Source of the DNA: Pelagibius sp. Alg239-R121
Lineage (GTDB): Bacteria; Pseudomonadota; Alphaproteobacteria; Kiloniellales; Kiloniellaceae
Reading direction: 5' to 3'
DNA: 64,000 bases
NCBI RefSeq assembly: GCF_947331435.1
Contig: NZ_CAMZOF010000003.1
Span: forward strand, 620,001-684,000
Notes under the pieces: model-generated
Told to the model about the DNA's origin: nothing
Database searches by the model: none
The model's input: only the letters and a program-made list of their open reading frames with translations
Program-made: the position numbers and the translations under genes
In this document: one piece after another, positions 1 through 64,000 of the stretch
Layout: the number at the start of each line of letters is the position of its first letter
How positions within the stretch are numbered: the first letter of the stretch is position 1

Positions 1-902
1 CCAAACGGATCGTTGACGGTATTGCCGCCACCGGTAAGCCGGTCGAGGGTTTCGCCATCGAGCAGAACGGCGACATCAATACCATTGCCGCAGCATCCCG
101 CAAGGCGAAGGAATACGTTCAGTGGGCCAGCGAAAAGACCCGCGAGGAATGTGGCCTGGGCGAGCTCTGGGTCTCGACCAAGTGTGGCGAATCCGACACG
201 ACCTCGGGCCTGGCCTCGAACCCGACGGTGGGTAACTTCATCGACAAGGTCGACGTCCAGGGCGCCACCACCTGCTTCGGTGAGACGTCCGAGCTGACCG
301 GCGCCGAACTGGAGTGCGCCAAGCGCGGCGTAACCCCTGAAATCGGCAAGAAGTTCCTCGCCACCTGGCAGGCCTATATGGATGAGGTGATCGAGCCCTT
401 TAAGACCAGCGATCTTTCCGACAGTCAGCCAACCAAAGGCAATATCGAGGGCGGTCTGACCACCATCGAGGAGAAGGCTTTCGGCAACTTCGAGAAGATT
501 GGCAAGAAGACCAACTTCGTCGATGTCCTGCAGCCGGCCGAAGCGCCTTCGAGCGGACCCGGTCTGTACTTCATGGACACCTCCTCGGCAGCTGCCGAGT
601 GTGTGACTCTGCAAGCGGCTGCCGGTTTCGTAGTTCACCTTTTCCCAACTGGTCAGGGCAATATCATCGGCAATCCGATTGAGCCGGTCATCAAGCTGAC
701 TGCAAATCCGCGTACCGTGCGGACAATGGGAGAGCATGTTGATGTCGATGTGTCCGGCATCCTGCGACGCGAAATGAATATGGATGAAGCAGGTGATGCG
801 CTGCTCGACATGACGATCCGGACCTGTAACGGACGCTTGACCGCTGCAGAAGCGCTTGGGCACCGCGAGTTCGTTATGACCAAGCTGTACCGAAGCGCTT
901 AG
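1..902 (+). CDS. suyB: (2R)-sulfolactate sulfo-lyase large subunit, SuyB-like (UxaA family), 5' partial
   Basis: The reading frame is open from base 3 to the stop at 902, so about 299 C-terminal residues are visible and the start lies outside the window. The stretch around bases 195-233 encodes [14 protein letters not shown], typical of the altronate/galactarate dehydratase (UxaA) C-terminal domain, and the protein ends in LYRSA. UxaA relatives act on sugar acids, but the next five genes encode a TTT transporter and two 2-hydroxyacid dehydrogenases of the kinds found with suyAB in sulfolactate degraders. I therefore infer SuyB, which with SuyA splits (R)-sulfolactate into pyruvate and sulfite in the cytoplasm. 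Altronate or another hydroxyacid dehydratase is the alternative; suyA would be expected just upstream. Confidence 0.72.
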
Positions 903-920
903 TTTCGGTTGTTATCGGTT

Positions 921-951
921 CGGGGCGATGTAATAGACTTACGTCGCCCCG
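921..951 (+). repeat. 13-bp stem-loop between suyB and the transporter genes
   Basis: The arms 921-933 and 939-951 pair over 13 positions (one G-U) around a 5-base loop, TAGAC. No T-tract follows, so this is not a clear intrinsic terminator. It lies 19 bases after the suyB stop and 88 bases before the next start. It could be an mRNA-processing or stabilising hairpin, or a partial terminator that sets the ratio of lyase to transporter. The structure is seen; the role is inferred. Confidence 0.5.
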
Positions 952-1039
952 AGCATTGCCTGCTCGTCTTGCAGGTGTGTTACCTGATACCCCGAAGATA
1001 CGGGGACCATAAGAATCGGCGTACATTCAGGAGGAACCT

Positions 1040-2014
1040 ATGGATATTCTGAGAAAAATCGGTGCCACTACGGTGGTCGCGGCGATGTCATTGGCGGCGA
1101 TCGCAATGATTTCTGGCGTACCGACGGCGCAAGCCTTTCCCGACAAACCTGTCAACTACATCATTCCCTTCGGACCAGGTGGCGAGTCCGACATAACGGC
1201 ACGTCACCAGCAGTCCTTCTTCAAAGAGAAGTTCGGCCAGGATCTGGTGATCGCGTACAAGCCCGGCGGCGGTGGTGCGGTCGGCTGGTCGCAACTCAAC
1301 GGCATGATCGGCGACGGCTACACAATGATGGGCATCAACCTGCCGCACATCGTGGTCAAGCCCCTGCAGAAGGATGTCGGTTTCAAGACCGAGGACATCA
1401 CTGGCGTCTACATGTTCCATTACACCCCCGATGCGATCGTCGTGAACGCAAGCAGTGATATCAAGTCGCTTCAGGATCTGGTCGACTACGCGAAAGCCAA
1501 TCCTGGCAAGCTGACAATGTCAGGTTCGGGTAAGGGTACTGCCAATCATCTCGCGCAGGTTCGCTTCGACAAGATGGCCGGCGTCAAGACGACTTATGTC
1601 GCTTTCAAGGGAACCGGTAAGGCCGTTGCGGCTCTGCTGGGGGATCAGGTAAAGGCGGAGTGGGGTTACACTTCGGTGGGTGCCAAGCATGAAGGCAAGG
1701 TCCGTATGCTGGCGGTTGCCATGGAACAGCGTCATCCGAAATTCCCGGATGTTCCGACCTTCAAGGAGCTCGGCTTCGATCTGGTTTCTGGGGCCTATCG
1801 TGGCATCGCGGTTCCCAAGTCCACGCCAGAAGATGTGCGCGTAAAGCTCTCCGAGATGATCGGCGAAATCAACGCGGATCCGGAGTTTCGCAAGCGCATG
1901 GAAAACGACGGCATGGCTTTGCTCGATGTCGGTTACAAGGATCTCAACGCCTTTGTTGCCGAGCAGGCAAAGGCATATGAGGAAGCTGCGCGTGAAGCCG
2001 GGGTTATCAAGTAG
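1040..2014 (+). CDS. tctC: TTT transporter periplasmic binding protein (TctC/Bug family)
   Basis: This 324-residue protein starts with a Sec signal peptide (hydrophobic core about 9-28, likely cleaved after AQA at residues 30-32). It continues with the Bug-family hallmark PDKPVNYIIPFGPGGESD. Bug/TctC proteins capture carboxylates in the periplasm and hand them to a TctAB membrane complex. The start is fixed by a strong AGGAGG ribosome site nine bases upstream. Because it lies between suyB and two sulfolactate-type dehydrogenases, the likely ligand is sulfolactate, matching the SlcHFG transporter described in Chromohalobacter. The ligand is inferred from context only. Confidence 0.9.
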   Translation: MDILRKIGATTVVAAMSLAAIAMISGVPTAQAFPDKPVNYIIPFGPGGESDITARHQQSFFKEKFGQDLVIAYKPGGGGAVGWSQLNGMIGDGYTMMGINLPHIVVKPLQKDVGFKTEDITGVYMFHYTPDAIVVNASSDIKSLQDLVDYAKANPGKLTMSGSGKGTANHLAQVRFDKMAGVKTTYVAFKGTGKAVAALLGDQVKAEWGYTSVGAKHEGKVRMLAVAMEQRHPKFPDVPTFKELGFDLVSGAYRGIAVPKSTPEDVRVKLSEMIGEINADPEFRKRMENDGMALLDVGYKDLNAFVAEQAKAYEEAAREAGVIK

Positions 2015-2099
2015 CTTTCGTCTACAAGTAGTTTTCGTTGACTGACGCAAACTACTCTTCCTTCACGAAACTGGGTATCGGAACCGGGGCACAGCGGCT

Positions 2100-3608
2100 A
2101 TGACCGGACTGGACTATCTCTGGCAGGCTTTGACGCCGCTCAACGTTCTCTTGGCCCTGGCCGGCGTTGTGGCGGGAACCGTCATTGGATCCTTGCCGGG
2201 GCTGACGGCAACCATGGCCGTGGCTGTCCTGGTTCCGATTACCTTTTCCATGGAGCCGGCTTCGGCTCTTATCCTCATGGGCGCCATTTACACGGGCGCA
2301 ATCTATGGCGGTGCATATGCCGCCATTCTTCTGAACACGCCCGGCACGCCCTCGGCGATTGCGACCACATTTGACGGCTATCCCATGGCCAAACGCGGGG
2401 ACGGTGATCTTGCGATCACCCTGGCCTGCGTCTCTTCCGTGGTCGGCGGACTGATTGGGGCCGCCTTTTTGCTTGGACTTGCCCCGCCTTTGGCCGAGGT
2501 CGCTCTGGCTTTCGGGCCGGTTGAATACTTCTGGCTGGCGGTCTTCGGTCTGACGCTGATCTCGGCGCTCTCCGAAGGTAATCTTCTCAAGGGGTTGATC
2601 GGCGCCTGCTTCGGGTTGTTGCTGGCCTGTATAGGTGTTGCGGAAATATCTGCCGATATTCGCTTTACCTTCGGTAGCCAGGTTCTGCTTGGCGGCATCG
2701 AAACGGTTTCCGCTCTGATCGGGCTGTACTGCATTCCGGTCATGATCGATTTGGTTGCGACCCCTGACCGCCACCTAAAGGTCACACAGCAGCCAAGAGG
2801 TTTCCGCCTCAAGGAAGCTTTGGCGATTTCCTGGTTGGGAAAATTCAATCTTATCCGCAGCTCCGTAATCGGTACTCTGGTAGGAATTCTTCCAGGAGCG
2901 GGTGGGTCGATCGCCGGTCTGGTCGCTTATTCCGAAGCGCGCCGCAGTTCGAAGCGCAGCGCCTTTTTCGGCAAAGGCGAACCGGAAGGGGTTCAGGCGA
3001 CCGAATCTGCGAACAACGCGACGGTCGGCGGTGGCTTTATTCCGACCTTGGTCCTGGGCATCCCGGGTACACCACCGGATGCCGTCATTCTGGGCGCTCT
3101 CCTGATCCAGGGGGTGCGTACCGGTCCCAGTCTCTTCACTGAGAACGGCGCCATCGTCTACACTTTCATCTATGGTCTGATTCTGGCGACGGTCCTGATG
3201 CTGCCTGCCGGTCTGGTGATCGGCCGCTACGCCTACAAATCGATCATTACCGTACCTAAGGCCATACTGGTGCCGACGGTCGCATTCATGACCATGATCG
3301 GCACCTATGCCATCCGCAATTCCATCTCCGATGTGGTGATCATGATTGTTCTGGGCGTTGTGGGCTGGTTCCTCAATCGCTTTGGTTTCAGCCCTTCACC
3401 GATCGTCCTTGGCCTCATCCTGGGGCGCATCGCGGAGCAGGGGTTCGTTCAGGCCTGGACTATCGGTGCGGCGACGGAGGATTTGACAGGTATGTTCTTC
3501 GGCCGGCCGATCAGCCTGGTGATTATTCTTTTCACGCTGATTTCTCTCTTCTATCCGCTCATACGGAAGCACTGGGCCACTACGGGAGGAACCGCTAATG
3601 CAGGTTGA
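2100..3608 (+). CDS. tctA: TTT transporter large membrane subunit (TctA family)
   Basis: The protein has 502 residues, the usual TctA length, and is hydrophobic throughout with about 12 membrane spans. It carries the glycine/proline-rich TctA signatures VVAGTVIGSLPGLTATMAVA near residue 22, TPGTPSAIAT near 81 and LPGAGGSIAGLVAYSE near 264. It should form the ion-coupled transport channel with the small subunit encoded next. It starts 85 bases after the binding-protein gene and overlaps the TctB gene by 11 bases, so it is cotranscribed. The substrate is probably sulfolactate, by operon context. The ribosome site is weak. Confidence 0.92.
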   Translation: MTGLDYLWQALTPLNVLLALAGVVAGTVIGSLPGLTATMAVAVLVPITFSMEPASALILMGAIYTGAIYGGAYAAILLNTPGTPSAIATTFDGYPMAKRGDGDLAITLACVSSVVGGLIGAAFLLGLAPPLAEVALAFGPVEYFWLAVFGLTLISALSEGNLLKGLIGACFGLLLACIGVAEISADIRFTFGSQVLLGGIETVSALIGLYCIPVMIDLVATPDRHLKVTQQPRGFRLKEALAISWLGKFNLIRSSVIGTLVGILPGAGGSIAGLVAYSEARRSSKRSAFFGKGEPEGVQATESANNATVGGGFIPTLVLGIPGTPPDAVILGALLIQGVRTGPSLFTENGAIVYTFIYGLILATVLMLPAGLVIGRYAYKSIITVPKAILVPTVAFMTMIGTYAIRNSISDVVIMIVLGVVGWFLNRFGFSPSPIVLGLILGRIAEQGFVQAWTIGAATEDLTGMFFGRPISLVIILFTLISLFYPLIRKHWATTGGTANAG

Positions 3609-4077
3609 GTCGAAAAGCCGCAGCGACCTTGCCGGCACTGTGACTGCGGTCGTATTCATTCTGATGGCCTGTTTGGCTCTCTGGGATACGACCTCGATGA
3701 CGGACTCGGATTCCTACGTTTTCCCACGTGCGATTGCGGCGGCCATGATTGTCTTTTGTATCCTGCTGATCGCGTACAATTTTATAAAAAGACCAGCCGA
3801 CGAGGCTGCCGGCGGCACGGGCAGTGCCTCGACGCCCCGGCGGGTCGGCCTTGTGGCCGCCATGCTGGGGGCGTCGCTCGTCATGCCTTGGGTGGGGTTT
3901 CTTCTGTCGGGCTTCTGCGCCTTCGGCGCAATCATGCTTTTTGCCATGTATGACCCTTGGACCGGCCGTCGCCGCATCGTGTTTCCCGTGGCAGGTCTGG
4001 CAATTGTTCTCGGATTTTATACGCTCTTTTCCAAAGTCCTGCTCGTGCCGCTTCCCGTCGGCGTTTGGTTTCGCTGA
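3598..4077 (+). CDS. tctB: TTT transporter small membrane subunit (TctB family)
   Basis: This 159-residue protein has about four hydrophobic segments (roughly 17-36, 44-62, 83-113 and 123-150), the pattern of the poorly conserved TctB subunit of tripartite tricarboxylate transporters. It starts inside the end of tctA (11-base overlap), which indicates translational coupling. Its order directly after tctA, with the binding protein first in the set, supports the call more than sequence identity does, since TctB proteins share few fixed residues. Confidence 0.85.
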   Translation: MQVESKSRSDLAGTVTAVVFILMACLALWDTTSMTDSDSYVFPRAIAAAMIVFCILLIAYNFIKRPADEAAGGTGSASTPRRVGLVAAMLGASLVMPWVGFLLSGFCAFGAIMLFAMYDPWTGRRRIVFPVAGLAIVLGFYTLFSKVLLVPLPVGVWFR

Positions 4078-4145
4078 CGGCGTAATGCCGAGACCGTTCT
4101 GTCGATGCGGATCGGCCTTGGCCGAAACTCACAGGTAATACAGTC

Positions 4146-5078
4146 ATGCCCGATATCGTTATTTCCGAATTCATGGATCAAGCTGCGGTGGAGGGCCTGC
4201 GTCGGGACTACACCCTTCACTACGATCCGGATTTGGTCGAGAAGGCCGACGAGCTCCTGCAGTTGGTTGCCGGCGCACGCGCTCTGATCGTCCGGAACCG
4301 CACTCAGATACGTGGTGAATTGCTTGAAGCTGCTACTTCCCTGAAGGTGGTTGGCCGCCTCGGTGTTGGACTCGACAATATCGATCTGGATGCCTGTACA
4401 GCGCGCGACATCGTGGTTTGTCCGGCAAGCGGCGCCAACGATGACTCGGTAGCAGAGTATGTCATCGCCATGACCTTGGTCTTATTGCGGGGTGCTTTCC
4501 TGTCGAGCGATGCCGTCGTTGCAGGTGATTGGCCGCGCCAGGCCTGCATCGGGCGGGAAGTCGCCGGTAAACAGCTTGGCTTGGTTGGTTTTGGCGCCAT
4601 TGCACGCAATGTCGCGAGCAGGGCCGGTGCCATGGGAATGCGGATTGCCGCGTTCGATCCTTTCCTGCCGTCGGATCATCGGGCCTGGTCGGGCAGTCAG
4701 AAGCTAGAATTGCGGGACCTGCTGGCTTCTAGTGATGCCATCAGTCTGCATGTCCCGCTCAACGACACGACCCGTAACCTGCTCGACGCGGACGCGATTG
4801 CCGGAATGAAAAAGGGGGCTGTTATCATCAATACGGCGCGTGGCGGTGTCATCGACGAGGCGTCGCTGGCAGCCGCACTTCGCTCAGGTGCGCTCGGCGG
4901 GGCCGCACTGGATGTCTTTGCGGGTGAACCGGTGACCGCTGATGCCGGCGGCTTGTTCGCGGGTGTTCCCAACCTCATTCTCACTCCGCATATCGCCGGG
5001 GTGACCGAAGAGGGAAATGTTCGGGTCAGCGGCGTAACCGCAGACAATGTAAGACGCCACTTGGAGAAACAGGCATGA
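4146..5078 (+). CDS. slcC: D-isomer-type 2-hydroxyacid dehydrogenase, probable (S)-sulfolactate dehydrogenase SlcC
   Basis: A 310-residue NAD-dependent dehydrogenase of the D-3-phosphoglycerate dehydrogenase fold. The Rossmann loop GFGAIAR is at 148-154, and the catalytic triad is complete: Arg232 in NTARGG, Glu261 in FAGEP and His282 in TPHIAG. No C-terminal ACT domain is present, so it is not a full-length SerA. SlcC of Chromohalobacter belongs to this family and oxidises (S)-sulfolactate to sulfopyruvate. The 4-base overlap with the ComC-like gene and the transporter upstream support that role. Glyoxylate, hydroxypyruvate or phosphoglycerate reductase activity cannot be excluded from sequence alone. 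Confidence 0.75.
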   Translation: MPDIVISEFMDQAAVEGLRRDYTLHYDPDLVEKADELLQLVAGARALIVRNRTQIRGELLEAATSLKVVGRLGVGLDNIDLDACTARDIVVCPASGANDDSVAEYVIAMTLVLLRGAFLSSDAVVAGDWPRQACIGREVAGKQLGLVGFGAIARNVASRAGAMGMRIAAFDPFLPSDHRAWSGSQKLELRDLLASSDAISLHVPLNDTTRNLLDADAIAGMKKGAVIINTARGGVIDEASLAAALRSGALGGAALDVFAGEPVTADAGGLFAGVPNLILTPHIAGVTEEGNVRVSGVTADNVRRHLEKQA

Positions 5079-6085
5079 CCGCCGTGACGCACTTCGAAAT
5101 CGATGCCCTTAAGGATCTGGCGAGCCGCGTTCTGACGGCCCACAACACATCGCCTGAAAATGCCACCAGCGTCGCCAATGCGCTGGTTGCCGCCGAAGTC
5201 GACGGTCAAAAAGGGCATGGCCTTTCGCGGCTGGCGGCCTATTCCGCACAGGCGGCTTCGGGCAAAGTACAGGGGCATGCCGTGCCTCGGGCCGAACCCG
5301 TGGGAGCAGCGGCCCTGCGCATCGATGCCGGTTCGGGCTTTGCATTTCCGGCGATGGATCTCGCAATCGAAAAGCTGGACGAGGTTGCGCCTGAAAGCGG
5401 AATCGCGATGGCAGGTGTCTTTCGCTCTCACCACTTCGGGCAGGCAGGCTATCACGTTGAACGTTTGGCCCAGCACGGACTGGTTGGCCTTGCTCTGGGC
5501 AACAGTCCCAAGGCCATTGCGCCCTGGGGAGGCAGGGACGGCGTCTTCGGAACCAATCCGATTGCCTTTGCCGCACCGCGCCGCTCGGCTGACCCTTTGC
5601 TGATTGACCTGAGCCTTAGCAAGGTGGCTCGTGGCAAGGTGATGGTCGCTGCCAAGAAGGGCGAGCCAATTCCTGACGGCTGGGCCCTGGACAAGGAAGG
5701 TCAGCCCACAACCGATGCTGCGGCAGCTCTGGAAGGAACTATGATCCCCATCGGCGACGCGAAGGGGGCTGCCTTGGTTCTTATGGTTGAGATCCTCGCC
5801 GCCGCCGTGACCGGCGCGAACTTCGGTTTCGAAGCCTCATCATTTTTCACGTCCGATGGTCCTGCGCCAGGCGTCGGACAGACCCTCATTGCGATTGATC
5901 CGAGGCGGATGTCAGGGGATGCCTTCACAGACCGGCTCGAAGTCTTGCTGCAAGCGATCCTGGTGCAGCCGGGTACACGTCTGCCGGGCATGCGGCGGTT
6001 GGAGGCACGTGGTGCCGCGGCCAGAGGTGGCGTTGCCGTCGATCCTGCCTTTGTTGAAGAGTTGGAGCAGTTGGCACATCGATAG
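5075..6085 (+). CDS. comC: Ldh/Mdh2-family dehydrogenase, probable (R)-sulfolactate dehydrogenase ComC
   Basis: The 336-residue protein belongs to the NAD(P)H-dependent malate/L-sulfolactate dehydrogenase family. Diagnostic segments are DGQKGHGLSR near residue 43, RSHHFGQAGYH at 117-127 with the probable catalytic His119/His120, GLALGNSPKAIAPWGG near 140 and GTNPIAFAAP near 161. ComC reduces sulfopyruvate to (R)-sulfolactate. Paired with SlcC it would act as a two-enzyme racemase feeding SuyAB, which accepts only the R form. Start and stop overlap slcC as ATGA, so the two are translationally coupled. Confidence 0.8.
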   Translation: MTAVTHFEIDALKDLASRVLTAHNTSPENATSVANALVAAEVDGQKGHGLSRLAAYSAQAASGKVQGHAVPRAEPVGAAALRIDAGSGFAFPAMDLAIEKLDEVAPESGIAMAGVFRSHHFGQAGYHVERLAQHGLVGLALGNSPKAIAPWGGRDGVFGTNPIAFAAPRRSADPLLIDLSLSKVARGKVMVAAKKGEPIPDGWALDKEGQPTTDAAAALEGTMIPIGDAKGAALVLMVEILAAAVTGANFGFEASSFFTSDGPAPGVGQTLIAIDPRRMSGDAFTDRLEVLLQAILVQPGTRLPGMRRLEARGAAARGGVAVDPAFVEELEQLAHR

Positions 6086-6219
6086 CCCACGGCGTCGGCG
6101 ATGGCTCGAAATCTCTTGCCGTAAACCTGGGATCACGGTCTAAACTGCCGCACCATTCTACGGTCGACAGCTGATAATTCCTGTCGCACCTGGCTAAATA
6201 CGCGAAAGGACAGCGCTCC

Positions 6220-6855
6220 GTGATTGATCTCTATACCTGGACCACGCCCAACGGCCGCAAGGTCTCGATCATGCTTGAAGAATTGGAAATGCCGTATAAG
6301 GCAATTCCCATCAACATCACGAACGACGACCAGTTTGCGCCCGACTTTCTTAAGATCAGCCCCAACAACAAAATACCTGCGATCGTCGATACGGAAAATG
6401 GAACTTCCGTAATGGAATCCGGTGCGATCATGTTGTACCTCTCCAAGAAAGCTGGCGGTAAACTTGTTCCTGCTGATGAGGCTGGCTACTGGCGTATGAT
6501 GGAGTGGCTGATGCTGCAGATGGGCGGAGTCGGGCCCATGTTGGGACAGGCGCACCATTTTCTGAAATTCAATCCCGGTAAAGCGCCCTACGCCGAGGAG
6601 CGTTATGGCAATGAAGCGAAGAGGCTTTACGGCGTTCTGGACAAACAGCTCGAGGATTCAGCATATCTTGCTGGTGATCAACTCTCCATCGCGGATATTG
6701 CCACCTGGCCATGGATTTCACGCTTCGAATGGCAGCAGATCGACTTGAAGTCCTTTACCAACCTTGCGCGTTGGTACAGCGAACTGGCCGCACGTCCTGC
6801 CTTTCAACGTGGCTATCACGTTCCCAAACAGATGGGTGAAATCCCGCTACCCTGA
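6220..6855 (+). CDS. Glutathione S-transferase family protein (Ure2p/YfcG-like)
   Basis: A 211-residue protein with an N-terminal thioredoxin-like domain (TTPNGRKVSIMLEELEMPYK near residues 6-25, SPNNKIPAIVD near 47) and an all-helical C-terminal half. The TxxNGxK start is typical of the nu/Ure2-like GSTs such as YfcG, which bind glutathione or its disulfide and often act as disulfide reductases. The start is GTG at 6220 after GAAAGGA. It lies 134 bases behind comC on the same strand; a link to sulfonate metabolism is possible but not shown. Confidence 0.88.
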   Translation: MIDLYTWTTPNGRKVSIMLEELEMPYKAIPINITNDDQFAPDFLKISPNNKIPAIVDTENGTSVMESGAIMLYLSKKAGGKLVPADEAGYWRMMEWLMLQMGGVGPMLGQAHHFLKFNPGKAPYAEERYGNEAKRLYGVLDKQLEDSAYLAGDQLSIADIATWPWISRFEWQQIDLKSFTNLARWYSELAARPAFQRGYHVPKQMGEIPLP

Positions 6856-6896
6856 GCGCCTGTTACGATACCGGGAAATCAAGCGGAGAAAACGCC

Positions 6897-7424
6897 ATGC
6901 TTTATGCCATTGGCGAGAAGGCACCTCGCTTCGCCGACGAGACTTCGAGCTGGATTGCGCCAACCGCAGTCGTAATCGGCGATGTCAGCTTGGCGCGTCA
7001 TACGTCGATCTGGTGGGGGACCGTGCTGCGGGGTGATAACGACAGCATTACGCTCGGTGAAGGCAGCAATATTCAGGAAAATTCGGTTGTGCATGTCGAT
7101 CCGGGCATTCCCTGCAGCATCGGTGACAACGTTACGATTGGACACAGCGTAACGCTTCACGGCTGCACGATCGGCGACGGCACGCTGGTCGGCATCGGCG
7201 CTATTATTCTGAATGGGGCCAAGATCGGTCGAAACTGCCTGATCGGCGCCAACAGCTTTGTCGGGGAGGGGAAGGAAATCCCCGACAACTCCCTGGTCTT
7301 CGGCGCACCGGCCAAAGTCGTGCGGGAATTGTCGGAGCAGCACATCGAACGCCTGCGGCTTTCATCAGAGTCTTACGTGACCAAGATTCCAGACTATAAG
7401 AGTCAGTTGCGGCGTATCGACTAA
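6897..7424 (+). CDS. Gamma-class carbonic anhydrase-like hexapeptide-repeat protein
   Basis: A 175-residue left-handed beta-helix protein with repeated hexapeptides (for example IGDNVT, IGDGTL, IGRNCL). The zinc-binding histidines of gamma carbonic anhydrases are present at His66 (ENSVVHVD) and His83/His88 (GHSVTLHGC). The family includes CaiE/PaaY-like proteins and true carbonic anhydrases; trimers bind metal at subunit interfaces. Enzyme activity is not certain from sequence. GGAGAAA precedes the ATG, and only 41 bases separate it from the GST gene, so the two are probably cotranscribed. Confidence 0.85.
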   Translation: MLYAIGEKAPRFADETSSWIAPTAVVIGDVSLARHTSIWWGTVLRGDNDSITLGEGSNIQENSVVHVDPGIPCSIGDNVTIGHSVTLHGCTIGDGTLVGIGAIILNGAKIGRNCLIGANSFVGEGKEIPDNSLVFGAPAKVVRELSEQHIERLRLSSESYVTKIPDYKSQLRRID

Positions 7425-7433
7425 AGCTAAAAC

Positions 7434-7459
7434 CGACCATCTTCTATAGAAGATGGTCG
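7434..7459. terminator. Perfect 26-base palindrome between convergent genes
   Basis: The sequence reads the same on both strands from CGACCATCTTCTA to its mirror half, so RNA from either direction forms a stem of up to 11 pairs. It sits 9 bases after the carbonic-anhydrase-like stop and 3 bases before the end of the minus-strand NIPSNAP gene. The position suggests a bidirectional terminator, though neither side has a long T-tract. Confidence 0.6.
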
Positions 7460-7462
7460 CTG

Positions 7463-7780
7463 TTACGCAGTTGGCAGATCTGATGCCACCAGGATCTTGT
7501 TCTCCTGGCTGATCAGATAACCGGCTTCTGCACTATGCTTCAGGTAATTCTGCCAATCCGGGTCGGCAAGCATCGCTGCTCGTTTCTCTGCGCGTTCGGC
7601 GATATCTTTATAGGCCCAGATGTGGACATAGGTGTTCACGTCTCCCACCTCAGTCGTCGCATATAGCACGGGCTTGCCCAGGTTCCGGCACTGCGCGGCA
7701 TAACCATACTCCTTATAGAGCGCCATTTGTTTCGGTAGAGTACCCGGGCGGACCCTATAGGTGCGATGATCAAAGATCAT
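7463..7780 (-). CDS. NIPSNAP family protein
   Basis: A 105-residue protein read from the ATG at 7780. It opens with MIFDHRTYRVRPGTLPKQM and contains HIWAYKDIAERAEKRAAMLAD, the pattern of single-domain bacterial NIPSNAP proteins (dimeric alpha-beta barrel fold). Their function in bacteria is not settled; they often sit beside catabolic enzymes. A longer open frame runs upstream, but it overlaps the fructosamine-kinase gene, so the internal ATG is preferred. It starts 13 bases after that gene ends, implying one transcript. Confidence 0.85.
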   Translation of the reverse strand: MIFDHRTYRVRPGTLPKQMALYKEYGYAAQCRNLGKPVLYATTEVGDVNTYVHIWAYKDIAERAEKRAAMLADPDWQNYLKHSAEAGYLISQENKILVASDLPTA

Positions 7781-7793
7781 AGAGGCAATTCCT

Positions 7794-8663
7794 TCAAGCG
7801 TATTTGTTGACTGTCGCAGCGACGGTGGCCGCATAGGAACCGCCGAACAATGCCGTATGAACCAGCAGGGGGTAAAGCTTATAGAGATCGCAACGGCACT
7901 CGAAAAAGCCGGGTTCCAGCGGCCTGAGTTCCTGGTAACGGTCAAAGAAACTCTGATCGAAGGTTCCAAAAAGCGTTGAAAAAGCCAATTCGATTTCCGG
8001 ATCTCCGTAGTAGGTCGCAGGATCGATAAAGGCCGCGATTCGGCCGTTGCGAACCAGAAGATTGCCGTCCCAGACATCCCCATGGACGAGGCCGGGCTTC
8101 GATTGCGCTGGCAACAACTGCTCCAGCTTTCCACAGAGCCGTTCCAGCACATCGTAGATTTCATCCGTCAGCCTGCCACGGTCCAACGCGACCCGGCCCA
8201 TGTGCAGCAGCCGCTGGTCTCGGAAAAACTCAATCCAACTTTCCGTTTCCGGGTTGGGTTGCTGCAGTGGTCCAATGAGTGTGTTGCGTGAAAACCCAAA
8301 GCTGGGCGCTGTTTGATTGTGGAGATCGGCAAGTAATTCGGCTGCATGCGTCTGAGCGGAGCTATCGATCTGTCCATCAGTCTCGATGTATTCGATCAGG
8401 AGAAGGCCCTCAGTCGCAAGTAATACATCCGGGACGGGAAGTTTGCTTTCTGTGCCGAGAAACTGAAGCATCTCTGCTTCGATCGTTAGGTCAATGTTCT
8501 CGCGCCCCACAGATCCAGCTTTGGCGACGCAACAGCTTCCGTCGTCGAGCCCGATCCTGAAGACATCGGCGATGCAACCACCGCTCAGGCGACGCGTCGA
8601 GACAATCCTGCGGCTGGTGAAAGACTGAATTTTCTGCCGGGTTGTTTCCGATAAACTGACCAA
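7794..8663 (-). CDS. Fructosamine kinase-like phosphotransferase
   Basis: A 289-residue aminoglycoside-phosphotransferase-fold protein. The catalytic loop VHGDVWDGNLL near residue 194 and the metal-binding segment AFIDPATYYGDPEIELA near 210 are the fructosamine/ketosamine-3-kinase signatures. SGGCIADVFRI near 28 is the nucleotide-binding region. Such enzymes phosphorylate sugars attached to protein amines, leading to deglycation; bacterial members act in the cytoplasm. No ATG is available at the N-terminus, so TTG at 8663 is the probable start. Confidence 0.85.
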   Translation of the reverse strand: MVSLSETTRQKIQSFTSRRIVSTRRLSGGCIADVFRIGLDDGSCCVAKAGSVGRENIDLTIEAEMLQFLGTESKLPVPDVLLATEGLLLIEYIETDGQIDSSAQTHAAELLADLHNQTAPSFGFSRNTLIGPLQQPNPETESWIEFFRDQRLLHMGRVALDRGRLTDEIYDVLERLCGKLEQLLPAQSKPGLVHGDVWDGNLLVRNGRIAAFIDPATYYGDPEIELAFSTLFGTFDQSFFDRYQELRPLEPGFFECRCDLYKLYPLLVHTALFGGSYAATVAATVNKYA

Positions 8664-8697
8664 AACCGGGCTCTTTTCCGGAATGAGTGCGGAGCGA

Positions 8698-8946
8698 CTA
8701 TTTTCTACGCAGCATCTTCCACCCCATGGCGATTAGCCAGATGGGAATGACAACGGCGGCGCCCAGCAGGAGGTAGGAAAAGCCCCACTCAAACACCGAC
8801 GACCCCATTTCAAAGACTTCCACGGCCGCGTCGCCCATGCCTTCGAAAGCTTGCCTCGGTGTGAGGTCCAAGTACGACATAATGAAGCCGACGATCACAG
8901 AGGCGACGACCAGTTTGATGAGGGTGGAAACAACGTTGTTCGGCAT
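8698..8946 (-). CDS. Small two-span membrane protein (DUF6460-like)
   Basis: An 82-residue protein with two hydrophobic segments (about 8-25 and 55-75), the short motif DLTPRQAFEGMGDAAVEVFE between them, and a basic C-terminal end KMLRRK. This resembles the alphaproteobacterial DUF6460 family of unknown function. It starts at an ATG and ends 34 bases before the fructosamine-kinase start on the same strand. No function can be assigned. Confidence 0.75.
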   Translation of the reverse strand: MPNNVVSTLIKLVVASVIVGFIMSYLDLTPRQAFEGMGDAAVEVFEMGSSVFEWGFSYLLLGAAVVIPIWLIAMGWKMLRRK

Positions 8947-9224
8947 GGTGTGATAACTAACCCGCTAGAGTCTGATCGTTTTTCAACATGTTAGTGAAAA
9001 ACATAAACCTATTTCTTATTCAAATAGTTAGAGGAAGATTTACGTTCTCGACTGTTTCCTTCAAGAGGAATCGTGCCCCAGAAGTACTGGAATCCTGTGC
9101 ATTTCGCTCTTGCCTGACATGTTGAACAACTATGGGCGCGTGGGCAAGACGGCAGTATAACTACGGATTGTCAGATCCATCGCAAGTGTTGTAGCAGAGT
9201 CTCTACATTATCTGAGGGATTTTT

Positions 9225-9764
9225 ATGACTAAGAGTTTTTTTCGCGGCATGGTTCTGGCAGCTTTCTTTGTGCTTTCGGCTTGCGACGATCCGGCAACCA
9301 ATCAGACCTATGTTCATCCCGCAGGCACCTGGGATTTCTTGATTGAGGCAACCAAGGCGGGGCCGTTGTTGCTGAAGGTGCAGGGCGAGGCCTTCGATAT
9401 GGACCGTGCCGCCTTCGAAGCAGAGGTTTCGGACATGATCGCAGGCGCCCTTCAGAAACGACGGTTTTCTGTAACGACTGATCCCTCAAAGGCCCCCCAG
9501 CCAAGTCTTTATGTCGTCATGACTTTCAATGGCGCGAAGAGCCTGAATGGACAGGCGCAGTGCAAGGGCGAAACACAGGGTGGAACGCCGCGTGGCTCAG
9601 ATGCGCGGCTCGACGTTACGGCAAGTTTTTGTGGCAAGGACGCCCGCTACGCCACTGTTACAGGCTGGATTGAGAAGCTGAAAAGCCGTGATGACGAAAA
9701 GTACTCCAAGCTGATCGGGCAGATTTCCCGGGATCTCTTCGTCGAGCAGAAGCAGGATAAATAA
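9225..9764 (+). CDS. Predicted lipoprotein of unknown function
   Basis: A 179-residue protein with a signal peptide ending in a lipobox LSAC (lipidated Cys20). Asp21 follows at the +2 position, which in enterobacteria keeps lipoproteins in the inner membrane. The mature part has a DUF-like alpha/beta look, with two cysteines (about 107 and 131) that could form a disulfide. I do not recognise the family. It stands alone, with an AT-rich gap on both sides. Confidence 0.75.
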   Translation: MTKSFFRGMVLAAFFVLSACDDPATNQTYVHPAGTWDFLIEATKAGPLLLKVQGEAFDMDRAAFEAEVSDMIAGALQKRRFSVTTDPSKAPQPSLYVVMTFNGAKSLNGQAQCKGETQGGTPRGSDARLDVTASFCGKDARYATVTGWIEKLKSRDDEKYSKLIGQISRDLFVEQKQDK

Positions 9765-10360
9765 CTGGAAACAACGGAAATCTGCACAGGATGGTCACAA
9801 TTAATGACCGTTTTTGGCATATTTCTTCCCGCACTGATTGCTTCTGTGAACCAGCAGAATGCGGCGAATTTATTGCCGCTCGGTGTTCGAAATCGAATGA
9901 ACGCTAGGTAGTAGGCAAAAGTGCGTTCATACGAGCCGCTGTTGTGACTTTTTGCCAAAAAGTTGTTCAATTTGATGCCTCAATGGCGATTGTTGCCTGC
10001 AGAGACACCTGTTGCGAACAATCACGATTGAGATATTGCATTGTGTGAGTGTAGTCTTCTTTAGTTTTTCACTTCATTTTCAAATCGGAAGTTACGAAAA
10101 CGTTATAACGGATTGATATATAATGAAAAATGAAAACCTTCCCTGTTGATTTTTAAATAGGCATCGTGCTCGCAATAATTGTTTTTTTGAGTAAAAACCT
10201 GCTCCAGAAAATAGAATTATTTTCTAACATCTTAAGAGTGACTCTGTTGTGTTGCTACTTAAAGTTAAGTTTGGCGATTTCTTAGGCATATGCCCAAAAT
10301 TTATTATTGTTTAACACCCTTTTACTATCATTGGTCTAAATTAGAGACCAGGAGTGGATC
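9765..10360. promoter_or_regulatory. AT-rich leader region before the chemoreceptor gene
   Basis: About 600 bases without a convincing gene, visibly richer in A and T than the surroundings, especially from 10040 to 10330. Just before the start codon at 10361, the arms 10332-10337 (TGGTCT) and 10345-10350 (AGACCA) form a 6-bp hairpin with a 7-base loop. The right arm runs into the AGGAG ribosome site at 10350-10354, so folding could limit translation. Promoter elements could not be fixed by eye. Confidence 0.45.
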
Positions 10361-12514
10361 ATGTTTTCGCGTATTGCCCAACTTCAGATCGCGGTCAAAC
10401 TACCGCTGATTATTGTTTCATTTGCGTTGGTACTTGCACTCGGTATCGGGGGAGCCAACTATTTTCAGGCGTCTGATCAGGCGTACGTCGCGATCGAAGA
10501 GAAATTGACCGCGGTTCTTGAGGACAGACGCACTGCCTTGCAGTCATATCTGAGTTCGATAGACCAGGACATGCGCTATACGGCGACGAACCATCAAGTT
10601 CGTGAAGCGCTTGTCGAATTTTCAGATGCTTGGCAGGAACTCGGTTCCGGCCAAATGGCGCAGCTGCAAAAGTTGTATATCGACGAGAATCCCAATCCGA
10701 CTGGCGAGAAGGAAAACCTCGACGCTGCACCAGATGGCTCTCGTTACAGCGAGGTCCACGCAAAGCACCACCCCTGGTTCCGGCAGTTCCTTAGAGAACG
10801 CGGCTACTACGATATCTTCTTGTTCGATATGGAGGGTAATCTCGTCTATACGGTTTTCAAAGAGCTTGATTACGCAACCAACCTCACAAGCGGCGAGTAC
10901 AAAGATACTGATCTCGGGAATGCCTACCGCGCGGCGCTTGCAGACGCAAAACCGGGTGCGCTGAGTTTTTTCGATTTTCAGCCCTATGCACCAAGCCATG
11001 GTGCGCCTGCCAGTTTCATGTCGACGCCGATGTTCGACAATGAAGGCGCTGTCAATGGCGTGCTGGTGTTCCAGATGCCGATTGACCGCTTGAATGCGAC
11101 GCTGTCAAGCGCTGCAGGTCTTGGCGAAACAGGTCAGTCTTTCATCGTGGGCGGCGACTTCCTAATGCGGAACGATTCACGCTTTTCCGAGGAGTCGACC
11201 ATCCTTAGCCAACGTGTCGAGAACGATGCCGTGCAGATGGCATTGGGCGGGGAGACGGGCGTAATGATGACGGCATCTTACCTTGGCGGCGACGCTCTGA
11301 CGGCCTATTCCTTCATTGACTTTAACGGCGCGCGTTGGGCGATGATTGCTGAGCAAGGCCTTACCGAAGTCAATGCACCGATTGTCGAAATGCGGAATGA
11401 CATGATTATGCTGGCGGCGGTGTTGCTTGCGATCACCGCCGCGTTGGGGGTTTTCTTTTCGCGTCAGATCACGACCCAAATTGTTGGTATGACCGGTGCG
11501 ATGGCTTCGTTGGCGGCCGGTGACAAGACCGTTGAAGTTCCTGCTCAGGGACGTTCCGATGAAATCGGTGCCATGGCTACCGCCGTGCAGGTCTTTAAAG
11601 ACAATGCCGTCGAGATGGAGCGTATGCAGAAAGAGCAGACTGCCGCGGCAGATCGTGCCTTGCAGGAGAAGAATGCCTTGAACGATCTGGCCAAGAACTT
11701 CGAAGCCAATATTCAGGGCATCGTGGAGGGTGTTTCCAACGCCGCCACTGATATGCAGACCACCGCGGAAGGCATGTCTTCGACGGCGAAAGAGACCGAG
11801 CAGCAGGCAAATGCGGCTTCTCACGCATCGTCAGAAGCATCCGTCAACGTTCAGACCGTTGCCGGCTCGTCTGAAGAACTGGCAGCCTCGATCCAGGAGA
11901 TCAGTGCGCAGGTGGCCCGCTCGACCGAGATAGCCGCCAAGGCAACATCGGACGCACAGGCGACCAATAGCCAGGTTGAGGGATTGGTCGATGCGGCCCA
12001 GAAGGTTGGCGAAGTCGTTAATCTGATCTCAGACATAGCCGAACAGACCAACCTGTTGGCACTCAATGCCACCATTGAAGCGGCGCGCGCCGGAGAGGCC
12101 GGCAAGGGCTTTGCCGTGGTTGCTTCCGAGGTCAAGTCGCTGGCTAATCAAACGGCAAAGGCCACTGAGGAGATCTCGATGCAGATTAGCAGTATTCAGG
12201 ATGCCACGACCGGTTCCGCCGTTGCCATTAAGGCGATCGGCGAGACAGTGGCCCAGATCAACGAGATCTCAGGGTCGATCGCTGCGGCCGTCGAAGAACA
12301 GGGGGCTGCGACCCAGGAAATTGCGCGCAATGTGCAACAGTCTTCCGCAGCCGCCGAATTGGTCTCGACTAACATCGGCGGTGTCACCTCGACTGCCAAG
12401 GACACCGGTGAATCTGCATCACACGTTCTTACGGCATCGAGTAATTTGATGCAGCAGTCGGAAAGCCTGAAATCGGAGGTCGAAAGCTTTCTTTCTCAGG
12501 TTCGTGCTGCATAA
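10361..12514 (+). CDS. Methyl-accepting chemotaxis protein with periplasmic sensor
   Basis: A 717-residue chemoreceptor. TM1 lies about 14-34, a long periplasmic Cache-like region about 35-345, TM2 about 347-368, then a HAMP domain (about 369-425) and the coiled-coil signalling domain. The invariant hairpin tip is visible as [24 protein letters not shown] near residues 561-584. It should sense an extracellular ligand and control CheA; the ligand is unknown. No NWETF-type CheR tether is seen at the C-terminus. It is monocistronic, ending at a strong terminator. Confidence 0.95.
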
Positions 12515-12557
12515 AGCCTGCACGCGGAAACAGAGCTTCATCAACGAGGTTTAGAAG

Positions 12558-12592
12558 AAGGCGGTACAGCGAAGGCTGTGCCGCCTTTTTTG
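12558..12592 (+). terminator. Intrinsic terminator of the chemoreceptor gene
   Basis: The arms 12558-12570 and 12575-12587 form a 13-bp stem (one G-U) with a GAAG loop, running into six T residues (12586-12591). It lies 44 bases after the stop at 12514. Confidence 0.92.
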
Positions 12593-12646
12593 TCCTGTTG
12601 TCATGGGGCCAGGGAATTGCTCCTGGAACCTCGTTGTACAAAAAGG

Positions 12647-12886
12647 CTATTCCCAAAACGGTTTACCCAGATCGATCTGATCTTCGTCCGTCAGTACACC
12701 GGTCAGACCGCCGGCTCCTGCGCCTATCAAGACGCCCTCCACCACACTTAGGCCTGTAACTGCACCGACCACGGCACCGGCACCAGCACCTATCGCTGCG
12801 CCGCTAAGGCCACGATCCTTATCTGTGCTGCCACAAGCTGACAGCAAAAAAGCTAAGGCGACCAATGGAACTGCACCGCGATACAT
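12647..12886 (-). CDS. Glycine-zipper lipoprotein
   Basis: A 79-residue protein with a lipobox LSAC (Cys18) followed by a glycine/alanine-rich zipper (AAIGAGAGAVVGAVTG and VLIGAGAGGLTGV). Small glycine-zipper lipoproteins of this kind sit in the outer envelope; the best known relatives are OsmB/YMGG-type stress proteins. Function here is unknown. A ribosome site (AAGGAGAA) precedes the ATG at 12886. Confidence 0.85.
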   Translation of the reverse strand: MYRGAVPLVALAFLLSACGSTDKDRGLSGAAIGAGAGAVVGAVTGLSVVEGVLIGAGAGGLTGVLTDEDQIDLGKPFWE

Positions 12887-13200
12887 CGGGTTCTCCTTTT
12901 TGGGAGGTTTATGACTGACATACGTAACCGCTTTTCATGCGATTCCATGATAAATGGTGCAGATGTGCCGGGATCTGCTATGTCATCCTTGTGACAAGCG
13001 GCGAAATTGCCTGATGCATGGCGAATCTCTGCTGTGTTAGGCTTTCGCTTCGGGCCTTGTTATTGTTTTATACTGAGGACTCGTGGGTCGGGAGTTCTGA
13101 ACTGCGCACCCTATGGGCGAAATGCGGTTAATTCGGGGGAAGTTCGGTAATTATGGTCACATGGATTGGCGCCGGAGCCTTCGTCGCGTAGCGACGAAAG
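12887..13200. other. Intergenic region, nothing clear
   Basis: About 310 bases between two divergently read lipoprotein genes. It must hold both promoters, but no box, repeat or small gene stands out. Confidence 0.4.
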
Positions 13201-13902
13201 TTGTTCTCTGTGCGTATAGCATTCGCCACTTTTTTGCTGCTGTTGCTTGCCGCTTGTGCGTCGAGAGAGCCTGCTCCTGTAAATACTGCTTCCACGCTCG
13301 GGGATGCCATTGCCGCGCCGATGGATGAATCTGATTGGGAATCGACGGCAGGTTGGGATCCCGAACCCTTTGAGCCTGAGTATTTTTCTGAATTTTCACC
13401 AGAAAGTTCAGCCCCTTTGCGTAAGCCGGCTGTGGCTCAGCCCAAGATAGTTACCGCATCTGCGGGGATCCCCATGCCCCGTATGAAGCCGGTTATGTAC
13501 AAGGCAAAGAGATCCCTGCAATGCGTGCCCTACGCCCGAGAGGTCTCTTCGATCGGTATTCGGGGTAACGCCTGGACATGGTGGCAGAGTGCAAAAGGAC
13601 GCTATGAGCGTGCTGGCAAGCCGCAAGTGGGCGCTGTTCTCGTGCTGAGCAAGAGCAAGCGCCTTCGTTACGGGCATTTGGCGGTGGTCGCGGAAATACT
13701 GAATGATCGTGAAGTTTTGGTGCATCAGGCCAATTGGCTGAACCGCGGACGTATCCATCGCTACACGCCCGTGATTGATGTTTCTCCAAACAACGATTGG
13801 TCTTCGGTGCGGGTCTGGTACACGCCGGGTCAGAAGTACGGGAAACGTGCCTACGGCGTCTCCGGCTTCATTTATCCCGATACACTTGAAGCAAAGCGCT
13901 AA
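13201..13902 (+). CDS. CHAP-domain lipoprotein, putative peptidoglycan amidase/endopeptidase
   Basis: A 233-residue protein with a lipobox LAAC (Cys19), a proline-rich linker (about 22-95) and a CHAP domain from about 105. The catalytic Cys108 lies in LQCVPYAREVS and the probable catalytic His159 in RYGHLAVV. CHAP enzymes cleave peptidoglycan peptides, so this is a likely cell-wall hydrolase held at the outer membrane. The start may be TTG 13201 or GTG 13210; neither has a strong ribosome site. Confidence 0.82.
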   Translation: MFSVRIAFATFLLLLLAACASREPAPVNTASTLGDAIAAPMDESDWESTAGWDPEPFEPEYFSEFSPESSAPLRKPAVAQPKIVTASAGIPMPRMKPVMYKAKRSLQCVPYAREVSSIGIRGNAWTWWQSAKGRYERAGKPQVGAVLVLSKSKRLRYGHLAVVAEILNDREVLVHQANWLNRGRIHRYTPVIDVSPNNDWSSVRVWYTPGQKYGKRAYGVSGFIYPDTLEAKR

Positions 13903-13932
13903 GAGGCAAGCGCGACTGGTTTACCGGTTGGT

Positions 13933-15063
13933 CTATTCGCGGCCGAACCAGCGTATCCACTTACCGTGATAACAGACATCCGCCAGGTGAATCTCGCTGT
14001 CCTCAGGCCAGAGAGTAAGTCGAAGTTCAGCGCAGCCACCATCCTCAGAAGGTTCCATCCGAAGCCAGGCAAAGGGATTTGCGGTTGTTGCCGCCGCTGC
14101 TGCCTGGTCAATCGCATCTTTGATGCCACTGCGCTCATCGGGTGACAGGTACTGCCAGACGACGGTGTGGAAGACGACTTGCGCACAATCCGCCGGCTGT
14201 TTCTTTACGACCCTTCCCAACCAGGCTGCTGCGCTTTCACGCTCTACGATGGGTGGGTGTTTGACGGCGATGCGCAACGCGCCTCGCATGCGCGCCATAC
14301 GTTCTTCTTGATCCGGCCATATGTATGCAAGAAGCCGGTTCGCTTCGTCCGAGGACGGTACTGGCTCATCACTGGAAAGCGTGATTGCCGTGTAGTCGGC
14401 GGGATTGAGGTCGCAACCCATGCCGTCGATCACTTCGACGTTCGCCAGAGTCGGGACCGGCCCTTCCCAGTCGGGGCGCATTACGACCGGCCCTTCTATG
14501 TCGCCCCACTGAAGATCAATACCGGAAGGACAGTAGCCATAGCGGTGCCAATTAAGATTCAATCCGGCGCTGGATCCGATTTCCCGCAGCGAAAGTGGTT
14601 GTCCGGTCCGGGCCGCGACAGCCATGAAACCGCCGAATATGACAGCCGAGCGGCCGACCTCATTGGTTTGAGGCGGTCGTTCAATGAATCTCATCAAGGC
14701 CGTGCCATGACGCTCTAAAACCTGTTCGATGAGTTTCCACGACGACGGCTGTTGTCCGACGATCCCGCGCTCACGGTAGAGTTCAGCAAGTTCCTTGTCG
14801 CCGCCGCGCAATGCGAGCCAGTGCAGGCCAGCGGCAAAACGCAATGCCAGCGCATCATCGCTGGGCGTGCCAGGCCATCGCAGCACAGTTGCACCGATCC
14901 GGCTCGATGTGCTCAGGCGTTCTCCTGCCGTTTCAAGCAGACCTGCGGTAAAGGGTGATCCCATTGAACGGCAAGACTTGCTTTGCGCCAGAAAGTGGGC
15001 GCGAACCGCGGCTTCTCCCGGCGGCGAGGTGGGCGAGGCTTCAGGCGGTTCGTTACTGGGCAC
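13933..15063 (-). CDS. DUF2332 family protein
   Basis: A 376-residue cytoplasmic protein matching the DUF2332 pattern: an N-terminal segment with AQSKSCRSMGSPFTA, a central EIGSSAGLNLNWHRYGY near 162-178 and a C-terminal YLSPDERSGI region. The EIGSSAGLN segment looks like a glycine-rich SAM- or nucleotide-binding loop, but biochemical function is not known. GTG at 15063, after AGAAGG, starts inside the end of the upstream DUF4197 gene (11-base overlap), so the two are coupled. Confidence 0.85.
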   Translation of the reverse strand: MPSNEPPEASPTSPPGEAAVRAHFLAQSKSCRSMGSPFTAGLLETAGERLSTSSRIGATVLRWPGTPSDDALALRFAAGLHWLALRGGDKELAELYRERGIVGQQPSSWKLIEQVLERHGTALMRFIERPPQTNEVGRSAVIFGGFMAVAARTGQPLSLREIGSSAGLNLNWHRYGYCPSGIDLQWGDIEGPVVMRPDWEGPVPTLANVEVIDGMGCDLNPADYTAITLSSDEPVPSSDEANRLLAYIWPDQEERMARMRGALRIAVKHPPIVERESAAAWLGRVVKKQPADCAQVVFHTVVWQYLSPDERSGIKDAIDQAAAAATTANPFAWLRMEPSEDGGCAELRLTLWPEDSEIHLADVCYHGKWIRWFGRE

Positions 15064-15817
15064 CGAAGACCTTCTGCAATAGCGCAGTGCTTCGCTTCAG
15101 AGGATCTTTGCGGATCGCCGCTTCTTCCTGGGCGAGGTAGTAGAAAATGCCATCCATGCCTTTATCGACAACATATTCCGTCAGATCCGCCTTGGCATCT
15201 GGCACGAAGGGGATGCTGCGGTATTCGCCCATGACGTTTTCGTAGGATTGGATCGCCCCCACTTCCGACAGGCTCTGATTGACCACCGGCTCCATTTCCT
15301 TGGCCAGAGGTGACGTCATTTTACCTTGAAAGTACTTTGTCGCAGCGTCGTCAGGTCCGTTGTAGATTTTTTCCGCATCCTCCAGCGTCATTTCGCCAAT
15401 GGCATCCAGAAACAGATCTTTTGCCTTTGGCGCCGCTGCTTCCGCCGCCCGGTTCAAGCGCAACTCCAGATCGTCGAGCATCGATGACATGCCGGCTAGC
15501 TCCAATGCCGACTGAACTTTTTTCAGCGAGTCCGGCAAAGGCAGGTGGATCTTGGAATCTCCGTTATAACCGTCGGTTTGCCCGACTTGGTCGACCACAC
15601 GCTGGGATCCGACTTTCAGGGCCTCGCGGAGGCCGTCGCTGATCTCATTCATTGAAAGGCCGCTGACAGCCGACCCCCCTGAACTGCTCCCGCCCGAGGA
15701 CACACCGGAGGAATCCAGCAGGTCTTTGCCTTTTTTCAACCAGTCGGATTGAGCCATGCTTTGCGACAGGGGCAGGGCTGCGACGAGGAAGGCCATTGTA
15801 ACAAAAGCGGTGCGCAT
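15053..15817 (-). CDS. DUF4197 family secreted protein
   Basis: A 254-residue protein with a signal peptide (cleavage near SMAQS, about residue 23), a serine/glycine linker and a DUF4197 domain from about 50 to the end. Typical segments are GLREALKVGSQRVVDQVG, IHLPLPDSLKKVQSAL and a terminal RDP-like KDPLKRSTALLQKVFG. The family is periplasmic and uncharacterised. The frame is first in a two-gene unit with the DUF2332 gene. Confidence 0.88.
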   Translation of the reverse strand: MRTAFVTMAFLVAALPLSQSMAQSDWLKKGKDLLDSSGVSSGGSSSGGSAVSGLSMNEISDGLREALKVGSQRVVDQVGQTDGYNGDSKIHLPLPDSLKKVQSALELAGMSSMLDDLELRLNRAAEAAAPKAKDLFLDAIGEMTLEDAEKIYNGPDDAATKYFQGKMTSPLAKEMEPVVNQSLSEVGAIQSYENVMGEYRSIPFVPDAKADLTEYVVDKGMDGIFYYLAQEEAAIRKDPLKRSTALLQKVFGAQ

Positions 15818-16213
15818 TCTTGGAACTCCGGTGTTGAGGTGAGGCCTGGCTGCAACTTGGGCGTTTGTGATTTAAATGACTACCCGTGACTGCCGGATGG
15901 TCAAAGAATGCCGATGTTCCAGCAAACAGATAGTGAAACCATGCTATCACGCCGAACCGGGATAGACTATGAGTAAATATACGAATTTTTCTCATAACTA
16001 GTTGAAAAATATAACACCTGCTACTGCTTTTGCGGTGTGTGAAAGGAAAAATTACGGCATGATGTGAGGGGCGGCAGCCATTCGCCGTCACTGGAAAATT
16101 CCGTCACAAATGTTTCGATGCAAATGAATCCGAGTCGCGGTATAATGGCTCTGCAAGGAATGCGTAAAGCATCACTCGAAGGTCATAACACGAAGTTGTG
16201 TCGGGAGAGAGTT
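15818..16213. other. Intergenic region, AT-rich centre, nothing clear
   Basis: About 400 bases between divergent genes. An AT-rich core lies near 15960-16020, plausible as promoter DNA. No confident motif or RNA gene was seen. Confidence 0.35.
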
Positions 16214-16351
16214 ATGTACAGGTCGGTTAAAGAAAGCAGGGATACGCGCCACGAACAAAGAAGCTTTTTGTTTTGGGCGGAGGGCGTTGTCGTCGGTATT
16301 GTTGTTTTCGTGGTCGTTGCCTATGTCTTCGGACTTCTGACGAGCGTTTAA
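16214..16351 (+). CDS. Small single-span membrane protein (45 residues)
   Basis: The ATG at 16214 follows GGGAGAGAG and opens a 45-residue frame. A charged N-terminal third (MYRSVKESRDTRHEQRSF) precedes one strongly hydrophobic segment (about 21-43, rich in valine). The good ribosome site, the clean charge/membrane layout and the lack of an overlapping gene argue that it is real. Function is unknown. Confidence 0.6.
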   Translation: MYRSVKESRDTRHEQRSFLFWAEGVVVGIVVFVVVAYVFGLLTSV

Positions 16352-16484
16352 GCGCGCCAGAGCGTGCGAAAGGCACGATTGCCCATCATCAGTCTCGCAG
16401 AATGCCTCGGGGCATCCCCTTGGTAAGCTTGTCTCGCGGGCTCGGGGATGAGCGTAATCAACGACACGGGGTTGTTCGCGAGTC

Positions 16485-16886
16485 TTAAGGGCTCTGCAGA
16501 GCTTTGAGGCTGTGCGGCTGCCTGCGCGCAGAGAGAGAGTTTTCGACAGCGGCAAGCAGGTCCACGCTTCTGAGCGGTTTTTCCAGAAAATCGGAAGCTA
16601 TTTCATAGGCTTGGCGGATGGCTATCGTAATGTCGCCGGTGAGGTAAATGATGGGAACATCACTGGCTGTGAGCTCGAAGCCTAGTGTTACGCCATCTAT
16701 TTCGTCATCGAGTTGAAGATCGAGGATTGCCAAATCGGGTGTGCGCTCACTTGCCAGCTTCAAGGCCTGCGAACAGTTGTTGGCTATTCCGATGATTTCG
16801 TAACCGGCATCTTCAAGGACCAGTCGGACCGAGGAGGCAAAATCGGGATCGTCTTCGACTAGGAGAATAGATATCGGCACGGTCAT
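16485..16886 (-). CDS. Stand-alone response regulator receiver protein (CheY-like)
   Basis: A 133-residue single receiver domain. The acidic pocket Glu11-Asp12, phospho-acceptor Asp56 (AILDLQL), Thr83 (YLTGD) and Lys103 (LEKPLR) are all in place, so phosphorylation is expected. The DDEIDGVTLG insertion after Asp56 is characteristic of a receiver group often paired with soluble histidine kinases in alphaproteobacteria. No output domain and no kinase gene is nearby. Confidence 0.92.
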   Translation of the reverse strand: MTVPISILLVEDDPDFASSVRLVLEDAGYEIIGIANNCSQALKLASERTPDLAILDLQLDDEIDGVTLGFELTASDVPIIYLTGDITIAIRQAYEIASDFLEKPLRSVDLLAAVENSLSARRQPHSLKALQSP

Positions 16887-17106
16887 TTATGATAGTTAGG
16901 CGTGGTTTCAACGGGCCGTAAGTCACAACTTCGCGAACAAAATACGTAATTTCGTGAGGAGCGGTTGAACCACCTGTTCAATGCGTCAAATGGTCCGGAA
17001 TTCTCTTAAGGAAATCATGATAAACTGCTGATGTTTCTATGGTAATTGGTCTGCGCTCCACCTATCTGTATGGGAGAGCACGATCAGGGTGAAATGAGGA
17101 TAAGGC

Positions 17107-18798
17107 ATGGGTGAATTGGTCGCCGTACCCCAAGAGCGGGCCCAGCTCGAGGGCAATCCCGATTACAGGCTGGAGATCGTTCCCTCCAGCAAACGCGTCA
17201 AGGTGGTCTTTAACGGCACTGTGGTGGCGGACACAACCTCTGCGCTTTTGTTGCGGGAGACCCGCTATGCACCAGTGTATTATCTGCCGCGAGATGATGT
17301 CCGCATGGACCTCATGGACCGGACCGATCACCGGACCCATTGTCCCTTTAAGGGAAACGCGAGCTACTGGAATTTGACCGTCGGCGACAAAACGACCGAG
17401 AACGTTGTGTGGAGCTACGAAGATCCCTTGCCTGAGGTTGCCGAAATCGGAGGCTACCTCGGCTTTTACCAAAATCGCATGGACGCCTGGTACGAAGAGG
17501 ATACCGAGGTGTCGATCGATGCCGGCGATGTCGCACACACTCGTGGCAATCCCTTCACTGGTTGGCTGATGAGCGAAGCCTGGGAAGCGGCGACCACGCC
17601 GGAGTTGGTTGCCAGACTGGGGCGGAAGCTGGTGGAAGAAGGTGTCCCGTTGATGCGGCTGGCACTGATCGTCAGGACGCTGCATCCGCAACTGCTCGGT
17701 AATGCCTACCGATGGCACCGGGGGAGCGAAACCTCAAATCAGACCGAAGTTCCCTATGAAGCCCTGACCACGGCCGCTTATCTCAATTCGCCGCTCGTGC
17801 CGATTTTTGACGGTGTCGGCGGTATTCGCCGGCGCTTGGAAGGGAACAACCCGGTTCTCGATTTTCCGATCCTGCGTGATCTTCAGGCCGACGGTGCGAC
17901 CGACTACGTTGCAATGCCTTTGCCGTTTTCAAACGGCCAGGCCAATGCTTTGACTTTGACGACCGACGAACCCGGCGGGTTCTCTACCAAGGACCTCGGC
18001 CACATCTACGAGATCCTTCCGATCTTAAGCCGTCTGTTCGAGGTGCATGCGCTCCGTCAGATGTCACGGTCTCTGCTTGATACCTATCTAGGTGCTTACA
18101 CGGGTGAGCGGGTTTTGAACGGTCGCGTCAAAAGGGGGGACGGTGAAGACATCAACGCTGTCATCTGGTTTTGCGATCTTCGCGATTCGACATCAATGGC
18201 CGAGAACCTTTCGCGTGCCGACTATCTCAGCGTTCTCAACAGTTTTTTCGAATGCACGGCCAGCGCTGTGCTGGAACGCGGTGGCGAAGTACTCAAATTC
18301 ATCGGCGATGCCGTATTGGCGATCTTTCCGATCGACGGCGAGAACCCGATGCCTGGCTGTCTGAACTGTACTCAGGTCGGTGCGGCCTGTTTCCGGGCCA
18401 TTGAGGCCGCCAAGGACTCCAGCCGCCGGCTGGCAGAGGTCAATGCGGAGCGCGAGGCGCGAGGTGAGGCGCCGCTCCGCTTCGCCCTGTCGATTCACAA
18501 GGGCCAGGTGACCTATGGCAACGTGGGCGTCGATCAACGGCTTGATTTCACGGTGATCGGTCCGGCGGCCAACGAGGCGGCACGGATTGGAAATATCTGT
18601 AAGCACCTCGACCAGGAAATCCTCTTCTCGGCGGAGATCGCACAGCATCTCTGCGATGGAGCGGTGTCACTCGGGCGGCACAGTCTGCGCGGTGTTCGCG
18701 GTGAGCGGGAGATCTTTACGCTGGAACACACCATGCCTGCACCGACGGCCACAACGGATGACGAGCAACTTGAAAATTGCCGATCTGACGAGGTTTGA
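17107..18798 (+). CDS. DUF427 - sensor - class III adenylate/guanylate cyclase fusion
   Basis: A 563-residue protein. Residues about 17-120 look like a DUF427 domain (RVKVVFNGTVVADTTSALLL, then YYLPRDDVRMDLM and CPFKGNASYW). Residues about 155-330 resemble the GAF-like N-terminal region of alphaproteobacterial cyclases (TPELVARLGRKLVEEGVPL). A class III cyclase domain follows from about 350. Metal-binding Asp357 (FCDLRDST) and Asp401 (IGDAVLAIF) are present, so catalysis is likely; product cAMP or cGMP is not decided. There are no membrane spans. The cyclase call is firm, the DUF427 call good. Confidence 0.88.
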   Translation: MGELVAVPQERAQLEGNPDYRLEIVPSSKRVKVVFNGTVVADTTSALLLRETRYAPVYYLPRDDVRMDLMDRTDHRTHCPFKGNASYWNLTVGDKTTENVVWSYEDPLPEVAEIGGYLGFYQNRMDAWYEEDTEVSIDAGDVAHTRGNPFTGWLMSEAWEAATTPELVARLGRKLVEEGVPLMRLALIVRTLHPQLLGNAYRWHRGSETSNQTEVPYEALTTAAYLNSPLVPIFDGVGGIRRRLEGNNPVLDFPILRDLQADGATDYVAMPLPFSNGQANALTLTTDEPGGFSTKDLGHIYEILPILSRLFEVHALRQMSRSLLDTYLGAYTGERVLNGRVKRGDGEDINAVIWFCDLRDSTSMAENLSRADYLSVLNSFFECTASAVLERGGEVLKFIGDAVLAIFPIDGENPMPGCLNCTQVGAACFRAIEAAKDSSRRLAEVNAEREARGEAPLRFALSIHKGQVTYGNVGVDQRLDFTVIGPAANEAARIGNICKHLDQEILFSAEIAQHLCDGAVSLGRHSLRGVRGEREIFTLEHTMPAPTATTDDEQLENCRSDEV

Positions 18799-18837
18799 GG
18801 CACCAGCGTCGAGCCGCCGGAAACGCCATTCGCAAGA

Positions 18838-20115
18838 TTAAAAATAGCGTGTCAGACGCAGGGTAATGACATCGTCATCCCGGACACCGTTGAGGATGAG
18901 ATCGTCGTCGTCGACGTTGACGAAGAGACGGCCTTCCAGTTCCACCTTCCAAAATTCGCCGAGGCGCCGTTCGGCCTCGATAGAAACCGACGTCGATTGA
19001 TTGTCCCGGTCGATGATGCCGCCGATCAGGAAGGTCGTGTCCTGCTCGTCATTCAGGGTTGCACGTGCACCCAGAAAGAAATCGTCGTCGGTAAGAACCG
19101 GCGGAGCGTCGTCTTCATCGCGGCCGTCGTAGAGATACTCGGCCAGCAGTCCCAGATCCGCATTGCTGTCGAGAATTCCGAACAGTGTGTATTCGAAACC
19201 GGCAACGCTGGCAAAGAAGCGGTCGCCCTGGCCGCTGCGGGTGATGGCTTCCAGTTTCCAGAGCCAGGCGTCCTTGGTCAGTTGGGCGTCCAGGCTGGTC
19301 TGGTCGATCTGGTCATAACGGGGAATGAGGACCACGCGGCCATCGGGGTTGACCCGTGGCAGAAGACGCGGCTCGCGGCTGGTGCCGTGAAAGTGCGCAA
19401 TGCCGATATCGAGATCGTCGAAGGTCTGCGCCCAACGCACGGCGAAATCGATGTGATGTTCTTCTGCGTTGGACTCATAAGTCGCATTGTCATCATCGAC
19501 CGGCAGGCTGCCGCGCAGGCGGGCATCGTTCGAACGGAATGTTCGTTCCCGGAAACCGGGTAGGACAAAGCCGCTGACTGTGCCCCAGTCGCGGAATAAG
19601 TTGAGGTTGAGCATTGGCTGGCCCAGCTTGTCCTCACCATCCACGTCCTCCACCGCATCGTCCTGGTTGATGATATCGACCAGGTGGCGCGATTCGGTCA
19701 CACCCCAGAAAACCTTTTCGACGCCGATCACTGAATCCCAATCGTCACCGACATGCAGCCAGTTCAGCTCGCGAAGATCCACGTGGCTGCGATTGTCGTC
19801 GTGGGCATCCCAGCGTCCGAAGGGGACGAAAGTTATGCGGTCGTCGCCGCCGTTCCATTCATAGACAACTTCTGGCTCTACAGCGATTGAGGGCGACAGC
19901 TTTGTGTCGTCCTGTTCGTCAAATGCGGGAGAGTTCGGGAAGACTCGAAGCTCGCCGGCGATCGAGCCGGAAAAATCCCATTCGCCTGCTCGCGCAGCGA
20001 AGGGAATTGCAATACCCGAGATCAGTGCGGTAACGACGAGGGCTCCAGCCGCAGCTGAAGCCCTTAATTGTCCCCGCTTTCGGGGGTGCCGAGATCTACC
20101 GAGTCCAGATTTCAC
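18838..20115 (-). CDS. Predicted outer-membrane beta-barrel of the RND/LolA-like export system
   Basis: A 425-residue protein with an extended basic N-terminus and a signal segment (about 19-43, cleavage near ARAGEWDF). The rest has alternating polar/aromatic strands, many Asp-rich turns and a C-terminal Phe (LTLRLTRYF) as in outer-membrane barrels. It resembles DUF1302/alginate-export-like porins. It is last in a unit with a LolA-like protein and an MMPL/RND permease: GTG at 20115 overlaps the previous stop by one base. I infer that it receives or exports the cargo at the outer membrane. Confidence 0.72.
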   Translation of the reverse strand: MKSGLGRSRHPRKRGQLRASAAAGALVVTALISGIAIPFAARAGEWDFSGSIAGELRVFPNSPAFDEQDDTKLSPSIAVEPEVVYEWNGGDDRITFVPFGRWDAHDDNRSHVDLRELNWLHVGDDWDSVIGVEKVFWGVTESRHLVDIINQDDAVEDVDGEDKLGQPMLNLNLFRDWGTVSGFVLPGFRERTFRSNDARLRGSLPVDDDNATYESNAEEHHIDFAVRWAQTFDDLDIGIAHFHGTSREPRLLPRVNPDGRVVLIPRYDQIDQTSLDAQLTKDAWLWKLEAITRSGQGDRFFASVAGFEYTLFGILDSNADLGLLAEYLYDGRDEDDAPPVLTDDDFFLGARATLNDEQDTTFLIGGIIDRDNQSTSVSIEAERRLGEFWKVELEGRLFVNVDDDDLILNGVRDDDVITLRLTRYF

Positions 20116-20951
20116 TAACGCGCCCGCTTAAGCCTGTTGGAGGTGAAGTCACCATCCTTGCTGCCTACTTTAAACTTATAATCGTCAAAAGTAAGTGTTG
20201 TTGATTTACCGGTCTGGTGATTGTCCATCTGCAGCGTATGGGCGCGCCAGTATTGGTCGAGGTATTCTTTGTAGTCGAGGTTCTGCAGCGTTTTCAGCAG
20301 GCTGTTTTTCCGGTCGAAGAATTCAATCTTCATCGCCCGGTATTCTTCCTGGTCGATCCAGACCACCTGCTTGGTATAGCCGGAGTTTTCGTAGACCGGG
20401 AAGCGTTCGATAACGAAGCACTGCAGTTCTCCGCAGGCTTCGTCACGCAGCCAGTTGTAGGTGTATTTCGCCACTTCCTGACTGACCAAGTCCTCGTAGG
20501 CAAATTCGCTGCCGACAAAGGGGCCCGACTTGTTTGCCGACGAGATCCTTTTTACCCGCTTCAGAGCCGGCAGATATAACCATTGATCGTCGGGTTCCGC
20601 GATCTTGGTGTGCGAGAGAAACGCGGTGCCTTCGATATCTCTCGGATGATCGAAGATGGTGAGGCTTTTGTCGCCGAGATTCGGATCCTCCACTTCAAGG
20701 GATCTGATCCGCAGTTGCCGCGTGCTGGTTTCGCCGTTCCTGTTGGTCAGCACCATATTTAACTCTGACTCGCTATCGATCCAGCCCAGGTCGCGCTTGT
20801 CGGCTTCGACAGCAATAGCAAGTCCCTTTTCTTCGGTCGTTTCCGCAGACAAAGGCTGAGGGGCGAGCACGGCAATTGTTGTCAGTGATGCCGCGAGGGC
20901 TGAAGCAATGCCCGCGTGCCGGGCCGGGTGACGGGTTCGAAAGGAGGTCAT
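20115..20951 (-). CDS. Outer-membrane lipoprotein-sorting (LolA-like) protein
   Basis: A 278-residue secreted protein (signal peptide about 1-36, ending near LSAET). Core segments such as RQLRIRSLEVED, DIEGTAFLSHTK, DDQWLYLPALKRVKRISS and GSEFAYEDL match the LolA-like family annotated as outer membrane lipoprotein-sorting protein, commonly found beside RND permeases. Known relatives carry hydrophobic cargo across the periplasm. It starts 8 bases after the permease stop and is translationally linked to the barrel gene. Confidence 0.85.
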   Translation of the reverse strand: MTSFRTRHPARHAGIASALAASLTTIAVLAPQPLSAETTEEKGLAIAVEADKRDLGWIDSESELNMVLTNRNGETSTRQLRIRSLEVEDPNLGDKSLTIFDHPRDIEGTAFLSHTKIAEPDDQWLYLPALKRVKRISSANKSGPFVGSEFAYEDLVSQEVAKYTYNWLRDEACGELQCFVIERFPVYENSGYTKQVVWIDQEEYRAMKIEFFDRKNSLLKTLQNLDYKEYLDQYWRAHTLQMDNHQTGKSTTLTFDDYKFKVGSKDGDFTSNRLKRAR

Positions 20952-20959
20952 GCGTCTAA

Positions 20960-23440
20960 CTACTCCGCAGCTTTGGGGGCGATTTGGGGATCATCGAAGC
21001 TTTGTTTGTTACGCTCGTTTCGTCGTTTATCGACGGTGAGCAAAAGCGTCGGCAAGAGAAGGAAGTCCGCGATCAACGCAACGGCGATGGCGATGGCCGT
21101 TAGCAGGCCCATGTCCTCGTTGATGCGGAAGGTCGAGAAGGCCAAGACACCGAATCCGGCAATCAGGATCGCCGAGGTCACCCAGAGTGCGGTTCCGACC
21201 GTGGAAAAAGCATAGCGCACGGCGCCTTCCACGTCTTCGTTGCGATCGCGCCGACCGCGCTGATACTTGGACAGGAAGTGAACGGTCGCATCGACTATGA
21301 TGCCCAGGCTGGTCGCCGTGACCACCGAGGAGGCCAGGCCGACTTCGCCGACAAAGATTGACCATATTCCGAACGCCATCACGATCGGGACCAAATTGGG
21401 TACCAAGCTGATAATCCCGAGGCGGAAATTCCGCAGCGCGAACATCAGTGACAGGGAGATCAGGATGAAGGCTGTGACTGTGCCGGTCAGCATGCCGATG
21501 ATGTTGCGTTCGGAGATATAGGCGAACATCACGAAGGGGCTGGAGGCCTCGGTCTTGCCTTCCGGGAAGTTGGTCTTGAGCCAGGCGGTTGCTGCGCTCT
21601 CGAGCGTCCGGAGCTGGTTGGTGCTGATGTCATCGGTCGTGACGATCACCCGCATGGCCGACTTATCGACGTTGATTTGATTGTTAAGGTCCAGACCGTA
21701 GGGTAGGGAGAGTTCGAACAGTAACAGGTACTGGGCGGCGAGTTCTCGATCCTCCGGCAGTCTGTACCACTCCGGATCGTCGCCATGCATGTTCATGTTC
21801 AGGCGCTTAAAGGTATCGGTGAGCGTCTGGACATGCGCGATGCCTCTCTGGTCCTTCAGCCAGTTGGAAAAGGCGTCTGCCTTAGCCAGGTAATCGGGGT
21901 CGCTGATGCCGCCGGAATCAGTCGCCGGCAGAGACCAGTTGACCTGATAAACGCCTGAGAGGTTTTCTGTGGCGAAGTCGGTGTCCGCGCGAAATTCGAG
22001 CGAAGTATCGAAGTATTTCACGAACTGATCATTAAGCTCGATACGCGGGATCATCGCGCCGAGACCGACAACGATTAGTGTCATTACGATCAGTACGGGC
22101 TTGCGGTTTTCGATTACGAAGTCCGCGAGCAGATCCATGCCGGCCGCTTTTTCCGCGCCGCCCTGGCCGACTTTGACCTTTACCGGCAACATAGAAATCA
22201 TCGCCGGCAGCAGCAGGATTGAATAAATCCAGGCGGCCGCAACACCAACCGAGGACATATTGCCCAGATCGTGGAAGGGTGGGGCGTCGCTGAAGTTTAG
22301 GCTCAAAAAGCCAATCACAGTGGTCAGACTGGTCAGGAACACCGGACCAAAATTGACGCGCATGCTTTCGACGATGGCGGCATGCTTCGAGGCGCCTTTC
22401 CGCATCTCGCGCAGCATCGTGACCAGGAGGTGAATTGAATCGGCAACGGCTATGGTCAGGACGACATTGGGCACGATCGCCGAAGGCGGCGTGAGTTTTA
22501 TGCCCATGTACCCGCCAATCCCCATAGCGGTGACCACAGATAGGCCAATCACCAGCAAGGCCGTGAACGTTCCGCTGGCTGATCGCACCAGGACGATCAT
22601 GACTAACAGCAGAACGCCGTACATATAGAGGACCAGCGTTGAAAGATCGTTCTGTGCGGACTCATTGAAGGCGTTGTTGAGCGGAACGACACCCGTCATC
22701 ACCAGAACCACGTTGGGGTTTTCTGCACGGAACTTTTTTGCCATCTCGCGCGCGAATGCCATCACCTCGGCGGATTCGGTTTCAGCCTTTTGCGGCAGAG
22801 TGACTGTGACGTTTACGCTTGTGGTGCGGGCGTCGGCGGAAATGACCTTGTCGACCAGCAGGGGCTCGCTCAAAGCCACTGTGCGGATGTTCTCGATCTC
22901 CGCCGGATTGAGTTCGAGGCCCTTTCCGACCAGGTCTTCTACCGTCAGGTCGTCGCCTTCGGCATAGCTGTGTTGAAAGTTGGCAATGCTGTCGACGCGC
23001 GTACTGTAAGGAACCTGCCAGGCCGCTTCCGTGAGGTCGCGCAGCGCTGCCAAGAACTCAGGCGAGAAGACCTGCCCGTTGTCCGGCTTCATGACAAAAC
23101 TGATATTGTCGTCTTTGGAGTAGGTCCGCTGCAGCGCTTCGTAGGCCTGAAGCTGCGGATTCTCCTCGCCGAAAAAGACTCTGTAGTCGCTGGTGAAGGT
23201 TAGAAAACGCCCACCGCTTCCCGCAGCAAGGGCAAGCAGGATGCAGAAGATGAGTACCGGCCAGCGCCAGCGTAGTACCCAGCCGGTGTAGTTGATGATA
23301 CGGCGGTCAAAGCCGGTTCTTGCGCGGCTTCTGGCTAGGGCGAGGGGATCTTCCGATAAAGCGCCAGCGGGGCTTGTTGTCGTTGTTTCCGAGCCGGGTG
23401 TTTCAAGTTGCGATTCCTGATCTCCAGGTTGCGCTGGCAT
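20960..23440 (-). CDS. MMPL/RND family permease
   Basis: About 826 residues from the ATG at 23440, chosen because GAGAGGGGAA lies just before it; an upstream TTG at 23476 has no such site. The protein shows two repeats of the RND layout: a membrane span, a periplasmic domain, then a cluster of spans (for example LLLVMIVLVRSASGTFTALL, and LTTVIGFLSLNFSDAPPFHDLG in the first repeat). The second cluster contains SLGIIVDATVHFLSKYQRG. This is the HAE3/MmpL-like RND group of predicted lipid or hydrophobic-molecule exporters. It leads a three-gene unit with a LolA-like protein and a barrel. Confidence 0.9.
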   Translation of the reverse strand: MPAQPGDQESQLETPGSETTTTSPAGALSEDPLALARSRARTGFDRRIINYTGWVLRWRWPVLIFCILLALAAGSGGRFLTFTSDYRVFFGEENPQLQAYEALQRTYSKDDNISFVMKPDNGQVFSPEFLAALRDLTEAAWQVPYSTRVDSIANFQHSYAEGDDLTVEDLVGKGLELNPAEIENIRTVALSEPLLVDKVISADARTTSVNVTVTLPQKAETESAEVMAFAREMAKKFRAENPNVVLVMTGVVPLNNAFNESAQNDLSTLVLYMYGVLLLVMIVLVRSASGTFTALLVIGLSVVTAMGIGGYMGIKLTPPSAIVPNVVLTIAVADSIHLLVTMLREMRKGASKHAAIVESMRVNFGPVFLTSLTTVIGFLSLNFSDAPPFHDLGNMSSVGVAAAWIYSILLLPAMISMLPVKVKVGQGGAEKAAGMDLLADFVIENRKPVLIVMTLIVVGLGAMIPRIELNDQFVKYFDTSLEFRADTDFATENLSGVYQVNWSLPATDSGGISDPDYLAKADAFSNWLKDQRGIAHVQTLTDTFKRLNMNMHGDDPEWYRLPEDRELAAQYLLLFELSLPYGLDLNNQINVDKSAMRVIVTTDDISTNQLRTLESAATAWLKTNFPEGKTEASSPFVMFAYISERNIIGMLTGTVTAFILISLSLMFALRNFRLGIISLVPNLVPIVMAFGIWSIFVGEVGLASSVVTATSLGIIVDATVHFLSKYQRGRRDRNEDVEGAVRYAFSTVGTALWVTSAILIAGFGVLAFSTFRINEDMGLLTAIAIAVALIADFLLLPTLLLTVDKRRNERNKQSFDDPQIAPKAAE

Positions 23441-23926
23441 AAGTTCCCCTCTCGCTTCATTTGTGCGCCAAACCAAACATGCCGTATCGGCTCTCGTTGG
23501 TAAACGACCAAACGCCCGACAGCGTTCGATTAAACTACACCGTGCAGTTTACATCAGCATCATAGATGGTCGATGGATTACGTTGATCAAGTGGACAAAG
23601 TAATCTTTTTGAATTGAGTGAGGGCTTCTGCCAGTGCCCGCACGGTGACTGGTTACGAACTTTCGGAGAAGTTTTACCATGAGAACGACCGAACTGGCGT
23701 CAACCCCGTGACTGGACGGATACAGGCTCAATCGCTAAGCTGCTTGACTGCGTTCCCGAGATATCGGCTCCGTATTTCCATCGTTTCTCTGCGCCTTTGC
23801 AGACGCCGGTTAGGACATTCGACGGCCTTCGTCTTCATTGATACCAAGATCCCCAGGTCCAGGTTTCAACGGGAGTTGGGCGAGTGTGTTGGCGACGGCG
23901 ATCCTTTATCGCCGCATCGCTGAACC
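23441..23926. other. Divergent intergenic region between RND and MFS genes
   Basis: About 490 bases. Apart from the palindrome at 23531-23551 and a short TTGGT/ACCAA dyad at 23498-23512, nothing recognisable was found; short open frames here have no ribosome site or conserved look. Confidence 0.4.
23531..23551. promoter_or_regulatory. TetR-type operator upstream of the RND permease gene
   Basis: A 21-base interrupted palindrome with perfect outer arms TAAACT/AGTTTA and inner CAC/GTG; 18 of 21 positions match the reverse complement. Its size and symmetry are typical of TetR-family operators, which often control RND genes. It lies 91 bases upstream of the permease start at 23440 and 376 bases before the divergent MFS gene. 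No tetR gene is present in the window, so the regulator would act from elsewhere. Confidence 0.6.
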
Positions 23927-25201
23927 ATGATTGACGAAACGGAAACCGGCATGACTGTCGCGGCGGCAGATCGAAAACACGGCCTATCGGACCGAACCAA
24001 GATTATTGGACTGGTTTCGTCAGGCCATTTCTTTGCGCATTTCTATGTGATCGTGCTGCCCCCCTTATTCCCTCTGCTTCAAAGCGAATTCGGCGTTTCC
24101 TATTCGGCCCTTGGCCTTTTGCTGACTGTTTCGAGCGTCACCACTGGTCTGGTACAGGTGCCTGTTGGTTTTCTTGTGGATCGCTTCAGCGCCCGGCGCC
24201 TTTTGATGATCGGCCTGGGTCTCATGAGTGGTGCGATCGTCTTGAGCGGCCTGACTTCCAGTTATTATACTTTACTGGCAATGATGTTGATATTGGGTGC
24301 CGGGAACAGCGTCTTCCATCCGGCCGATTACGCCATCCTGTCGGCCCGCATCGACAATGCGGTGATTGGACGGGCATTCAGTTTCCACACCTTCAGCGGC
24401 CATCTGGGCTGGGCGATTGCACCGACGATCATGATCACATTGACGGCGCTCTGGGGATGGCGGCCGGCTCTTGTTATCGTGGGCTTCGGCGGATTCTTCG
24501 TGCTCGGTGCCATGTTGCTGTTCGGACGTGTGTTGGAAGAGCGGACCTCGGTTGAGGCTGATCTTGCGGCGCAGGGGGAGGACGGAAGAGACGCCAAAGC
24601 TAAGACCACGGGTTCTCTTGATCCCCGGGTTCTGTTTACCAAGCCCATGCTTCTACTGTTTTCCTACATGATCATGGCGTCGATTGCCGGTATTGGTCTC
24701 AACAGCTTTACCGTTGTCGCCTTGGTGGATCTCTATGCCACGTCTTTGGACTCGGCCAGTGTCGTTCTGACAGTCTTTTTGTCTTGCAGTGCGTTTGGCG
24801 TTCTTCTGGGTGGGATCATAGCCGACCGGACCAAACGGCACGATCTGGTTCTTATTGTCGGCTTTTGCATCAGTGCCGGCGCGCTGCTGTTCGTTGGCAG
24901 TTCCTTCTTGCCGCTTCTTGCCGTTACCCTTTCAATCGCGCTTGCAGGCTTGATGCAAGGTGCCATTCGGCCATCACGGGATATCATGGTCCGGTCTGCA
25001 GCGCCGCCTGGTTCGGTGGGCAAGGTGTTCGGTTTCGTCACCTCCGGCATGAATGTCGGCGGCGCGATTGCTCCGCTGCTGTTCGGATGGATTATGGACC
25101 AGGGACAGACGCCTTGGATCTTTTACTCAGCCGCTGTTGCCATGATGCTGGCACTGGCGGCGGCGTTGCTTGCAAGATCCAGAACGGCTTCGACTTATTA
25201 A
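23927..25201 (+). CDS. MFS transporter
   Basis: A 424-residue major facilitator protein with 12 hydrophobic spans and the loop 2-3 motif region GFLVDRFSARRLLMIGLGL near residues 80-98 plus a second-half counterpart GGIIADRTKRHDLVLI near 297. A hydrophilic central loop (DLAAQGEDGRDAKAKT) separates the halves. The layout fits the fosmidomycin-resistance-like/oxalate-type MFS groups, but the substrate is unknown. The start could be ATG 23927 or ATG 23951 (the latter after GGAAA). It converges on the creatininase-family gene. Confidence 0.9.
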   Translation: MIDETETGMTVAAADRKHGLSDRTKIIGLVSSGHFFAHFYVIVLPPLFPLLQSEFGVSYSALGLLLTVSSVTTGLVQVPVGFLVDRFSARRLLMIGLGLMSGAIVLSGLTSSYYTLLAMMLILGAGNSVFHPADYAILSARIDNAVIGRAFSFHTFSGHLGWAIAPTIMITLTALWGWRPALVIVGFGGFFVLGAMLLFGRVLEERTSVEADLAAQGEDGRDAKAKTTGSLDPRVLFTKPMLLLFSYMIMASIAGIGLNSFTVVALVDLYATSLDSASVVLTVFLSCSAFGVLLGGIIADRTKRHDLVLIVGFCISAGALLFVGSSFLPLLAVTLSIALAGLMQGAIRPSRDIMVRSAAPPGSVGKVFGFVTSGMNVGGAIAPLLFGWIMDQGQTPWIFYSAAVAMMLALAAALLARSRTASTY

Positions 25202-25227
25202 TGAGATTCGTCGTCTCTCAATAACCT

Positions 25228-26007
25228 TTAGGCGTCTTCGATTTCCGGGAAGAGTTCACGTAAGCCTTCCGCCAACTGCTCGGTGATTTCATCCAGCAGG
25301 CGCTTGCCCTTTTTTGCCGTGGCAAGCGTGGGATCTCCAATAATACCGGTCGCGCTGAAGTCGATGTCTTCCGCCTCCTTGTCGCCGGAGAACCGCACTG
25401 GCTGAGTAAACGCGCGGTTCATTGGACGGCTTCGGCGACCATAATCAGGACGGGTCCGTTCCATGCGGACCGTTTCTGGTGCAATGGCAAGCATCATCGA
25501 TGTCATCCGCTCGTCCGCATGTCCGCCTTGATCTTGCTCCAGTATACCATCCAGATCACGCCCAAGGAGCCGAAGATTGGACAGACCGACCCGGATCGAA
25601 GATTCATCAAAGAACTGATTGATCACCAGACGCAAAGGACCTTCCGTCGAATCGCCGCTATTGACAATTGCAATGTGCTTTGCCCCCTGCGCAACGAGGC
25701 TTGTCAGCAATTCCATCATCATCCGCATGAAGGTGTCGGCCGAAAGATGTTGGCTTCCCGGATACTTTTTGAAGACCGGGGAGTAGGTGAAGGTGACGAT
25801 CGGCGCTACGACGATCGGCAGTGCCACGGTTAACCGGTTGGTCAGTTCTTTTACAATGAGTGATTCGGTATTCAGTGGCAGATGATGCCCATGTTCTTTG
25901 GCGACGGCGCCAACCGGAATCACCACGACGGCACCAGCCTGGAAGCGTTCAGCAGCTTCCGGCCAGGTCATCTCTTCGAGAAGTCGCCCAGCTGTAGATT
26001 TGGTCAA
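25228..26007 (-). CDS. Creatininase-family amidohydrolase with variant metal site
   Basis: A 259-residue protein with the creatininase framework: PVGAVAKEHGHHLPLNTE at 31-48 and GGHADERMTSMML at 161-173. It departs from classical members: KEHG replaces EQHG, Glu48 stands where Asp is usual, and NSGDST at 116-121 stands where NGHGGN supplies a metal ligand. It thus belongs to a divergent subgroup whose substrate is not known. The start is TTG 26007 or ATG 25971; neither has an ideal ribosome site. Confidence 0.8.
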   Translation of the reverse strand: MTKSTAGRLLEEMTWPEAAERFQAGAVVVIPVGAVAKEHGHHLPLNTESLIVKELTNRLTVALPIVVAPIVTFTYSPVFKKYPGSQHLSADTFMRMMMELLTSLVAQGAKHIAIVNSGDSTEGPLRLVINQFFDESSIRVGLSNLRLLGRDLDGILEQDQGGHADERMTSMMLAIAPETVRMERTRPDYGRRSRPMNRAFTQPVRFSGDKEAEDIDFSATGIIGDPTLATAKKGKRLLDEITEQLAEGLRELFPEIEDA

Positions 26008-26888
26008 GATGTATCCGATTGTCTGGAATCTTATTTAAAACAATGTCGTCGAAGCGATGCCGGGATATTCGAACTAAGATATATGAATCGTCAAGTGACC
26101 TAGGATTGTATTTTTGCTTGAATTATCTTGCAATGATTTGGATTCGCGAAGTGGTAACAAGAAATACTATCTATAATGTTTTGGATTAGAGGGAAATTTT
26201 ACAAACAATTCTTGCGTTGATTGTGCCCGTCGCCTTGGGAGGCTTTTCCCGGCAACAGTCCCTCCGCAAAACGGAAAAAGGTCTCCGCTGTGCGGAGACC
26301 TTCATTTGCGCGGATGTTCAGAATTGCATGACCATGCCGCAACACCCTAAAATTAACTTGGAGCGCGATCATTCTTGGTTAAGTAATCAAGGAGGTCTTT
26401 CGTACTTGTATGATGTGATTTTGAGTGCGTTTTTTGCGCTCTATTTTGAGTTAAGAAAGCGAATGAGCTCTCGCTCTGATGCGCAGTGTGACTGGGTGAG
26501 TCAGCCGGCTGCCCCGAACGGCATTTCGACGTGCAAGCAGCTTGGCTGGCAATTTCACCAAAGATGACAAGTGCTCCAACAGGGCCTCGCATCTCAATGC
26601 GCGTGCCAATCGCACGTGGTGACCGATCGTTTGTAGGGGCAAATCAGTATTTCGCACCGCTGGCGCGACAGAGTTTCTGTGTATCGACGTGGTCGCCTCC
26701 GAAATCGAGTCAGAGGCGTTTCACATCCCGGAGCCTCCAAGCGAGGATCTTAATTTTCGACGTCCTATGCCTATGCGCAAATCCGGCCAACTTCAACGGA
26801 CAGAATATTGAAATTACGACGTAGTTATCAACAATGGCATGTTGTTGCCATGCAAAAACTTCATGTCGTTTGAATGACGCTTGTTCGT
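26008..26888. other. 880-base intergenic region with an orphan terminator
   Basis: No convincing protein gene on either strand: the short open frames lack ribosome sites and resemble no family. The left part (26008-26220) is AT-rich. A 6-bp dyad ATGGCA/TGCCAT at 26834-26851 lies 38 bases beyond the GcvR-like stop and may end that transcript. The strong hairpin at 26278-26302 is listed separately and has no gene to serve. Confidence 0.5.
26271..26302 (-). terminator. Minus-strand intrinsic terminator without an assigned gene
   Basis: The perfect 10-bp arms 26278-26287 and 26293-26302 surround a 5-base loop. Read on the minus strand, the hairpin runs into CTTTTTCCGTTTT, a good U-tract. The nearest upstream minus-strand gene ends at 26889, about 590 bases away, so the terminator more likely belongs to an unannotated small RNA in between. 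Confidence 0.72.
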
Positions 26889-27413
26889 TCAGTTCGCAAC
26901 GCCAAGTGAAATATCGACCATCAGATCATTGGCCAATTCCTCCAAGTCACCTCTCAAGCTGTCCAGGTCCACCGAATCCGGTACACGGATGACCGCGGTT
27001 GCCCGAAACACCTTTCCGCCGGCCATGGAGGCGCTGTCGGTTCCCGTATTCAGATCTTCGATGCTGACTTTTCGTTCGGCAAGAATGCGGGTGACATCGT
27101 GAACGATCCCAGGATGATCCGACCCGACAAGCTCAAGCACACGCTCCTCGAAATTGACGGCCGGGGCCTCCGTTCTGCTGCGCTCGACCAGGATCTGTAG
27201 GTCGCCCGAACTTAGAGCGTTTAAGCCGTTGAGCACTCCGTCGACCTTTTCTTCGGCGGCCTCTATATGGACGATCCCTGCAAATTTACCTGCGAGATGA
27301 GTCATGCGGCTTTCCAGCCAATTGGCGCCGTTTGCAGTGATTGCTTCGGCCAGAGTTTCAACGAAACCCGGTTTGTCATCACCAAGAACCGTTAATACCA
27401 ACGACGTTGCCAT
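26889..27413 (-). CDS. Two-ACT-domain regulator, GcvR-like
   Basis: A 174-residue protein from the ATG at 27413, which follows GAGAGGGA; a longer open frame upstream has no ribosome site and reads as non-coding. Two ACT domains are visible: LVLTVLGDDKPGFVETLAEAI at the start and VLELVGSDHPGIVHDVTRIL near residue 96. The DDKPG and SDHPG turns are typical ACT ligand-binding loops. GcvR represses glycine-cleavage genes through GcvA in enterobacteria; in alphaproteobacteria these ACT proteins are uncharacterised, so glycine sensing is only a suggestion. Confidence 0.85.
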   Translation of the reverse strand: MATSLVLTVLGDDKPGFVETLAEAITANGANWLESRMTHLAGKFAGIVHIEAAEEKVDGVLNGLNALSSGDLQILVERSRTEAPAVNFEERVLELVGSDHPGIVHDVTRILAERKVSIEDLNTGTDSASMAGGKVFRATAVIRVPDSVDLDSLRGDLEELANDLMVDISLGVAN

Positions 27414-27817
27414 AGCACATCCCTCTCTTGGTTTCCGACGCTGTTCATCCCCTTCAGATGAAACTTCGCCTATTGTTCTACGCCCTTCGTGATAATCGCC
27501 AGCCAAGGCGACAGGTTGCAAAAATAGTCTAAGCGCCTTCATTCGCACGGGACAGAGATTATCTTTGTGACTCGACCTTTTGGTAACTCCTGTTGAATTC
27601 CAGGTGCCAAAAAAGCAGTTTTTTCGGGCGCAACGAAACCAAGATATACCGTTAACGGTTTTTCGATTATATGATGGCGCCGAATTTCGGCGGGAATGCG
27701 TCAAAGTAACCAACCTTTGCGTCCCGGCGCCCATTGTGCTTTTGGTTGGCTCCGTGATGCTCACCGGTTCATTTTGAATTTCAATGTTTTCTTGAAACTC
27801 AAGGAAAAGTCATAGGT
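27414..27817. other. Intergenic region, nothing clear
   Basis: About 400 bases between divergent genes. It must carry both promoters. The part after 27700 is AT-rich; no operator or RNA motif could be supported. Confidence 0.35.
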
Positions 27818-28594
27818 ATGGACGTTCTACTCGAATCAATAATTCTTGTTATTCTGCTGTTTATTGTTCTTTTGCTGGCTTATTGCTTTCATAAGATCAG
27901 AAGAATAGATAATAACATCAGCGAAATACTCTTTCGTGTGATGAAAATTCAACGAACCGATCTCGTTGATATATTTCAACAACGCCAGAATTTGGACATT
28001 CTTCAGCACGAGTTATCACTGACGCGCCCTTTACCGCCGACACGTGGCTGGGCAGCGTCGCCGGATTTTTTATTGATTATTGCCCGCCATGCCAGTGAGG
28101 CCAAACCGGACACGGTTGTCGAGTGCAGTTCAGGGACGTCGACGGTCGTACTCGCTTCCTGTTTGCGCGAAAACGGCAAAGGCCATGTTTACAGTCTTGA
28201 GAACGATAAGGCCTTCGCGGAGACAACCCGATCCCATCTTGAGCGTGAAGGCTTGAGTGAATGGGCGACAGTCTTACATGCGCCGCTGGTTCGGCAAGAT
28301 GTCGGAGAACGACAGTTTTCCTGGTACGATCATCAGAATTTGCCGGATTCTGCGATTGACATGATCATTGTTGACGGTCCTCCACATCTCGTCGGTAATA
28401 TGGCGCGCTATCCTGCCGGCCCGAAACTCTTCACCCGGCTTGCTGACGGAGGGACGGTGTTTGCAGACGACGCCGACCGTTCGGAAGAAGAGGCAACCCT
28501 GGCTGCTTGGCGGCAGGAGTTTCCGACATTCCAGGAGGGCTACCACTACTGCGAAAAGGGATGTATCTCCTTTCGGAAGCCAGACACGCCGTAG
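27818..28594 (+). CDS. Membrane-anchored class I SAM methyltransferase-like protein
   Basis: A 258-residue protein with one very hydrophobic N-terminal span (about 5-28), a helical linker (30-65) and a class I methyltransferase-like domain. The glycine-rich SAM loop is modified to VVECSSGTSTVVLA (about 99-112), followed by VYSLENDKAF with the acidic ribose-binding residue and IDMIIVDGPPH near 177 at the motif IV position. This resembles O-methyltransferase/FkbM-like enzymes near cell-surface genes. Substrate unknown; no neighbour helps. Confidence 0.78.
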   Translation: MDVLLESIILVILLFIVLLLAYCFHKIRRIDNNISEILFRVMKIQRTDLVDIFQQRQNLDILQHELSLTRPLPPTRGWAASPDFLLIIARHASEAKPDTVVECSSGTSTVVLASCLRENGKGHVYSLENDKAFAETTRSHLEREGLSEWATVLHAPLVRQDVGERQFSWYDHQNLPDSAIDMIIVDGPPHLVGNMARYPAGPKLFTRLADGGTVFADDADRSEEEATLAAWRQEFPTFQEGYHYCEKGCISFRKPDTP

Positions 28595-29023
28595 GCAGGG
28601 CCGGCAAGGATGGCAGTCGTAGAGATGCGGGCCGGCGGGTCTGTAGCGAGATCTCGGCTGTCTTTCTGACTTGGTTTCCGATCCGCTCTAGGTTGAGGAC
28701 ATATCTTGCTTTTGACCATTGTTGCCAGGAGTGGTTGCTGCTAACGCGTTCGCCCAAGGTTTAAAACGCCCTGGTCAGTTTGGCCAAAACACCAAATCTC
28801 TTTCCCGTCGATAGCTCGCCAGTCAAATTTTCTTTGCTTAACAAATAGCGCTTTGTTCTGGGGCAGAGGGGAGTGGGTCGAAACAGGCAGATACGAAAAT
28901 AATAAATTACGTCAATAAGATAACGTCGAGTTATCCGCATTGTAAGGGGGTCTTGAGCGCACGATGTCCGTGGGGACTCGTGTCAGCGAATTACCGGCTC
29001 GATCGGAATTTGGCGGCGCGGCG
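28595..29023. other. Intergenic region, nothing clear
   Basis: About 430 bases between two genes that converge here. No terminator hairpin, repeat or small gene could be supported. Confidence 0.35.
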
Positions 29024-30343
29024 TTATGTATAGAGGAGCGTACAGATAACAATGGCTGCGGCGACGCCTGTGGCATCGGCGGCGAGCGCGGCAACCAGGG
29101 CATGGCGTATCCGCCTGATCTGTACCGCACCGAAGTATACGGCCAGGACATAAAACGTCGTCTCCGTCGAGCCCTGGAAGGTGCTGACGAGATAGCCTGT
29201 GTAGCTGTCCGGGCCGATAGCGGGATTCTCGATGATCGATGCCAGGATGCCGTATGCGCCAGATCCTGAAAGTGGCCGCAGAAGCGCCATAGGCAGGGCC
29301 TCCGGCGGCAGGCCAAAGAGCCGGGTCACCTGTCCCAAGGGCTCGATCATCAGCTCCATCGCACCGCTGGCGCGGAACATACCGATCGCTGCAAGGATGG
29401 CAACAAGGTAGGGAATAATTCGGAGCGCTACCTGAAAGCCGTCCTTGGCGCCCTCTACAAAGACTTCATAAACTGGCACGCCCCGAAGAACGCCGAACCC
29501 GAGAAGGGCGACCATCAGTCCGGGGATAATCCACGGCGAAATGGATTGACCGAACAGAATGGTGAGCGGAACCAGACAGAGGATCGTCGACAAGGCCAAT
29601 GCAGAGACCCAGAAGGGATAGGCGCTGTGCCCGGCGTCTTCGGCCATTGCACGAACCTCATCCGAATAGTCCCCCTGAGCTGCAGTTTTCACGTCATCTT
29701 TTGGCAACTCTGCCGTATCGCCGGAGGCGGCGGATGCCGGCCACAGATTCTGACAGAGTTTGGCAACCACAATGGCAACCGTGGTCGAGCAGATGGTCGC
29801 AAAGAGGGTCGTCGGCAGGATACCGGCGGGGTCTTCGGAGCCTGCGGCAGCGCGCAGGGCGATGACGCCGGTTGGCAGGAGCGTAACGCTCGAGGTGTTG
29901 ATGGCCAGAAACAGCGCCATGGCATTGGTTGCTGTACCTGGATTGGGGTTCAGCTTGTCGAGCTCTTCCATGGCTCGAATGCCAAAGGGGGTCGCGGCAT
30001 TTCCAAGGCCAAGCGCGTTGGCCGAGAGATTCATCACGATTGCGCCCATGGCAGGATGGTCTTCCGGAACATCCGGAAACAAGCGGATCATGAGGGGGCG
30101 CAGTGTCTTTGCGATAACCGTGAGCAGTCCGCCGGCCTCGGCGACTTTCATCAAACCGAGGAACAGCGCCATTGCGCCAACCAGCCCAAGGGCCAGGGTC
30201 ACCGCGCCGCTGGCGGCATCGATCATGCCGATTGACAGGACTTCCATGGGGCTGGAACCGCCGCTTCTGGGGTCCCAGTCGAACTGACGCAAACCTGCGA
30301 CGGCGAACGCAACGATAACGATTGCAAAGAAGATACCGTTCAC
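29024..30343 (-). CDS. Fused SpmA-SpmB-like nucleoside-recognition membrane protein
   Basis: A 439-residue multi-span protein made of two gate (nucleoside recognition) domains. The first half carries MKVAEAGGLLTVIAKTLRPL and NLSANALGLGNAATPFG, the hallmark of SpmA. The second half carries VEGAKDGFQVALRIIPYLVA and FRASGAMELMIEPLGQVT, the hallmark of SpmB. In sporulating Firmicutes the two are separate dehydration proteins; fused versions are widespread in non-sporulating proteobacteria, where the role is unknown and transport is presumed. GTG at 30343 is the start. Confidence 0.88.
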   Translation of the reverse strand: MNGIFFAIVIVAFAVAGLRQFDWDPRSGGSSPMEVLSIGMIDAASGAVTLALGLVGAMALFLGLMKVAEAGGLLTVIAKTLRPLMIRLFPDVPEDHPAMGAIVMNLSANALGLGNAATPFGIRAMEELDKLNPNPGTATNAMALFLAINTSSVTLLPTGVIALRAAAGSEDPAGILPTTLFATICSTTVAIVVAKLCQNLWPASAASGDTAELPKDDVKTAAQGDYSDEVRAMAEDAGHSAYPFWVSALALSTILCLVPLTILFGQSISPWIIPGLMVALLGFGVLRGVPVYEVFVEGAKDGFQVALRIIPYLVAILAAIGMFRASGAMELMIEPLGQVTRLFGLPPEALPMALLRPLSGSGAYGILASIIENPAIGPDSYTGYLVSTFQGSTETTFYVLAVYFGAVQIRRIRHALVAALAADATGVAAAIVICTLLYT

Positions 30344-30617
30344 GAAGGGGAGTCCACGCCAGCAGTTATCACCGAGTCTTGCTTATCACGTCCGAACCGA
30401 GTCGGGCCAGCGCACGTGGATTTGCGGTGATTGGCAACGACCGCTGTGGTTGAAGGTCTAAATTTGATACGACCGTAGGGAACAGTACGTCAGACCGTTA
30501 GGTTCGGTTAATCGGCTGTTAAGTTTGAGGTGCTATTTCTCGGTCTCACGATGAACGCTTGCCTTATCTGCTCGTCAAAATTTTCTTAAACTCATGGGAG
30601 CTGGCCGGTCCTCCGCT

Positions 30618-31109
30618 ATGAACACTGCACCGAACGAAGGTTTTAACAATGTTGTCGATGTTATCGAAGGCATCGAGGAAGAATCACGCCTCTTGAGTGA
30701 GGAAATCGAGAAGGTCGGCAAGGTCGCCCAGCAGATCGATGCTATCGCGAAGCAGACCAACCTATTGGCTCTGAACGCAACCATCGAGGCCGCCAGGGCC
30801 GGTGAAGCCGGTAAGGGATTTGCCGTTGTGGCCGGCGAAGTCAAACAGCTTGCCAATCAGACCTCTGCCGCGACGTCGGAAATCAGTGAAACGCTGAAGA
30901 CTCTGACAGAACAGGCCGAGCGCCTGACGACGCGCAGCCATTCCGCCAAAGCTGCTTTGAGCAACAACCCAGGTCAGTCTCCGGTCGCCAGCCCGCCTGC
31001 TGCTCCCACGCCTGCGCCAGCAGCGAAGGTGACAGTACCCGAGCCGGCTGCCGCGCCGGTTGCAAGTGAGCCGGCTGAACCGGCCATGCAGGGCGGCGTC
31101 ACGATGTAA
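30618..31109 (+). CDS. Soluble chemoreceptor-tip protein without sensor or membrane spans
   Basis: About 163 residues from ATG 30618 (an alternative ATG is at 30594). It holds only the conserved signalling hairpin of chemoreceptors, [20 protein letters not shown] through [17 protein letters not shown] (about 44-83). It has short flanking helices, no HAMP domain, no transmembrane segment and no ligand domain. The C-terminal third is a low-complexity Ala/Pro/Val tail. It should bind CheA/CheW if expressed. It may be a degenerate receptor remnant, but the frame is clean and ends at a strong terminator. Confidence 0.8.
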
Positions 31110-31130
31110 ACTTCCCGGGTATCGAAATTT

Positions 31131-31175
31131 AAAGAGCGGATCGGGCTTCGTGCCTGGTCCGCTCTTTTTTTGTTT
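31131..31175 (+). terminator. Intrinsic terminator after the chemoreceptor-tip gene
   Basis: The arms 31131-31146 and 31152-31167 pair over 16 positions, with two G-U pairs, and close on a TTCGT loop. Seven T residues, a G and five more T residues follow. It starts 21 bases after the stop. Confidence 0.93.
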
Positions 31176-31323
31176 TTGCGTACCTATAACGGGTTGCGTT
31201 TTCTGGAATCGCAGAGTTTCAAAATTTGTGCCCGAGATCAGCAGCTTGCTGATTGAGAGGCGTGCAATTTGAGTCCGTTTAAACGTTAACTGCTCTAACG
31301 AGCGAGGCGTGAAGCCTCGTCGG

Positions 31324-33993
31324 TCAGGTCTTTTGTGTCGTCAAAGCAGCCTGCGCTGCAGCAAGACGGGCGATGGGTACGCGATAGGGCGAGCAGGAGA
31401 CGTAATCCAGGCCGACCTTCTGGCAGAAGTCGATCGATGCCGGATCGCCGCCATGCTCTCCGCAGATGCCGAGCTTGATGTCGGGCCGCTGCGCCTTGCC
31501 GCGTTCAACGGCAATGCTCACCAGTTCGCCAACACCGCTGTGGTCCAGCGAGATGAAGGGATCCTGCTCAATAATGCCGCGCTGCTCGTAGGTGCCAAGA
31601 AAGTTCCCCGCATCATCCCGCGACAGCCCGAAGGTGGTCTGAGTCAGATCGTTGGTCCCAAAGCTGAAAAATTCGGCTTCTTCGGCGATTTCACTGGCGA
31701 GCAGAGCCGCCCGCGGCAACTCGATCATCGTGCCGACCAGGTATTTGATTTCGATCCCCTCGCTGGTCATCACTTCGCGGGCCACTCGATCCACGAGGGC
31801 CTTAAGGATCTCGATTTCCTTCTTCATGGCGACCAGCGGGATCATGACCTCGGGCTCGACTGTATTGCCGTGTTCCTTGGCGACGGCTGCGGTGGCTTCG
31901 AAGATCGCGCGGGCCTGCATCTCGTAGATCTCGGGATAGGAGATGCCGAGGCGGCAGCCACGATGCCCGAGCATCGGGTTGTTCTCGGAAAGCTTGCCGG
32001 CCCGGCTGCGAACCAGTTCGAGCGGTGCATTGGAGGCTTCTGCAAACTCTTCCAGCTCTGCTTCGCCGTGCGGCAGGAACTCGTGCAACGGTGGATCGAG
32101 AAGCCGGATGGTGATCGGCAGACCTTCCATAATCTCGAAGATCTCGATGAAATCCTGGCGCTGCATGGGAAGGATTTTCGCCAGCGCGGCGCGGCGTTCT
32201 GCTTCGTTGTCGGCCAGGATCATCTCCCGGACGGCGATGATCCGTTCGGCGTCGAAGAACATGTGCTCGGTACGGCAGAGTCCGATGCCTTCTGCGCCGA
32301 AGTAACGGGCAGTTCGGCAGTCGTTCGGGGTGTCGGCATTGGTGCGTACCCGCATCTGGCGGATCGAATCGGCCCAGCCCATGAGCACCCCGAAATCGCC
32401 GGACAGCTCGGGCTGGATGGTTGGGACCTCGCCTTTCATCACTTCGCCGCTGCCGCCGTCGATGGTGATGAGATCACCTTCGCGGAGTTCCTCGTTCCGG
32501 GCCCGCAGAATGCGTTCCTTGTAGTCGATGCGGAGTTCACCGGCACCGGCCACGCAGGCGCGTCCCATGCCACGCGCGACCACGGCCGCGTGGCTGGTCA
32601 TGCCGCCACGTGTCGTCAGGATTCCCTGGGCGGCGTGCATGCCGTGGATGTCGTCTGGCGAGGTTTCGATCCTGCAGAGAATGACGGCTTCGCCGGCGGC
32701 AGCCTGCTTTTCCGCGGCATCGGCGCTGAACACGATTTTTCCCGAGGCTGCCCCGGGGGAGGCCGGCAGGCCACGGGTCAGGATGTGGCGCGGGGCATCT
32801 GGGTCAAGCGTCGGATGAAGCAGTTGATCCAAAGCCGCCGGATCGACCCGGGTAATAGCTTCGGCCTCTGTGATCAACCCCTCGTTCACGAAGTCGACGG
32901 CAATCTTGAGAGCTGCGGGGGCGGTACGTTTGCCGGAACGGGTCTGCAGCATATAGAGCTTGCCGCGCTGCACCGTGAATTCGATGTCCTGAATATCACG
33001 GTAGTGCTTTTCCAGACGCAGGCGCACATCGTTAAGCTGTCCGAAGACTTCAGGCATGACCTCTTCCATGGCCGGCAGGTCGGAACCGTTGGCGTTCTTG
33101 CCCTGGATGGTCAGGTGCTGCGGCGTGCGGATCCCCGCAACCACGTCTTCGCCCTGTGCGTTCACCAGATATTCGCCGTAGAAGATGTTCTCGCCGGTCG
33201 AGGGATCGCGGGTAAAGGCGACCCCGGTGGCGCAGTCATCGCCCATGTTGCCGAAGACCATTGCCTGAATGTTAACCGCGGTACCCCAGGCGGCCGGGAT
33301 CGCGTTGAGGCGGCGGTAAGTGATGGCGCGTTGGTTCATCCAGGATCCGAACACGGCCGAGATTGCGGCCCAGAGCTGATCCTTGGGGTTCTGCGGAAAT
33401 GGCTCACCGGTCTCCTCGACGATCTTGGCTTTGAAGCCTTCGATTACCTTGCGCCAGTCGTCGGCGTCGAGGTCGGTGTCCATGGCATGGCCGCGGTCTT
33501 CTTTGTGGAGCTCAAGAATGTCCTCGAAGTGGTGATGGTCGACTTCCAGCACCACGTCGCCGAACATTTGTATGAAGCGGCGGTAGCTGTCGTAGGCGAA
33601 GCGTTCGTCACCGGATGCCGCGGCAAGACCACGCACGGTCTCGTCGTTTAGGCCCAAATTGAGGACCGTATCCATCATGCCCGGCATGGAGGCCCGCGCA
33701 CCGGAACGCACCGACACCAGAAGGGGGTTCTGCGGATCCCCGAACTTCACGCCAACGAGGGTTTCGATCTGAGCAAGTGCCGTATCGACCTGACCCGCGA
33801 GTTCATCGGGATAACGCCGGTCGTTGTCATAATAGGCAGTGCAGACCTCGGTCGTGATGGTGAAGCCTGCGGGCACCGGCAAGCCGAGCGACGACATTTC
33901 GGCCAGATTGGCCCCCTTGCCACCCAGAAGGTTTCGCATGTCGGCACGGCCATCTGCTGTTCCGTCACCGAAACTGTAGACCCACTTAGTCAT
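31324..33993 (-). CDS. ppdK: Pyruvate, phosphate dikinase
   Basis: An 889-residue enzyme of the usual length, interconverting pyruvate, ATP and phosphate with phosphoenolpyruvate, AMP and pyrophosphate. The N-terminal ATP-grasp domain begins LLGGKGANLAEMSSLGLPVP. The phospho-carrier His468 lies in GGMTSHAAVVARGMGRACV, and the C-terminal TIM barrel ends with the catalytic-cysteine motif GICGEHGGDP. It starts 9 bases after the glyS stop, so glyQ-glyS-ppdK form one unit, an arrangement common in alphaproteobacteria. It would allow gluconeogenesis from pyruvate, including pyruvate from sulfolactate. Confidence 0.97.
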   Translation of the reverse strand: MTKWVYSFGDGTADGRADMRNLLGGKGANLAEMSSLGLPVPAGFTITTEVCTAYYDNDRRYPDELAGQVDTALAQIETLVGVKFGDPQNPLLVSVRSGARASMPGMMDTVLNLGLNDETVRGLAAASGDERFAYDSYRRFIQMFGDVVLEVDHHHFEDILELHKEDRGHAMDTDLDADDWRKVIEGFKAKIVEETGEPFPQNPKDQLWAAISAVFGSWMNQRAITYRRLNAIPAAWGTAVNIQAMVFGNMGDDCATGVAFTRDPSTGENIFYGEYLVNAQGEDVVAGIRTPQHLTIQGKNANGSDLPAMEEVMPEVFGQLNDVRLRLEKHYRDIQDIEFTVQRGKLYMLQTRSGKRTAPAALKIAVDFVNEGLITEAEAITRVDPAALDQLLHPTLDPDAPRHILTRGLPASPGAASGKIVFSADAAEKQAAAGEAVILCRIETSPDDIHGMHAAQGILTTRGGMTSHAAVVARGMGRACVAGAGELRIDYKERILRARNEELREGDLITIDGGSGEVMKGEVPTIQPELSGDFGVLMGWADSIRQMRVRTNADTPNDCRTARYFGAEGIGLCRTEHMFFDAERIIAVREMILADNEAERRAALAKILPMQRQDFIEIFEIMEGLPITIRLLDPPLHEFLPHGEAELEEFAEASNAPLELVRSRAGKLSENNPMLGHRGCRLGISYPEIYEMQARAIFEATAAVAKEHGNTVEPEVMIPLVAMKKEIEILKALVDRVAREVMTSEGIEIKYLVGTMIELPRAALLASEIAEEAEFFSFGTNDLTQTTFGLSRDDAGNFLGTYEQRGIIEQDPFISLDHSGVGELVSIAVERGKAQRPDIKLGICGEHGGDPASIDFCQKVGLDYVSCSPYRVPIARLAAAQAALTTQKT

Positions 33994-34002
33994 TGAACTC
34001 GA

Positions 34003-36081
34003 TTACCCTTCGATTTTGGAGAAATCCGCGACCCGACCCAAGGTCGCACCAATACGAGAAAGAAGCCTTAATCTGTTGACCCGTAGGTCGATATCCTTCG
34101 CATTGACCGTCACATCTTCGAAGTAACGATCGACCGGCTGCCGCAGCTGGGCCAACGCCGCCATGGCGGCGGTAAAATCTTCTTCTGACAGGGCACTTCC
34201 GGCAGTTGCAGATCCCTGCTCCAGCGCATCGAACAGTGCGCGCTCCTCGTTCTGCTCGAACGCTTCCTGCGAGACCTCGCCGCTATAACTGGTGCTATCC
34301 TTCTTTTCCTCGATACGGACAATGTTTGCCGCACGTCTGAAGGCGACCAAAAGATTGGCGCCGTCCTCACTGTCGATGAAGGCTCCCAGAGCCTCGACGC
34401 GGGCCAGCAGGCGCACCAGATCGTCCTCGCCGCCCAGCGCGAAGACGGCAGTGACCAGATCGTGGCGCACACCTTTGTCCTTCAGTGCGACTTTCAGGCG
34501 ATCGGCGAAGAACACCATGAGATCCGGTCCAACAGAGGTGGAATCAAGATGCGGATAGAGTTTTTGCGCCGCTTCGAAGATAGCTTTGAGAGGCAACCGC
34601 AAACCGTTCTCGACAATCAGCCGAATAACACCCAATGCGGCCCGCCGCAGGGCATAAGGGTCCTTCGAGCCGGTTGGTTTCTCGTCGATGGCAAAAAAAC
34701 CGATCAGGATGTCGATTTTGTCAGCCAGGGCAACCGCAACCGAAACCGGGGCGGAAGGACAGGCGTCGCTTGGGCCCAGCGGTGAATAGTGTTCAGCAAT
34801 CGCCTGGGCGACCTCGACATGTTCGCCGTCTTGAAGGGCGTAGTAGCGCCCCATAATACCTTGCAGCTCGGGAAACTCGCTAACCATGCCTGTGACAAGG
34901 TCGGCTTTGGCCAAGCGTGCTGCAGAGCGGGCACGATCCTTGTCGGCACCTGGTATATAGGCACTCAGTTCAGCGGCCAGCGCCTCGACCCGGTCCACTT
35001 TTTGATCGAGAGTACCCAGTTTGGCGTGGAATACGATATCGGATAGCGCCGGTGTGCGGCTGGTCAGAGGTTGCTGGCAGTCTTGATCCCAGAAGAAACG
35101 CGCGTCGGCGAGGCGGGCGCTCAGCACCCGCTTATTGCCCTCGATGATGGTCGCGCCGCCATCGTCGGCTTCCATATTGGCGACGAACAGGAAACGGTTG
35201 GCGAGCCTGTCGCCGTCCTGCACTGAGAAGTATTTCTGATGACTGCGCATGGAGGTCGAAAGGACTTCAGGCGGCAAGGACATGAAATCCTCGTCGATGT
35301 TTCCCATCATCACGACCGGCCACTCCACCAAACCGCTGACTTCGTCGAGCAAGGCTTCGTCGGTTTTGAGGGACAGGCCCTCGGCGGACGTGATTCTATC
35401 GGCTGTCTCTGCAATGACCCGACGGCGGTCTGCCGGGTCGAGCATGACCTTGGTCGCTGCCAACTTTTCTTTGTAGTCGGCGAAGCCGGTCACCTCGATC
35501 GGTCCACCATCACTCATGAATCGGTGACCGACGGTGCTGTTTCCGAAGTGCACCTTCATACCGTTACCCAGATCCAACGCGCCCTCCAGAACCTGTGCGT
35601 CGAAGAGGGCGACGATTGAATGCAGCGGACGAACCCAGCGGAAGCCGGTGCGGGCCCAGCGCATGGACTTGGCCCAGGGCAGAGCCTGAACCGACTCGAT
35701 CAGAATGCCGGGTAAAACTTCGGCGGTTGCCTGCCCGGCAATCTCCTTGACCAGGAAATAGAAGCTGCCTTTGGGGGTCTCGCGCACTTCGGCTTCGTCA
35801 ACCGATGTCAGCCCATTGGCCTTCAGAAAGCCACCAATGGCTTGTTCTGGCGCCCCGACCTTGGGGCCTTTCTTTTCCTCCGAAACATCCGGTTGTTTGT
35901 CTGGGAGGCCGTCTGCCACCAGGACAATCCGACGCGGTGTCGCGTAGCTCTCGACCGACGAATATGCCAAGCCGGCGGCCTTCAGGCGTTCCGAAACCAA
36001 GCGTTTCAGATCCGCGGCTGCCTTGGCTTGCATGCGGGCGGGGATTTCCTCGCTGAGGAGCTCGAAAAGCAGCTCGGCCAT
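34003..36081 (-). CDS. glyS: Glycyl-tRNA synthetase beta subunit
   Basis: A 692-residue protein starting MAELLFELLSEEIPARMQ, the conserved GlyS N-terminus; the upstream extension of the open frame overlaps glyQ and is discarded. Conserved stretches include YATPRRIVL, FLFVANMEADDGG, RDPYALRR-like SKDPYALRRAALG and a C-terminal DALR-type anticodon domain (VMVNAKDIDLRVNRLRLL-like end). With GlyQ it forms the heterotetrameric glycyl-tRNA synthetase. Only four bases separate its start from the glyQ stop. Confidence 0.97.
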   Translation of the reverse strand: MAELLFELLSEEIPARMQAKAAADLKRLVSERLKAAGLAYSSVESYATPRRIVLVADGLPDKQPDVSEEKKGPKVGAPEQAIGGFLKANGLTSVDEAEVRETPKGSFYFLVKEIAGQATAEVLPGILIESVQALPWAKSMRWARTGFRWVRPLHSIVALFDAQVLEGALDLGNGMKVHFGNSTVGHRFMSDGGPIEVTGFADYKEKLAATKVMLDPADRRRVIAETADRITSAEGLSLKTDEALLDEVSGLVEWPVVMMGNIDEDFMSLPPEVLSTSMRSHQKYFSVQDGDRLANRFLFVANMEADDGGATIIEGNKRVLSARLADARFFWDQDCQQPLTSRTPALSDIVFHAKLGTLDQKVDRVEALAAELSAYIPGADKDRARSAARLAKADLVTGMVSEFPELQGIMGRYYALQDGEHVEVAQAIAEHYSPLGPSDACPSAPVSVAVALADKIDILIGFFAIDEKPTGSKDPYALRRAALGVIRLIVENGLRLPLKAIFEAAQKLYPHLDSTSVGPDLMVFFADRLKVALKDKGVRHDLVTAVFALGGEDDLVRLLARVEALGAFIDSEDGANLLVAFRRAANIVRIEEKKDSTSYSGEVSQEAFEQNEERALFDALEQGSATAGSALSEEDFTAAMAALAQLRQPVDRYFEDVTVNAKDIDLRVNRLRLLSRIGATLGRVADFSKIEG

Positions 36082-36085
36082 GGCT

Positions 36086-37030
36086 TTACGCCTTATCCTT
36101 CTGGGATTCATAACCCATTTGTGTCTCGTGCCAGGCCTCGCAACAGGCCTTCGCGAGCTCACGTACCCGACCGATGTAGGCCTGTCGTTCGGTCACCGAA
36201 ATCACGCCGCGGGCGTCGAGCAGATTGAAGAGGTGGCTCGCCTTCATGCACTGGTCATAGGCGGGCAGGGGCAGAAGCCGCCCGTTTTCGCGGCCGAATT
36301 CCAGGATGTGCTGGCATTCCTTCTGCGCGTCGGCAAAGTGCTGGAACAGAATGTCGGTGCTCGCGACCTCGAAGTTGAAGGTCGAGAATTCCTTCTCGGC
36401 CTGCAGGAAGACGTCGCCGTAGGTCTTGCCGCCCTGATCCTTGGGGATCCCATCCCAATCCAGGTCGTACACGTTCTCGACGCCCTGGACATACATGATC
36501 AGCCGCTCAAGGCCATAGGTCAGTTCCACCGGTACCGGATCGCAGTCGATGCCGCCGACCTGCTGGAAATAGGTGTACTGGCTGACTTCCATGCCGTCGC
36601 ACCAGACTTCCCAGCCCAAACCCCAGGCGCCCAGTGTCGGGCTTTCCCAGTCATCCTCGACAAAGCGGATATCATGCAGTTTGGGGTCGATGCCCAGAAC
36701 GTCCAGCGAACCCAGGTAGAGTTCCTGGCTATTGGGCGGGCAGGGCTTCATCAGGACCTGAAACTGATAATAGTGCTGCAGACGGTTGGGGTTTTCGCCG
36801 TAGCGGCCGTCAGTCGGTCGCCGTGAAGGTTGCACATAGGCCGCATTCCAGGTCCCCGGACCCAAGGCGCGTAAGGTCGTTGCCGGATGAAAGGTGCCTG
36901 CGCCGACTTCCAGATCGTAGGGCTGCAGGATGACGCAACCCTGACGCGCCCAATAGTCCTGGAGCTTTAGGATCAGGCGTTGAAAACAGGTTTCGGGATT
37001 TGCGGGGCGGAGAGTGCCGGCCTCGGACAT
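36086..37030 (-). CDS. glyQ: Glycyl-tRNA synthetase alpha subunit
   Basis: A 314-residue catalytic subunit. Near-invariant stretches are visible: [53 protein letters not shown] and [18 protein letters not shown]. It activates glycine and charges tRNA-Gly together with GlyS encoded downstream. Its ATG at 37030 begins the glyQ-glyS-ppdK unit. Confidence 0.98.
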
Positions 37031-37190
37031 GGGGCCTCATTTTTGTTGCGCTGCGAAACGGGGCGCACCTTATCCCCGGCTGGCGCCGGAATCAAGCGGC
37101 GGAACAGACGAAACGACGCGGTTTGAAAAGCCCGTGGCCGGTCTTTCTCCAGAGTTGTGTCCGGGCGGCGTCCTGGTCTTGTCTTTAAGC

Positions 37191-37445
37191 CTATACCTGG
37201 CTTCCGCAGTGACACTTGCTGTTCGGTGGAATATAGGACTTGCAAGCTGGGCATTGAACCAGATCCAGGGCGGTGTTCTCGCTGTTCCCAGCGGCCGAAT
37301 CCGGTCCTTTCGAGTCTGCTGATTTTTGCCGCTCTTGTGCGTCTCGGTTCTGCTGCATCCGACCGATCATCTTGAAACCGTACCAGACGGCTCCCAAAAT
37401 GGCCGCCAGGACCATTAGTTTTCCGATTGAAGGGAGTCCGAACAT
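37191..37445 (-). CDS. Small membrane protein with C-terminal zinc ribbon
   Basis: An 84-residue protein with one N-terminal span (about 8-26), a charged, low-complexity linker and a C-terminal CPAC...CHCG cluster (Cys66, Cys69, Cys79, Cys81) that probably binds zinc. Such proteins recur in this neighbourhood of alphaproteobacterial genomes between the S49 peptidase and glyQ genes, but I know of no assigned function. ATG at 37445 is the start. Confidence 0.78.
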   Translation of the reverse strand: MFGLPSIGKLMVLAAILGAVWYGFKMIGRMQQNRDAQERQKSADSKGPDSAAGNSENTALDLVQCPACKSYIPPNSKCHCGSQV

Positions 37446-37520
37446 CGCCTGTCCTTAGTTTACGCCGGATCTAGGGCCGGGTCTGTGCCAGTTCCCGCCC
37501 CGCCATCTCGTTTCTGTTTA

Positions 37521-38420
37521 TTATAGCCCGAATCGCGACCAGAGTGCCCGTTCTTCAGCTGCTGAGACAAGCCCTTGCACCCATTCCTGCGGTTCTGCCA
37601 CGGCTGCGAGACCTCCGCCAGAGAGTATTTCGCCGAGGCCGCCGGTGGCACCAAAACCCATCCGTTTGCGCCACCAGGGCCGCGCATCCTCGAGCGGCAT
37701 CAGCTTGACCTTTTCACCGAACCGCTCCCGCATCGTGCTCCGCAGCTCTCCGATTCCATCGATCAAGCCCATCTCTACGGCTTTGGTCCCGGTCCAGAAC
37801 TCGCCACTGAACAGAACCTCTGGTTCTTCCTTAAGCCGATCCTTGCGCCGGCTCGTCACCATGTTTTTAAAGGTCTCGTGGAGTTCCTTCAGAATGCCTT
37901 CAAGCCGCGCAATGTCTTCCGGATCTTCTTTTTCGAAGGGATCCAGGGTGGATTTGCGATGACCCGCCGTGCGCACCCGGCGTTCGATGCCAAAGCGCTC
38001 CAGGACAGCCGGAAACCCGAAACCGGAAGAAATCACACCGATTGAGCCCACGATCGAGGATTCCTGTGCATAGATGTGATCGGCTGCACAGGCTAGCCAG
38101 TAACCGCCCGACGCCGCGACATCCTCGCAAAAGGCATAGACCGGCACGGATTTCTCGCCTGCCAGGTCCCGAATTCGTTTTGCAATCAGGTCCGATTGGA
38201 CGGGCGATCCGCCAGGTGAATTGATGGCAAGCGCGACGGCTTCGAGATTCTTAATCTTGAAGGCCTGGTCGAGACGCTTTTCCAACCCTGCCAAGGTCAT
38301 ACCACCGCGTAAGGGCCCGGCGGCGCCGATGACGCCGTTTAGGCGAATCACTGCGACAACGGGCTCGGTTTCCTTGAAGGCCTTAATCGGCAGAAAAGAG
38401 AGCAGACTTTTGAGTTTCAT
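37521..38420 (-). CDS. sppA: S49 family peptidase (SppA-like)
   Basis: About 299 residues from ATG 38420; ATG 38432 and TTG 38471 are alternatives, none with a strong ribosome site. The ClpP-like fold carries AINSPGGSP (67-73), the nucleophile Ser126 in IVGSIGVI and the general base Lys156 in TAGHRKSTLDPF. This is the Ser-Lys dyad of the short (SohB/SppA36) S49 type that degrades signal peptides in the membrane. There is only a weak N-terminal hydrophobic segment, so membrane attachment is uncertain. Confidence 0.9.
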   Translation of the reverse strand: MKLKSLLSFLPIKAFKETEPVVAVIRLNGVIGAAGPLRGGMTLAGLEKRLDQAFKIKNLEAVALAINSPGGSPVQSDLIAKRIRDLAGEKSVPVYAFCEDVAASGGYWLACAADHIYAQESSIVGSIGVISSGFGFPAVLERFGIERRVRTAGHRKSTLDPFEKEDPEDIARLEGILKELHETFKNMVTSRRKDRLKEEPEVLFSGEFWTGTKAVEMGLIDGIGELRSTMRERFGEKVKLMPLEDARPWWRKRMGFGATGGLGEILSGGGLAAVAEPQEWVQGLVSAAEERALWSRFGL

Positions 38421-38498
38421 GCCTGGGAACATAGGCAGCTGCTTTAGTTCTGCCAATAGCAACCTGCCCAATAGGGTCTTTGAAGCACGCTCTCGGGC

Positions 38499-39284
38499 TC
38501 AAACGCAGGATAGATTAAGGGCTTCGCCGTGCCTGAGGACGTCATCGGCGGCTTTCGTAAATTGGCCGTCGTCTTGATGCAGGATGAGGCCGGCAGCCAT
38601 GATCGTAGGGCTCGCTACGGCTTTCCGGGATTGCAGAATGACGCGTTTCGCCGCTCTTCCTGCCTTTGGCCAGAGGGGAAACAGACGCAGACCGCCAGTC
38701 GGTCCGGTCAATCCCTGTATCAAGGTGTCGATACGGTCGGCCCGATGAATAAAGGTGATGCTCCCTTTTCGATGGACAAGCGCAACAGCGGCCTCAATCC
38801 AGTCGGTCAGCTGTGCGTCGCCTTCCTGGTTCGCTGTTGTACGTGCGAGATTGGGGGAGGGGCGCGCAGCGCCCGATGCCAAGTATGGCGGGTTACAGAT
38901 CACGTGATCAAAGGATTCCAGGGGTAGCGACGGCGGAAGCGAGAGGATATCGCCCTCGATTGCCTCGAATCGCGACGCAAGATCATTACCTGCGGCATTT
39001 TGCCGCGACAATGCCACCAGGTCGCCCTGAATCTCCAGGCCGGTCACCTGAATACCGGGCACCCGGTTCAACAGGCACAGACCTGCAGTACCGACTCCGC
39101 TTCCCAGGTCGAGAATACGTTCACCTGGCTTGGCCGCGACGGCAGCTGCAAGGAAAACCGGATCGATCGCGGCTCGGTAACCTTCTTTGGGTTGCTGGAG
39201 AACGATGCGCCCGTCCAGGAGGGCGTCTTCGGTTGTACCCGCTTGGCCGGCATCAGCGCCCGGAGGAGGGGCGGGATCGCTCAC
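38499..39284 (-). CDS. TrmN6-like tRNA (adenine37-N6) methyltransferase
   Basis: A 261-residue class I methyltransferase. The SAM loop DLGSGVG is at 59-65 and the adenine-N6 motif NPPY at 131-134. The N-terminal QPKEGYRAAIDPVFLAAAV matches the YfiC/TrmN6 family, which modifies A37 of tRNA1-Val. It starts at GTG 39284, overlapping the DUF2007 stop as GTGA. Related HemK-like activities cannot be excluded, but NPPY plus the QxxxGYR start favour TrmN6. Confidence 0.87.
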   Translation of the reverse strand: MSDPAPPPGADAGQAGTTEDALLDGRIVLQQPKEGYRAAIDPVFLAAAVAAKPGERILDLGSGVGTAGLCLLNRVPGIQVTGLEIQGDLVALSRQNAAGNDLASRFEAIEGDILSLPPSLPLESFDHVICNPPYLASGAARPSPNLARTTANQEGDAQLTDWIEAAVALVHRKGSITFIHRADRIDTLIQGLTGPTGGLRLFPLWPKAGRAAKRVILQSRKAVASPTIMAAGLILHQDDGQFTKAADDVLRHGEALNLSCV

Positions 39285-39496
39285 CAGGCGCTCTCTTCAC
39301 CTGTTTCGCTAAGGAGTTGGACCGCCCGATCCAAATCATCGTCGGCGACCATGACGCGGCGTTGAATGGCTCCGATGGAACCTTCGATCACAGATGCGTG
39401 ATTGTCGAGTACCAGGCATCCGATCCCTGAATCCGCCAGCAAAGCCTGTAACCAGGACAACTTCACCGGGTCGTTGCTTCGAAACAGCTCTTTCAT
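39281..39496 (-). CDS. DUF2007 family protein (putative signal-transducing domain)
   Basis: A 71-residue protein opening MKELFRSNDPVKLSWLQALL and containing RRVMVADDDLDRAVQLL, the DUF2007/PII-like small-domain pattern. The family is a small regulatory-looking fold of unknown function. It overlaps the TrmN6-like gene by four bases and is read first. Confidence 0.88.
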   Translation of the reverse strand: MKELFRSNDPVKLSWLQALLADSGIGCLVLDNHASVIEGSIGAIQRRVMVADDDLDRAVQLLSETGEESAW

Positions 39497-39727
39497 ATAC
39501 TCCCGATCGAGGTTTTCCGCGTCCTTGCTGCCACGTCATAGGTACAGACGTGATTTAGTGGAGTTTACGCCAGGAATATCCCGCCAATCACCAAGGATTT
39601 ATTGTGCGACATCCTGTCGGGCTTGACCGGCCTGCGGTTAAATCTATTCTGAGGTCAATACATAGCCTGACGGCTTCGTTCTGGTAAAGCATACCGGAAG
39701 GACCGCAGGAAGAGTGAGGCTAGGAAC

Positions 39728-40750
39728 TTGGCTGTCGCCCTCGACATAAATGATTCGGCAAGCGCGCCTGCAAAAGCGGGACTGGAAGCCCTTTCGGCTT
39801 TGGTGTCCCAGGATATGCGGGCGGTCAATGGGCTCATTGTAGAGCGCATGCAATCTCCGGTCGCCCTTATTCCCCAGCTTGCGGGGCATATCGTGGCCGC
39901 GGGCGGCAAACGCCTGCGCCCGATGCTGACCCTGGCGTCCGCCCAGCTCTGCGGTTACCAGGGCGAGCGTCACTTAGCCCTGGCAACCTGTGTTGAATTC
40001 ATCCATACGGCCACCCTGCTCCATGACGACGTCGTGGACGAGAGTGATCTGCGGCGTGGATTGGCCACGGCAAATGCGCTTTATGGTAACAAGCCCAGTG
40101 TTTTGGTCGGCGACTTCCTTTTCAGCCGGGCGTTCCAATTGATGGTGGCGGACGGCTCTCTCGAGGTTCTGCGCATTCTTTCCGACGCTTCGGCCATCAT
40201 TGCCGAAGGCGAGGTGCATCAACTCCTGACCTCCAACGATACGACGACCACTGAAGAAGCCTATCTTGAGGTGATCAGTTCGAAGACTGCAGCCCTCTTT
40301 GCAGCGGCCTGCCGGATCGGTGCCGTGGTTGCCGATCGTCCGGAAGAAGATGCTGAGGCGTTGGATCGCTACGGCCGCAGTCTTGGCATTGCTTTCCAGC
40401 TTGTCGACGACGTGCTGGACTTCTCAGCCCGTCAGGCGGAACTGGGTAAAAGCATTGGTGACGATTTCCGCGAGGGCAAGATTACGCTGCCGGTCGTGCT
40501 CGCCTTCGCGCGCGGCAGCGACGAGGAAAGGACATTCTGGCGTCGTTGCCTGGAAGAGCTGGATCAAAAAGACGGTGATCTGGAGCGTGGGATCGAACTG
40601 CTCGCCAAGCACAATGCCATGGAAGACTCCATGGAGCGAGCTCGGAGCTATGGCCGCGAAGCCTGTGCGGCTCTGACAGGTTTCCCCGACTCCGCAATCA
40701 AGAGTGCGCTGCTGGAAGCGGTCGAGTTTTCCATCGACCGGGCATATTGA
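39728..40750 (+). CDS. ispB: Polyprenyl (octa/decaprenyl) diphosphate synthase
   Basis: A 340-residue trans-prenyltransferase. The first aspartate-rich motif DDVVD is at 100-104, followed by ESDLRRG; the second, DDVLD, is at 227-231. GGKRLRPML (60-68) is the IPP-binding start. This enzyme makes the isoprenoid tail of ubiquinone. The start is TTG at 39728 behind AGGAA. It is divergent from the DUF2007-TrmN6-SppA genes, a common neighbourhood in alphaproteobacteria. Tail length (8 or 10 units) cannot be read from sequence. Confidence 0.95.
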   Translation: MAVALDINDSASAPAKAGLEALSALVSQDMRAVNGLIVERMQSPVALIPQLAGHIVAAGGKRLRPMLTLASAQLCGYQGERHLALATCVEFIHTATLLHDDVVDESDLRRGLATANALYGNKPSVLVGDFLFSRAFQLMVADGSLEVLRILSDASAIIAEGEVHQLLTSNDTTTTEEAYLEVISSKTAALFAAACRIGAVVADRPEEDAEALDRYGRSLGIAFQLVDDVLDFSARQAELGKSIGDDFREGKITLPVVLAFARGSDEERTFWRRCLEELDQKDGDLERGIELLAKHNAMEDSMERARSYGREACAALTGFPDSAIKSALLEAVEFSIDRAY

Positions 40751-40789
40751 CGGCGTAGTCTTATTTTGGACTTTTGCGGGAGCTGTCCC

Positions 40790-41008
40790 GTGGCAAAAAA
40801 ATCGTACCCTCTGCCCAAACGCTTCAATGCTGCGTTATCTGAGTCGGCTTATGACCAGTTGCGGGCGCTTAATGCCAGTTATGGCTATGGCAACAACTAC
40901 CTGTTGACGATCCTCCTCGAGAACCTCGAAGAAATCGCTGAACCGGAGGCGCTGGAACGTGTTTTCCAGCGCTTCATCGACGAATACGGCGCACCGGGCG
41001 GTAAATGA
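40790..41008 (+). CDS. Small conserved-looking protein after ispB
   Basis: A 72-residue protein from GTG 40790, preceded by GGGAG. It reads MAKKSYPLPKRFNAALSESA, then a helix-rich acidic region ending GAPGGK. The short basic strand followed by two helices (SESAYDQLRALN, NYLLTILLENLEEIAE) hints at a ribbon-helix-helix-like fold, but this is only a visual impression. It ends at a hairpin shared with the convergent gene. Confidence 0.6.
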   Translation: MAKKSYPLPKRFNAALSESAYDQLRALNASYGYGNNYLLTILLENLEEIAEPEALERVFQRFIDEYGAPGGK

Positions 41009-41023
41009 GCCAGACGGCTCATT
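41004..41023. terminator. Compact hairpin shared by two convergent genes
   Basis: The perfect 8-bp arms 41004-41011 and 41016-41023 with an AGAC loop span the stop codon of the plus-strand gene and touch the stop of the minus-strand gene. Weak T-rich stretches follow on both strands, so it may terminate both transcripts. Confidence 0.55.
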
Positions 41024-41426
41024 ATTTCTCGAGCTTCGCGTAGAGTTCCGGTGAAATCAGAACGTCTTCCAGTCGGTTCAGAAAACCCTGGGCGATGGTC
41101 GAAGTCTGATCGATTTCACGTAGGATATGGCGCAGAACGGTGCTGCCTTCCGGAAAGCGGCGCATTTGGCGGATCGTATCTTCAGCCAACTTCTCGCCCA
41201 ACGGCCAGTCATCCTGATAGACGCCGCTGTCATCCGGTACGTCCCAATAGTGCGAAGTGCCTTCTGCATCCACACTGTAAGTCGGAAAAGCCGACCATTG
41301 CTCCAGCCACCAGCGCTCGGCGCGCTCGGCCTCCTCAACACTTTTGAGGGTACAGGCCGGCGCGGCGCCGAGATCGGGGTTCTGGTTGCCCCGGGGAAAA
41401 TTATGGATCGTTGCGAGGTTGCTCAT
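41022..41426 (-). CDS. Hypothetical protein downstream of metH
   Basis: A 134-residue soluble protein from ATG 41426, chosen because AGAGGAG precedes it; the open frame extends further upstream into metH. It contains WWLEQWSAFPTYSVDAEGTSHYWDVP and an acidic C-terminal helix. I do not recognise the family. It begins 58 bases after the metH stop and is probably cotranscribed with metH. Confidence 0.7.
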   Translation of the reverse strand: MSNLATIHNFPRGNQNPDLGAAPACTLKSVEEAERAERWWLEQWSAFPTYSVDAEGTSHYWDVPDDSGVYQDDWPLGEKLAEDTIRQMRRFPEGSTVLRHILREIDQTSTIAQGFLNRLEDVLISPELYAKLEK

Positions 41427-41484
41427 TCTATCTGACTCCTCTTGCTGACTCCTCCGCTTCTCTGAAACGAAGGAGCCTGGGCGG

Positions 41485-44400
41485 TTAGACCGAAAAGTAT
41501 TTTGCCTGCGGGTGATGCAGCACAATGGCGCTGGTCGATTGCTCGGGGTGAAGCTGGAACTCGTCGGAGAAATCCACACCGATCTGCTCGGCGTGCAGCA
41601 GCTTCAGCAGATGATGCTGATCCTCCAGATTTGGACAGGCCGGGTAGCCGAACGAATAGCGGGAGCCGCGATAGCCCTGCTGCAACATCTTGGCCATATC
41701 GCGGTCGTCCTCGTGACCGAAGCCCAACTCGCCGCGAATGCGTTTGTGGACGTATTCGGCAAGCGCCTCGGTCAATTCCACGCCGAGGCCATGCAGGTAG
41801 AGATAATCCTGGTAGCGGTTGTCGGCGAACCACTCGCGGGCGACGTCGGCTACCTGCTGGCCCATGGTGACGATCTGCATTCCCAGGACATCGCGTTGGC
41901 CCGTTGAAACATCGCGCAGGAAGTCGGCGATGCAGAGGCCGCCTTCGCGGGCCTGCCGGGGCAGGGTGAAACGGCCGACCTCTTTGTCGTGATCCTCGGC
42001 ATCGAACAGGATGACGTCATTGCCCTCTGCGTTCGCAGGCCAGTAACCGTAGACTGCCTGAGGCCGCAGGACATCCTGCTGCTTACAGACGTCAAGCATG
42101 CGCTTGAGTACAGGCCGCAGTTCCTGACGGGCCCAGACCATGTAATCCTCGAGAGAACGGCCGTCTTTGCGATAACCCCATTGGAACTGAAACAGCATGC
42201 GGTCGTTCAGGAAAGGCAGTAACGCATCGACCGGTGCGCGGGCGATGACCCGAGGTCCCCAGAAAGGCGGTTCGGGGATTTCCACTCCTTCAGCCAGTTC
42301 TTCCCGGCGCAGGCGAGTCTCCTCCAGGTCGACCGGACGCTGATCCGCATCGGCGGGCCGTCCAAGCTGTTTCTTGGTATTGACCTTGCGGCTTTCGATC
42401 TTGGTTTTGCGTTCCGCGACATGGTTGTCGAAATCGTTGGCCACGACTTTCTGCATCAGATCCAGTCCGTCGAAGGCATCGCGGGCGTAGGCAACGCGGC
42501 CGGAGGTATAGGCGGCGACACAGTCGGTCTCGACGTAGTGCCGGGTCAGGGCGGCACCGCCGAGCATGACCGGTACCTCGACTTCGTCCTTGGAGAGACG
42601 CTCCAGGTTTTCCCGCATAACGACGGTGGACTTGACCAACAGGCCGCTCATACCGACAGCGTCGGCATTGTGCTCCCGGACAGCAGCGACAATGCTCTCG
42701 ATCGGTTGTTTGATGCCCAGGTTGACGACCTTGTAACCGTTGTTCGTCAGGATGATGTCAACCAGATTCTTGCCGATGTCATGGACGTCGCCCTTTACAG
42801 TTGCCAGGACGATGATGCCTTTTTCCTGTCCGTCGACCTTGTCCATGAAGGGTTCCAGATAGGCGACCGCGGCTTTCATGGTCTCGGCCGATTGCAGGAC
42901 GAACGGCAACTGCATCTTGCCGGCACCGAACAGCTCGCCGACGACCTTCATGCCGGCCAGCAGATGGATGTTGATGATGTCCAGCGGAGGCGTCGTCGTC
43001 ATGGCCTCGTCGAGGTCCTCCGTCAGGCCCTGCTTGTCGCCATCGACAATGCGGTCCTTCAGACGCGTTTCCACGTCTTTGGCGCGTTCCTTCTTCTCGG
43101 TTTTCGCCGCGGTGCGGCCTTCGAAGAGGGCGAGGTAAGCTTGCAGGGGATCGTAGGTCTCCCCGTTCTCCAGAGTTGTGCGCCGGTCGAAGATCAGATC
43201 CTCGGCGATCTTGACCTCGTCCTCAGGGATCTTGTGAAGCGGCATGATCTTCGACAGATGCACGATGGCGCCGGTCAGTCCCCGCTTGATGGCGTGATCC
43301 AGATAGACCGAGTTGAGCACATGGCGTGCGGCAGGGTTCAAGCCGAAGGAGATATTGGACAACCCCAGCACGATCTGGCAGTCCGGCAGCTCCTGCGAAA
43401 TCCGTTCGATGGCCTCCAGCGTCCAAAGGCCCAGCTTGCGGTCGTCCTCATTGCCGGTGCAGATGGTGAAGGTGAGGGGGTCGAAGATCAGATCCTGGGG
43501 CGGCAGGCCATGCTTTACGCAGGCAAAGTCGTAGAGCCTTCTGGCGACCTCAACCTTCTTCTCGACCTCTTTCGCCATGCCGTCTTCGTCGATGGTCAGT
43601 GCAATAACCGCCGCACCGAATTTCCGGGCCAGTTTGACCCGCTTCTCGGCCGGTTCCTCGCCGTCCTCGAAGTTGATCGAATTCAGGATGCCTTTGCCGC
43701 CATAGAGCTTCAGTGCCTGCTCCAGGACCGGAAGCTCGGTCGAGTCGAGAACCAGCGGTGCGGTTACCGAACCGCGCATACGGGTCACGACTTCGTCCAT
43801 CTCCGCGCTTTCATCCCGCCCAACGAAGGCAGTACAGACGTCCAACGCGTGAGAGCCTTCTTTGACCTGTTCGACGCCCATGGCGACGCAGCCTTCCCAG
43901 TCACCCTGTTCCTGCAGCTGTCGGAACTTGCGGCTTCCGTTGGCATTGCAGCGTTCACCGATCGAGAGATAGGCGTTCTCTTGCCGCAGGGAGACTGGGC
44001 TGTAGAGCGAGGCAACGGAGGGAATCCAGAAAGGGTTGCGCTCAATAGGTTTAGGGCGGGAACCTGACTTCCCGCTCGAGTCTCCAAGATTACACAACAT
44101 TGTGTCGATGGCGGAGATGTGCTCCGGCGTCGACCCGCAGCAGCCACCGACCATGTTCAGGCCGTCTTCAGTGATGAAACGTTCGAGCCACTTGGCAAGT
44201 TCACCGGGTGTCAGGGGATAGTGGGTGCAGCCATCGACCAGTTCCGGCAGGCCGGCATTGGGCTGTAGGGACAGCAAGCCTTTCCAGTTCTCCGAGAGCC
44301 AGCGCACATGAGCAGCCATCTCTTGAGGACCGGTCGCGCAGTTGAGGCCCAGGATCGGAACATCCAGCGCATCGATGATGGTGGCGGCCGCTGCAATGTC

Positions 44401-45009
44401 GGTACCCACCAGCAGAGTGCCGGTGGTTTCGACGGTTACCTGCACCATGATCGGCAGATCGCTCTGGCCAACCTTTTCTCTGGCGTCCTTCGCGGCGTTG
44501 ACGGCCGCCTTGATCTGCAGCGGGTCCTGACAGGTTTCGATCAGAATGCCGTCGACGCCGCCGTCGATCAGTCCGGCGCATTGAATCTGCAAGGCCGTTT
44601 CCAGCTCGTCGTAACCGATGTGGCCAAGCGAAGGCAGGCGCGTGCCTGGGCCCACCGACCCCAGAACGAAGCGTTCCCGTCCATCGGGGCCAAAGGTCTC
44701 TGAGGCTTCACGCGCCAGTTCGCCGGCCCGGCGATTGATCTCATATGCCCGGTCCTGCAGTTCGAATTCCCCCAGGGTCAGCGGAGAGCCGCCGAAGCTG
44801 TTGGTCTGAACGATGTCGGAGCCGGCGGCGTAGTAGCCTTTGTGAATCTCAATCACCACATCCGGGCGCGACAGATTGAGCACCTCCGTGCAGTTTTCCT
44901 TGTCCCAGAAATCGCGCTCCAAATGCAGATCCATCGCCTGCACCCGACTGCCCATGGCGCCGTCACACAACAACACGCGGTCCTGCAGAGCCTGAAGAAA
45001 TTTACTCAT
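41485..45009 (-). CDS. metH: Cobalamin-dependent methionine synthase
   Basis: A 1174-residue enzyme, slightly shorter than the 1227 residues in E. coli. In order: homocysteine-binding barrel with the zinc cysteines Cys290/Cys291 in VGGCCGS, pterin-binding barrel (LSIGERCNANGSRKF), B12-binding module with the cobalt-ligand His743 in GDVHDIGKN, and the C-terminal SAM activation domain (ELTEALAEYVHKRIR). All four modules are present. It transfers methyl from methyltetrahydrofolate to homocysteine. The metF stop is only three bases before its ATG, and the SahR-type gene lies upstream in the same unit. Confidence 0.98.
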   Translation of the reverse strand: MSKFLQALQDRVLLCDGAMGSRVQAMDLHLERDFWDKENCTEVLNLSRPDVVIEIHKGYYAAGSDIVQTNSFGGSPLTLGEFELQDRAYEINRRAGELAREASETFGPDGRERFVLGSVGPGTRLPSLGHIGYDELETALQIQCAGLIDGGVDGILIETCQDPLQIKAAVNAAKDAREKVGQSDLPIMVQVTVETTGTLLVGTDIAAAATIIDALDVPILGLNCATGPQEMAAHVRWLSENWKGLLSLQPNAGLPELVDGCTHYPLTPGELAKWLERFITEDGLNMVGGCCGSTPEHISAIDTMLCNLGDSSGKSGSRPKPIERNPFWIPSVASLYSPVSLRQENAYLSIGERCNANGSRKFRQLQEQGDWEGCVAMGVEQVKEGSHALDVCTAFVGRDESAEMDEVVTRMRGSVTAPLVLDSTELPVLEQALKLYGGKGILNSINFEDGEEPAEKRVKLARKFGAAVIALTIDEDGMAKEVEKKVEVARRLYDFACVKHGLPPQDLIFDPLTFTICTGNEDDRKLGLWTLEAIERISQELPDCQIVLGLSNISFGLNPAARHVLNSVYLDHAIKRGLTGAIVHLSKIMPLHKIPEDEVKIAEDLIFDRRTTLENGETYDPLQAYLALFEGRTAAKTEKKERAKDVETRLKDRIVDGDKQGLTEDLDEAMTTTPPLDIINIHLLAGMKVVGELFGAGKMQLPFVLQSAETMKAAVAYLEPFMDKVDGQEKGIIVLATVKGDVHDIGKNLVDIILTNNGYKVVNLGIKQPIESIVAAVREHNADAVGMSGLLVKSTVVMRENLERLSKDEVEVPVMLGGAALTRHYVETDCVAAYTSGRVAYARDAFDGLDLMQKVVANDFDNHVAERKTKIESRKVNTKKQLGRPADADQRPVDLEETRLRREELAEGVEIPEPPFWGPRVIARAPVDALLPFLNDRMLFQFQWGYRKDGRSLEDYMVWARQELRPVLKRMLDVCKQQDVLRPQAVYGYWPANAEGNDVILFDAEDHDKEVGRFTLPRQAREGGLCIADFLRDVSTGQRDVLGMQIVTMGQQVADVAREWFADNRYQDYLYLHGLGVELTEALAEYVHKRIRGELGFGHEDDRDMAKMLQQGYRGSRYSFGYPACPNLEDQHHLLKLLHAEQIGVDFSDEFQLHPEQSTSAIVLHHPQAKYFSV

Positions 45010-45012
45010 CTG

Positions 45013-45978
45013 TTACAGCCGAACCTCTTGTTGGGCGTCCTCTTTCACTTCAGTCACCTTCTGCAGTCCGGGCGCGCGCAGCATCCGGCAGATGGCTGCG
45101 GTCAGTTCGTGGCGGTTGAGGGTATAGAAATGGAACTCCTCGACGCCGCGGGTCTGGAGGTAGCGGCATTGCTCGACGGCGGTGGCCGCCGCGACGAAAC
45201 CTCGTGCGACCGGTTCGTCGTCAAGGTCGGTGAAGAGTTCAGCAAGCCAACCGGGGACCGTGGCACCGCAGAGTGCTGCAAATTCGACCGTCCGTTCAAA
45301 ATTGGTGATCGGCAGGATGCCCGGAATGATAGGCTGTGAGATTCCCGCGGCCTCCGCCCGGTCGACAAACCGAAGGAAGTCCTCCGGATTGAAGAAGAAT
45401 TGGGTGATGGCCTGACTGGCACCGGCGTCGAGCTTGCGTTTCAGATTGTCCAGATCAGCGTCGGCAGAGGCCGCCTGCGGATGAACTTCAGGGTAGGCGG
45501 CAACGGAGATTTTGAAGTTTCCGATGCGCTTGAGGCCGGCGACCAGATCCGATGCGTAGGCGTAGCCGTCCGGGTGCGGACGATAACGACCATCGGTCTT
45601 GGGCGGGTCGCCGCGCAGAGCCACGATGTTTCGAATTCCGGCGTCCCAATAGGCCCGTGCAACATCGTCGATTTCGCCACGGCTGGCACCGACGCAGGTC
45701 AGATGCGCAGCCGGTTCCAGGTCGGTCTTGCTGCGGATTTTCTTAACTGTCTCGAGTGTCTGCGCCTGAGTTCCACCGCCGGCACCATAGGTTACGGAGA
45801 CGAAGCGTGGGGCCAAGGGTCGAAGATGATCGATGGTGTTCCAGAGTTTCTGCTCCATGGCCGGGGTCTTCGGTGGGAAGAACTCGAAGGAGACCTTCGC
45901 GATCTTATCACCGGGCGCAAAGATCGTGCGCTGGCCAGAAGTTGCAGCAGGTTTTGGAGACTGGGTCGAGGCGCTCAT
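45013..45978 (-). CDS. metF: Methylenetetrahydrofolate reductase
   Basis: A 321-residue FAD-dependent barrel enzyme. VSFEFFPPKTPAMEQKLW, SVTYGAGGGTQAQTLETV, HLTCVGASRGEI and NIVALRGDPP are the MetF signatures. It makes the methyltetrahydrofolate used by MetH, whose gene follows after three bases. The short alanine/serine-rich N-terminus (about 25 residues) is an extension beyond the E. coli enzyme. Confidence 0.97.
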   Translation of the reverse strand: MSASTQSPKPAATSGQRTIFAPGDKIAKVSFEFFPPKTPAMEQKLWNTIDHLRPLAPRFVSVTYGAGGGTQAQTLETVKKIRSKTDLEPAAHLTCVGASRGEIDDVARAYWDAGIRNIVALRGDPPKTDGRYRPHPDGYAYASDLVAGLKRIGNFKISVAAYPEVHPQAASADADLDNLKRKLDAGASQAITQFFFNPEDFLRFVDRAEAAGISQPIIPGILPITNFERTVEFAALCGATVPGWLAELFTDLDDEPVARGFVAAATAVEQCRYLQTRGVEEFHFYTLNRHELTAAICRMLRAPGLQKVTEVKEDAQQEVRL

Positions 45979-46061
45979 GGCTTCTTGGTCCTTTGGTGAA
46001 GAGTCGCTTTAGTCAGGGGCGCGTTAGCTGGAAGTGTGAAATATGAAGTGACGTCCTTTGA

Positions 46062-47006
46062 TCAATGCACTTGATCCACCTTTGGCCGTTCCGCGGTCCA
46101 AATGCCCACTGTCAAGGGTTCGCCGGGCAGTTCGACATACTGACTGGCAATCAATCCTGCATCTGCGCACCAGTCTTTGACGTCGGCGTCACGAAAGCCG
46201 AGCCAGCGGTGAGAATGCTCGTCGCGCAGGTAGTCCAGTTCGTGCGCCTGGAAATCGACCAGGATCAGTTTGCCGCCGGGGCGCAGCGCGCGCGCTGCCT
46301 CGGCCAGCACCTCGGTGGGCGTTTCGGCGAAATGCAAAACCTGATGCAAGGTGACGGCGTCGAAGCTGCCGCTCTGAACCGGCAGCTGATACATATCGCC
46401 TTGCTTGACGGTGCAATTACGTAAGGAAGCACGCTCGATGTTCGCTCGAGCCACCATCAGCATCTCTCTGGACATGTCGATGCCGACTGCCTTTGTCACC
46501 CGGGGAGCGAACAGCTCAATCACCCGGCCGGTTCCGGTTCCAACGTCCAGCAGATCACCGATTCTCTCATCCGGGAGCAGCTCCAGGAGTTTTTGCTCAA
46601 CCTCCTGCTCATCGACATAAAGCGAGCGGATCTGGTCCCACTGTTCAGCATTGCGGCGGAAGTAGTCCGATGCCCGCTCGCTGCGGGCCCGGCGAATACG
46701 CTCCAGCCGTTCAAGATCGCGGGTCAGGGTCGCGTCGTTTGAAGGGATTGCATCCACCAGCGTGCGCGCAATTTCCGCACCCGTGCCGTGTGTAGTGAGC
46801 CGGAAATAGACCCAGCTGCCTTCTCGCGACCGGTCCAGCAGGCCGCCGTCGCACAGCAATTTGAGATGCCGTGAAACCCGGGGCTGGCTCTGACCGAGGA
46901 TCGACGTGAGGTCCGATACGGTCAGATCACTGTGCGCGCAGAGAGCGAGGAGGCGGAGGCGGGTGGCCTCGCCGGCGGCTTTCAGAGCGGAGAGAAGTGT
47001 TTCCAT
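46062..47006 (-). CDS. sahR: ArsR-family regulator fused to a methyltransferase domain (SahR-like)
   Basis: A 314-residue protein with an ArsR winged-helix domain (about 1-85; recognition segment QSQPRVSRHLKLL at 39-51) and a class I SAM-methyltransferase-type domain from about 130 (DVGTGTGR at 154-161). No metal-binding cysteine motif is obvious in the ArsR part. In Proteobacteria, ArsR-family SahR proteins linked to methionine-cycle genes respond to S-adenosylhomocysteine. Lying first in the unit with metF and metH, behind a palindromic promoter, it is probably autoregulated and controls both. The SahR identity is inferred. Confidence 0.82.
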   Translation of the reverse strand: METLLSALKAAGEATRLRLLALCAHSDLTVSDLTSILGQSQPRVSRHLKLLCDGGLLDRSREGSWVYFRLTTHGTGAEIARTLVDAIPSNDATLTRDLERLERIRRARSERASDYFRRNAEQWDQIRSLYVDEQEVEQKLLELLPDERIGDLLDVGTGTGRVIELFAPRVTKAVGIDMSREMLMVARANIERASLRNCTVKQGDMYQLPVQSGSFDAVTLHQVLHFAETPTEVLAEAARALRPGGKLILVDFQAHELDYLRDEHSHRWLGFRDADVKDWCADAGLIASQYVELPGEPLTVGIWTAERPKVDQVH

Positions 47007-47043
47007 GTCGGCGATCTTCGTCGTTGGGCATTAATATTGTGCT

Positions 47044-47073
47044 AATGTAGATATAAAGATATCTTTATGTCAA
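47044..47073 (-). promoter_or_regulatory. Promoter with palindromic operator for sahR-metF-metH
   Basis: On the minus strand a perfect -35 box TTGACA (47068-47073) is separated by 18 bases from TACATT (47044-47049). The spacer is almost filled by the perfect 16-base palindrome ATAAAGATATCTTTAT (47053-47068). A start site near 47037 would give a leader of about 30 bases to the ATG at 47006. A regulator bound here would block RNA polymerase directly. Confidence 0.75.
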
Positions 47074-47418
47074 GATCAAACAGATGAAAATCGACGCCTC
47101 AAAAAACCTCCGGATTGCCTCAAAAACCAATTGGTTCAAAGGCCTGAGGGTTATTGCAGGTCTCAGGTTTACGTCGGGCTCAACTCCGGCCGTTTTCGGA
47201 GGATCTAGGTGACGGCGTAAGCCAGAGGCAGCTTATGAAGGCGGGTTTGGCCACGAATTTGGTGCCGGGCAAGCGGTCGTTTGCTTCTGTTTTGGGGGTC
47301 GGCGTTCATGTGAGGAGACGGCGAATTGGCCGCTGGGTAGCCAAATGCGGCGTGGCTCCAGAAGCTCTGTCGCAGGAGGGCGCGGCGCCCGAAGTCATCA
47401 AATGTCCTGGATTTTGTT
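47074..47418. other. Intergenic region between sahR promoter and tRNA-Pro
   Basis: About 345 bases without a supported gene; the short open frames lack ribosome sites. The tRNA-Pro transcript should end here, but no clear T-tract hairpin was found. Confidence 0.35.
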
Positions 47419-47495
47419 TGGTCGGGGAGAGAGGATTCGAACCTCCGGCCCCTACGTCCCGAACGTAGTGCTCTACCAGGCTGAGCTACTCCCCG
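47419..47495 (-). tRNA. tRNA-Pro (anticodon CGG)
   Basis: A 77-base cloverleaf on the minus strand, including an encoded CCA (47419-47421). The acceptor stem CGGGGAG pairs with CTCCCCG. The D-arm reads AGCTCAGCCTGGTAGAGC, the anticodon stem CTACG/CGTAG encloses loop TTCGGGA, and the T-arm contains GGTTCGAATCC. The CGG anticodon reads the proline codon CCG. Confidence 0.97.
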
Positions 47496-47867
47496 GAGCC
47501 GCGGCGGTTATAGCTCGCTCGTGTTTATTTGGCAACGATACTGTGAAGTTGCCGTCAGAAAATCATCACGGAGTTAGAGGCCGGTTCTCAGGCGGGATTT
47601 GTCCGGCTTGAAGTCTTGGGTTGGGCGGAAAGATCCGCCCGAACTTTCTTGAACCCAATGTCCCTGGTTTGCCGGGTTCCGCGGGGACTCGGATCTGGAA
47701 AGATCTCGGTTACTTGACTTGAACGCGCGATAGCTGACTGAATTCGCTCACCCAATCCGTTCGTTGCGGCAGGGGTCAAAAAAGAAAACGGCGCAGCCTT
47801 TGTGGGCTGCGCCGTATCTTTTCGCCAGGTTCTACCGAGAGGCCCCAGGTTTACCGAGAGGGGGAGG
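47496..47867. other. Intergenic region upstream of tRNA-Pro
   Basis: About 370 bases between the tRNA gene and the DUF2336 gene, both on the minus strand. It contains the DUF2336 terminator (47779-47816) and must contain the tRNA promoter; nothing else was recognised. Confidence 0.4.
47779..47816 (-). terminator. Intrinsic terminator of the DUF2336 gene
   Basis: The 11-bp arms 47789-47799 and 47806-47816, with a six-base loop, are followed on the minus strand by TTTTCTTTTTTG. It starts 51 bases after the DUF2336 stop at 47868. Confidence 0.92.
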
Positions 47868-48983
47868 TTACGCCGCGTACTGGTCCAGTTTGGTCATCAG
47901 GTATTCCAGATCGTCTTCGGTCATTTTGCTCGAAGGATCTTCGAATTGTGTGAGGACTCGTTCCAGGATCCGGTTGGTGAAACGGTTGCGATCGTTGCTG
48001 CCGCCGTCATAGTCGGTTTCGTTCATCAGTTCCACGCAGGCACGCACCGCCGGCAGAAGAACGATGGGAAGCTGAGCTTTTTTGTAAACTGATTCCAGTC
48101 CGAGTTTGCCGTCGTCGTGGATCAGCTTGCGGGCGTTCTTGACCGGAATCTGAGCCAACTCGGCCATGGCGTACTCGAAGAACTTGATGTCTCCAGTGCA
48201 GAGTGCACGCAGGATCAGCGAGGACGAGAGGCGCTGGCTTCGGTTGAGTTGGCGTACAAGCTGGATCAGTTCGGCATCGCTCGAACCGTCTTTCAGCAGA
48301 GTAACTGTAGCCCGTTCGCGCGCCTGGAGGATCAGGTTATGCGCCTTGTCGGAGGGCAGGTCATGGTTCTTGACCATGTAATCCTGCAATTGGTCGGTCA
48401 GCGCCGAGACCAATTGTTCGGCGATCGCAGCCGGCAAGGTTGGCCGGCGCGCCATGGAATCAGACACGGCATCGCTGTTCTTGTAGTTGTTCATGACCCG
48501 ATCGAGTGCCGTCTCGTTCAGATCGGCGCCCTCGTTGGAAACCAGTCGGGCAACAGCCTTTTCGTTGCCGGTATCGATCAGGGCGTCCGCCACTGAAGAG
48601 GAAACGATGGAGCGCTGAGCAACGGCGACCTGTTTGGCGGCATCGTCACCGGATACGATTTCCACCAGGTCGTCATCCGTCAGGACATCCGAGAATTTCA
48701 GGATCGGCAAGGCAACGGAGTCAACGTCCTTCGCCATTGCCAATGCGACATCGTGCGGCAGATCGCGGCTCGTCTTTAAGTGGGCGGCCAAAGTCTCTCG
48801 AACCGAGAGTTCAACGTCTTTGACAAGCGCACGAAAGATGTCTTCGGCGATCTTACGTTCGGCTTCACCCAGTTCTTGGTCGGCGAACTGGCTGGCGATT
48901 TTCCCGGTCGTCTCAGCACGGACTTTCGGGGAAGGGTCCGCCATAAGTTTGGCGACGTCGGCTTGCGTTAGGCTGCGTGTCAT
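47868..48983 (-). CDS. DUF2336 domain protein
   Basis: A 371-residue soluble, all-helical protein from ATG 48983 (MTRSLTQADVAKLMADPSPKVRAE). The repeated helical pairs, such as SVRETLAAHLKTSRDLPHDVALAMAKDVDSVALPILKFSDVLTD, match the HEAT-like DUF2336 family, common in Rhodospirillales and related alphaproteobacteria. Function is unknown; a scaffold or binding role is suggested by the fold. It is monocistronic with its own terminator. Confidence 0.9.
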   Translation of the reverse strand: MTRSLTQADVAKLMADPSPKVRAETTGKIASQFADQELGEAERKIAEDIFRALVKDVELSVRETLAAHLKTSRDLPHDVALAMAKDVDSVALPILKFSDVLTDDDLVEIVSGDDAAKQVAVAQRSIVSSSVADALIDTGNEKAVARLVSNEGADLNETALDRVMNNYKNSDAVSDSMARRPTLPAAIAEQLVSALTDQLQDYMVKNHDLPSDKAHNLILQARERATVTLLKDGSSDAELIQLVRQLNRSQRLSSSLILRALCTGDIKFFEYAMAELAQIPVKNARKLIHDDGKLGLESVYKKAQLPIVLLPAVRACVELMNETDYDGGSNDRNRFTNRILERVLTQFEDPSSKMTEDDLEYLMTKLDQYAA

Positions 48984-49372
48984 GGGGCCCACTACCTGTA
49001 ATCATCACTTCGCTCGGCGATAGAACCCACGGTAGTGCCGGTTCTGCACCTTGTAGCGAAAATTCGATCTCAGTATAGCGAAGGGTGAGTTAAGGCATGT
49101 TTAACACTCGAAAAGGCTGCGTTACATCTGATGCAGTGTCACTCTAACCCTATGATGCAGAAAGAGTAATCGATACCCAATCGGCGCTGACAGGGTGTCT
49201 GGAGCGGGTTCACATGGTTAGAGCAGAATCATCGGGACGACAGATCGCTTGTGGCAATGCCGTTTAACCCGGATCTACTCATGGGTCGTGATCACATTCC
49301 TGCCGTGCGGCACACTGCCCTGAATGAGCCGGGCAATTCCTTGCCGCTGCCCGGAACGGCCCTTGGCGAAGG
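48984..49372. other. Intergenic region with a weak hairpin
   Basis: About 390 bases. A 7-bp inverted repeat CCGGGCA/TGCCCGG (49329-49335 and 49348-49354) lies 19 bases beyond the end of the stress-protein gene, but has no T-tract. Nothing else stands out. Confidence 0.35.
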
Positions 49373-49804
49373 TTAATCTCCGCGCACCACCATGACTGAC
49401 ATCTTGGCATGTCGCACCACGCGGGCCGCATTCGGACCGAGCAGGTAATCTTTTAGCTCAGGGCGATGTGAAGACATGACGATCAAGTCCGCCTCAGATT
49501 CGCCTGCATACTTAAGAATTTCCTCGTAGATCGTGCCATGACCAACAATGTGCCGCACAGACACATCGTCAGGCACTTTCTCCGAAACATAGGCGTGAAG
49601 CTGCTTGTTGGCTTCCTCCAACGCCTGTGCTTCGTAGTCCTTGGGAAAAAAGGAACCCACCATGCTCATGCCGAAATCCGGCACGACGGTCATGATGTGC
49701 AGCGATGCCCCTGATAATTTCGCCTGCAACAGTGAGGCTTCCAACGCTTTTTCCTGGCTCTTGGGATCGCTCAAGTCGACGGCCAGCAGGATGTTGTTAA
49801 ACAT
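49373..49804 (-). CDS. Universal stress protein, UspF-type, linked to the TAXI-TRAP transporter
   Basis: A 143-residue Usp domain: MFNNILLAVDLSDPKSQEKALE at the start and VMSSHRPELKDYLLGPNAARVV near 111-132, the SHRP...LLGxNAA form of the UspF/UspG group. The glycine-rich ATP loop is partly altered (GPN rather than GSN). It begins 15 bases after the TRAP permease stop with AGGAG before it. In Halomonas the Usp protein TeaD binds and regulates the ectoine TRAP transporter TeaABC, so a similar role is likely here. Confidence 0.9.
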   Translation of the reverse strand: MFNNILLAVDLSDPKSQEKALEASLLQAKLSGASLHIMTVVPDFGMSMVGSFFPKDYEAQALEEANKQLHAYVSEKVPDDVSVRHIVGHGTIYEEILKYAGESEADLIVMSSHRPELKDYLLGPNAARVVRHAKMSVMVVRGD

Positions 49805-49819
49805 GTTTTTTTGCTCCTG

Positions 49820-52414
49820 TTATGCCGCAGCAATGGAAAGATCTTTTTTCCGCCGGCCTCGTTGCATCATGATGATCAGGCCGAGGACGATCAGGGCCGG
49901 AATATACATCAGCTGCTTTGGAGGCTGATCTACCGGCTCAAAAACGATTCTGATCTTTTGACCAAAGTCGAGGCCGGCAGCCTGCGCTGCGCTGTCGAAA
50001 GCAGCATTGTCAACCTCGACATCTTCGCCATCGACAAGAAGCTCCAGACCGGCATTAAACAAGCGGTCTTCGCCGGTTTCACCTTCGCCCAACGGCAGGA
50101 GAGCGACGAAGCTTCGTGGTTCGCCAACTGCGTCCTCGCCATCCACTCTCAGGCGGAGTTTCTGACCGGGCGCCATCTTATCGGCGACTTGAACGATCTG
50201 GTTCGGCGCCGTCTCGATGTTTGGCGGAGAAACCATGTCCATCCAGAAACCCGGGCGGAACAAGGTAAAGGCGATCAAGAGCAAGAGAACCGATTCATAG
50301 GCACGGTTGCGGGCCAGGAAATAGCCCTGCGTTGCCGCCGCAAAGACAAGCATGGCCGCCGTTGCCGTTATGAAGACGATAATGCCGCCGACCCAGCTCA
50401 CATTGATCAGAAGCAAGTCGGTGTTAAAGATGAAAAGGAACGGCAGGGCTGCGGTCCGCAAGCTGTAGAAGAACGCGACGAAACCAGTCTTGATAGGATC
50501 CCCGCCCGAAACTGCAGCTGCAGCGAAGGACGCAAGCCCGACCGGTGGCGTCACATCAGCCATAATGCCGAAATAGAACACGAAGAGATGTACCGCGATC
50601 AGAGGCACGATCAATCCGGCATCCTGTCCGAGTTGGACGATGACGGGGGCCAGCAGGGAAGAGACCACGATGTAGTTGGCCGTCGTGGGCAGTCCCATAC
50701 CGAGGATTAGGCTGAGAACGGCTGTGAGCAACAACATGAGCATAATGTTGCCAAACGACAGAATCTCGACCAGTTCAGCAAGGACCAATCCGACGCCGGT
50801 TTGAGAAACGGCGCCAACGATGATGCCGGCCGTAGCTGTCGCGATGCCGATGCCGATCATGTTTCTTGCGCCGGCAATCAGTCCGTCGATCAGTTCTGAC
50901 CAGCCTTGCTGCACATGACCACCGAGGCTGCTGATCCCGCGGAACATTGCAAAGAGCGGCCGTTGGGTAATCAGAATGAAAATCATGAAAGCCGTTGCCC
51001 AGAAGGCGGAAAGGCCCGGTGAGAGCCGCTCGACCATCAGGCACCAGATCAGCACGATTACAGGCAGGATAAAATGCAGTCCCGACTTCACCGTCGGTCC
51101 AACCTCCGGCAGTTCGACGACGGGTGAATCAGGATCGTCGAGTTCGAGTTCCGGGTACTTGGAGCAAAAGCGGACCAGCGTCACGTAGACAATTGCAAGC
51201 AGACCGGCAATTACGAAGCCGGCGGCATCACCTGCAAGTGGTTTGATCCAACCCAGCCCATAGTAGACCGCGATGGACAAGCCGCAGACGAGGGCGATGC
51301 CAAACGCGGTCATCACCAGGAATTTCATGAGAGGCGTTGGCGCACCGCGACGCGGCAAACCCTGCATGTCAGCCTTCATGGCTTCGAGGTGAACGATATA
51401 GACCAGCGCGATGTAGGAGATCAGCGCCGGGACAAAGGCGTGGGTGACCACTTCAAAATATGAGATCCCCACATATTCGACCATCAGGAAGGCGGCTGCC
51501 CCCATGACAGGTGGCATGATCTGGCCATTGACTGAGGAGGCAACCTCGACGGCCCCTGCTTTTTCAGGAGAGAAACCGACCCGTTTCATCATGGGAATGG
51601 TGAAGGTACCGGTTGTGACGACATTTGCGATCGAGGAGCCTGAGATCAGGCCGGTCATAGCCGAGGCGACCACAGCTGCTTTTGCGGGACCGCCGCGGTA
51701 ATGACCCAGGAGCGAGAAGGCCACCTTGATGAAGTAATTCCCGGCGCCGGCCTTATCGAGCAGCGCGCCAAACAAGACGAAAAGGAAGACGAAACTGGTG
51801 GAAACACCAAGCGCGATCCCGAAGACACCTTCGGATGAGAGCCACTGATGGTAGGCAACGGCGCCAAAGCTTGCGCCCTTCCAGGCGAGAATTCCCGGCA
51901 TATGCGGACCGCCGAAGGTATAGATCAGAAATACGATCGCAACGATCATCAGCGGCGGACCGAGGGCACGCCTTGTCGCCTCCAACAGGGTCACGGCACC
52001 GACGCAGGCGACGATGATGTCCGTCATATTGGGGTTGTTCGGACGCGACGAAATTTCTGTGTAAAAGAGGAAATTGTAGGCAGCTGCCAGAGCCGCGACG
52101 ATCGCAAGGACCCAATCCTGAATTGGGATATGATCGCGGGGCGAGCGCTTGAGAGCGGGATAGGCCAAAAAGGCGAGAAACACTGAGAGCGCCAGATGAA
52201 TGGCCCTGGACTCAGTCGTATTGAACACGCCGCCGAAAATGAAGGGAAGCGGAGAGGCGATCCAAAGCTGGAACAAAGACCAGATCAGCGCAGCACCCAG
52301 AATAATCTTGGCAGCCGGTCCGGTTGGATTTCGCGCTCCGGTATCGGTTGCGGCAACCAAGTCCTGGAGTTCGTCATCCGACATCGGAGTGCCCGTTGTC
52401 TTATCGTCGCTCAT
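49820..52414 (-). CDS. TAXI-type TRAP transporter, fused permease (4TM-12TM)
   Basis: About 864 residues from ATG 52414; the upstream extension of the frame is unlikely coding. After a hydrophilic N-terminus it has many membrane spans covering the small and large permease parts in one chain. Family signatures include SLLGHYRGGPAKAAVVASAMTG, GSSIANVVTTGTFTIPMMKR and GMGLPTTANYIVVSSLLAP. A C-terminal periplasmic-like DUF3394-type segment (about 740-840) is present. It imports an organic acid or amino acid with the binding protein encoded upstream; the substrate is unknown. Confidence 0.93.
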   Translation of the reverse strand: MSDDKTTGTPMSDDELQDLVAATDTGARNPTGPAAKIILGAALIWSLFQLWIASPLPFIFGGVFNTTESRAIHLALSVFLAFLAYPALKRSPRDHIPIQDWVLAIVAALAAAYNFLFYTEISSRPNNPNMTDIIVACVGAVTLLEATRRALGPPLMIVAIVFLIYTFGGPHMPGILAWKGASFGAVAYHQWLSSEGVFGIALGVSTSFVFLFVLFGALLDKAGAGNYFIKVAFSLLGHYRGGPAKAAVVASAMTGLISGSSIANVVTTGTFTIPMMKRVGFSPEKAGAVEVASSVNGQIMPPVMGAAAFLMVEYVGISYFEVVTHAFVPALISYIALVYIVHLEAMKADMQGLPRRGAPTPLMKFLVMTAFGIALVCGLSIAVYYGLGWIKPLAGDAAGFVIAGLLAIVYVTLVRFCSKYPELELDDPDSPVVELPEVGPTVKSGLHFILPVIVLIWCLMVERLSPGLSAFWATAFMIFILITQRPLFAMFRGISSLGGHVQQGWSELIDGLIAGARNMIGIGIATATAGIIVGAVSQTGVGLVLAELVEILSFGNIMLMLLLTAVLSLILGMGLPTTANYIVVSSLLAPVIVQLGQDAGLIVPLIAVHLFVFYFGIMADVTPPVGLASFAAAAVSGGDPIKTGFVAFFYSLRTAALPFLFIFNTDLLLINVSWVGGIIVFITATAAMLVFAAATQGYFLARNRAYESVLLLLIAFTLFRPGFWMDMVSPPNIETAPNQIVQVADKMAPGQKLRLRVDGEDAVGEPRSFVALLPLGEGETGEDRLFNAGLELLVDGEDVEVDNAAFDSAAQAAGLDFGQKIRIVFEPVDQPPKQLMYIPALIVLGLIIMMQRGRRKKDLSIAAA

Positions 52415-52519
52415 GTGTGCCCCCGGTATTTTTGCGATACGTCGTGAGTTTATTATTTTAATGAAATTCAGCTTGGCCCTCATGCTCGCCAATCACATCG
52501 GAACAGAGGGTATAAAGGA

Positions 52520-52547
52520 AACGGGCGGGGTCGAAGCCCCGCCCGTT
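52520..52547 (-). terminator. GC-rich hairpin between TAXI binding-protein and permease genes
   Basis: The perfect arms 52520-52530 and 52537-52547 (11 bp) with a six-base loop are followed on the minus strand by TTCCTTTATA. It lies 11 bases after the binding-protein stop and 106 bases before the permease start. It probably acts as a partial terminator or mRNA-stabilising hairpin, giving more binding protein than permease. Confidence 0.68.
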
Positions 52548-52557
52548 CACGCTGGAA

Positions 52558-53544
52558 TTACATCCAGCCTTTTTCCTTGTAGTACTTGACCGCGCCGTCA
52601 TGCAGAGGTGCGGACAGGTTATTCTTGATCATCTTTCCCGGCTCCAGATTGGCAAATGCCGGATGCAGTTTCTTAAAGCGATCGAAGTTGTCGAACACGG
52701 CCTTCACCATCTGATAGACGGTTTCTTCGTCCGTCGCAGTGGAGGTCACGAAGGTCGCGCCGACACCAAAAGTCTCCGTATCGCTGTCGGTTCCGGTGTA
52801 GGTGCCGCCAGCAACAGTTGCCGTCGCATAGTAAGCATTGTCGTTGACCAGCTTATCGATGGCCGGGCCGGTCACCGGAACCAGAATCGACTCGCAGGAG
52901 GTCGTGGCTTCCTTGATCGAACCGCTGGGGTGTCCAACGGTGAAGACCATGGCATCGATCTTGTTGTCACAAAGTGCCTGGGACTGTTCAGCCGACTTTA
53001 ACTCTGAAGCGAGCTTAAAATCGTCCATCGTCCAGCCCATTTCCTTCATGACGACTTCCATCGTGCCACGCTGACCGGAACCGGGGTTCCCGACGTTCAC
53101 GCGTTTGCCCTTCAGATCTTCAAAGGTCTTAATTCCCGAATCGGCACGGGCAACCACGGTGAAGGGCTCGGGATGAACCGAGAATACAGCCCGTAAATCC
53201 TTGAAAGCGCCATCGGGGAATTTGTCCGGTGCCGTTCCATTGTAAGCATGGTACTGCCAGTCGGATTGCGCGACGCCCATGTTCAGGTCGCCGGCACGAA
53301 CACCGTTGATATTGGCCACGGAACCACCCGTCGTATGGGTACACTTAATGTTGTGATTCTTGGTTCCGCGATTGACCAGACGACAGATCGAGCCGCCGAC
53401 CACATAGTACACACCGGTCTGCCCGCCGGTGCCGATCGTAACGAATTTGTCTTCTGCTGACGCCGTCGACGCGCTCATGCCAAGACCGATCAGCGCGCCC
53501 ATGGCGACACTTACGACCGCTGTCTTAAACGCAAATTTTCTCAT
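52558..53544 (-). CDS. TAXI family TRAP transporter periplasmic binding protein
   Basis: A 328-residue secreted protein (signal peptide about 1-30, cleaved near ASAED). TIGTGGQTGVYYVVGGSICRLVN is the TAXI family hallmark, followed by NINGVRAGDLNMGVAQSDWQY and VNVGNPGSGQRGTMEVVM. It captures a ligand in the periplasm for the fused permease encoded downstream; some relatives bind glutamate-like compounds, but the ligand here cannot be told. The abundance-setting hairpin follows its stop. Confidence 0.95.
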   Translation of the reverse strand: MRKFAFKTAVVSVAMGALIGLGMSASTASAEDKFVTIGTGGQTGVYYVVGGSICRLVNRGTKNHNIKCTHTTGGSVANINGVRAGDLNMGVAQSDWQYHAYNGTAPDKFPDGAFKDLRAVFSVHPEPFTVVARADSGIKTFEDLKGKRVNVGNPGSGQRGTMEVVMKEMGWTMDDFKLASELKSAEQSQALCDNKIDAMVFTVGHPSGSIKEATTSCESILVPVTGPAIDKLVNDNAYYATATVAGGTYTGTDSDTETFGVGATFVTSTATDEETVYQMVKAVFDNFDRFKKLHPAFANLEPGKMIKNNLSAPLHDGAVKYYKEKGWM

Positions 53545-54079
53545 TGGGTCTTTCTCCCGTTTATGACCTTGTAATTCGATTGAACCTGCTCAACAGGGCA
53601 GAGCAGCCCGCACGACACAACGCGCAGAGTCGTGTTCGCCGAGCCGAAGCAAGCTGTTGATTTTTCTGCATTCCCTGCACCCAGTTTTGTTGTTTACGCA
53701 TCTTGTTTGTGTGCGCTTGTTTACCAATTTGAACATACTTCCCCAGGCGTGCGCCAGTCCTAAGTATGTTGCACTGCATTCAGCCATACGGCGAAGCCTA
53801 TACCACCTTGGCGATCAGGCTTGTCGAAGTCGGCACGCCTGCAGAGAGTAAAAGTCGTCTCGATAGTGATTGAATTTAACCAGCTCCCCATTGCCACCCT
53901 GCGGCAGCCTCTGTAGGAATGAAGGCTTGCTCCCTATAGGTGTCGCGCGAGACGAGAATTCTGCAAAGAGCTCTGATCGTCGATTGGAGGGGGACGGTGC
54001 GAGGGATGATCGCCCTCGTGTATGCAAAAAAATAGGATTCCGATTTCGATCAAATTCTTCGTGGGGACTATCTGACACT
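53545..54079. other. Divergent intergenic region between the TRAP operon and apt
   Basis: About 535 bases. It contains the nested inverted repeat at 53732-53770, described separately. An open frame reaches into this region ahead of apt, but lacks a ribosome site and conserved content, so it is not called. Confidence 0.4.
53732..53770. repeat. Nested inverted repeat upstream of the TAXI-TRAP operon
   Basis: Perfect 9-base arms AACATACTT (53732-53740) and AAGTATGTT (53762-53770) enclose 21 bases that contain a smaller GGC/GCC hairpin. It is 188 bases upstream of the binding-protein ATG. It may be a two-half-site operator with half-sites 30 bases apart (about three helical turns) or an RNA leader hairpin. 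Seen structure, inferred role. Confidence 0.5.
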
Positions 54080-54595
54080 ATGGATCTAAAACAACACATT
54101 CGCTCCATTCCGGATTTCCCGAAACCCGGAATTCTGTTTTACGACATTTCGACGCTCTTAGCGCATCCGAAGGCTTGGCAGGCGACGGTCGAGCGCCTTG
54201 CCGATGCGGTTATGGAACACAAGCCCGACATTCTTGCAGGGATCGAGTCGCGTGGCTTCCTCGTTGCGGCACCCCTTGCGCTGAAACTCGGATTGGGCTT
54301 CGCGATGGTCCGCAAGAAAGGCAAGCTGCCTGGCAAAACCATCCCCTACACCTACGACCTTGAATATGGTTCGGACACGATCGAGGTCCAGGCGGATGCT
54401 TTCCATCCCGGACAACGGGTTGTTCTGCTCGACGATCTGCTGGCGACCGGCGGTACAATGAGAGCTGCGGCCGAATTACTGCGTCAAAGCGGTGCGGACG
54501 TTCGTGCTGCTGCCTGCATCATCGAGCTGGCTTTTTTGAAGGGGCGTGAAGGCCTCGATATGCCTGTGACAACCTTGATCCAGTACGACGACTGA
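54080..54595 (+). CDS. apt: Adenine phosphoribosyltransferase
   Basis: A 171-residue enzyme of normal length, starting [20 protein letters not shown]. The PRPP-binding motif [14 protein letters not shown] lies at about 114-127, and AGIESRGF at 53-60 is the APT-specific segment. It salvages adenine to AMP. ATG 54080 matches the family N-terminus, so the upstream in-frame extension is ignored. It converges on the amidase gene, with only 24 bases between stops. Confidence 0.97.
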
Positions 54596-54611
54596 ATCCA
54601 GCGAACTGTAA

Positions 54612-54631
54612 TTCGGTCATCAAAGACCGAA
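54612..54631. terminator. Hairpin at the convergent ends of apt and the amidase gene
   Basis: The perfect 7-bp arms TTCGGTC (54612-54618) and GACCGAA (54625-54631) with an ATCAAA loop straddle the stop of the minus-strand amidase gene, 17 bases after apt. Tails are not T-rich, so termination is plausible but weak. Confidence 0.45.
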
Positions 54632-55837
54632 GCGGGGTTCGAGCTCTGCGTTTGTCATATCGTGCGTGAAGGCCTCCGCGAAAGCCAGCAACGCCATATC
54701 GGCGTTGCGCCCGGCGATCAGTGATAGGCCCACCGGACACCCGGAAACCGTTGCCAGGGGCAGAGTGACCTGAGGCAGCCCGCTCAATCCGGCGATGGAA
54801 TTCAGGCTCAATACGCTTCCGCGGTGCTCCAGCAAGGATTCGGTGCTTGCGGAAACCAGCGGTGCAATCCCTGGCGTGCTGGGCAGGCAGAGCAGTGTGT
54901 CGGCCGGTATTATAGCATCGATCCTAGCCGTGAATTCTTGCCGCGCAGTTGAAGCATCGGCGGCTTCTCCAGGGTCGACCGATTGTGCCCAGGCAAAGCG
55001 CTCGGCTATCTCAGGCCCGAACGCAGGTTTTTGCGCCTCGATCCAGTCGCCGTGAACTCGCCAGATCTCGCTCGCCTGAATCTTTCGGAAGCGCCACATC
55101 CATTCGCCCAGTCCTCCGCCGGGTTCACCCAGGATCATGCCTTTTCCTGCAGTCAGGCGGGCTTCCAGCTTCTGGACGAAAGGTTCTAAAGCTGTGCGGA
55201 CGTCGGGTTCCGCGAGCGCAAAGGCGTCTTCGGCGATCAGAAGATGGGTTGGTGCTGCCGTGCTGTCCACCGCTTCCTCGAACAGCACCTCGCCCACACG
55301 GCGCAGCAATTCTGCGTCGCGCGTGAACCACCCGACAGTATCGAAACTCGGCGCCAACGGCATTACATTATCCAGCGGAATACGGCCATGGGTCGGACGC
55401 AGGCCGTAGAGGCCACAATAGCTGGCGGGTGTGCGGATCGAACCGCCGGTATCGCTGCCCAAAGCGGTATCGACCAGTCCGCCGGCCACAGCAGACGCGG
55501 ACCCGCTCGACGAGCCGCCCGGGATCCGGCCAGGCGCGTTCGAGTTGGAAGGCGTGCCGTAGTGATGATTCTGACCGTTCAGGCTGTACGCCAGCTCGTC
55601 CGTAATGGTTTTGCCGACCAGATAGGCGCCGGCATCGAGCAAGCGTTGGACCGCTGGTGCCGTCATGGTGGCGGCGGCATGACTCTGTGCCCAATCAGGA
55701 TTTCCACACCCGGTCACGTGACCGGCAATGTCGTAAATATCCTTTGCGGCGAAGGTGACACCGCGCAAGGGACCGTCGTCCGCACCGGCTAAGTTGACAT
55801 TGCTGTCAGGTAGGAAGGCACCCAGACTGTCGATCAT
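54620..55837 (-). CDS. Amidase signature family enzyme
   Basis: A 405-residue amidase with the full Ser-cisSer-Lys triad: Lys32 in TFAAKDIYD, the cis-Ser in IPGGSSSGSASA (about 110-111) and nucleophile Ser133 in GSDTGGSIRTPAS. It is shorter than GatA and no gatB/gatC is nearby, so it is a free-standing amidase. AtzF-like or indole-acetamide-type substrates are possible. Substrate unknown. ATG 55837 is the start. Confidence 0.92.
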   Translation of the reverse strand: MIDSLGAFLPDSNVNLAGADDGPLRGVTFAAKDIYDIAGHVTGCGNPDWAQSHAAATMTAPAVQRLLDAGAYLVGKTITDELAYSLNGQNHHYGTPSNSNAPGRIPGGSSSGSASAVAGGLVDTALGSDTGGSIRTPASYCGLYGLRPTHGRIPLDNVMPLAPSFDTVGWFTRDAELLRRVGEVLFEEAVDSTAAPTHLLIAEDAFALAEPDVRTALEPFVQKLEARLTAGKGMILGEPGGGLGEWMWRFRKIQASEIWRVHGDWIEAQKPAFGPEIAERFAWAQSVDPGEAADASTARQEFTARIDAIIPADTLLCLPSTPGIAPLVSASTESLLEHRGSVLSLNSIAGLSGLPQVTLPLATVSGCPVGLSLIAGRNADMALLAFAEAFTHDMTNAELEPRFGL

Positions 55838-56015
55838 TTTTTACGTCCGCTGTCAGCCCGGAAGGACTGGTTTCTGTGGTTTGGGCAGAACCGCATCGAA
55901 CTCGCGCGCAGTCCAGGCGAAACCAAAGCTTCAGCTTTTCGCTCTGACTGTCAAGCGTGGTGCCGACTGGGACAGGTGCTATCTTTTGCCGCGCAGCAGA
56001 GGACCTTTCAAACGA

Positions 56016-56288
56016 TCAGATGCGGGTCTTTTCCAAATCCGAATCGTCTTCATTTTTCGGCTTTGCGGTGCTGCGTTTACGCCGGATAATGATGTCGCCG
56101 TTTTCGTTGATTTCCGGTAGCTCGTATTGCGGGATGCGCTCAATCAGCAGGTTGAGCGACCGCATCATCAATTCGACGCTTTCCCGGGCCAGTTCGCTGG
56201 GGTCTTTTTCGTCCTGCGCCTGAGCCGATGGCAATCCCATGAGCAGGACGCAAGCCGTCAAACTTAAGATTAAAAGTCCGCGACGCAT
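56016..56288 (-). CDS. Small secreted protein of unknown function
   Basis: A 90-residue protein from ATG 56288, preceded by AGGAAAGGA. A signal peptide (cleavage near AQAQD, residue 24-25) is followed by a helix with SELARESVELMMRSLNLLIERIPQYELPEINENGDIIIRR and an acidic/basic tail. The pattern recurs in alphaproteobacteria as a hypothetical periplasmic protein, but I cannot give a function. It is divergent from the first gamma-glutamyltransferase gene. Confidence 0.75.
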   Translation of the reverse strand: MRRGLLILSLTACVLLMGLPSAQAQDEKDPSELARESVELMMRSLNLLIERIPQYELPEINENGDIIIRRKRSTAKPKNEDDSDLEKTRI

Positions 56289-56497
56289 GGCGAAGAGATC
56301 CTTTCCTGGATAAGGCAAAATGCCTGCCGTGGGGCGTTGCGCGAATATACAGACCTGAAACCTAGTTATCAAACGTGGCAATATTGGGGCGTCATGGTAA
56401 ATCGCAGGGCTCGACATCCAATCCCGGACATGCCAGAAGACCGGCCGATTCATACCAAGTGCAGAACCTTTGAGGCCATGGAAACTGGGGGGAAGAT

Positions 56498-58051
56498 ATG
56501 AGCAATCACGGCGCCGTCGCTTGCGGTCACCCCGCAACTGCCGCCGCGGTCGAAGAAATATTGTCGGACGGTGGAAATGCCTTCGATGCCGTGCTTGCCG
56601 GTCTTGCCGCTTCCTGTGTTGCCGAGCCGATTTTCTCTTCGCTCGCTGGAGGGGGCTTCCTCCTGGCACGCCCTGCGGACGGTTCTGCAACGGTTTATGA
56701 TTTTTTTGTGGATACGCCGGGGCGGAGGCGGCCGGCGGAAGAGACGTCGTTTTACCCGATTCATGCGGATTTCGGCACGGCGACGCAAGAATTCCACATC
56801 GGACTGGGTTCCGCTGCAACACCCGGGCAGATCAAGGGCCTTTTCAGGGTCCATAAGGACCTCGGAAGTGTCCCCCTTAAGCGCATTTTGGAGCCCGCCA
56901 TCCGGCTCGCCCGCGAGGGCGTGGTGCTGCGGCCCGTGGACGCCTACCTGATCGAGGTGGTCTCGCCTATTCTTGTTGCGGAAGCCGAGGCCCGCGCGCT
57001 TTACACGAAGGACGACGGCGCGCTCATAACGACGGGCGACCGCCAGCGGCAGCCGAACCTGGCGGATAGTTTCGAGGCTCTGCTGCGCGAAGGCGAAGAC
57101 CTGCTCTACGGCGGCGGCGATCTGGGCCGTCTCCTCCTCGAAGGCTGTGCAGACCAGGGCGGGCACCTGACGCAGGAAGATCTCTCCGGATACGACGTCA
57201 AGTGCCGGCAGCCGATCGCACGGCGTTACCGCGACGCGGAGATACTGACCAATCCGCCGCCGTCCGCAGGCGGCATTTTGATTGGCTTTGCCCTCGAACT
57301 CCTGTCCTCGATGGAAGCGGAGACGCAGGACGAGGGTGCCCGGCTCACGTCGCTGGGGCGGGTGATGGCCCTGACCAACCGGGCCAGGATGCAGACCGCG
57401 CTCGACCAGAACCTTAATGTCGAGGGGGAAGCGGCCCGGCGGCTCTATGCACCGGATCTGCTGGCGCGTTACCGCGCGGAAGTCGCCGCAGCGCCACGGG
57501 CGGACCGGGGCACCACGCACATCAGCGTGGTGGACGCCGAGGGCAACGTCGCGGCGATGTCACTGTCCAATGGCGAGGGCTGCGGCCACATTCTGCCGGG
57601 CACCGGTGTGATGCTGAACAACATGCTGGGTGAAGAAGATCTCAATCCCGGAGGAATGAGCGGCTGGCAGGAAGGATGCAGAATGTCGTCGATGATGGCG
57701 CCGACCGTCGCAACCCGAGGCGACGGCAGCCTGATCGGACTCGGCTCCGGCGGCTCCAACCGCATCCGTACCGCGATCCTGCAGGTTCTCATCAATCTGA
57801 TCGACCGCGGCCTGCCTTTGCGCGAGGCAGTCGAAGCACCCAGGCTGCATGTCGAGGGCGGCGTTGCCAATCTGGAGGGCGGCCTGGAGGCGCCTGATGT
57901 GGCAGGCATGGGCGATCTAGTCACACGGGCCTTGAACTGGCCCGAGCACAACCTCTTCTTTGGCGGTGTCCACTCCGTGCACCGTGCGGCAAACGGCGCT
58001 CTATCCGCCGCGGGCGATCCAAGGCGGGGCGGGGCGGCGCGTGTTCTCTAG
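56498..58051 (+). CDS. Gamma-glutamyltransferase family protein without signal peptide
   Basis: A 517-residue Ntn-hydrolase of the gamma-glutamyltranspeptidase family. It has no signal peptide (starts MSNHGAVACGHPATAAAVEE) and should be cytoplasmic. The autocleavage/catalytic Thr339 lies in GTTHISVVDAEGNV, splitting a large N-terminal and a small C-terminal chain; GTGVMLNNMLGEEDL and LGSGGSNRIRTA follow. Cytosolic members of this family often act on gamma-glutamyl or acylated compounds other than glutathione. The neighbour on the other side of the methyltransferase is a secreted paralogue. Confidence 0.9.
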   Translation: MSNHGAVACGHPATAAAVEEILSDGGNAFDAVLAGLAASCVAEPIFSSLAGGGFLLARPADGSATVYDFFVDTPGRRRPAEETSFYPIHADFGTATQEFHIGLGSAATPGQIKGLFRVHKDLGSVPLKRILEPAIRLAREGVVLRPVDAYLIEVVSPILVAEAEARALYTKDDGALITTGDRQRQPNLADSFEALLREGEDLLYGGGDLGRLLLEGCADQGGHLTQEDLSGYDVKCRQPIARRYRDAEILTNPPPSAGGILIGFALELLSSMEAETQDEGARLTSLGRVMALTNRARMQTALDQNLNVEGEAARRLYAPDLLARYRAEVAAAPRADRGTTHISVVDAEGNVAAMSLSNGEGCGHILPGTGVMLNNMLGEEDLNPGGMSGWQEGCRMSSMMAPTVATRGDGSLIGLGSGGSNRIRTAILQVLINLIDRGLPLREAVEAPRLHVEGGVANLEGGLEAPDVAGMGDLVTRALNWPEHNLFFGGVHSVHRAANGALSAAGDPRRGGAARVL

Positions 58052-58151
58052 AGTGGTTCCTGGTTATACCAAGGAGCGTTGATGTTAGACGGAATCACAG
58101 GTGATCTGTCATCCCGGTGAAACGACGCCAATCAAGTGAGGCGGAGCGGAT

Positions 58152-59006
58152 TCAGGGCTTCCTGAAGACCGCCTGAACAACCTCGATAACACCATCTTCG
58201 AGCGCCTGTAACAGATTATCGGTCATAAGCTTGAAGTCCGGTCCGAAGGTCTGTTGCGCGCCCATCGGCGGCGGCACGCGGCCGGTCTGTTCACTCGTGG
58301 GCAGGGCCTGACGACGGGACGCGGTGTCCCATATTTTCGCCTCCTGCGTTTTATCCTGCCAAGCGACCTGCTGTAGGCCTCTGTCCAGGATGCAGTGCCG
58401 GAGAGCGTCGGCGTCCAGCAGGTGATTCCATCTTGGTTCCGGTGCCCAGGGCAGGGGGAATTGAAGCGCGCCTGAACCACTCGCAACAATGTCGTTGATG
58501 GCGAGCTTCCCGCCGGGCTTCAGCACACGGACGATTTCGCGGTAAAGCGCATTTTTGTCCGCAACGTTTACCGCGACGTCCTGGCTCCAAACGGCGTCGA
58601 AGCTGTTGTCGGCGAAGGGCAGGGAAAGCGCGTTACCGCAAAGAAAATGCAGCGACCATTGAAGCCCGGTCTCCGTACCCAGCGCACGGGCCGTCTGACA
58701 GTAGACCTCGGTCAGATCCAATCCTACGACCTCGCAGGCATATTCCTCGGCAAGCAACCGGGCCGAGCCGCCGATTCCGCTGCCCAGATCCAGGATCTTC
58801 GTGCCGGCCCGGGGCGACAGCAGGTGGGCCAAGTCTTCGCTCGCCCGGCGGCCGCCGACATGAAACTGATCCAGCGCCGCCAGATCGCCGCCTCTCAATG
58901 CCGAAGACGTAAGGCCCGCGTCGGAGAGGGCTGCCAGCAAGCGTTGGGTCAGAACGCCGAAGCGGGCGTAGTGCGAATGAACTAGATCCATCATGACACC
59001 ATCCAT
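58152..59006 (-). CDS. Class I SAM-dependent methyltransferase (GSMT/SDMT-like)
   Basis: About 284 residues from ATG 59006; ATG 58994 (with GGATGG before it) and TTG 59042 are alternatives. The SAM loop ILDLGSGIGGSARLLA is at 71-86, followed by VVGLDLT and VWSQDVAVNVADK. The ALDQFHVGGR segment near 44-53 is typical of the sarcosine/dimethylglycine-type N-methyltransferases and ubiE-like small-molecule enzymes. It sits between two gamma-glutamyltransferase genes, so it may modify a related amino compound. Substrate unknown. Confidence 0.85.
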   Translation of the reverse strand: MDGVMMDLVHSHYARFGVLTQRLLAALSDAGLTSSALRGGDLAALDQFHVGGRRASEDLAHLLSPRAGTKILDLGSGIGGSARLLAEEYACEVVGLDLTEVYCQTARALGTETGLQWSLHFLCGNALSLPFADNSFDAVWSQDVAVNVADKNALYREIVRVLKPGGKLAINDIVASGSGALQFPLPWAPEPRWNHLLDADALRHCILDRGLQQVAWQDKTQEAKIWDTASRRQALPTSEQTGRVPPPMGAQQTFGPDFKLMTDNLLQALEDGVIEVVQAVFRKP

Positions 59007-59153
59007 CGCCACAGGTTTGGAGTCAGGCTGGATCCGTAACAACTGCTTTTACCCGCAGACCGCGAATCCCAAGACTGACAAGCAGATCCAAGTGTGAAAA
59101 ACTATCTGGTCGGCGACAAGTGCCAAATTGGCCGTTTTCTGGAGGTTGGGATT

Positions 59154-60935
59154 ATGACGGAAAATCAACTCGTAACAGGGCAAAGGAGCCTATCGCTGCG
59201 CCGAGGCCTCGCTGCGCTGGCACTCGCCGCCTCCCTGGGGATTGGAGGAGCGCAGGCTCAGGACCCACAACCGGAGAGCGGGACGGGGCGCCTATCGAAA
59301 GAATCGGTGGCTGCGAAGGACTTCATGGTTTCCGCCGCAAATCCGCTCGCCGCCCAGGCGGGCTACGATGTTCTCAAAGCCGGTGGCACGGCCATCGACG
59401 CCGCGGTTGCCGTACAGATGATGCTCAATCTCGTCGAGCCTCAATCGTCCGGAATCGGTGGCGGCGCCTTTCTGCTTTACTGGGATGCGACTACCAAGAC
59501 GCTTGAAACCTATGACGGCCGCGAGAAAGCACCTGCCGCAGCGACACCTGAGTATTTTCTCAAGGAAGACGGGACGCCCAAAGGCTTCTGGGAGGCTGTG
59601 GTCGGCGGCCGTTCAGTCGGCGTACCGGGCACCCTGCGGCTTTTTGAAGTTGCGCACGGCAAGCACGGTAAGACCTCCTGGAGCGACCTGTTACAACCGG
59701 CTATCGGTTTGGCGGACGCCGGCTTTGAAATTTCTCCGCGCATGGCAAAATCGATCGCGGGCGCTCAGGAAAAGGGACTGGATAAATTCCCCGTTGCAAA
59801 GGCCTACTTCTTCAAGGATGACGGCACGCCCAAGGAGGCCGGAAGCCTGCTGAAGAACCCTGAGTTCGCGGCTACCCTGCGGGCGGTTGCCGAAGGCGGC
59901 GCGGATGTTTTCTATAAAGGCGATATCGCCAAGGACATCGTGGCTGCGGTTGCTGCGACGACTGAAAATCCGGGCATCCTGACGCTTGAGGATTTTGCCA
60001 ACTACGACGTTAAACAGCGGGACCCTGTCTGTACGGACTATCGTGCTCACAAAGTTTGCGGCATGGGGCCGCCGACCTCGGGTGGGCTGACGGTCGGTCA
60101 GATTCTGAACATACTGAGCCACTTCGATCTGCCCGCGATGGGACCGGGGCCGGAAGCCGCGCATCTCTTTGCCGAGGCCGGTAAGCTGGCCTATGCCGAC
60201 CGCGGGCTCTATATGGCGGATAGCGACTTTGTGCGCATGCCGACCAAGGGATTGCTGGATGCCGATTACCTTTCGGACCGCGCCGGCCTGATCAAGCGCG
60301 ACGGCGCCATGGGCAAGGCTTCGCCCGGCACGCCGCCTTGGAAGGACGCAGCCCTCCGGTCGCCGGATGAAGGCCTGGAACGTCCGGGTACCAGCCATTT
60401 TGTGATCCGTGACAGCTATGGCAACGCGGTCTCCATGACTACCACCATCGAAACCGGCTTCGGCAGCCGGGTGATGGTGCGCGGCTTCCTGCTTAACAAT
60501 GAGCTGACCGACTTTTCCCGTGCGCCGGAAAAAGATGGCAAGGTGATTGCTAATCGGGTCGAGGGCGGCAAACGCCCGCGCAGCTCCATGGCGCCGACTA
60601 TCGTCTTTGACGCGGATGGTGAACCGGTTCTGCTGATCGGCTCGCCGGGCGGCAGCCGGATCATCAACTATGTCGCCAAGACCCTGGTTGCCGTTCTCGA
60701 CTGGGAGATGGATATCCAGAAGGCGATCGACCTGGGGCACTTCGTCAACCGCAACGGGGCCACCGACCTGGAGCAGGGGACCGATGCCGAGGCCTACAAG
60801 GAAACGCTGGAAGGCCTTGGTCATGAGGTTAAGGTCCGCGACCTTAACAGCGGCCTGCACGGCATTGTCATTGCCAAGGATAAATTGGTCGGTGGTGCAG
60901 ATCCCCGGCGCGAAGGGATGGTGCTAGGCGACTGA
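59154..60935 (+). CDS. ggt: Secreted gamma-glutamyltransferase
   Basis: A 593-residue periplasmic enzyme. ATG 59154, after GGAGG, opens a signal peptide (about 1-36, cleavage near AQAQD). NPLAAQAGYDVLKAGGTAIDAAVA and SGIGGGAFLLYWD are typical of the large chain. The catalytic Thr413 lies in PGTSHFVIRDSYGNAVSM, with Ser in place of the usual second Thr. SPGGSRIINYV and RSSMAPTIVFD mark the small chain. It should cleave gamma-glutamyl bonds of glutathione and related peptides in the periplasm. The 20-residue upstream extension is rejected. Confidence 0.94.
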   Translation: MTENQLVTGQRSLSLRRGLAALALAASLGIGGAQAQDPQPESGTGRLSKESVAAKDFMVSAANPLAAQAGYDVLKAGGTAIDAAVAVQMMLNLVEPQSSGIGGGAFLLYWDATTKTLETYDGREKAPAAATPEYFLKEDGTPKGFWEAVVGGRSVGVPGTLRLFEVAHGKHGKTSWSDLLQPAIGLADAGFEISPRMAKSIAGAQEKGLDKFPVAKAYFFKDDGTPKEAGSLLKNPEFAATLRAVAEGGADVFYKGDIAKDIVAAVAATTENPGILTLEDFANYDVKQRDPVCTDYRAHKVCGMGPPTSGGLTVGQILNILSHFDLPAMGPGPEAAHLFAEAGKLAYADRGLYMADSDFVRMPTKGLLDADYLSDRAGLIKRDGAMGKASPGTPPWKDAALRSPDEGLERPGTSHFVIRDSYGNAVSMTTTIETGFGSRVMVRGFLLNNELTDFSRAPEKDGKVIANRVEGGKRPRSSMAPTIVFDADGEPVLLIGSPGGSRIINYVAKTLVAVLDWEMDIQKAIDLGHFVNRNGATDLEQGTDAEAYKETLEGLGHEVKVRDLNSGLHGIVIAKDKLVGGADPRREGMVLGD

Positions 60936-61029
60936 CGCCTTCAGGTAAGTTCATAGAGCTTTCGCTGGGGTTGGTCTCACTGCTGTCGGGGCTTGACGTC
61001 GGGCGGCTGTGAAGGCCAACTGCGGCCCT

Positions 61030-61965
61030 ATGAACGCAAGTGGAATCACTCTGTCGCTGGAAGAGGTTGCCGCCGGTGGTAAGGCGGCGCTGGCACGCGC
61101 CTTGGCGCAGCTCGAGCGGCGACCTGATGCAGCCGAAAGCCTCTCGCTTTTAAGCGATGCCTACGCTGCGCCGCGCGCGCATGTCATTGGCTTGACCGGG
61201 CCGCCCGGCGTCGGCAAATCGACTTTGATGGGCGCCCTGATCGAAGCCCTGCGCGCGGACGGGCGGACCGTGGGTGTTATCGCGGTTGACCCTTCGTCCA
61301 CGCGCTCGGGCGGTGCTTTGCTGGGTGACCGGGTCCGGCTGTCGCGCGAGACCGTCGATGAAGGGGTTTTCGTCCGCTCCATGGCGGCGCGGGACCGGCT
61401 CGGCGGCCTGGCCGATCTGACCATTGCCGCCATGGTTCTGATGCGCGCGGTCTTCGACGTGGTTCTGATCGAGACGGTCGGCGTCGGCCAGTCGGAGACC
61501 GATGTTGCCAGCGTGGCCGATACGGTGGTGTTCTGCGTTCAGCCGGGCTCTGGCGATTCCCTTCAATTCATGAAGGCGGGTATTGTCGAAATCCCGCATA
61601 TTGCCCTGGTTACCAAGGCAGATATGGGAAAGGCGGCGCAGCGTGCACTCGCAGATCTCAAAGGGGCATTGTCTCTTACTGAACAGCCGAAAGAGCAGTG
61701 GAAAGTAGCCGTCATGTCGATCGCTGCGGCCGAGCGGAGAGGCCTCGACGACTTTATCGAAACCTTGGACCGGCATCTCGCATGGCTTCGAGAAACCGGA
61801 GGACTTGCGGCTGTACGTCACAGCCAGGCCGAGCTCTGGCTGCGCGCCGCGGTGCGCGACCGCTTCGGCCGTGAGGGCTTACGAAAGGCAGGGACTCTAA
61901 AGTTGCCTGCGGCCGCGTCACCCTTTGACCGCATGGGTGAGCTCATCCCTGATTTGATGAAGTGA
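61030..61965 (+). CDS. meaB: Methylmalonyl-CoA mutase chaperone GTPase MeaB (ArgK family)
   Basis: About 311 residues from ATG 61030 (GTG 61009 is an alternative). The P-loop GPPGVGKST is at 57-65, followed by VIAVDPSSTRSGGALLGDR, ETVGVGQSE and VTKAD, the G3E-type GTPase pattern of MeaB. MeaB protects and reloads the B12-dependent methylmalonyl-CoA mutase. No mutase gene is visible in this window; the partner must lie elsewhere. The gene follows ggt by about 95 bases on the same strand. Confidence 0.95.
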   Translation: MNASGITLSLEEVAAGGKAALARALAQLERRPDAAESLSLLSDAYAAPRAHVIGLTGPPGVGKSTLMGALIEALRADGRTVGVIAVDPSSTRSGGALLGDRVRLSRETVDEGVFVRSMAARDRLGGLADLTIAAMVLMRAVFDVVLIETVGVGQSETDVASVADTVVFCVQPGSGDSLQFMKAGIVEIPHIALVTKADMGKAAQRALADLKGALSLTEQPKEQWKVAVMSIAAAERRGLDDFIETLDRHLAWLRETGGLAAVRHSQAELWLRAAVRDRFGREGLRKAGTLKLPAAASPFDRMGELIPDLMK

Positions 61966-62200
61966 CGGATCCCGTCGGCTCAGTAAGGGCAGGACCGGTT
62001 AATCCGGTGGGATCGAATGACGGCAACGCGCCCAAAGAGATAGATGTGGCGTCTCGCACGAAGAGCCGCTTACGTCCAAATCATGTGAGTCAATTTTGTG
62101 ATCTGATAGTCGCGGATAGACTATCTTCCGCCCTCACGACCCATGCCGGAGTTATCGAGACCGCCAGACGGGGCTTCGGCATGCGCCACAAAGAAAGTGT

Positions 62201-63742
62201 TCACGCTGACCATGCAGTGTCTTCGTCCATCGGATAGTTCGGGCGCGGCAGATGCGTGAACGGCCAGCGGTCATGGACCGGCGACGTCAGGCCGCCCGTG
62301 TCAACTTCGAAGACCTCGCTCGGAGAGAACCAGTTGGAAAACCCGGCCCGGAAGTGACCTCGGGATTTGACGACGACTGTCCGGGCAGACGTGATGTCCA
62401 GTCCGAACATGTGGAAGAACACCGGGTCGGCGGTCTGCGTGCGATCGGTAATGACCACCACGGTGATACCGCCGATGCGAAGCGCTGCGGACGGCCCGAG
62501 AGCCAGTCGTCGCCCCGCCGTCATGCCCCGTTCGCCGACCACATCCCCGTCATGAAGCGCCAGGACCTCTGCGTCGGCCTCGAAGGGCAGATCCCATTTC
62601 GCCCAGGAAACCGTCGTATCGCAGGACCGGTTAAAGCGCGCTTTGAACCGATTGCCGACACCTACGCGGTGCGCTTCGCTCGCAAGCTCGGGGTCGCAGA
62701 AAGACCCAAAAAGACAGTTTGAGACGCCAGCCGCGTGAAGGGCTGCCAATAGCTCTGTCGTCCGACCACTTCCTCCGCCGCCGGGATTGTCGCCTGCATC
62801 AGAGAAAATCACGGGCGCCCGGTCTTGGCCCGAAGCTTGGCCCGAAGAAATCGCCACGGCTTCCTCGATGGAGGTCAATTGCCGAACAAAGTCCTTGCGC
62901 AAGGACCAGGCCATGTCGGCCAACTCAACCGCCAGAGCATTGGCCGCGTGCGCGTCTTCACGTGCTGTGACAACAATGCTCAGGCCATTATCGGGTGTGT
63001 CCGAGAAAAGGAAATTGCCAAAGACAGACACGTTGAGAACCTCACCCCGATACTCGGCCTGTCTTCGCTGACCGAGGTCGATCAAGGTGCCATAGGGGTG
63101 CTCGGCGCTTAAGAGTGTGACCGATGCCGGCACGAGAGGCAGTTTGACATGCGCGATCCTGGGTCGAACGCCCGACGCCAATATCCGTCGAAGCGAAAAG
63201 GCGATCTCCTCGCCGCGTTCAATTTGATCCACGTGAGGATTAGTTCGATAGCCGACGATCAAGTCACAAGCCTCGACCATGCGTTCAGAGATGTTCGCGT
63301 GTAGATCAAGCGTTGCAGCGATCGGCACATCCGGTCCAACAACGCCGCGTATGCGTGACATCAACAAACCGTCGGGGTCATGGTCGTGTTCGGCCACCAT
63401 CGCACCGTGATTGCATATGTAGACCGCATCAACCGGACCAGCCGCACGTAGCATGTCTTCCGACGTCGCGATAACCTCTTCGATAACGGCCTTGCGTACC
63501 GGACCTGCCGGATGGCTGGCCGCCAACATGCACGGCACCGGCGTCCAGTCTCCCGTGGCATCCATCGCGCGGACAAACGCGGCGAATTCTGTCGCAAGCT
63601 TCGGGGTCGTGGCGCGGGCCTCGGACAGCAAAGCATCGCCAGCGAGCCAAGTCAGCGACGTGAAGTCGACCAACTCGGCCGGGGGTGCAAAGCGATTTGA
63701 CTCGAGAATTGCACCAAGAAGGGCGATTTTCGGAGGTGTCAT
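62201..63742 (-). CDS. M81 family metallopeptidase (MlrC-like)
   Basis: A 513-residue protein of the M81 (microcystin LR degradation protein MlrC) family. AILGAILESNRFAPP opens the protein. Probable metal-site segments are YICNHGAMVAEHDHDPDG near 107-124 and AATLDLHANISE near 138-149, with FSDAGDNPGGGGSGRTTELL near 312-331 in the C-terminal half. Substrates of most members are unknown; only a few break down cyclic peptides. ATG 63742 is preceded by GAGG-poor sequence, so the exact start is less sure. Confidence 0.9.
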   Translation of the reverse strand: MTPPKIALLGAILESNRFAPPAELVDFTSLTWLAGDALLSEARATTPKLATEFAAFVRAMDATGDWTPVPCMLAASHPAGPVRKAVIEEVIATSEDMLRAAGPVDAVYICNHGAMVAEHDHDPDGLLMSRIRGVVGPDVPIAATLDLHANISERMVEACDLIVGYRTNPHVDQIERGEEIAFSLRRILASGVRPRIAHVKLPLVPASVTLLSAEHPYGTLIDLGQRRQAEYRGEVLNVSVFGNFLFSDTPDNGLSIVVTAREDAHAANALAVELADMAWSLRKDFVRQLTSIEEAVAISSGQASGQDRAPVIFSDAGDNPGGGGSGRTTELLAALHAAGVSNCLFGSFCDPELASEAHRVGVGNRFKARFNRSCDTTVSWAKWDLPFEADAEVLALHDGDVVGERGMTAGRRLALGPSAALRIGGITVVVITDRTQTADPVFFHMFGLDITSARTVVVKSRGHFRAGFSNWFSPSEVFEVDTGGLTSPVHDRWPFTHLPRPNYPMDEDTAWSA

Positions 63743-64000
63743 GCGTGAGCCCTTTGGAAGTGATGCGCAAAGTGAGGAAACATGGGCAGATGTAAACGGT
63801 CAAGAGCTTACGCGGCCCTTCAAACCATAGGCGCCAAAGGCTGCTTCGTCCGCACTGCCGTCATTGGTTCAAAGTGCAACGAGCTTCCGCTGTGAGCCCA
63901 TTTTACCGATCTTCTGCAACGCGGCGAATGGCTTCTATCATGGGTGAGGAAAAAACCTTCAACTACTGCTTTGGTTTTTTAACAAGGATTGTGGTGGTGC
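63743..64000. other. Right window edge, no supported gene
   Basis: The last 258 bases contain only short frames on both strands without ribosome sites. Near the end AAAAAACC and GGTTTTTT form a loose inverted repeat (63950-63981). A gene may begin or end beyond the window. Confidence 0.3.

Follow-up and report, generated by a model that had tools for sequence, protein, structure and literature searches.

The question raised by this locus is whether the genes at the start of the window (the whole stretch of 64,000 nucleotides of Pelagibius sp. Alg239-R121 that was analysed) constitute an operon for the utilization of sulfolactate. The data indicate that this is very probably the case, and growth on sulfolactate may be expected. 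In an earlier sequence-only reading, suyB, tctC, tctA, tctB, slcC and comC were described as six genes on one strand, with overlaps, a layout confirmed by the coordinates (Table 1) and by the Pfam families, all of them above the curated cut-offs: GD_AH_second and GD_AH_C for SuyB, TctC, TctA and TctB for the three transporter proteins, 2-Hacid_dh and 2-Hacid_dh_C for SlcC, and Ldh_2 for ComC. The overlaps are of 11 bases between tctA and tctB and of 4 bases between slcC and comC. The same reading had proposed to look for suyA and a regulator to the left of the window, and both were present when the contig was read: suyA lies directly 5' of suyB, overlapping by 7 bases its start, which is 277 bases left of the window (GTG is the predicted start codon of both genes), and is preceded by a divergent gene for a GntR/HutC-type regulator. 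Pta-like and IclR genes are also found upstream of the operon; two other loci (L053 and L057) have a comparable pair behind their suy operons.

Table 1. Features of the operon (window positions, or positions on contig C3 where indicated).
Gene	Product	Position	Strand	Basis or remark
suyA		C3:619443-619730		left of window; found by reading frames
suyB, 3' part	predicted large subunit of (R)-sulfolactate sulfo-lyase	1..902	+	window edge cuts 5' end; full gene C3:619724-620902
tctC	TctC-type periplasmic binding protein, SlcH-like	1040..2014	+	Pfam TctC
tctA	TctA-type large membrane subunit, TTT transporter	2100..3608	+	Pfam TctA
tctB	TctB-type small membrane subunit, 3' of tctA	3598..4077	+	Pfam TctB
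slcC	predicted (S)-sulfolactate dehydrogenase, D-2-hydroxyacid dehydrogenase family	4146..5078	+	Pfam, linkage, tree, residues
comC-like	predicted (R)-sulfolactate dehydrogenase, Ldh_2 family	5075..6085	+	Pfam, linkage, tree, residues

The small, SAF-type SuyA encoded directly before the UxaA-like SuyB corresponds to the gene arrangement of SuyAB. The Pfam SAF probe did not match SuyA, which aligns with the N-terminal part of galactarate/altronate enzymes. Wherever 900 bases or more were available upstream of suyB (96 loci; two of the 98, with fewer, were omitted), a suyA gene was located there. In the class sample, SuyB was 68-79% identical to proteins of 15 further genomes, the next match being 38%; among the best 40 of 316 plasmid records, identity was 66-74% in 11 and 63% in two more, followed by a match of 39.6%. 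Its score against the galactarate dehydratase GarD model (TIGR03248) was 126.8 bits, far under the cut-off of 730.85, and beyond this score no other family was matched in the NCBIfam scan. By the identity gap and the GarD score, SuyB is grouped with sulfonate-linked relatives and apart from altronate/galactarate enzymes, in agreement with its earlier identification as suyB rather than a dehydratase of that type.

The locus could also be read as a split altronate/galactarate-type dehydratase operon, in which the SAF and UxaA-like pair would dehydrate an aldarate imported by the TTT system and the dehydrogenases would act on hydroxy acids. SuyAB does belong to the altronate/galactarate dehydratase superfamily, and the available part of the literature describes a TTT system for galactarate/glucarate in Halomonas. 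Nevertheless, this reading is extremely unlikely in view of the GarD score, of a separate UxaA-type protein in the genome with its SAF part in the same frame (533 aa, 32% identity), and of the hps genes, exporters or sulfite oxidase that adjoin some close SuyB relatives. Homology and context point to SuyAB as a sulfo-lyase that would cleave (R)-sulfolactate.

In SlcC, residues R232, E261 and H282 make up an R/E/H triad, which we take to be the catalytic motif of this enzyme, and ComC carries the HHFG motif at residues 119-122; both features had been noted from the sequence and were located. The best NCBIfam score of SlcC was with the phosphoglycerate dehydrogenase (PGDH) model TIGR01327 (283.2 bits, cut-off 454), and that of ComC with the sulfolactate dehydrogenase model NF040650 (193.6 bits); since the latter is under the cut-off of 500, the protein is a homologue of ComC and not an NF040650 equivalog. 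Among solved structures, SlcC matched phosphoglycerate dehydrogenases best, with no entry named SlcC among the best 60 of 164 matches, and ComC matched a piperideine-carboxylate reductase followed by a malate/lactate enzyme. These matches, together with the top NCBIfam model of SlcC, would suit a second PGDH accompanied by a malate/lactate-type enzyme, with no racemase. On the other hand, the PGDH score is below its cut-off, and a separate 525-aa frame at C3:564312, 40% identical, is by its length and identity a candidate for the PGDH of this genome. Additionally, the characterised SlcC has itself been placed in or beside the PGDH clade, according to the part of that source available (PMC6303947).

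Trees and linkage counts were also informative. The 43 SlcC proteins from suy loci, the one studied here among this 2-hydroxyacid dehydrogenase group, formed one side of a branch with SH-aLRT 100, and 68 ComC proteins of the Ldh_2 family one side of a branch with SH-aLRT 81 (below the 95 starred by the tool), groupings that are partly built in because 43% identity was the lower limit for including a protein. Locus L122 has a suy-adjacent SlcC-like protein (42%) that fell outside the SlcC group, and the weak suy-adjacent ComC-like proteins of L122 (31%) and L096 (29%) fell outside the ComC group. Linkage was counted in 64 full-flank loci, related to each other, which makes Fisher values on them no more than indicative (34 of the 98 loci, including the window's own, were too short, and L198 was left out as it comes from the same genome as L043), with presence thresholds set by us of at least 45% identity for TctC and 43% for SlcC. 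All 12 TctC-bearing loci also carried SlcC and ComC, and 11 of them TctA; ComC accompanied SlcC in 32/32 loci. ComC occurred without SlcC in 14 of the 46 loci bearing it, and therefore has some use without the racemase; no obvious stand-in for SlcC was seen beside the lone ComC in the two loci examined (L199 and L047). Thus, while the earlier assignment of both dehydrogenases is not upheld by their best matches, literally PGDH and reductase/malate-type, linkage counts and trees favour SlcC and ComC over PGDH and malate-type enzymes, and the latter pair is very unlikely.

The TTT set is complete, with tctB after tctA and tied to SlcC and ComC, as in the SlcHFG type. Its homology and context suggest that it would import sulfolactate. 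As a class, TTT transporters carry many substrates, which counts against a firm substrate call. The bacterium is related to Denitrobaculum, and in the sister species Denitrobaculum tricleocarpae suyAB-slcC-comC is kept and the transporter cassette is absent, a further point against the reading proposed here; of four same-genus genomes sampled, three retain TTT, SlcC and ComC within the suy operon. With respect to D. tricleocarpae, SuyB is 98% identical and SlcC and ComC 79-80%. Despite that value for SuyB, a recent transfer of suyB was unsupported, DNA identity being 83% from gntR to suyB and 71-78% for the other long blocks.

A DHPS-type locus with TRAP genes, hpsN, hpsO and hpsP was detected on contig C4 (identities of 59% for HpsN, 53% for HpsO, 49% for HpsP and 65-66% for TRAP), and its product would be sulfolactate; suyAB was absent from the 17 kb taken around it. 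SuyAB is probably common to both, a single SuyAB serving two modules of this genome, one for sulfolactate import and one of DHPS type; both compounds are named as currencies of the sulfur cycle in published abstracts. This locus on C4, and a sister species devoid of TTT, would also be compatible with an operon fed mainly from inside, HpsNOP making sulfolactate from DHPS and the TTT and racemase being accessories. We consider this doubtful, as TTT, SlcC and ComC are retained by most of the same-genus genomes sampled and SlcC was found in 2/14 full-flank loci with Hps genes versus 30/50 without them, figures that tie the racemase to import and not to DHPS.

For sulfolactate utilization, then, the TTT transporter would take up 3-sulfolactate, SlcC would form sulfopyruvate by oxidation of the S form and ComC would reduce it to the R form, both acting as a racemase, and SuyAB would release sulfite and pyruvate, the latter for growth; these substrate and stereochemical assignments are predicted from homology and context. 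The operon is a further example of the known SlcHFG/SlcC/ComC/SuyAB pathway, to which it adds the palindrome described below and the cassette missing in D. tricleocarpae. In the available parts of the literature, SlcC-ComC-SuyAB with slcHFG is published for Chromohalobacter salexigens (Denger and Cook 2010, as cited in PMC5812351 and PMC12421959) and Taurinivorans muris, and the tctB-type gene of slcHFG lies downstream of the tctA-type gene; by that description, C. salexigens has the same enzyme set, TTT type and tct order as here. Another published system, as far as its available description goes, shares racemase, SuyAB and TTT and also has hpsN and TRAP genes, but its two clusters are neighbours, whereas here suyAB is grouped with the TTT and racemase genes and the hps locus is on a different contig. 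Plasmid p420573 of Paracoccus seriniphilus shows the same order (divergent gntR, suyA, suyB, tctC, tctA, slcC, comC), but only there an exporter gene follows comC and hps genes precede gntR, and its TctB part, 26% identical, is within a long TctA gene instead of being separate. In Cupriavidus pinatubonensis HN-2, one of the plasmid records with a close SuyB match (SuyA 57%, SuyB 67% identical), suyAB follows annotated hpsN and hpsO, and that stretch gave no SlcC or ComC match and a TctC-type gene only 30% identical.

The absence of a sulfite exporter or oxidase beside the operon, already pointed out, was verified: no such frame adjoins it, unlike some relatives in which an exporter gene adjoins suyAB. 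Candidates for the TauE and SorAB genes that were to be sought lie elsewhere in the genome, which harbours eight TauE-type genes, a SorAB-like pair and also a sox cluster. A genome search with PF03601, the family of the SuyZ-type exporter, gave no match. Sulfite disposal is probably the task of such unlinked genes, a TauE-type protein serving for its export and the SorAB-like enzyme for its oxidation. As an alternative route, Xsc was discarded (best genome score 419.5, cut-off 676.4).

A perfect 18-base palindrome, with core TCTTATATAAGA, is located between gntR and suyA. It is the probable site at which the divergently encoded GntR/HutC-type regulator acts as repressor of the operon, and a sulfonate would lift this repression. 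The core preceded suyA in 43 of 65 loci with a GntR gene versus 3 of 47 with none seen, many of the latter being short, so that the gene may be out of view (112 loci, 15 of them with 1.5-kb flanks; one of 113, without a SuyA match, was left out). The 22 loci that have the GntR gene without the core count against an operator role. A second point against it is that another HutC regulator has the same core in its SdhR site. Within the portions of the own genome that were covered (398,520 bases with overlaps entering twice, at most about 5% of 8.02 Mb), no core with up to one mismatch was found besides the suyA site; of two sites with two mismatches, one (L160:6403) lies between BCCT-like and LysR-like frames and not before sorA. 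Hps and sorAB are therefore not evidently under the palindrome site. A broader proposal, evenly balanced, is that the suy-linked GntR/HutC regulator controls a wide sulfonate regulon with this palindrome as its operator, governing here suyAB-TTT-slcC-comC. If true, sulfonate-uptake and sulfite-disposal genes could be located by the common site, a sequence mark for the rest of the regulon, exporter included, here and in other genomes. In Nitratireductor sp. XY-223 the core occurs at a DctP gene and also precedes a set of kinase, aldolase and isomerase genes resembling sulfoglycolysis, and in a proteobacterial bin (L098) it occurs between GH31 and gntR and again between an Entner-Doudoroff-like set and suyA.

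The operon genes in the window lie on one strand in the order suyB (inside which the window starts), tctC, tctA, tctB, slcC and comC, ending at position 6085, and each matched its expected Pfam family above the cut-off. The genome size was 8.02 Mb. To the extent that sequence allows a judgement, the sequence-only reading of a sulfolactate operon was correct; suyA, sought to the left, is present (95 aa) and overlaps suyB (392 aa). A divergent gntR gene also lies left of the window; its product carries a UTRA domain, from which we take it to belong to the HutC subfamily. The system is already known and this is another example, to which a palindrome and a movable transporter cassette are two modest additions. 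Coordinates are detailed in the table.

Features of the sulfolactate locus and of the compared loci (L, fetched loci; C, contigs of the own genome)
Feature	Coordinates	Position
Window	G000:C3:620001-684000	
Perfect 18-base palindrome AACTCTTATATAAGAGTT	L006:13316-13333 = C3:619316-619333	gntR-suyA gap, left of window
Phosphotransacylase-like gene and IclR-type regulator	L006:9747-11657	Upstream of own suy locus
525-aa frame, PGDH length	C3:564312	Separate from slcC
TauE-type protein	C3:590731	29 kb from suyA
DHPS-type locus (TRAP genes, HpsN, HpsO, HpsP)	C4:287-294 kb (L158:6289-12662)	
sox thiosulfate-oxidation cluster	C7:100-109 kb (L159:4866-14365)	Same contig as SorA-like protein
slcC directly after suyB	L043:11179-11418	Denitrobaculum tricleocarpae
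Dehydrogenases outside SlcC and ComC groups	L122:7575-9600	Adjacent to suy genes
Kinase/aldolase/isomerase set, sulfoglycolysis-like, with core	L092:400-8822; L088:2691-7753	Near suy operons, Nitratireductor

A phosphotransacylase-like/IclR pair similar to that upstream of the own locus was seen in two other loci (L053 and L057) downstream of the suy operon, beside a PLP decarboxylase-like gene and, by eye, an aminotransferase-like gene.

SuyB scored 126.8 bits against the NCBIfam galactarate dehydratase model (cut-off 730.85). In the class sample it had matches at E ≤1e-30 in 52 of 190 genomes; 16 of the matches, the own protein included, reached at least 567 bits and at least 68% identity, the next being at 234 bits and 38%. 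The nearest named genome among the best 80 named loci was D. tricleocarpae (98%). On plasmids, identity exceeded 60% in 13 of 316 matching records, as counted among the best 40. Four plasmid loci were opened: that of P. seriniphilus has the same operon as the own genome; in C. pinatubonensis annotated hpsN and hpsO precede suyAB; in P. versutus an exporter follows suyAB, with a sulfite oxidase further on; and in S. mexicanum the stretch is unannotated, yet matches to SlcC and ComC are present.

Linkage was analysed in 98 loci (the best 80 named loci, 13 relatives, the 4 plasmid loci and the own locus). suyA was directly upstream of suyB in all 96 loci with at least 900 bases there. Among the 64 loci with 6 kb on each side, with presence scored by identity thresholds set by us, SlcC was found in 32, ComC in 46, TctC in 12, TctA in 11, a divergent GntR in 38, Hps genes in 14, a SuyZ-type exporter in 18 and a SorA-type protein in 4. 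Every SlcC-bearing locus (32/32) also had ComC, all 12 with TctC had both, and 14 had ComC without SlcC; SlcC was present in 2 of 14 loci with Hps genes versus 30 of 50 without. From this co-occurrence in related genomes we infer two modules that would each supply SuyAB: one for import and racemisation, made up of the TTT transporter (TctC-TctA-TctB), SlcC and ComC, and one for DHPS, made up of HpsNOP. Four same-family genomes (L199, L200, L202, L206) have the arrangement gntR-suyA-suyB-comC, and matches to SlcC or TTT were not found nearby.

The TTT cassette lies between suyB and slcC in three of four sampled genus members. It is missing in the fourth, D. tricleocarpae, where the flanks are colinear and the best TctC anywhere in the genome is 37% identical. 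Since two family members (G204 and G200; loci L204 and L207) carry the cassette, the more economical explanation is that D. tricleocarpae lost it.

The best solved-structure match of SlcC was a PGDH and that of ComC a piperideine-carboxylate reductase, L-sulfolactate dehydrogenase 2x06 being seventh for ComC; SlcC could thus be a second PGDH and ComC a malate/lactate-type enzyme, with no racemase. Characterised SlcC itself falls in or beside the PGDH clade, according to part of PMC6303947. A quick tree placed 43 SlcC proteins of suy loci, picked at ≥43% identity, on one side of a branch (SH-aLRT 100), apart from 18 own-genome paralogues and five weaker matches, with long branches flagged; 68 ComC proteins also grouped together (SH-aLRT 81), to the exclusion of two weak matches that adjoin suy genes. 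Selecting the tree sets by identity slightly lowers our confidence; we consider a sulfolactate utilisation operon highly probable and the PGDH/malate-type alternative very improbable. The SlcC-like protein of L122 (42% identity) adjoins suyAB but is one of the five weaker matches, so some suy-adjacent 2-hydroxyacid dehydrogenases do not belong to the SlcC group. The two suy-adjacent ComC-like proteins outside the ComC group are those of L122 and L096; all these outlying proteins may have another enzymatic role or be divergent versions of SlcC and ComC.

The palindrome was kept in all four sampled genus members, and its core TCTTATATAAGA in L204 and L207. Of the 65 loci with a GntR gene, 43 have the core CTTATATAAG in the 300 bases that precede suyA, versus 3 of the 47 with none in view (Fisher p 3e-11, kinship of loci ignored). 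The 12-mer core occurred 55 times in the 98 loci (1.71 Mb) versus 0.022 expected under a first-order model, and was not found in the 64-kb window, even allowing one mismatch. The same core is in the SdhR site, given in a paper on GntR sites (PMC4494728), and is therefore not unique to suy; no literature tying it to suy genes was found by title or abstract, within partial journal coverage.

Further copies of the core were located in other loci. In L092 (Nitratireductor sp. XY-223) it was not found before suyA; copies accompany a DctP frame and precede a set made up of PfkB kinase, DeoC/LacD aldolase, fucose-isomerase-like and Gfo/Idh genes, and L088 has the core before a similar-looking, putative set. 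L098 has one copy in the gap that separates GH31 from a divergent gntR gene. On its other side, the L098 copy that precedes suyA has a divergently oriented set (IlvD/Edd dehydratase, HpcH aldolase, gluconolactonase-like, short-chain dehydrogenase). We take the sets of these three loci to resemble sulfoglycolytic ones by enzyme class, their action on sulfosugars being putative. This comparison draws in part on PMC8873060.

Regarding sulfite handling, the own genome gave no match to PF03601 and no Xsc protein above cut-off, and encodes eight TauE-type proteins. On contig C7, a SorA-like protein shares 56% identity with the sulfite oxidase of P. versutus (250.7 bits, SorA cut-off 600); its SorB-like partner (49%) matches no NCBIfam family. 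In the sox cluster SoxB and SoxC were above cut-off; a YeeE-like frame was seen there by eye.

The fetched stretch of the DHPS-type locus on C4, adjoined by a LacI-like frame (by eye), had no suyAB. Its HpsN was called histidinol dehydrogenase by NCBIfam, above the domain-model cut-off, and the annotated HpsN homologues of P. versutus and P. seriniphilus are likewise named hisD. The C4 protein is predicted to be HpsN on two grounds, its synteny and the 59% identity that it shares with HpsN as annotated in C. pinatubonensis.
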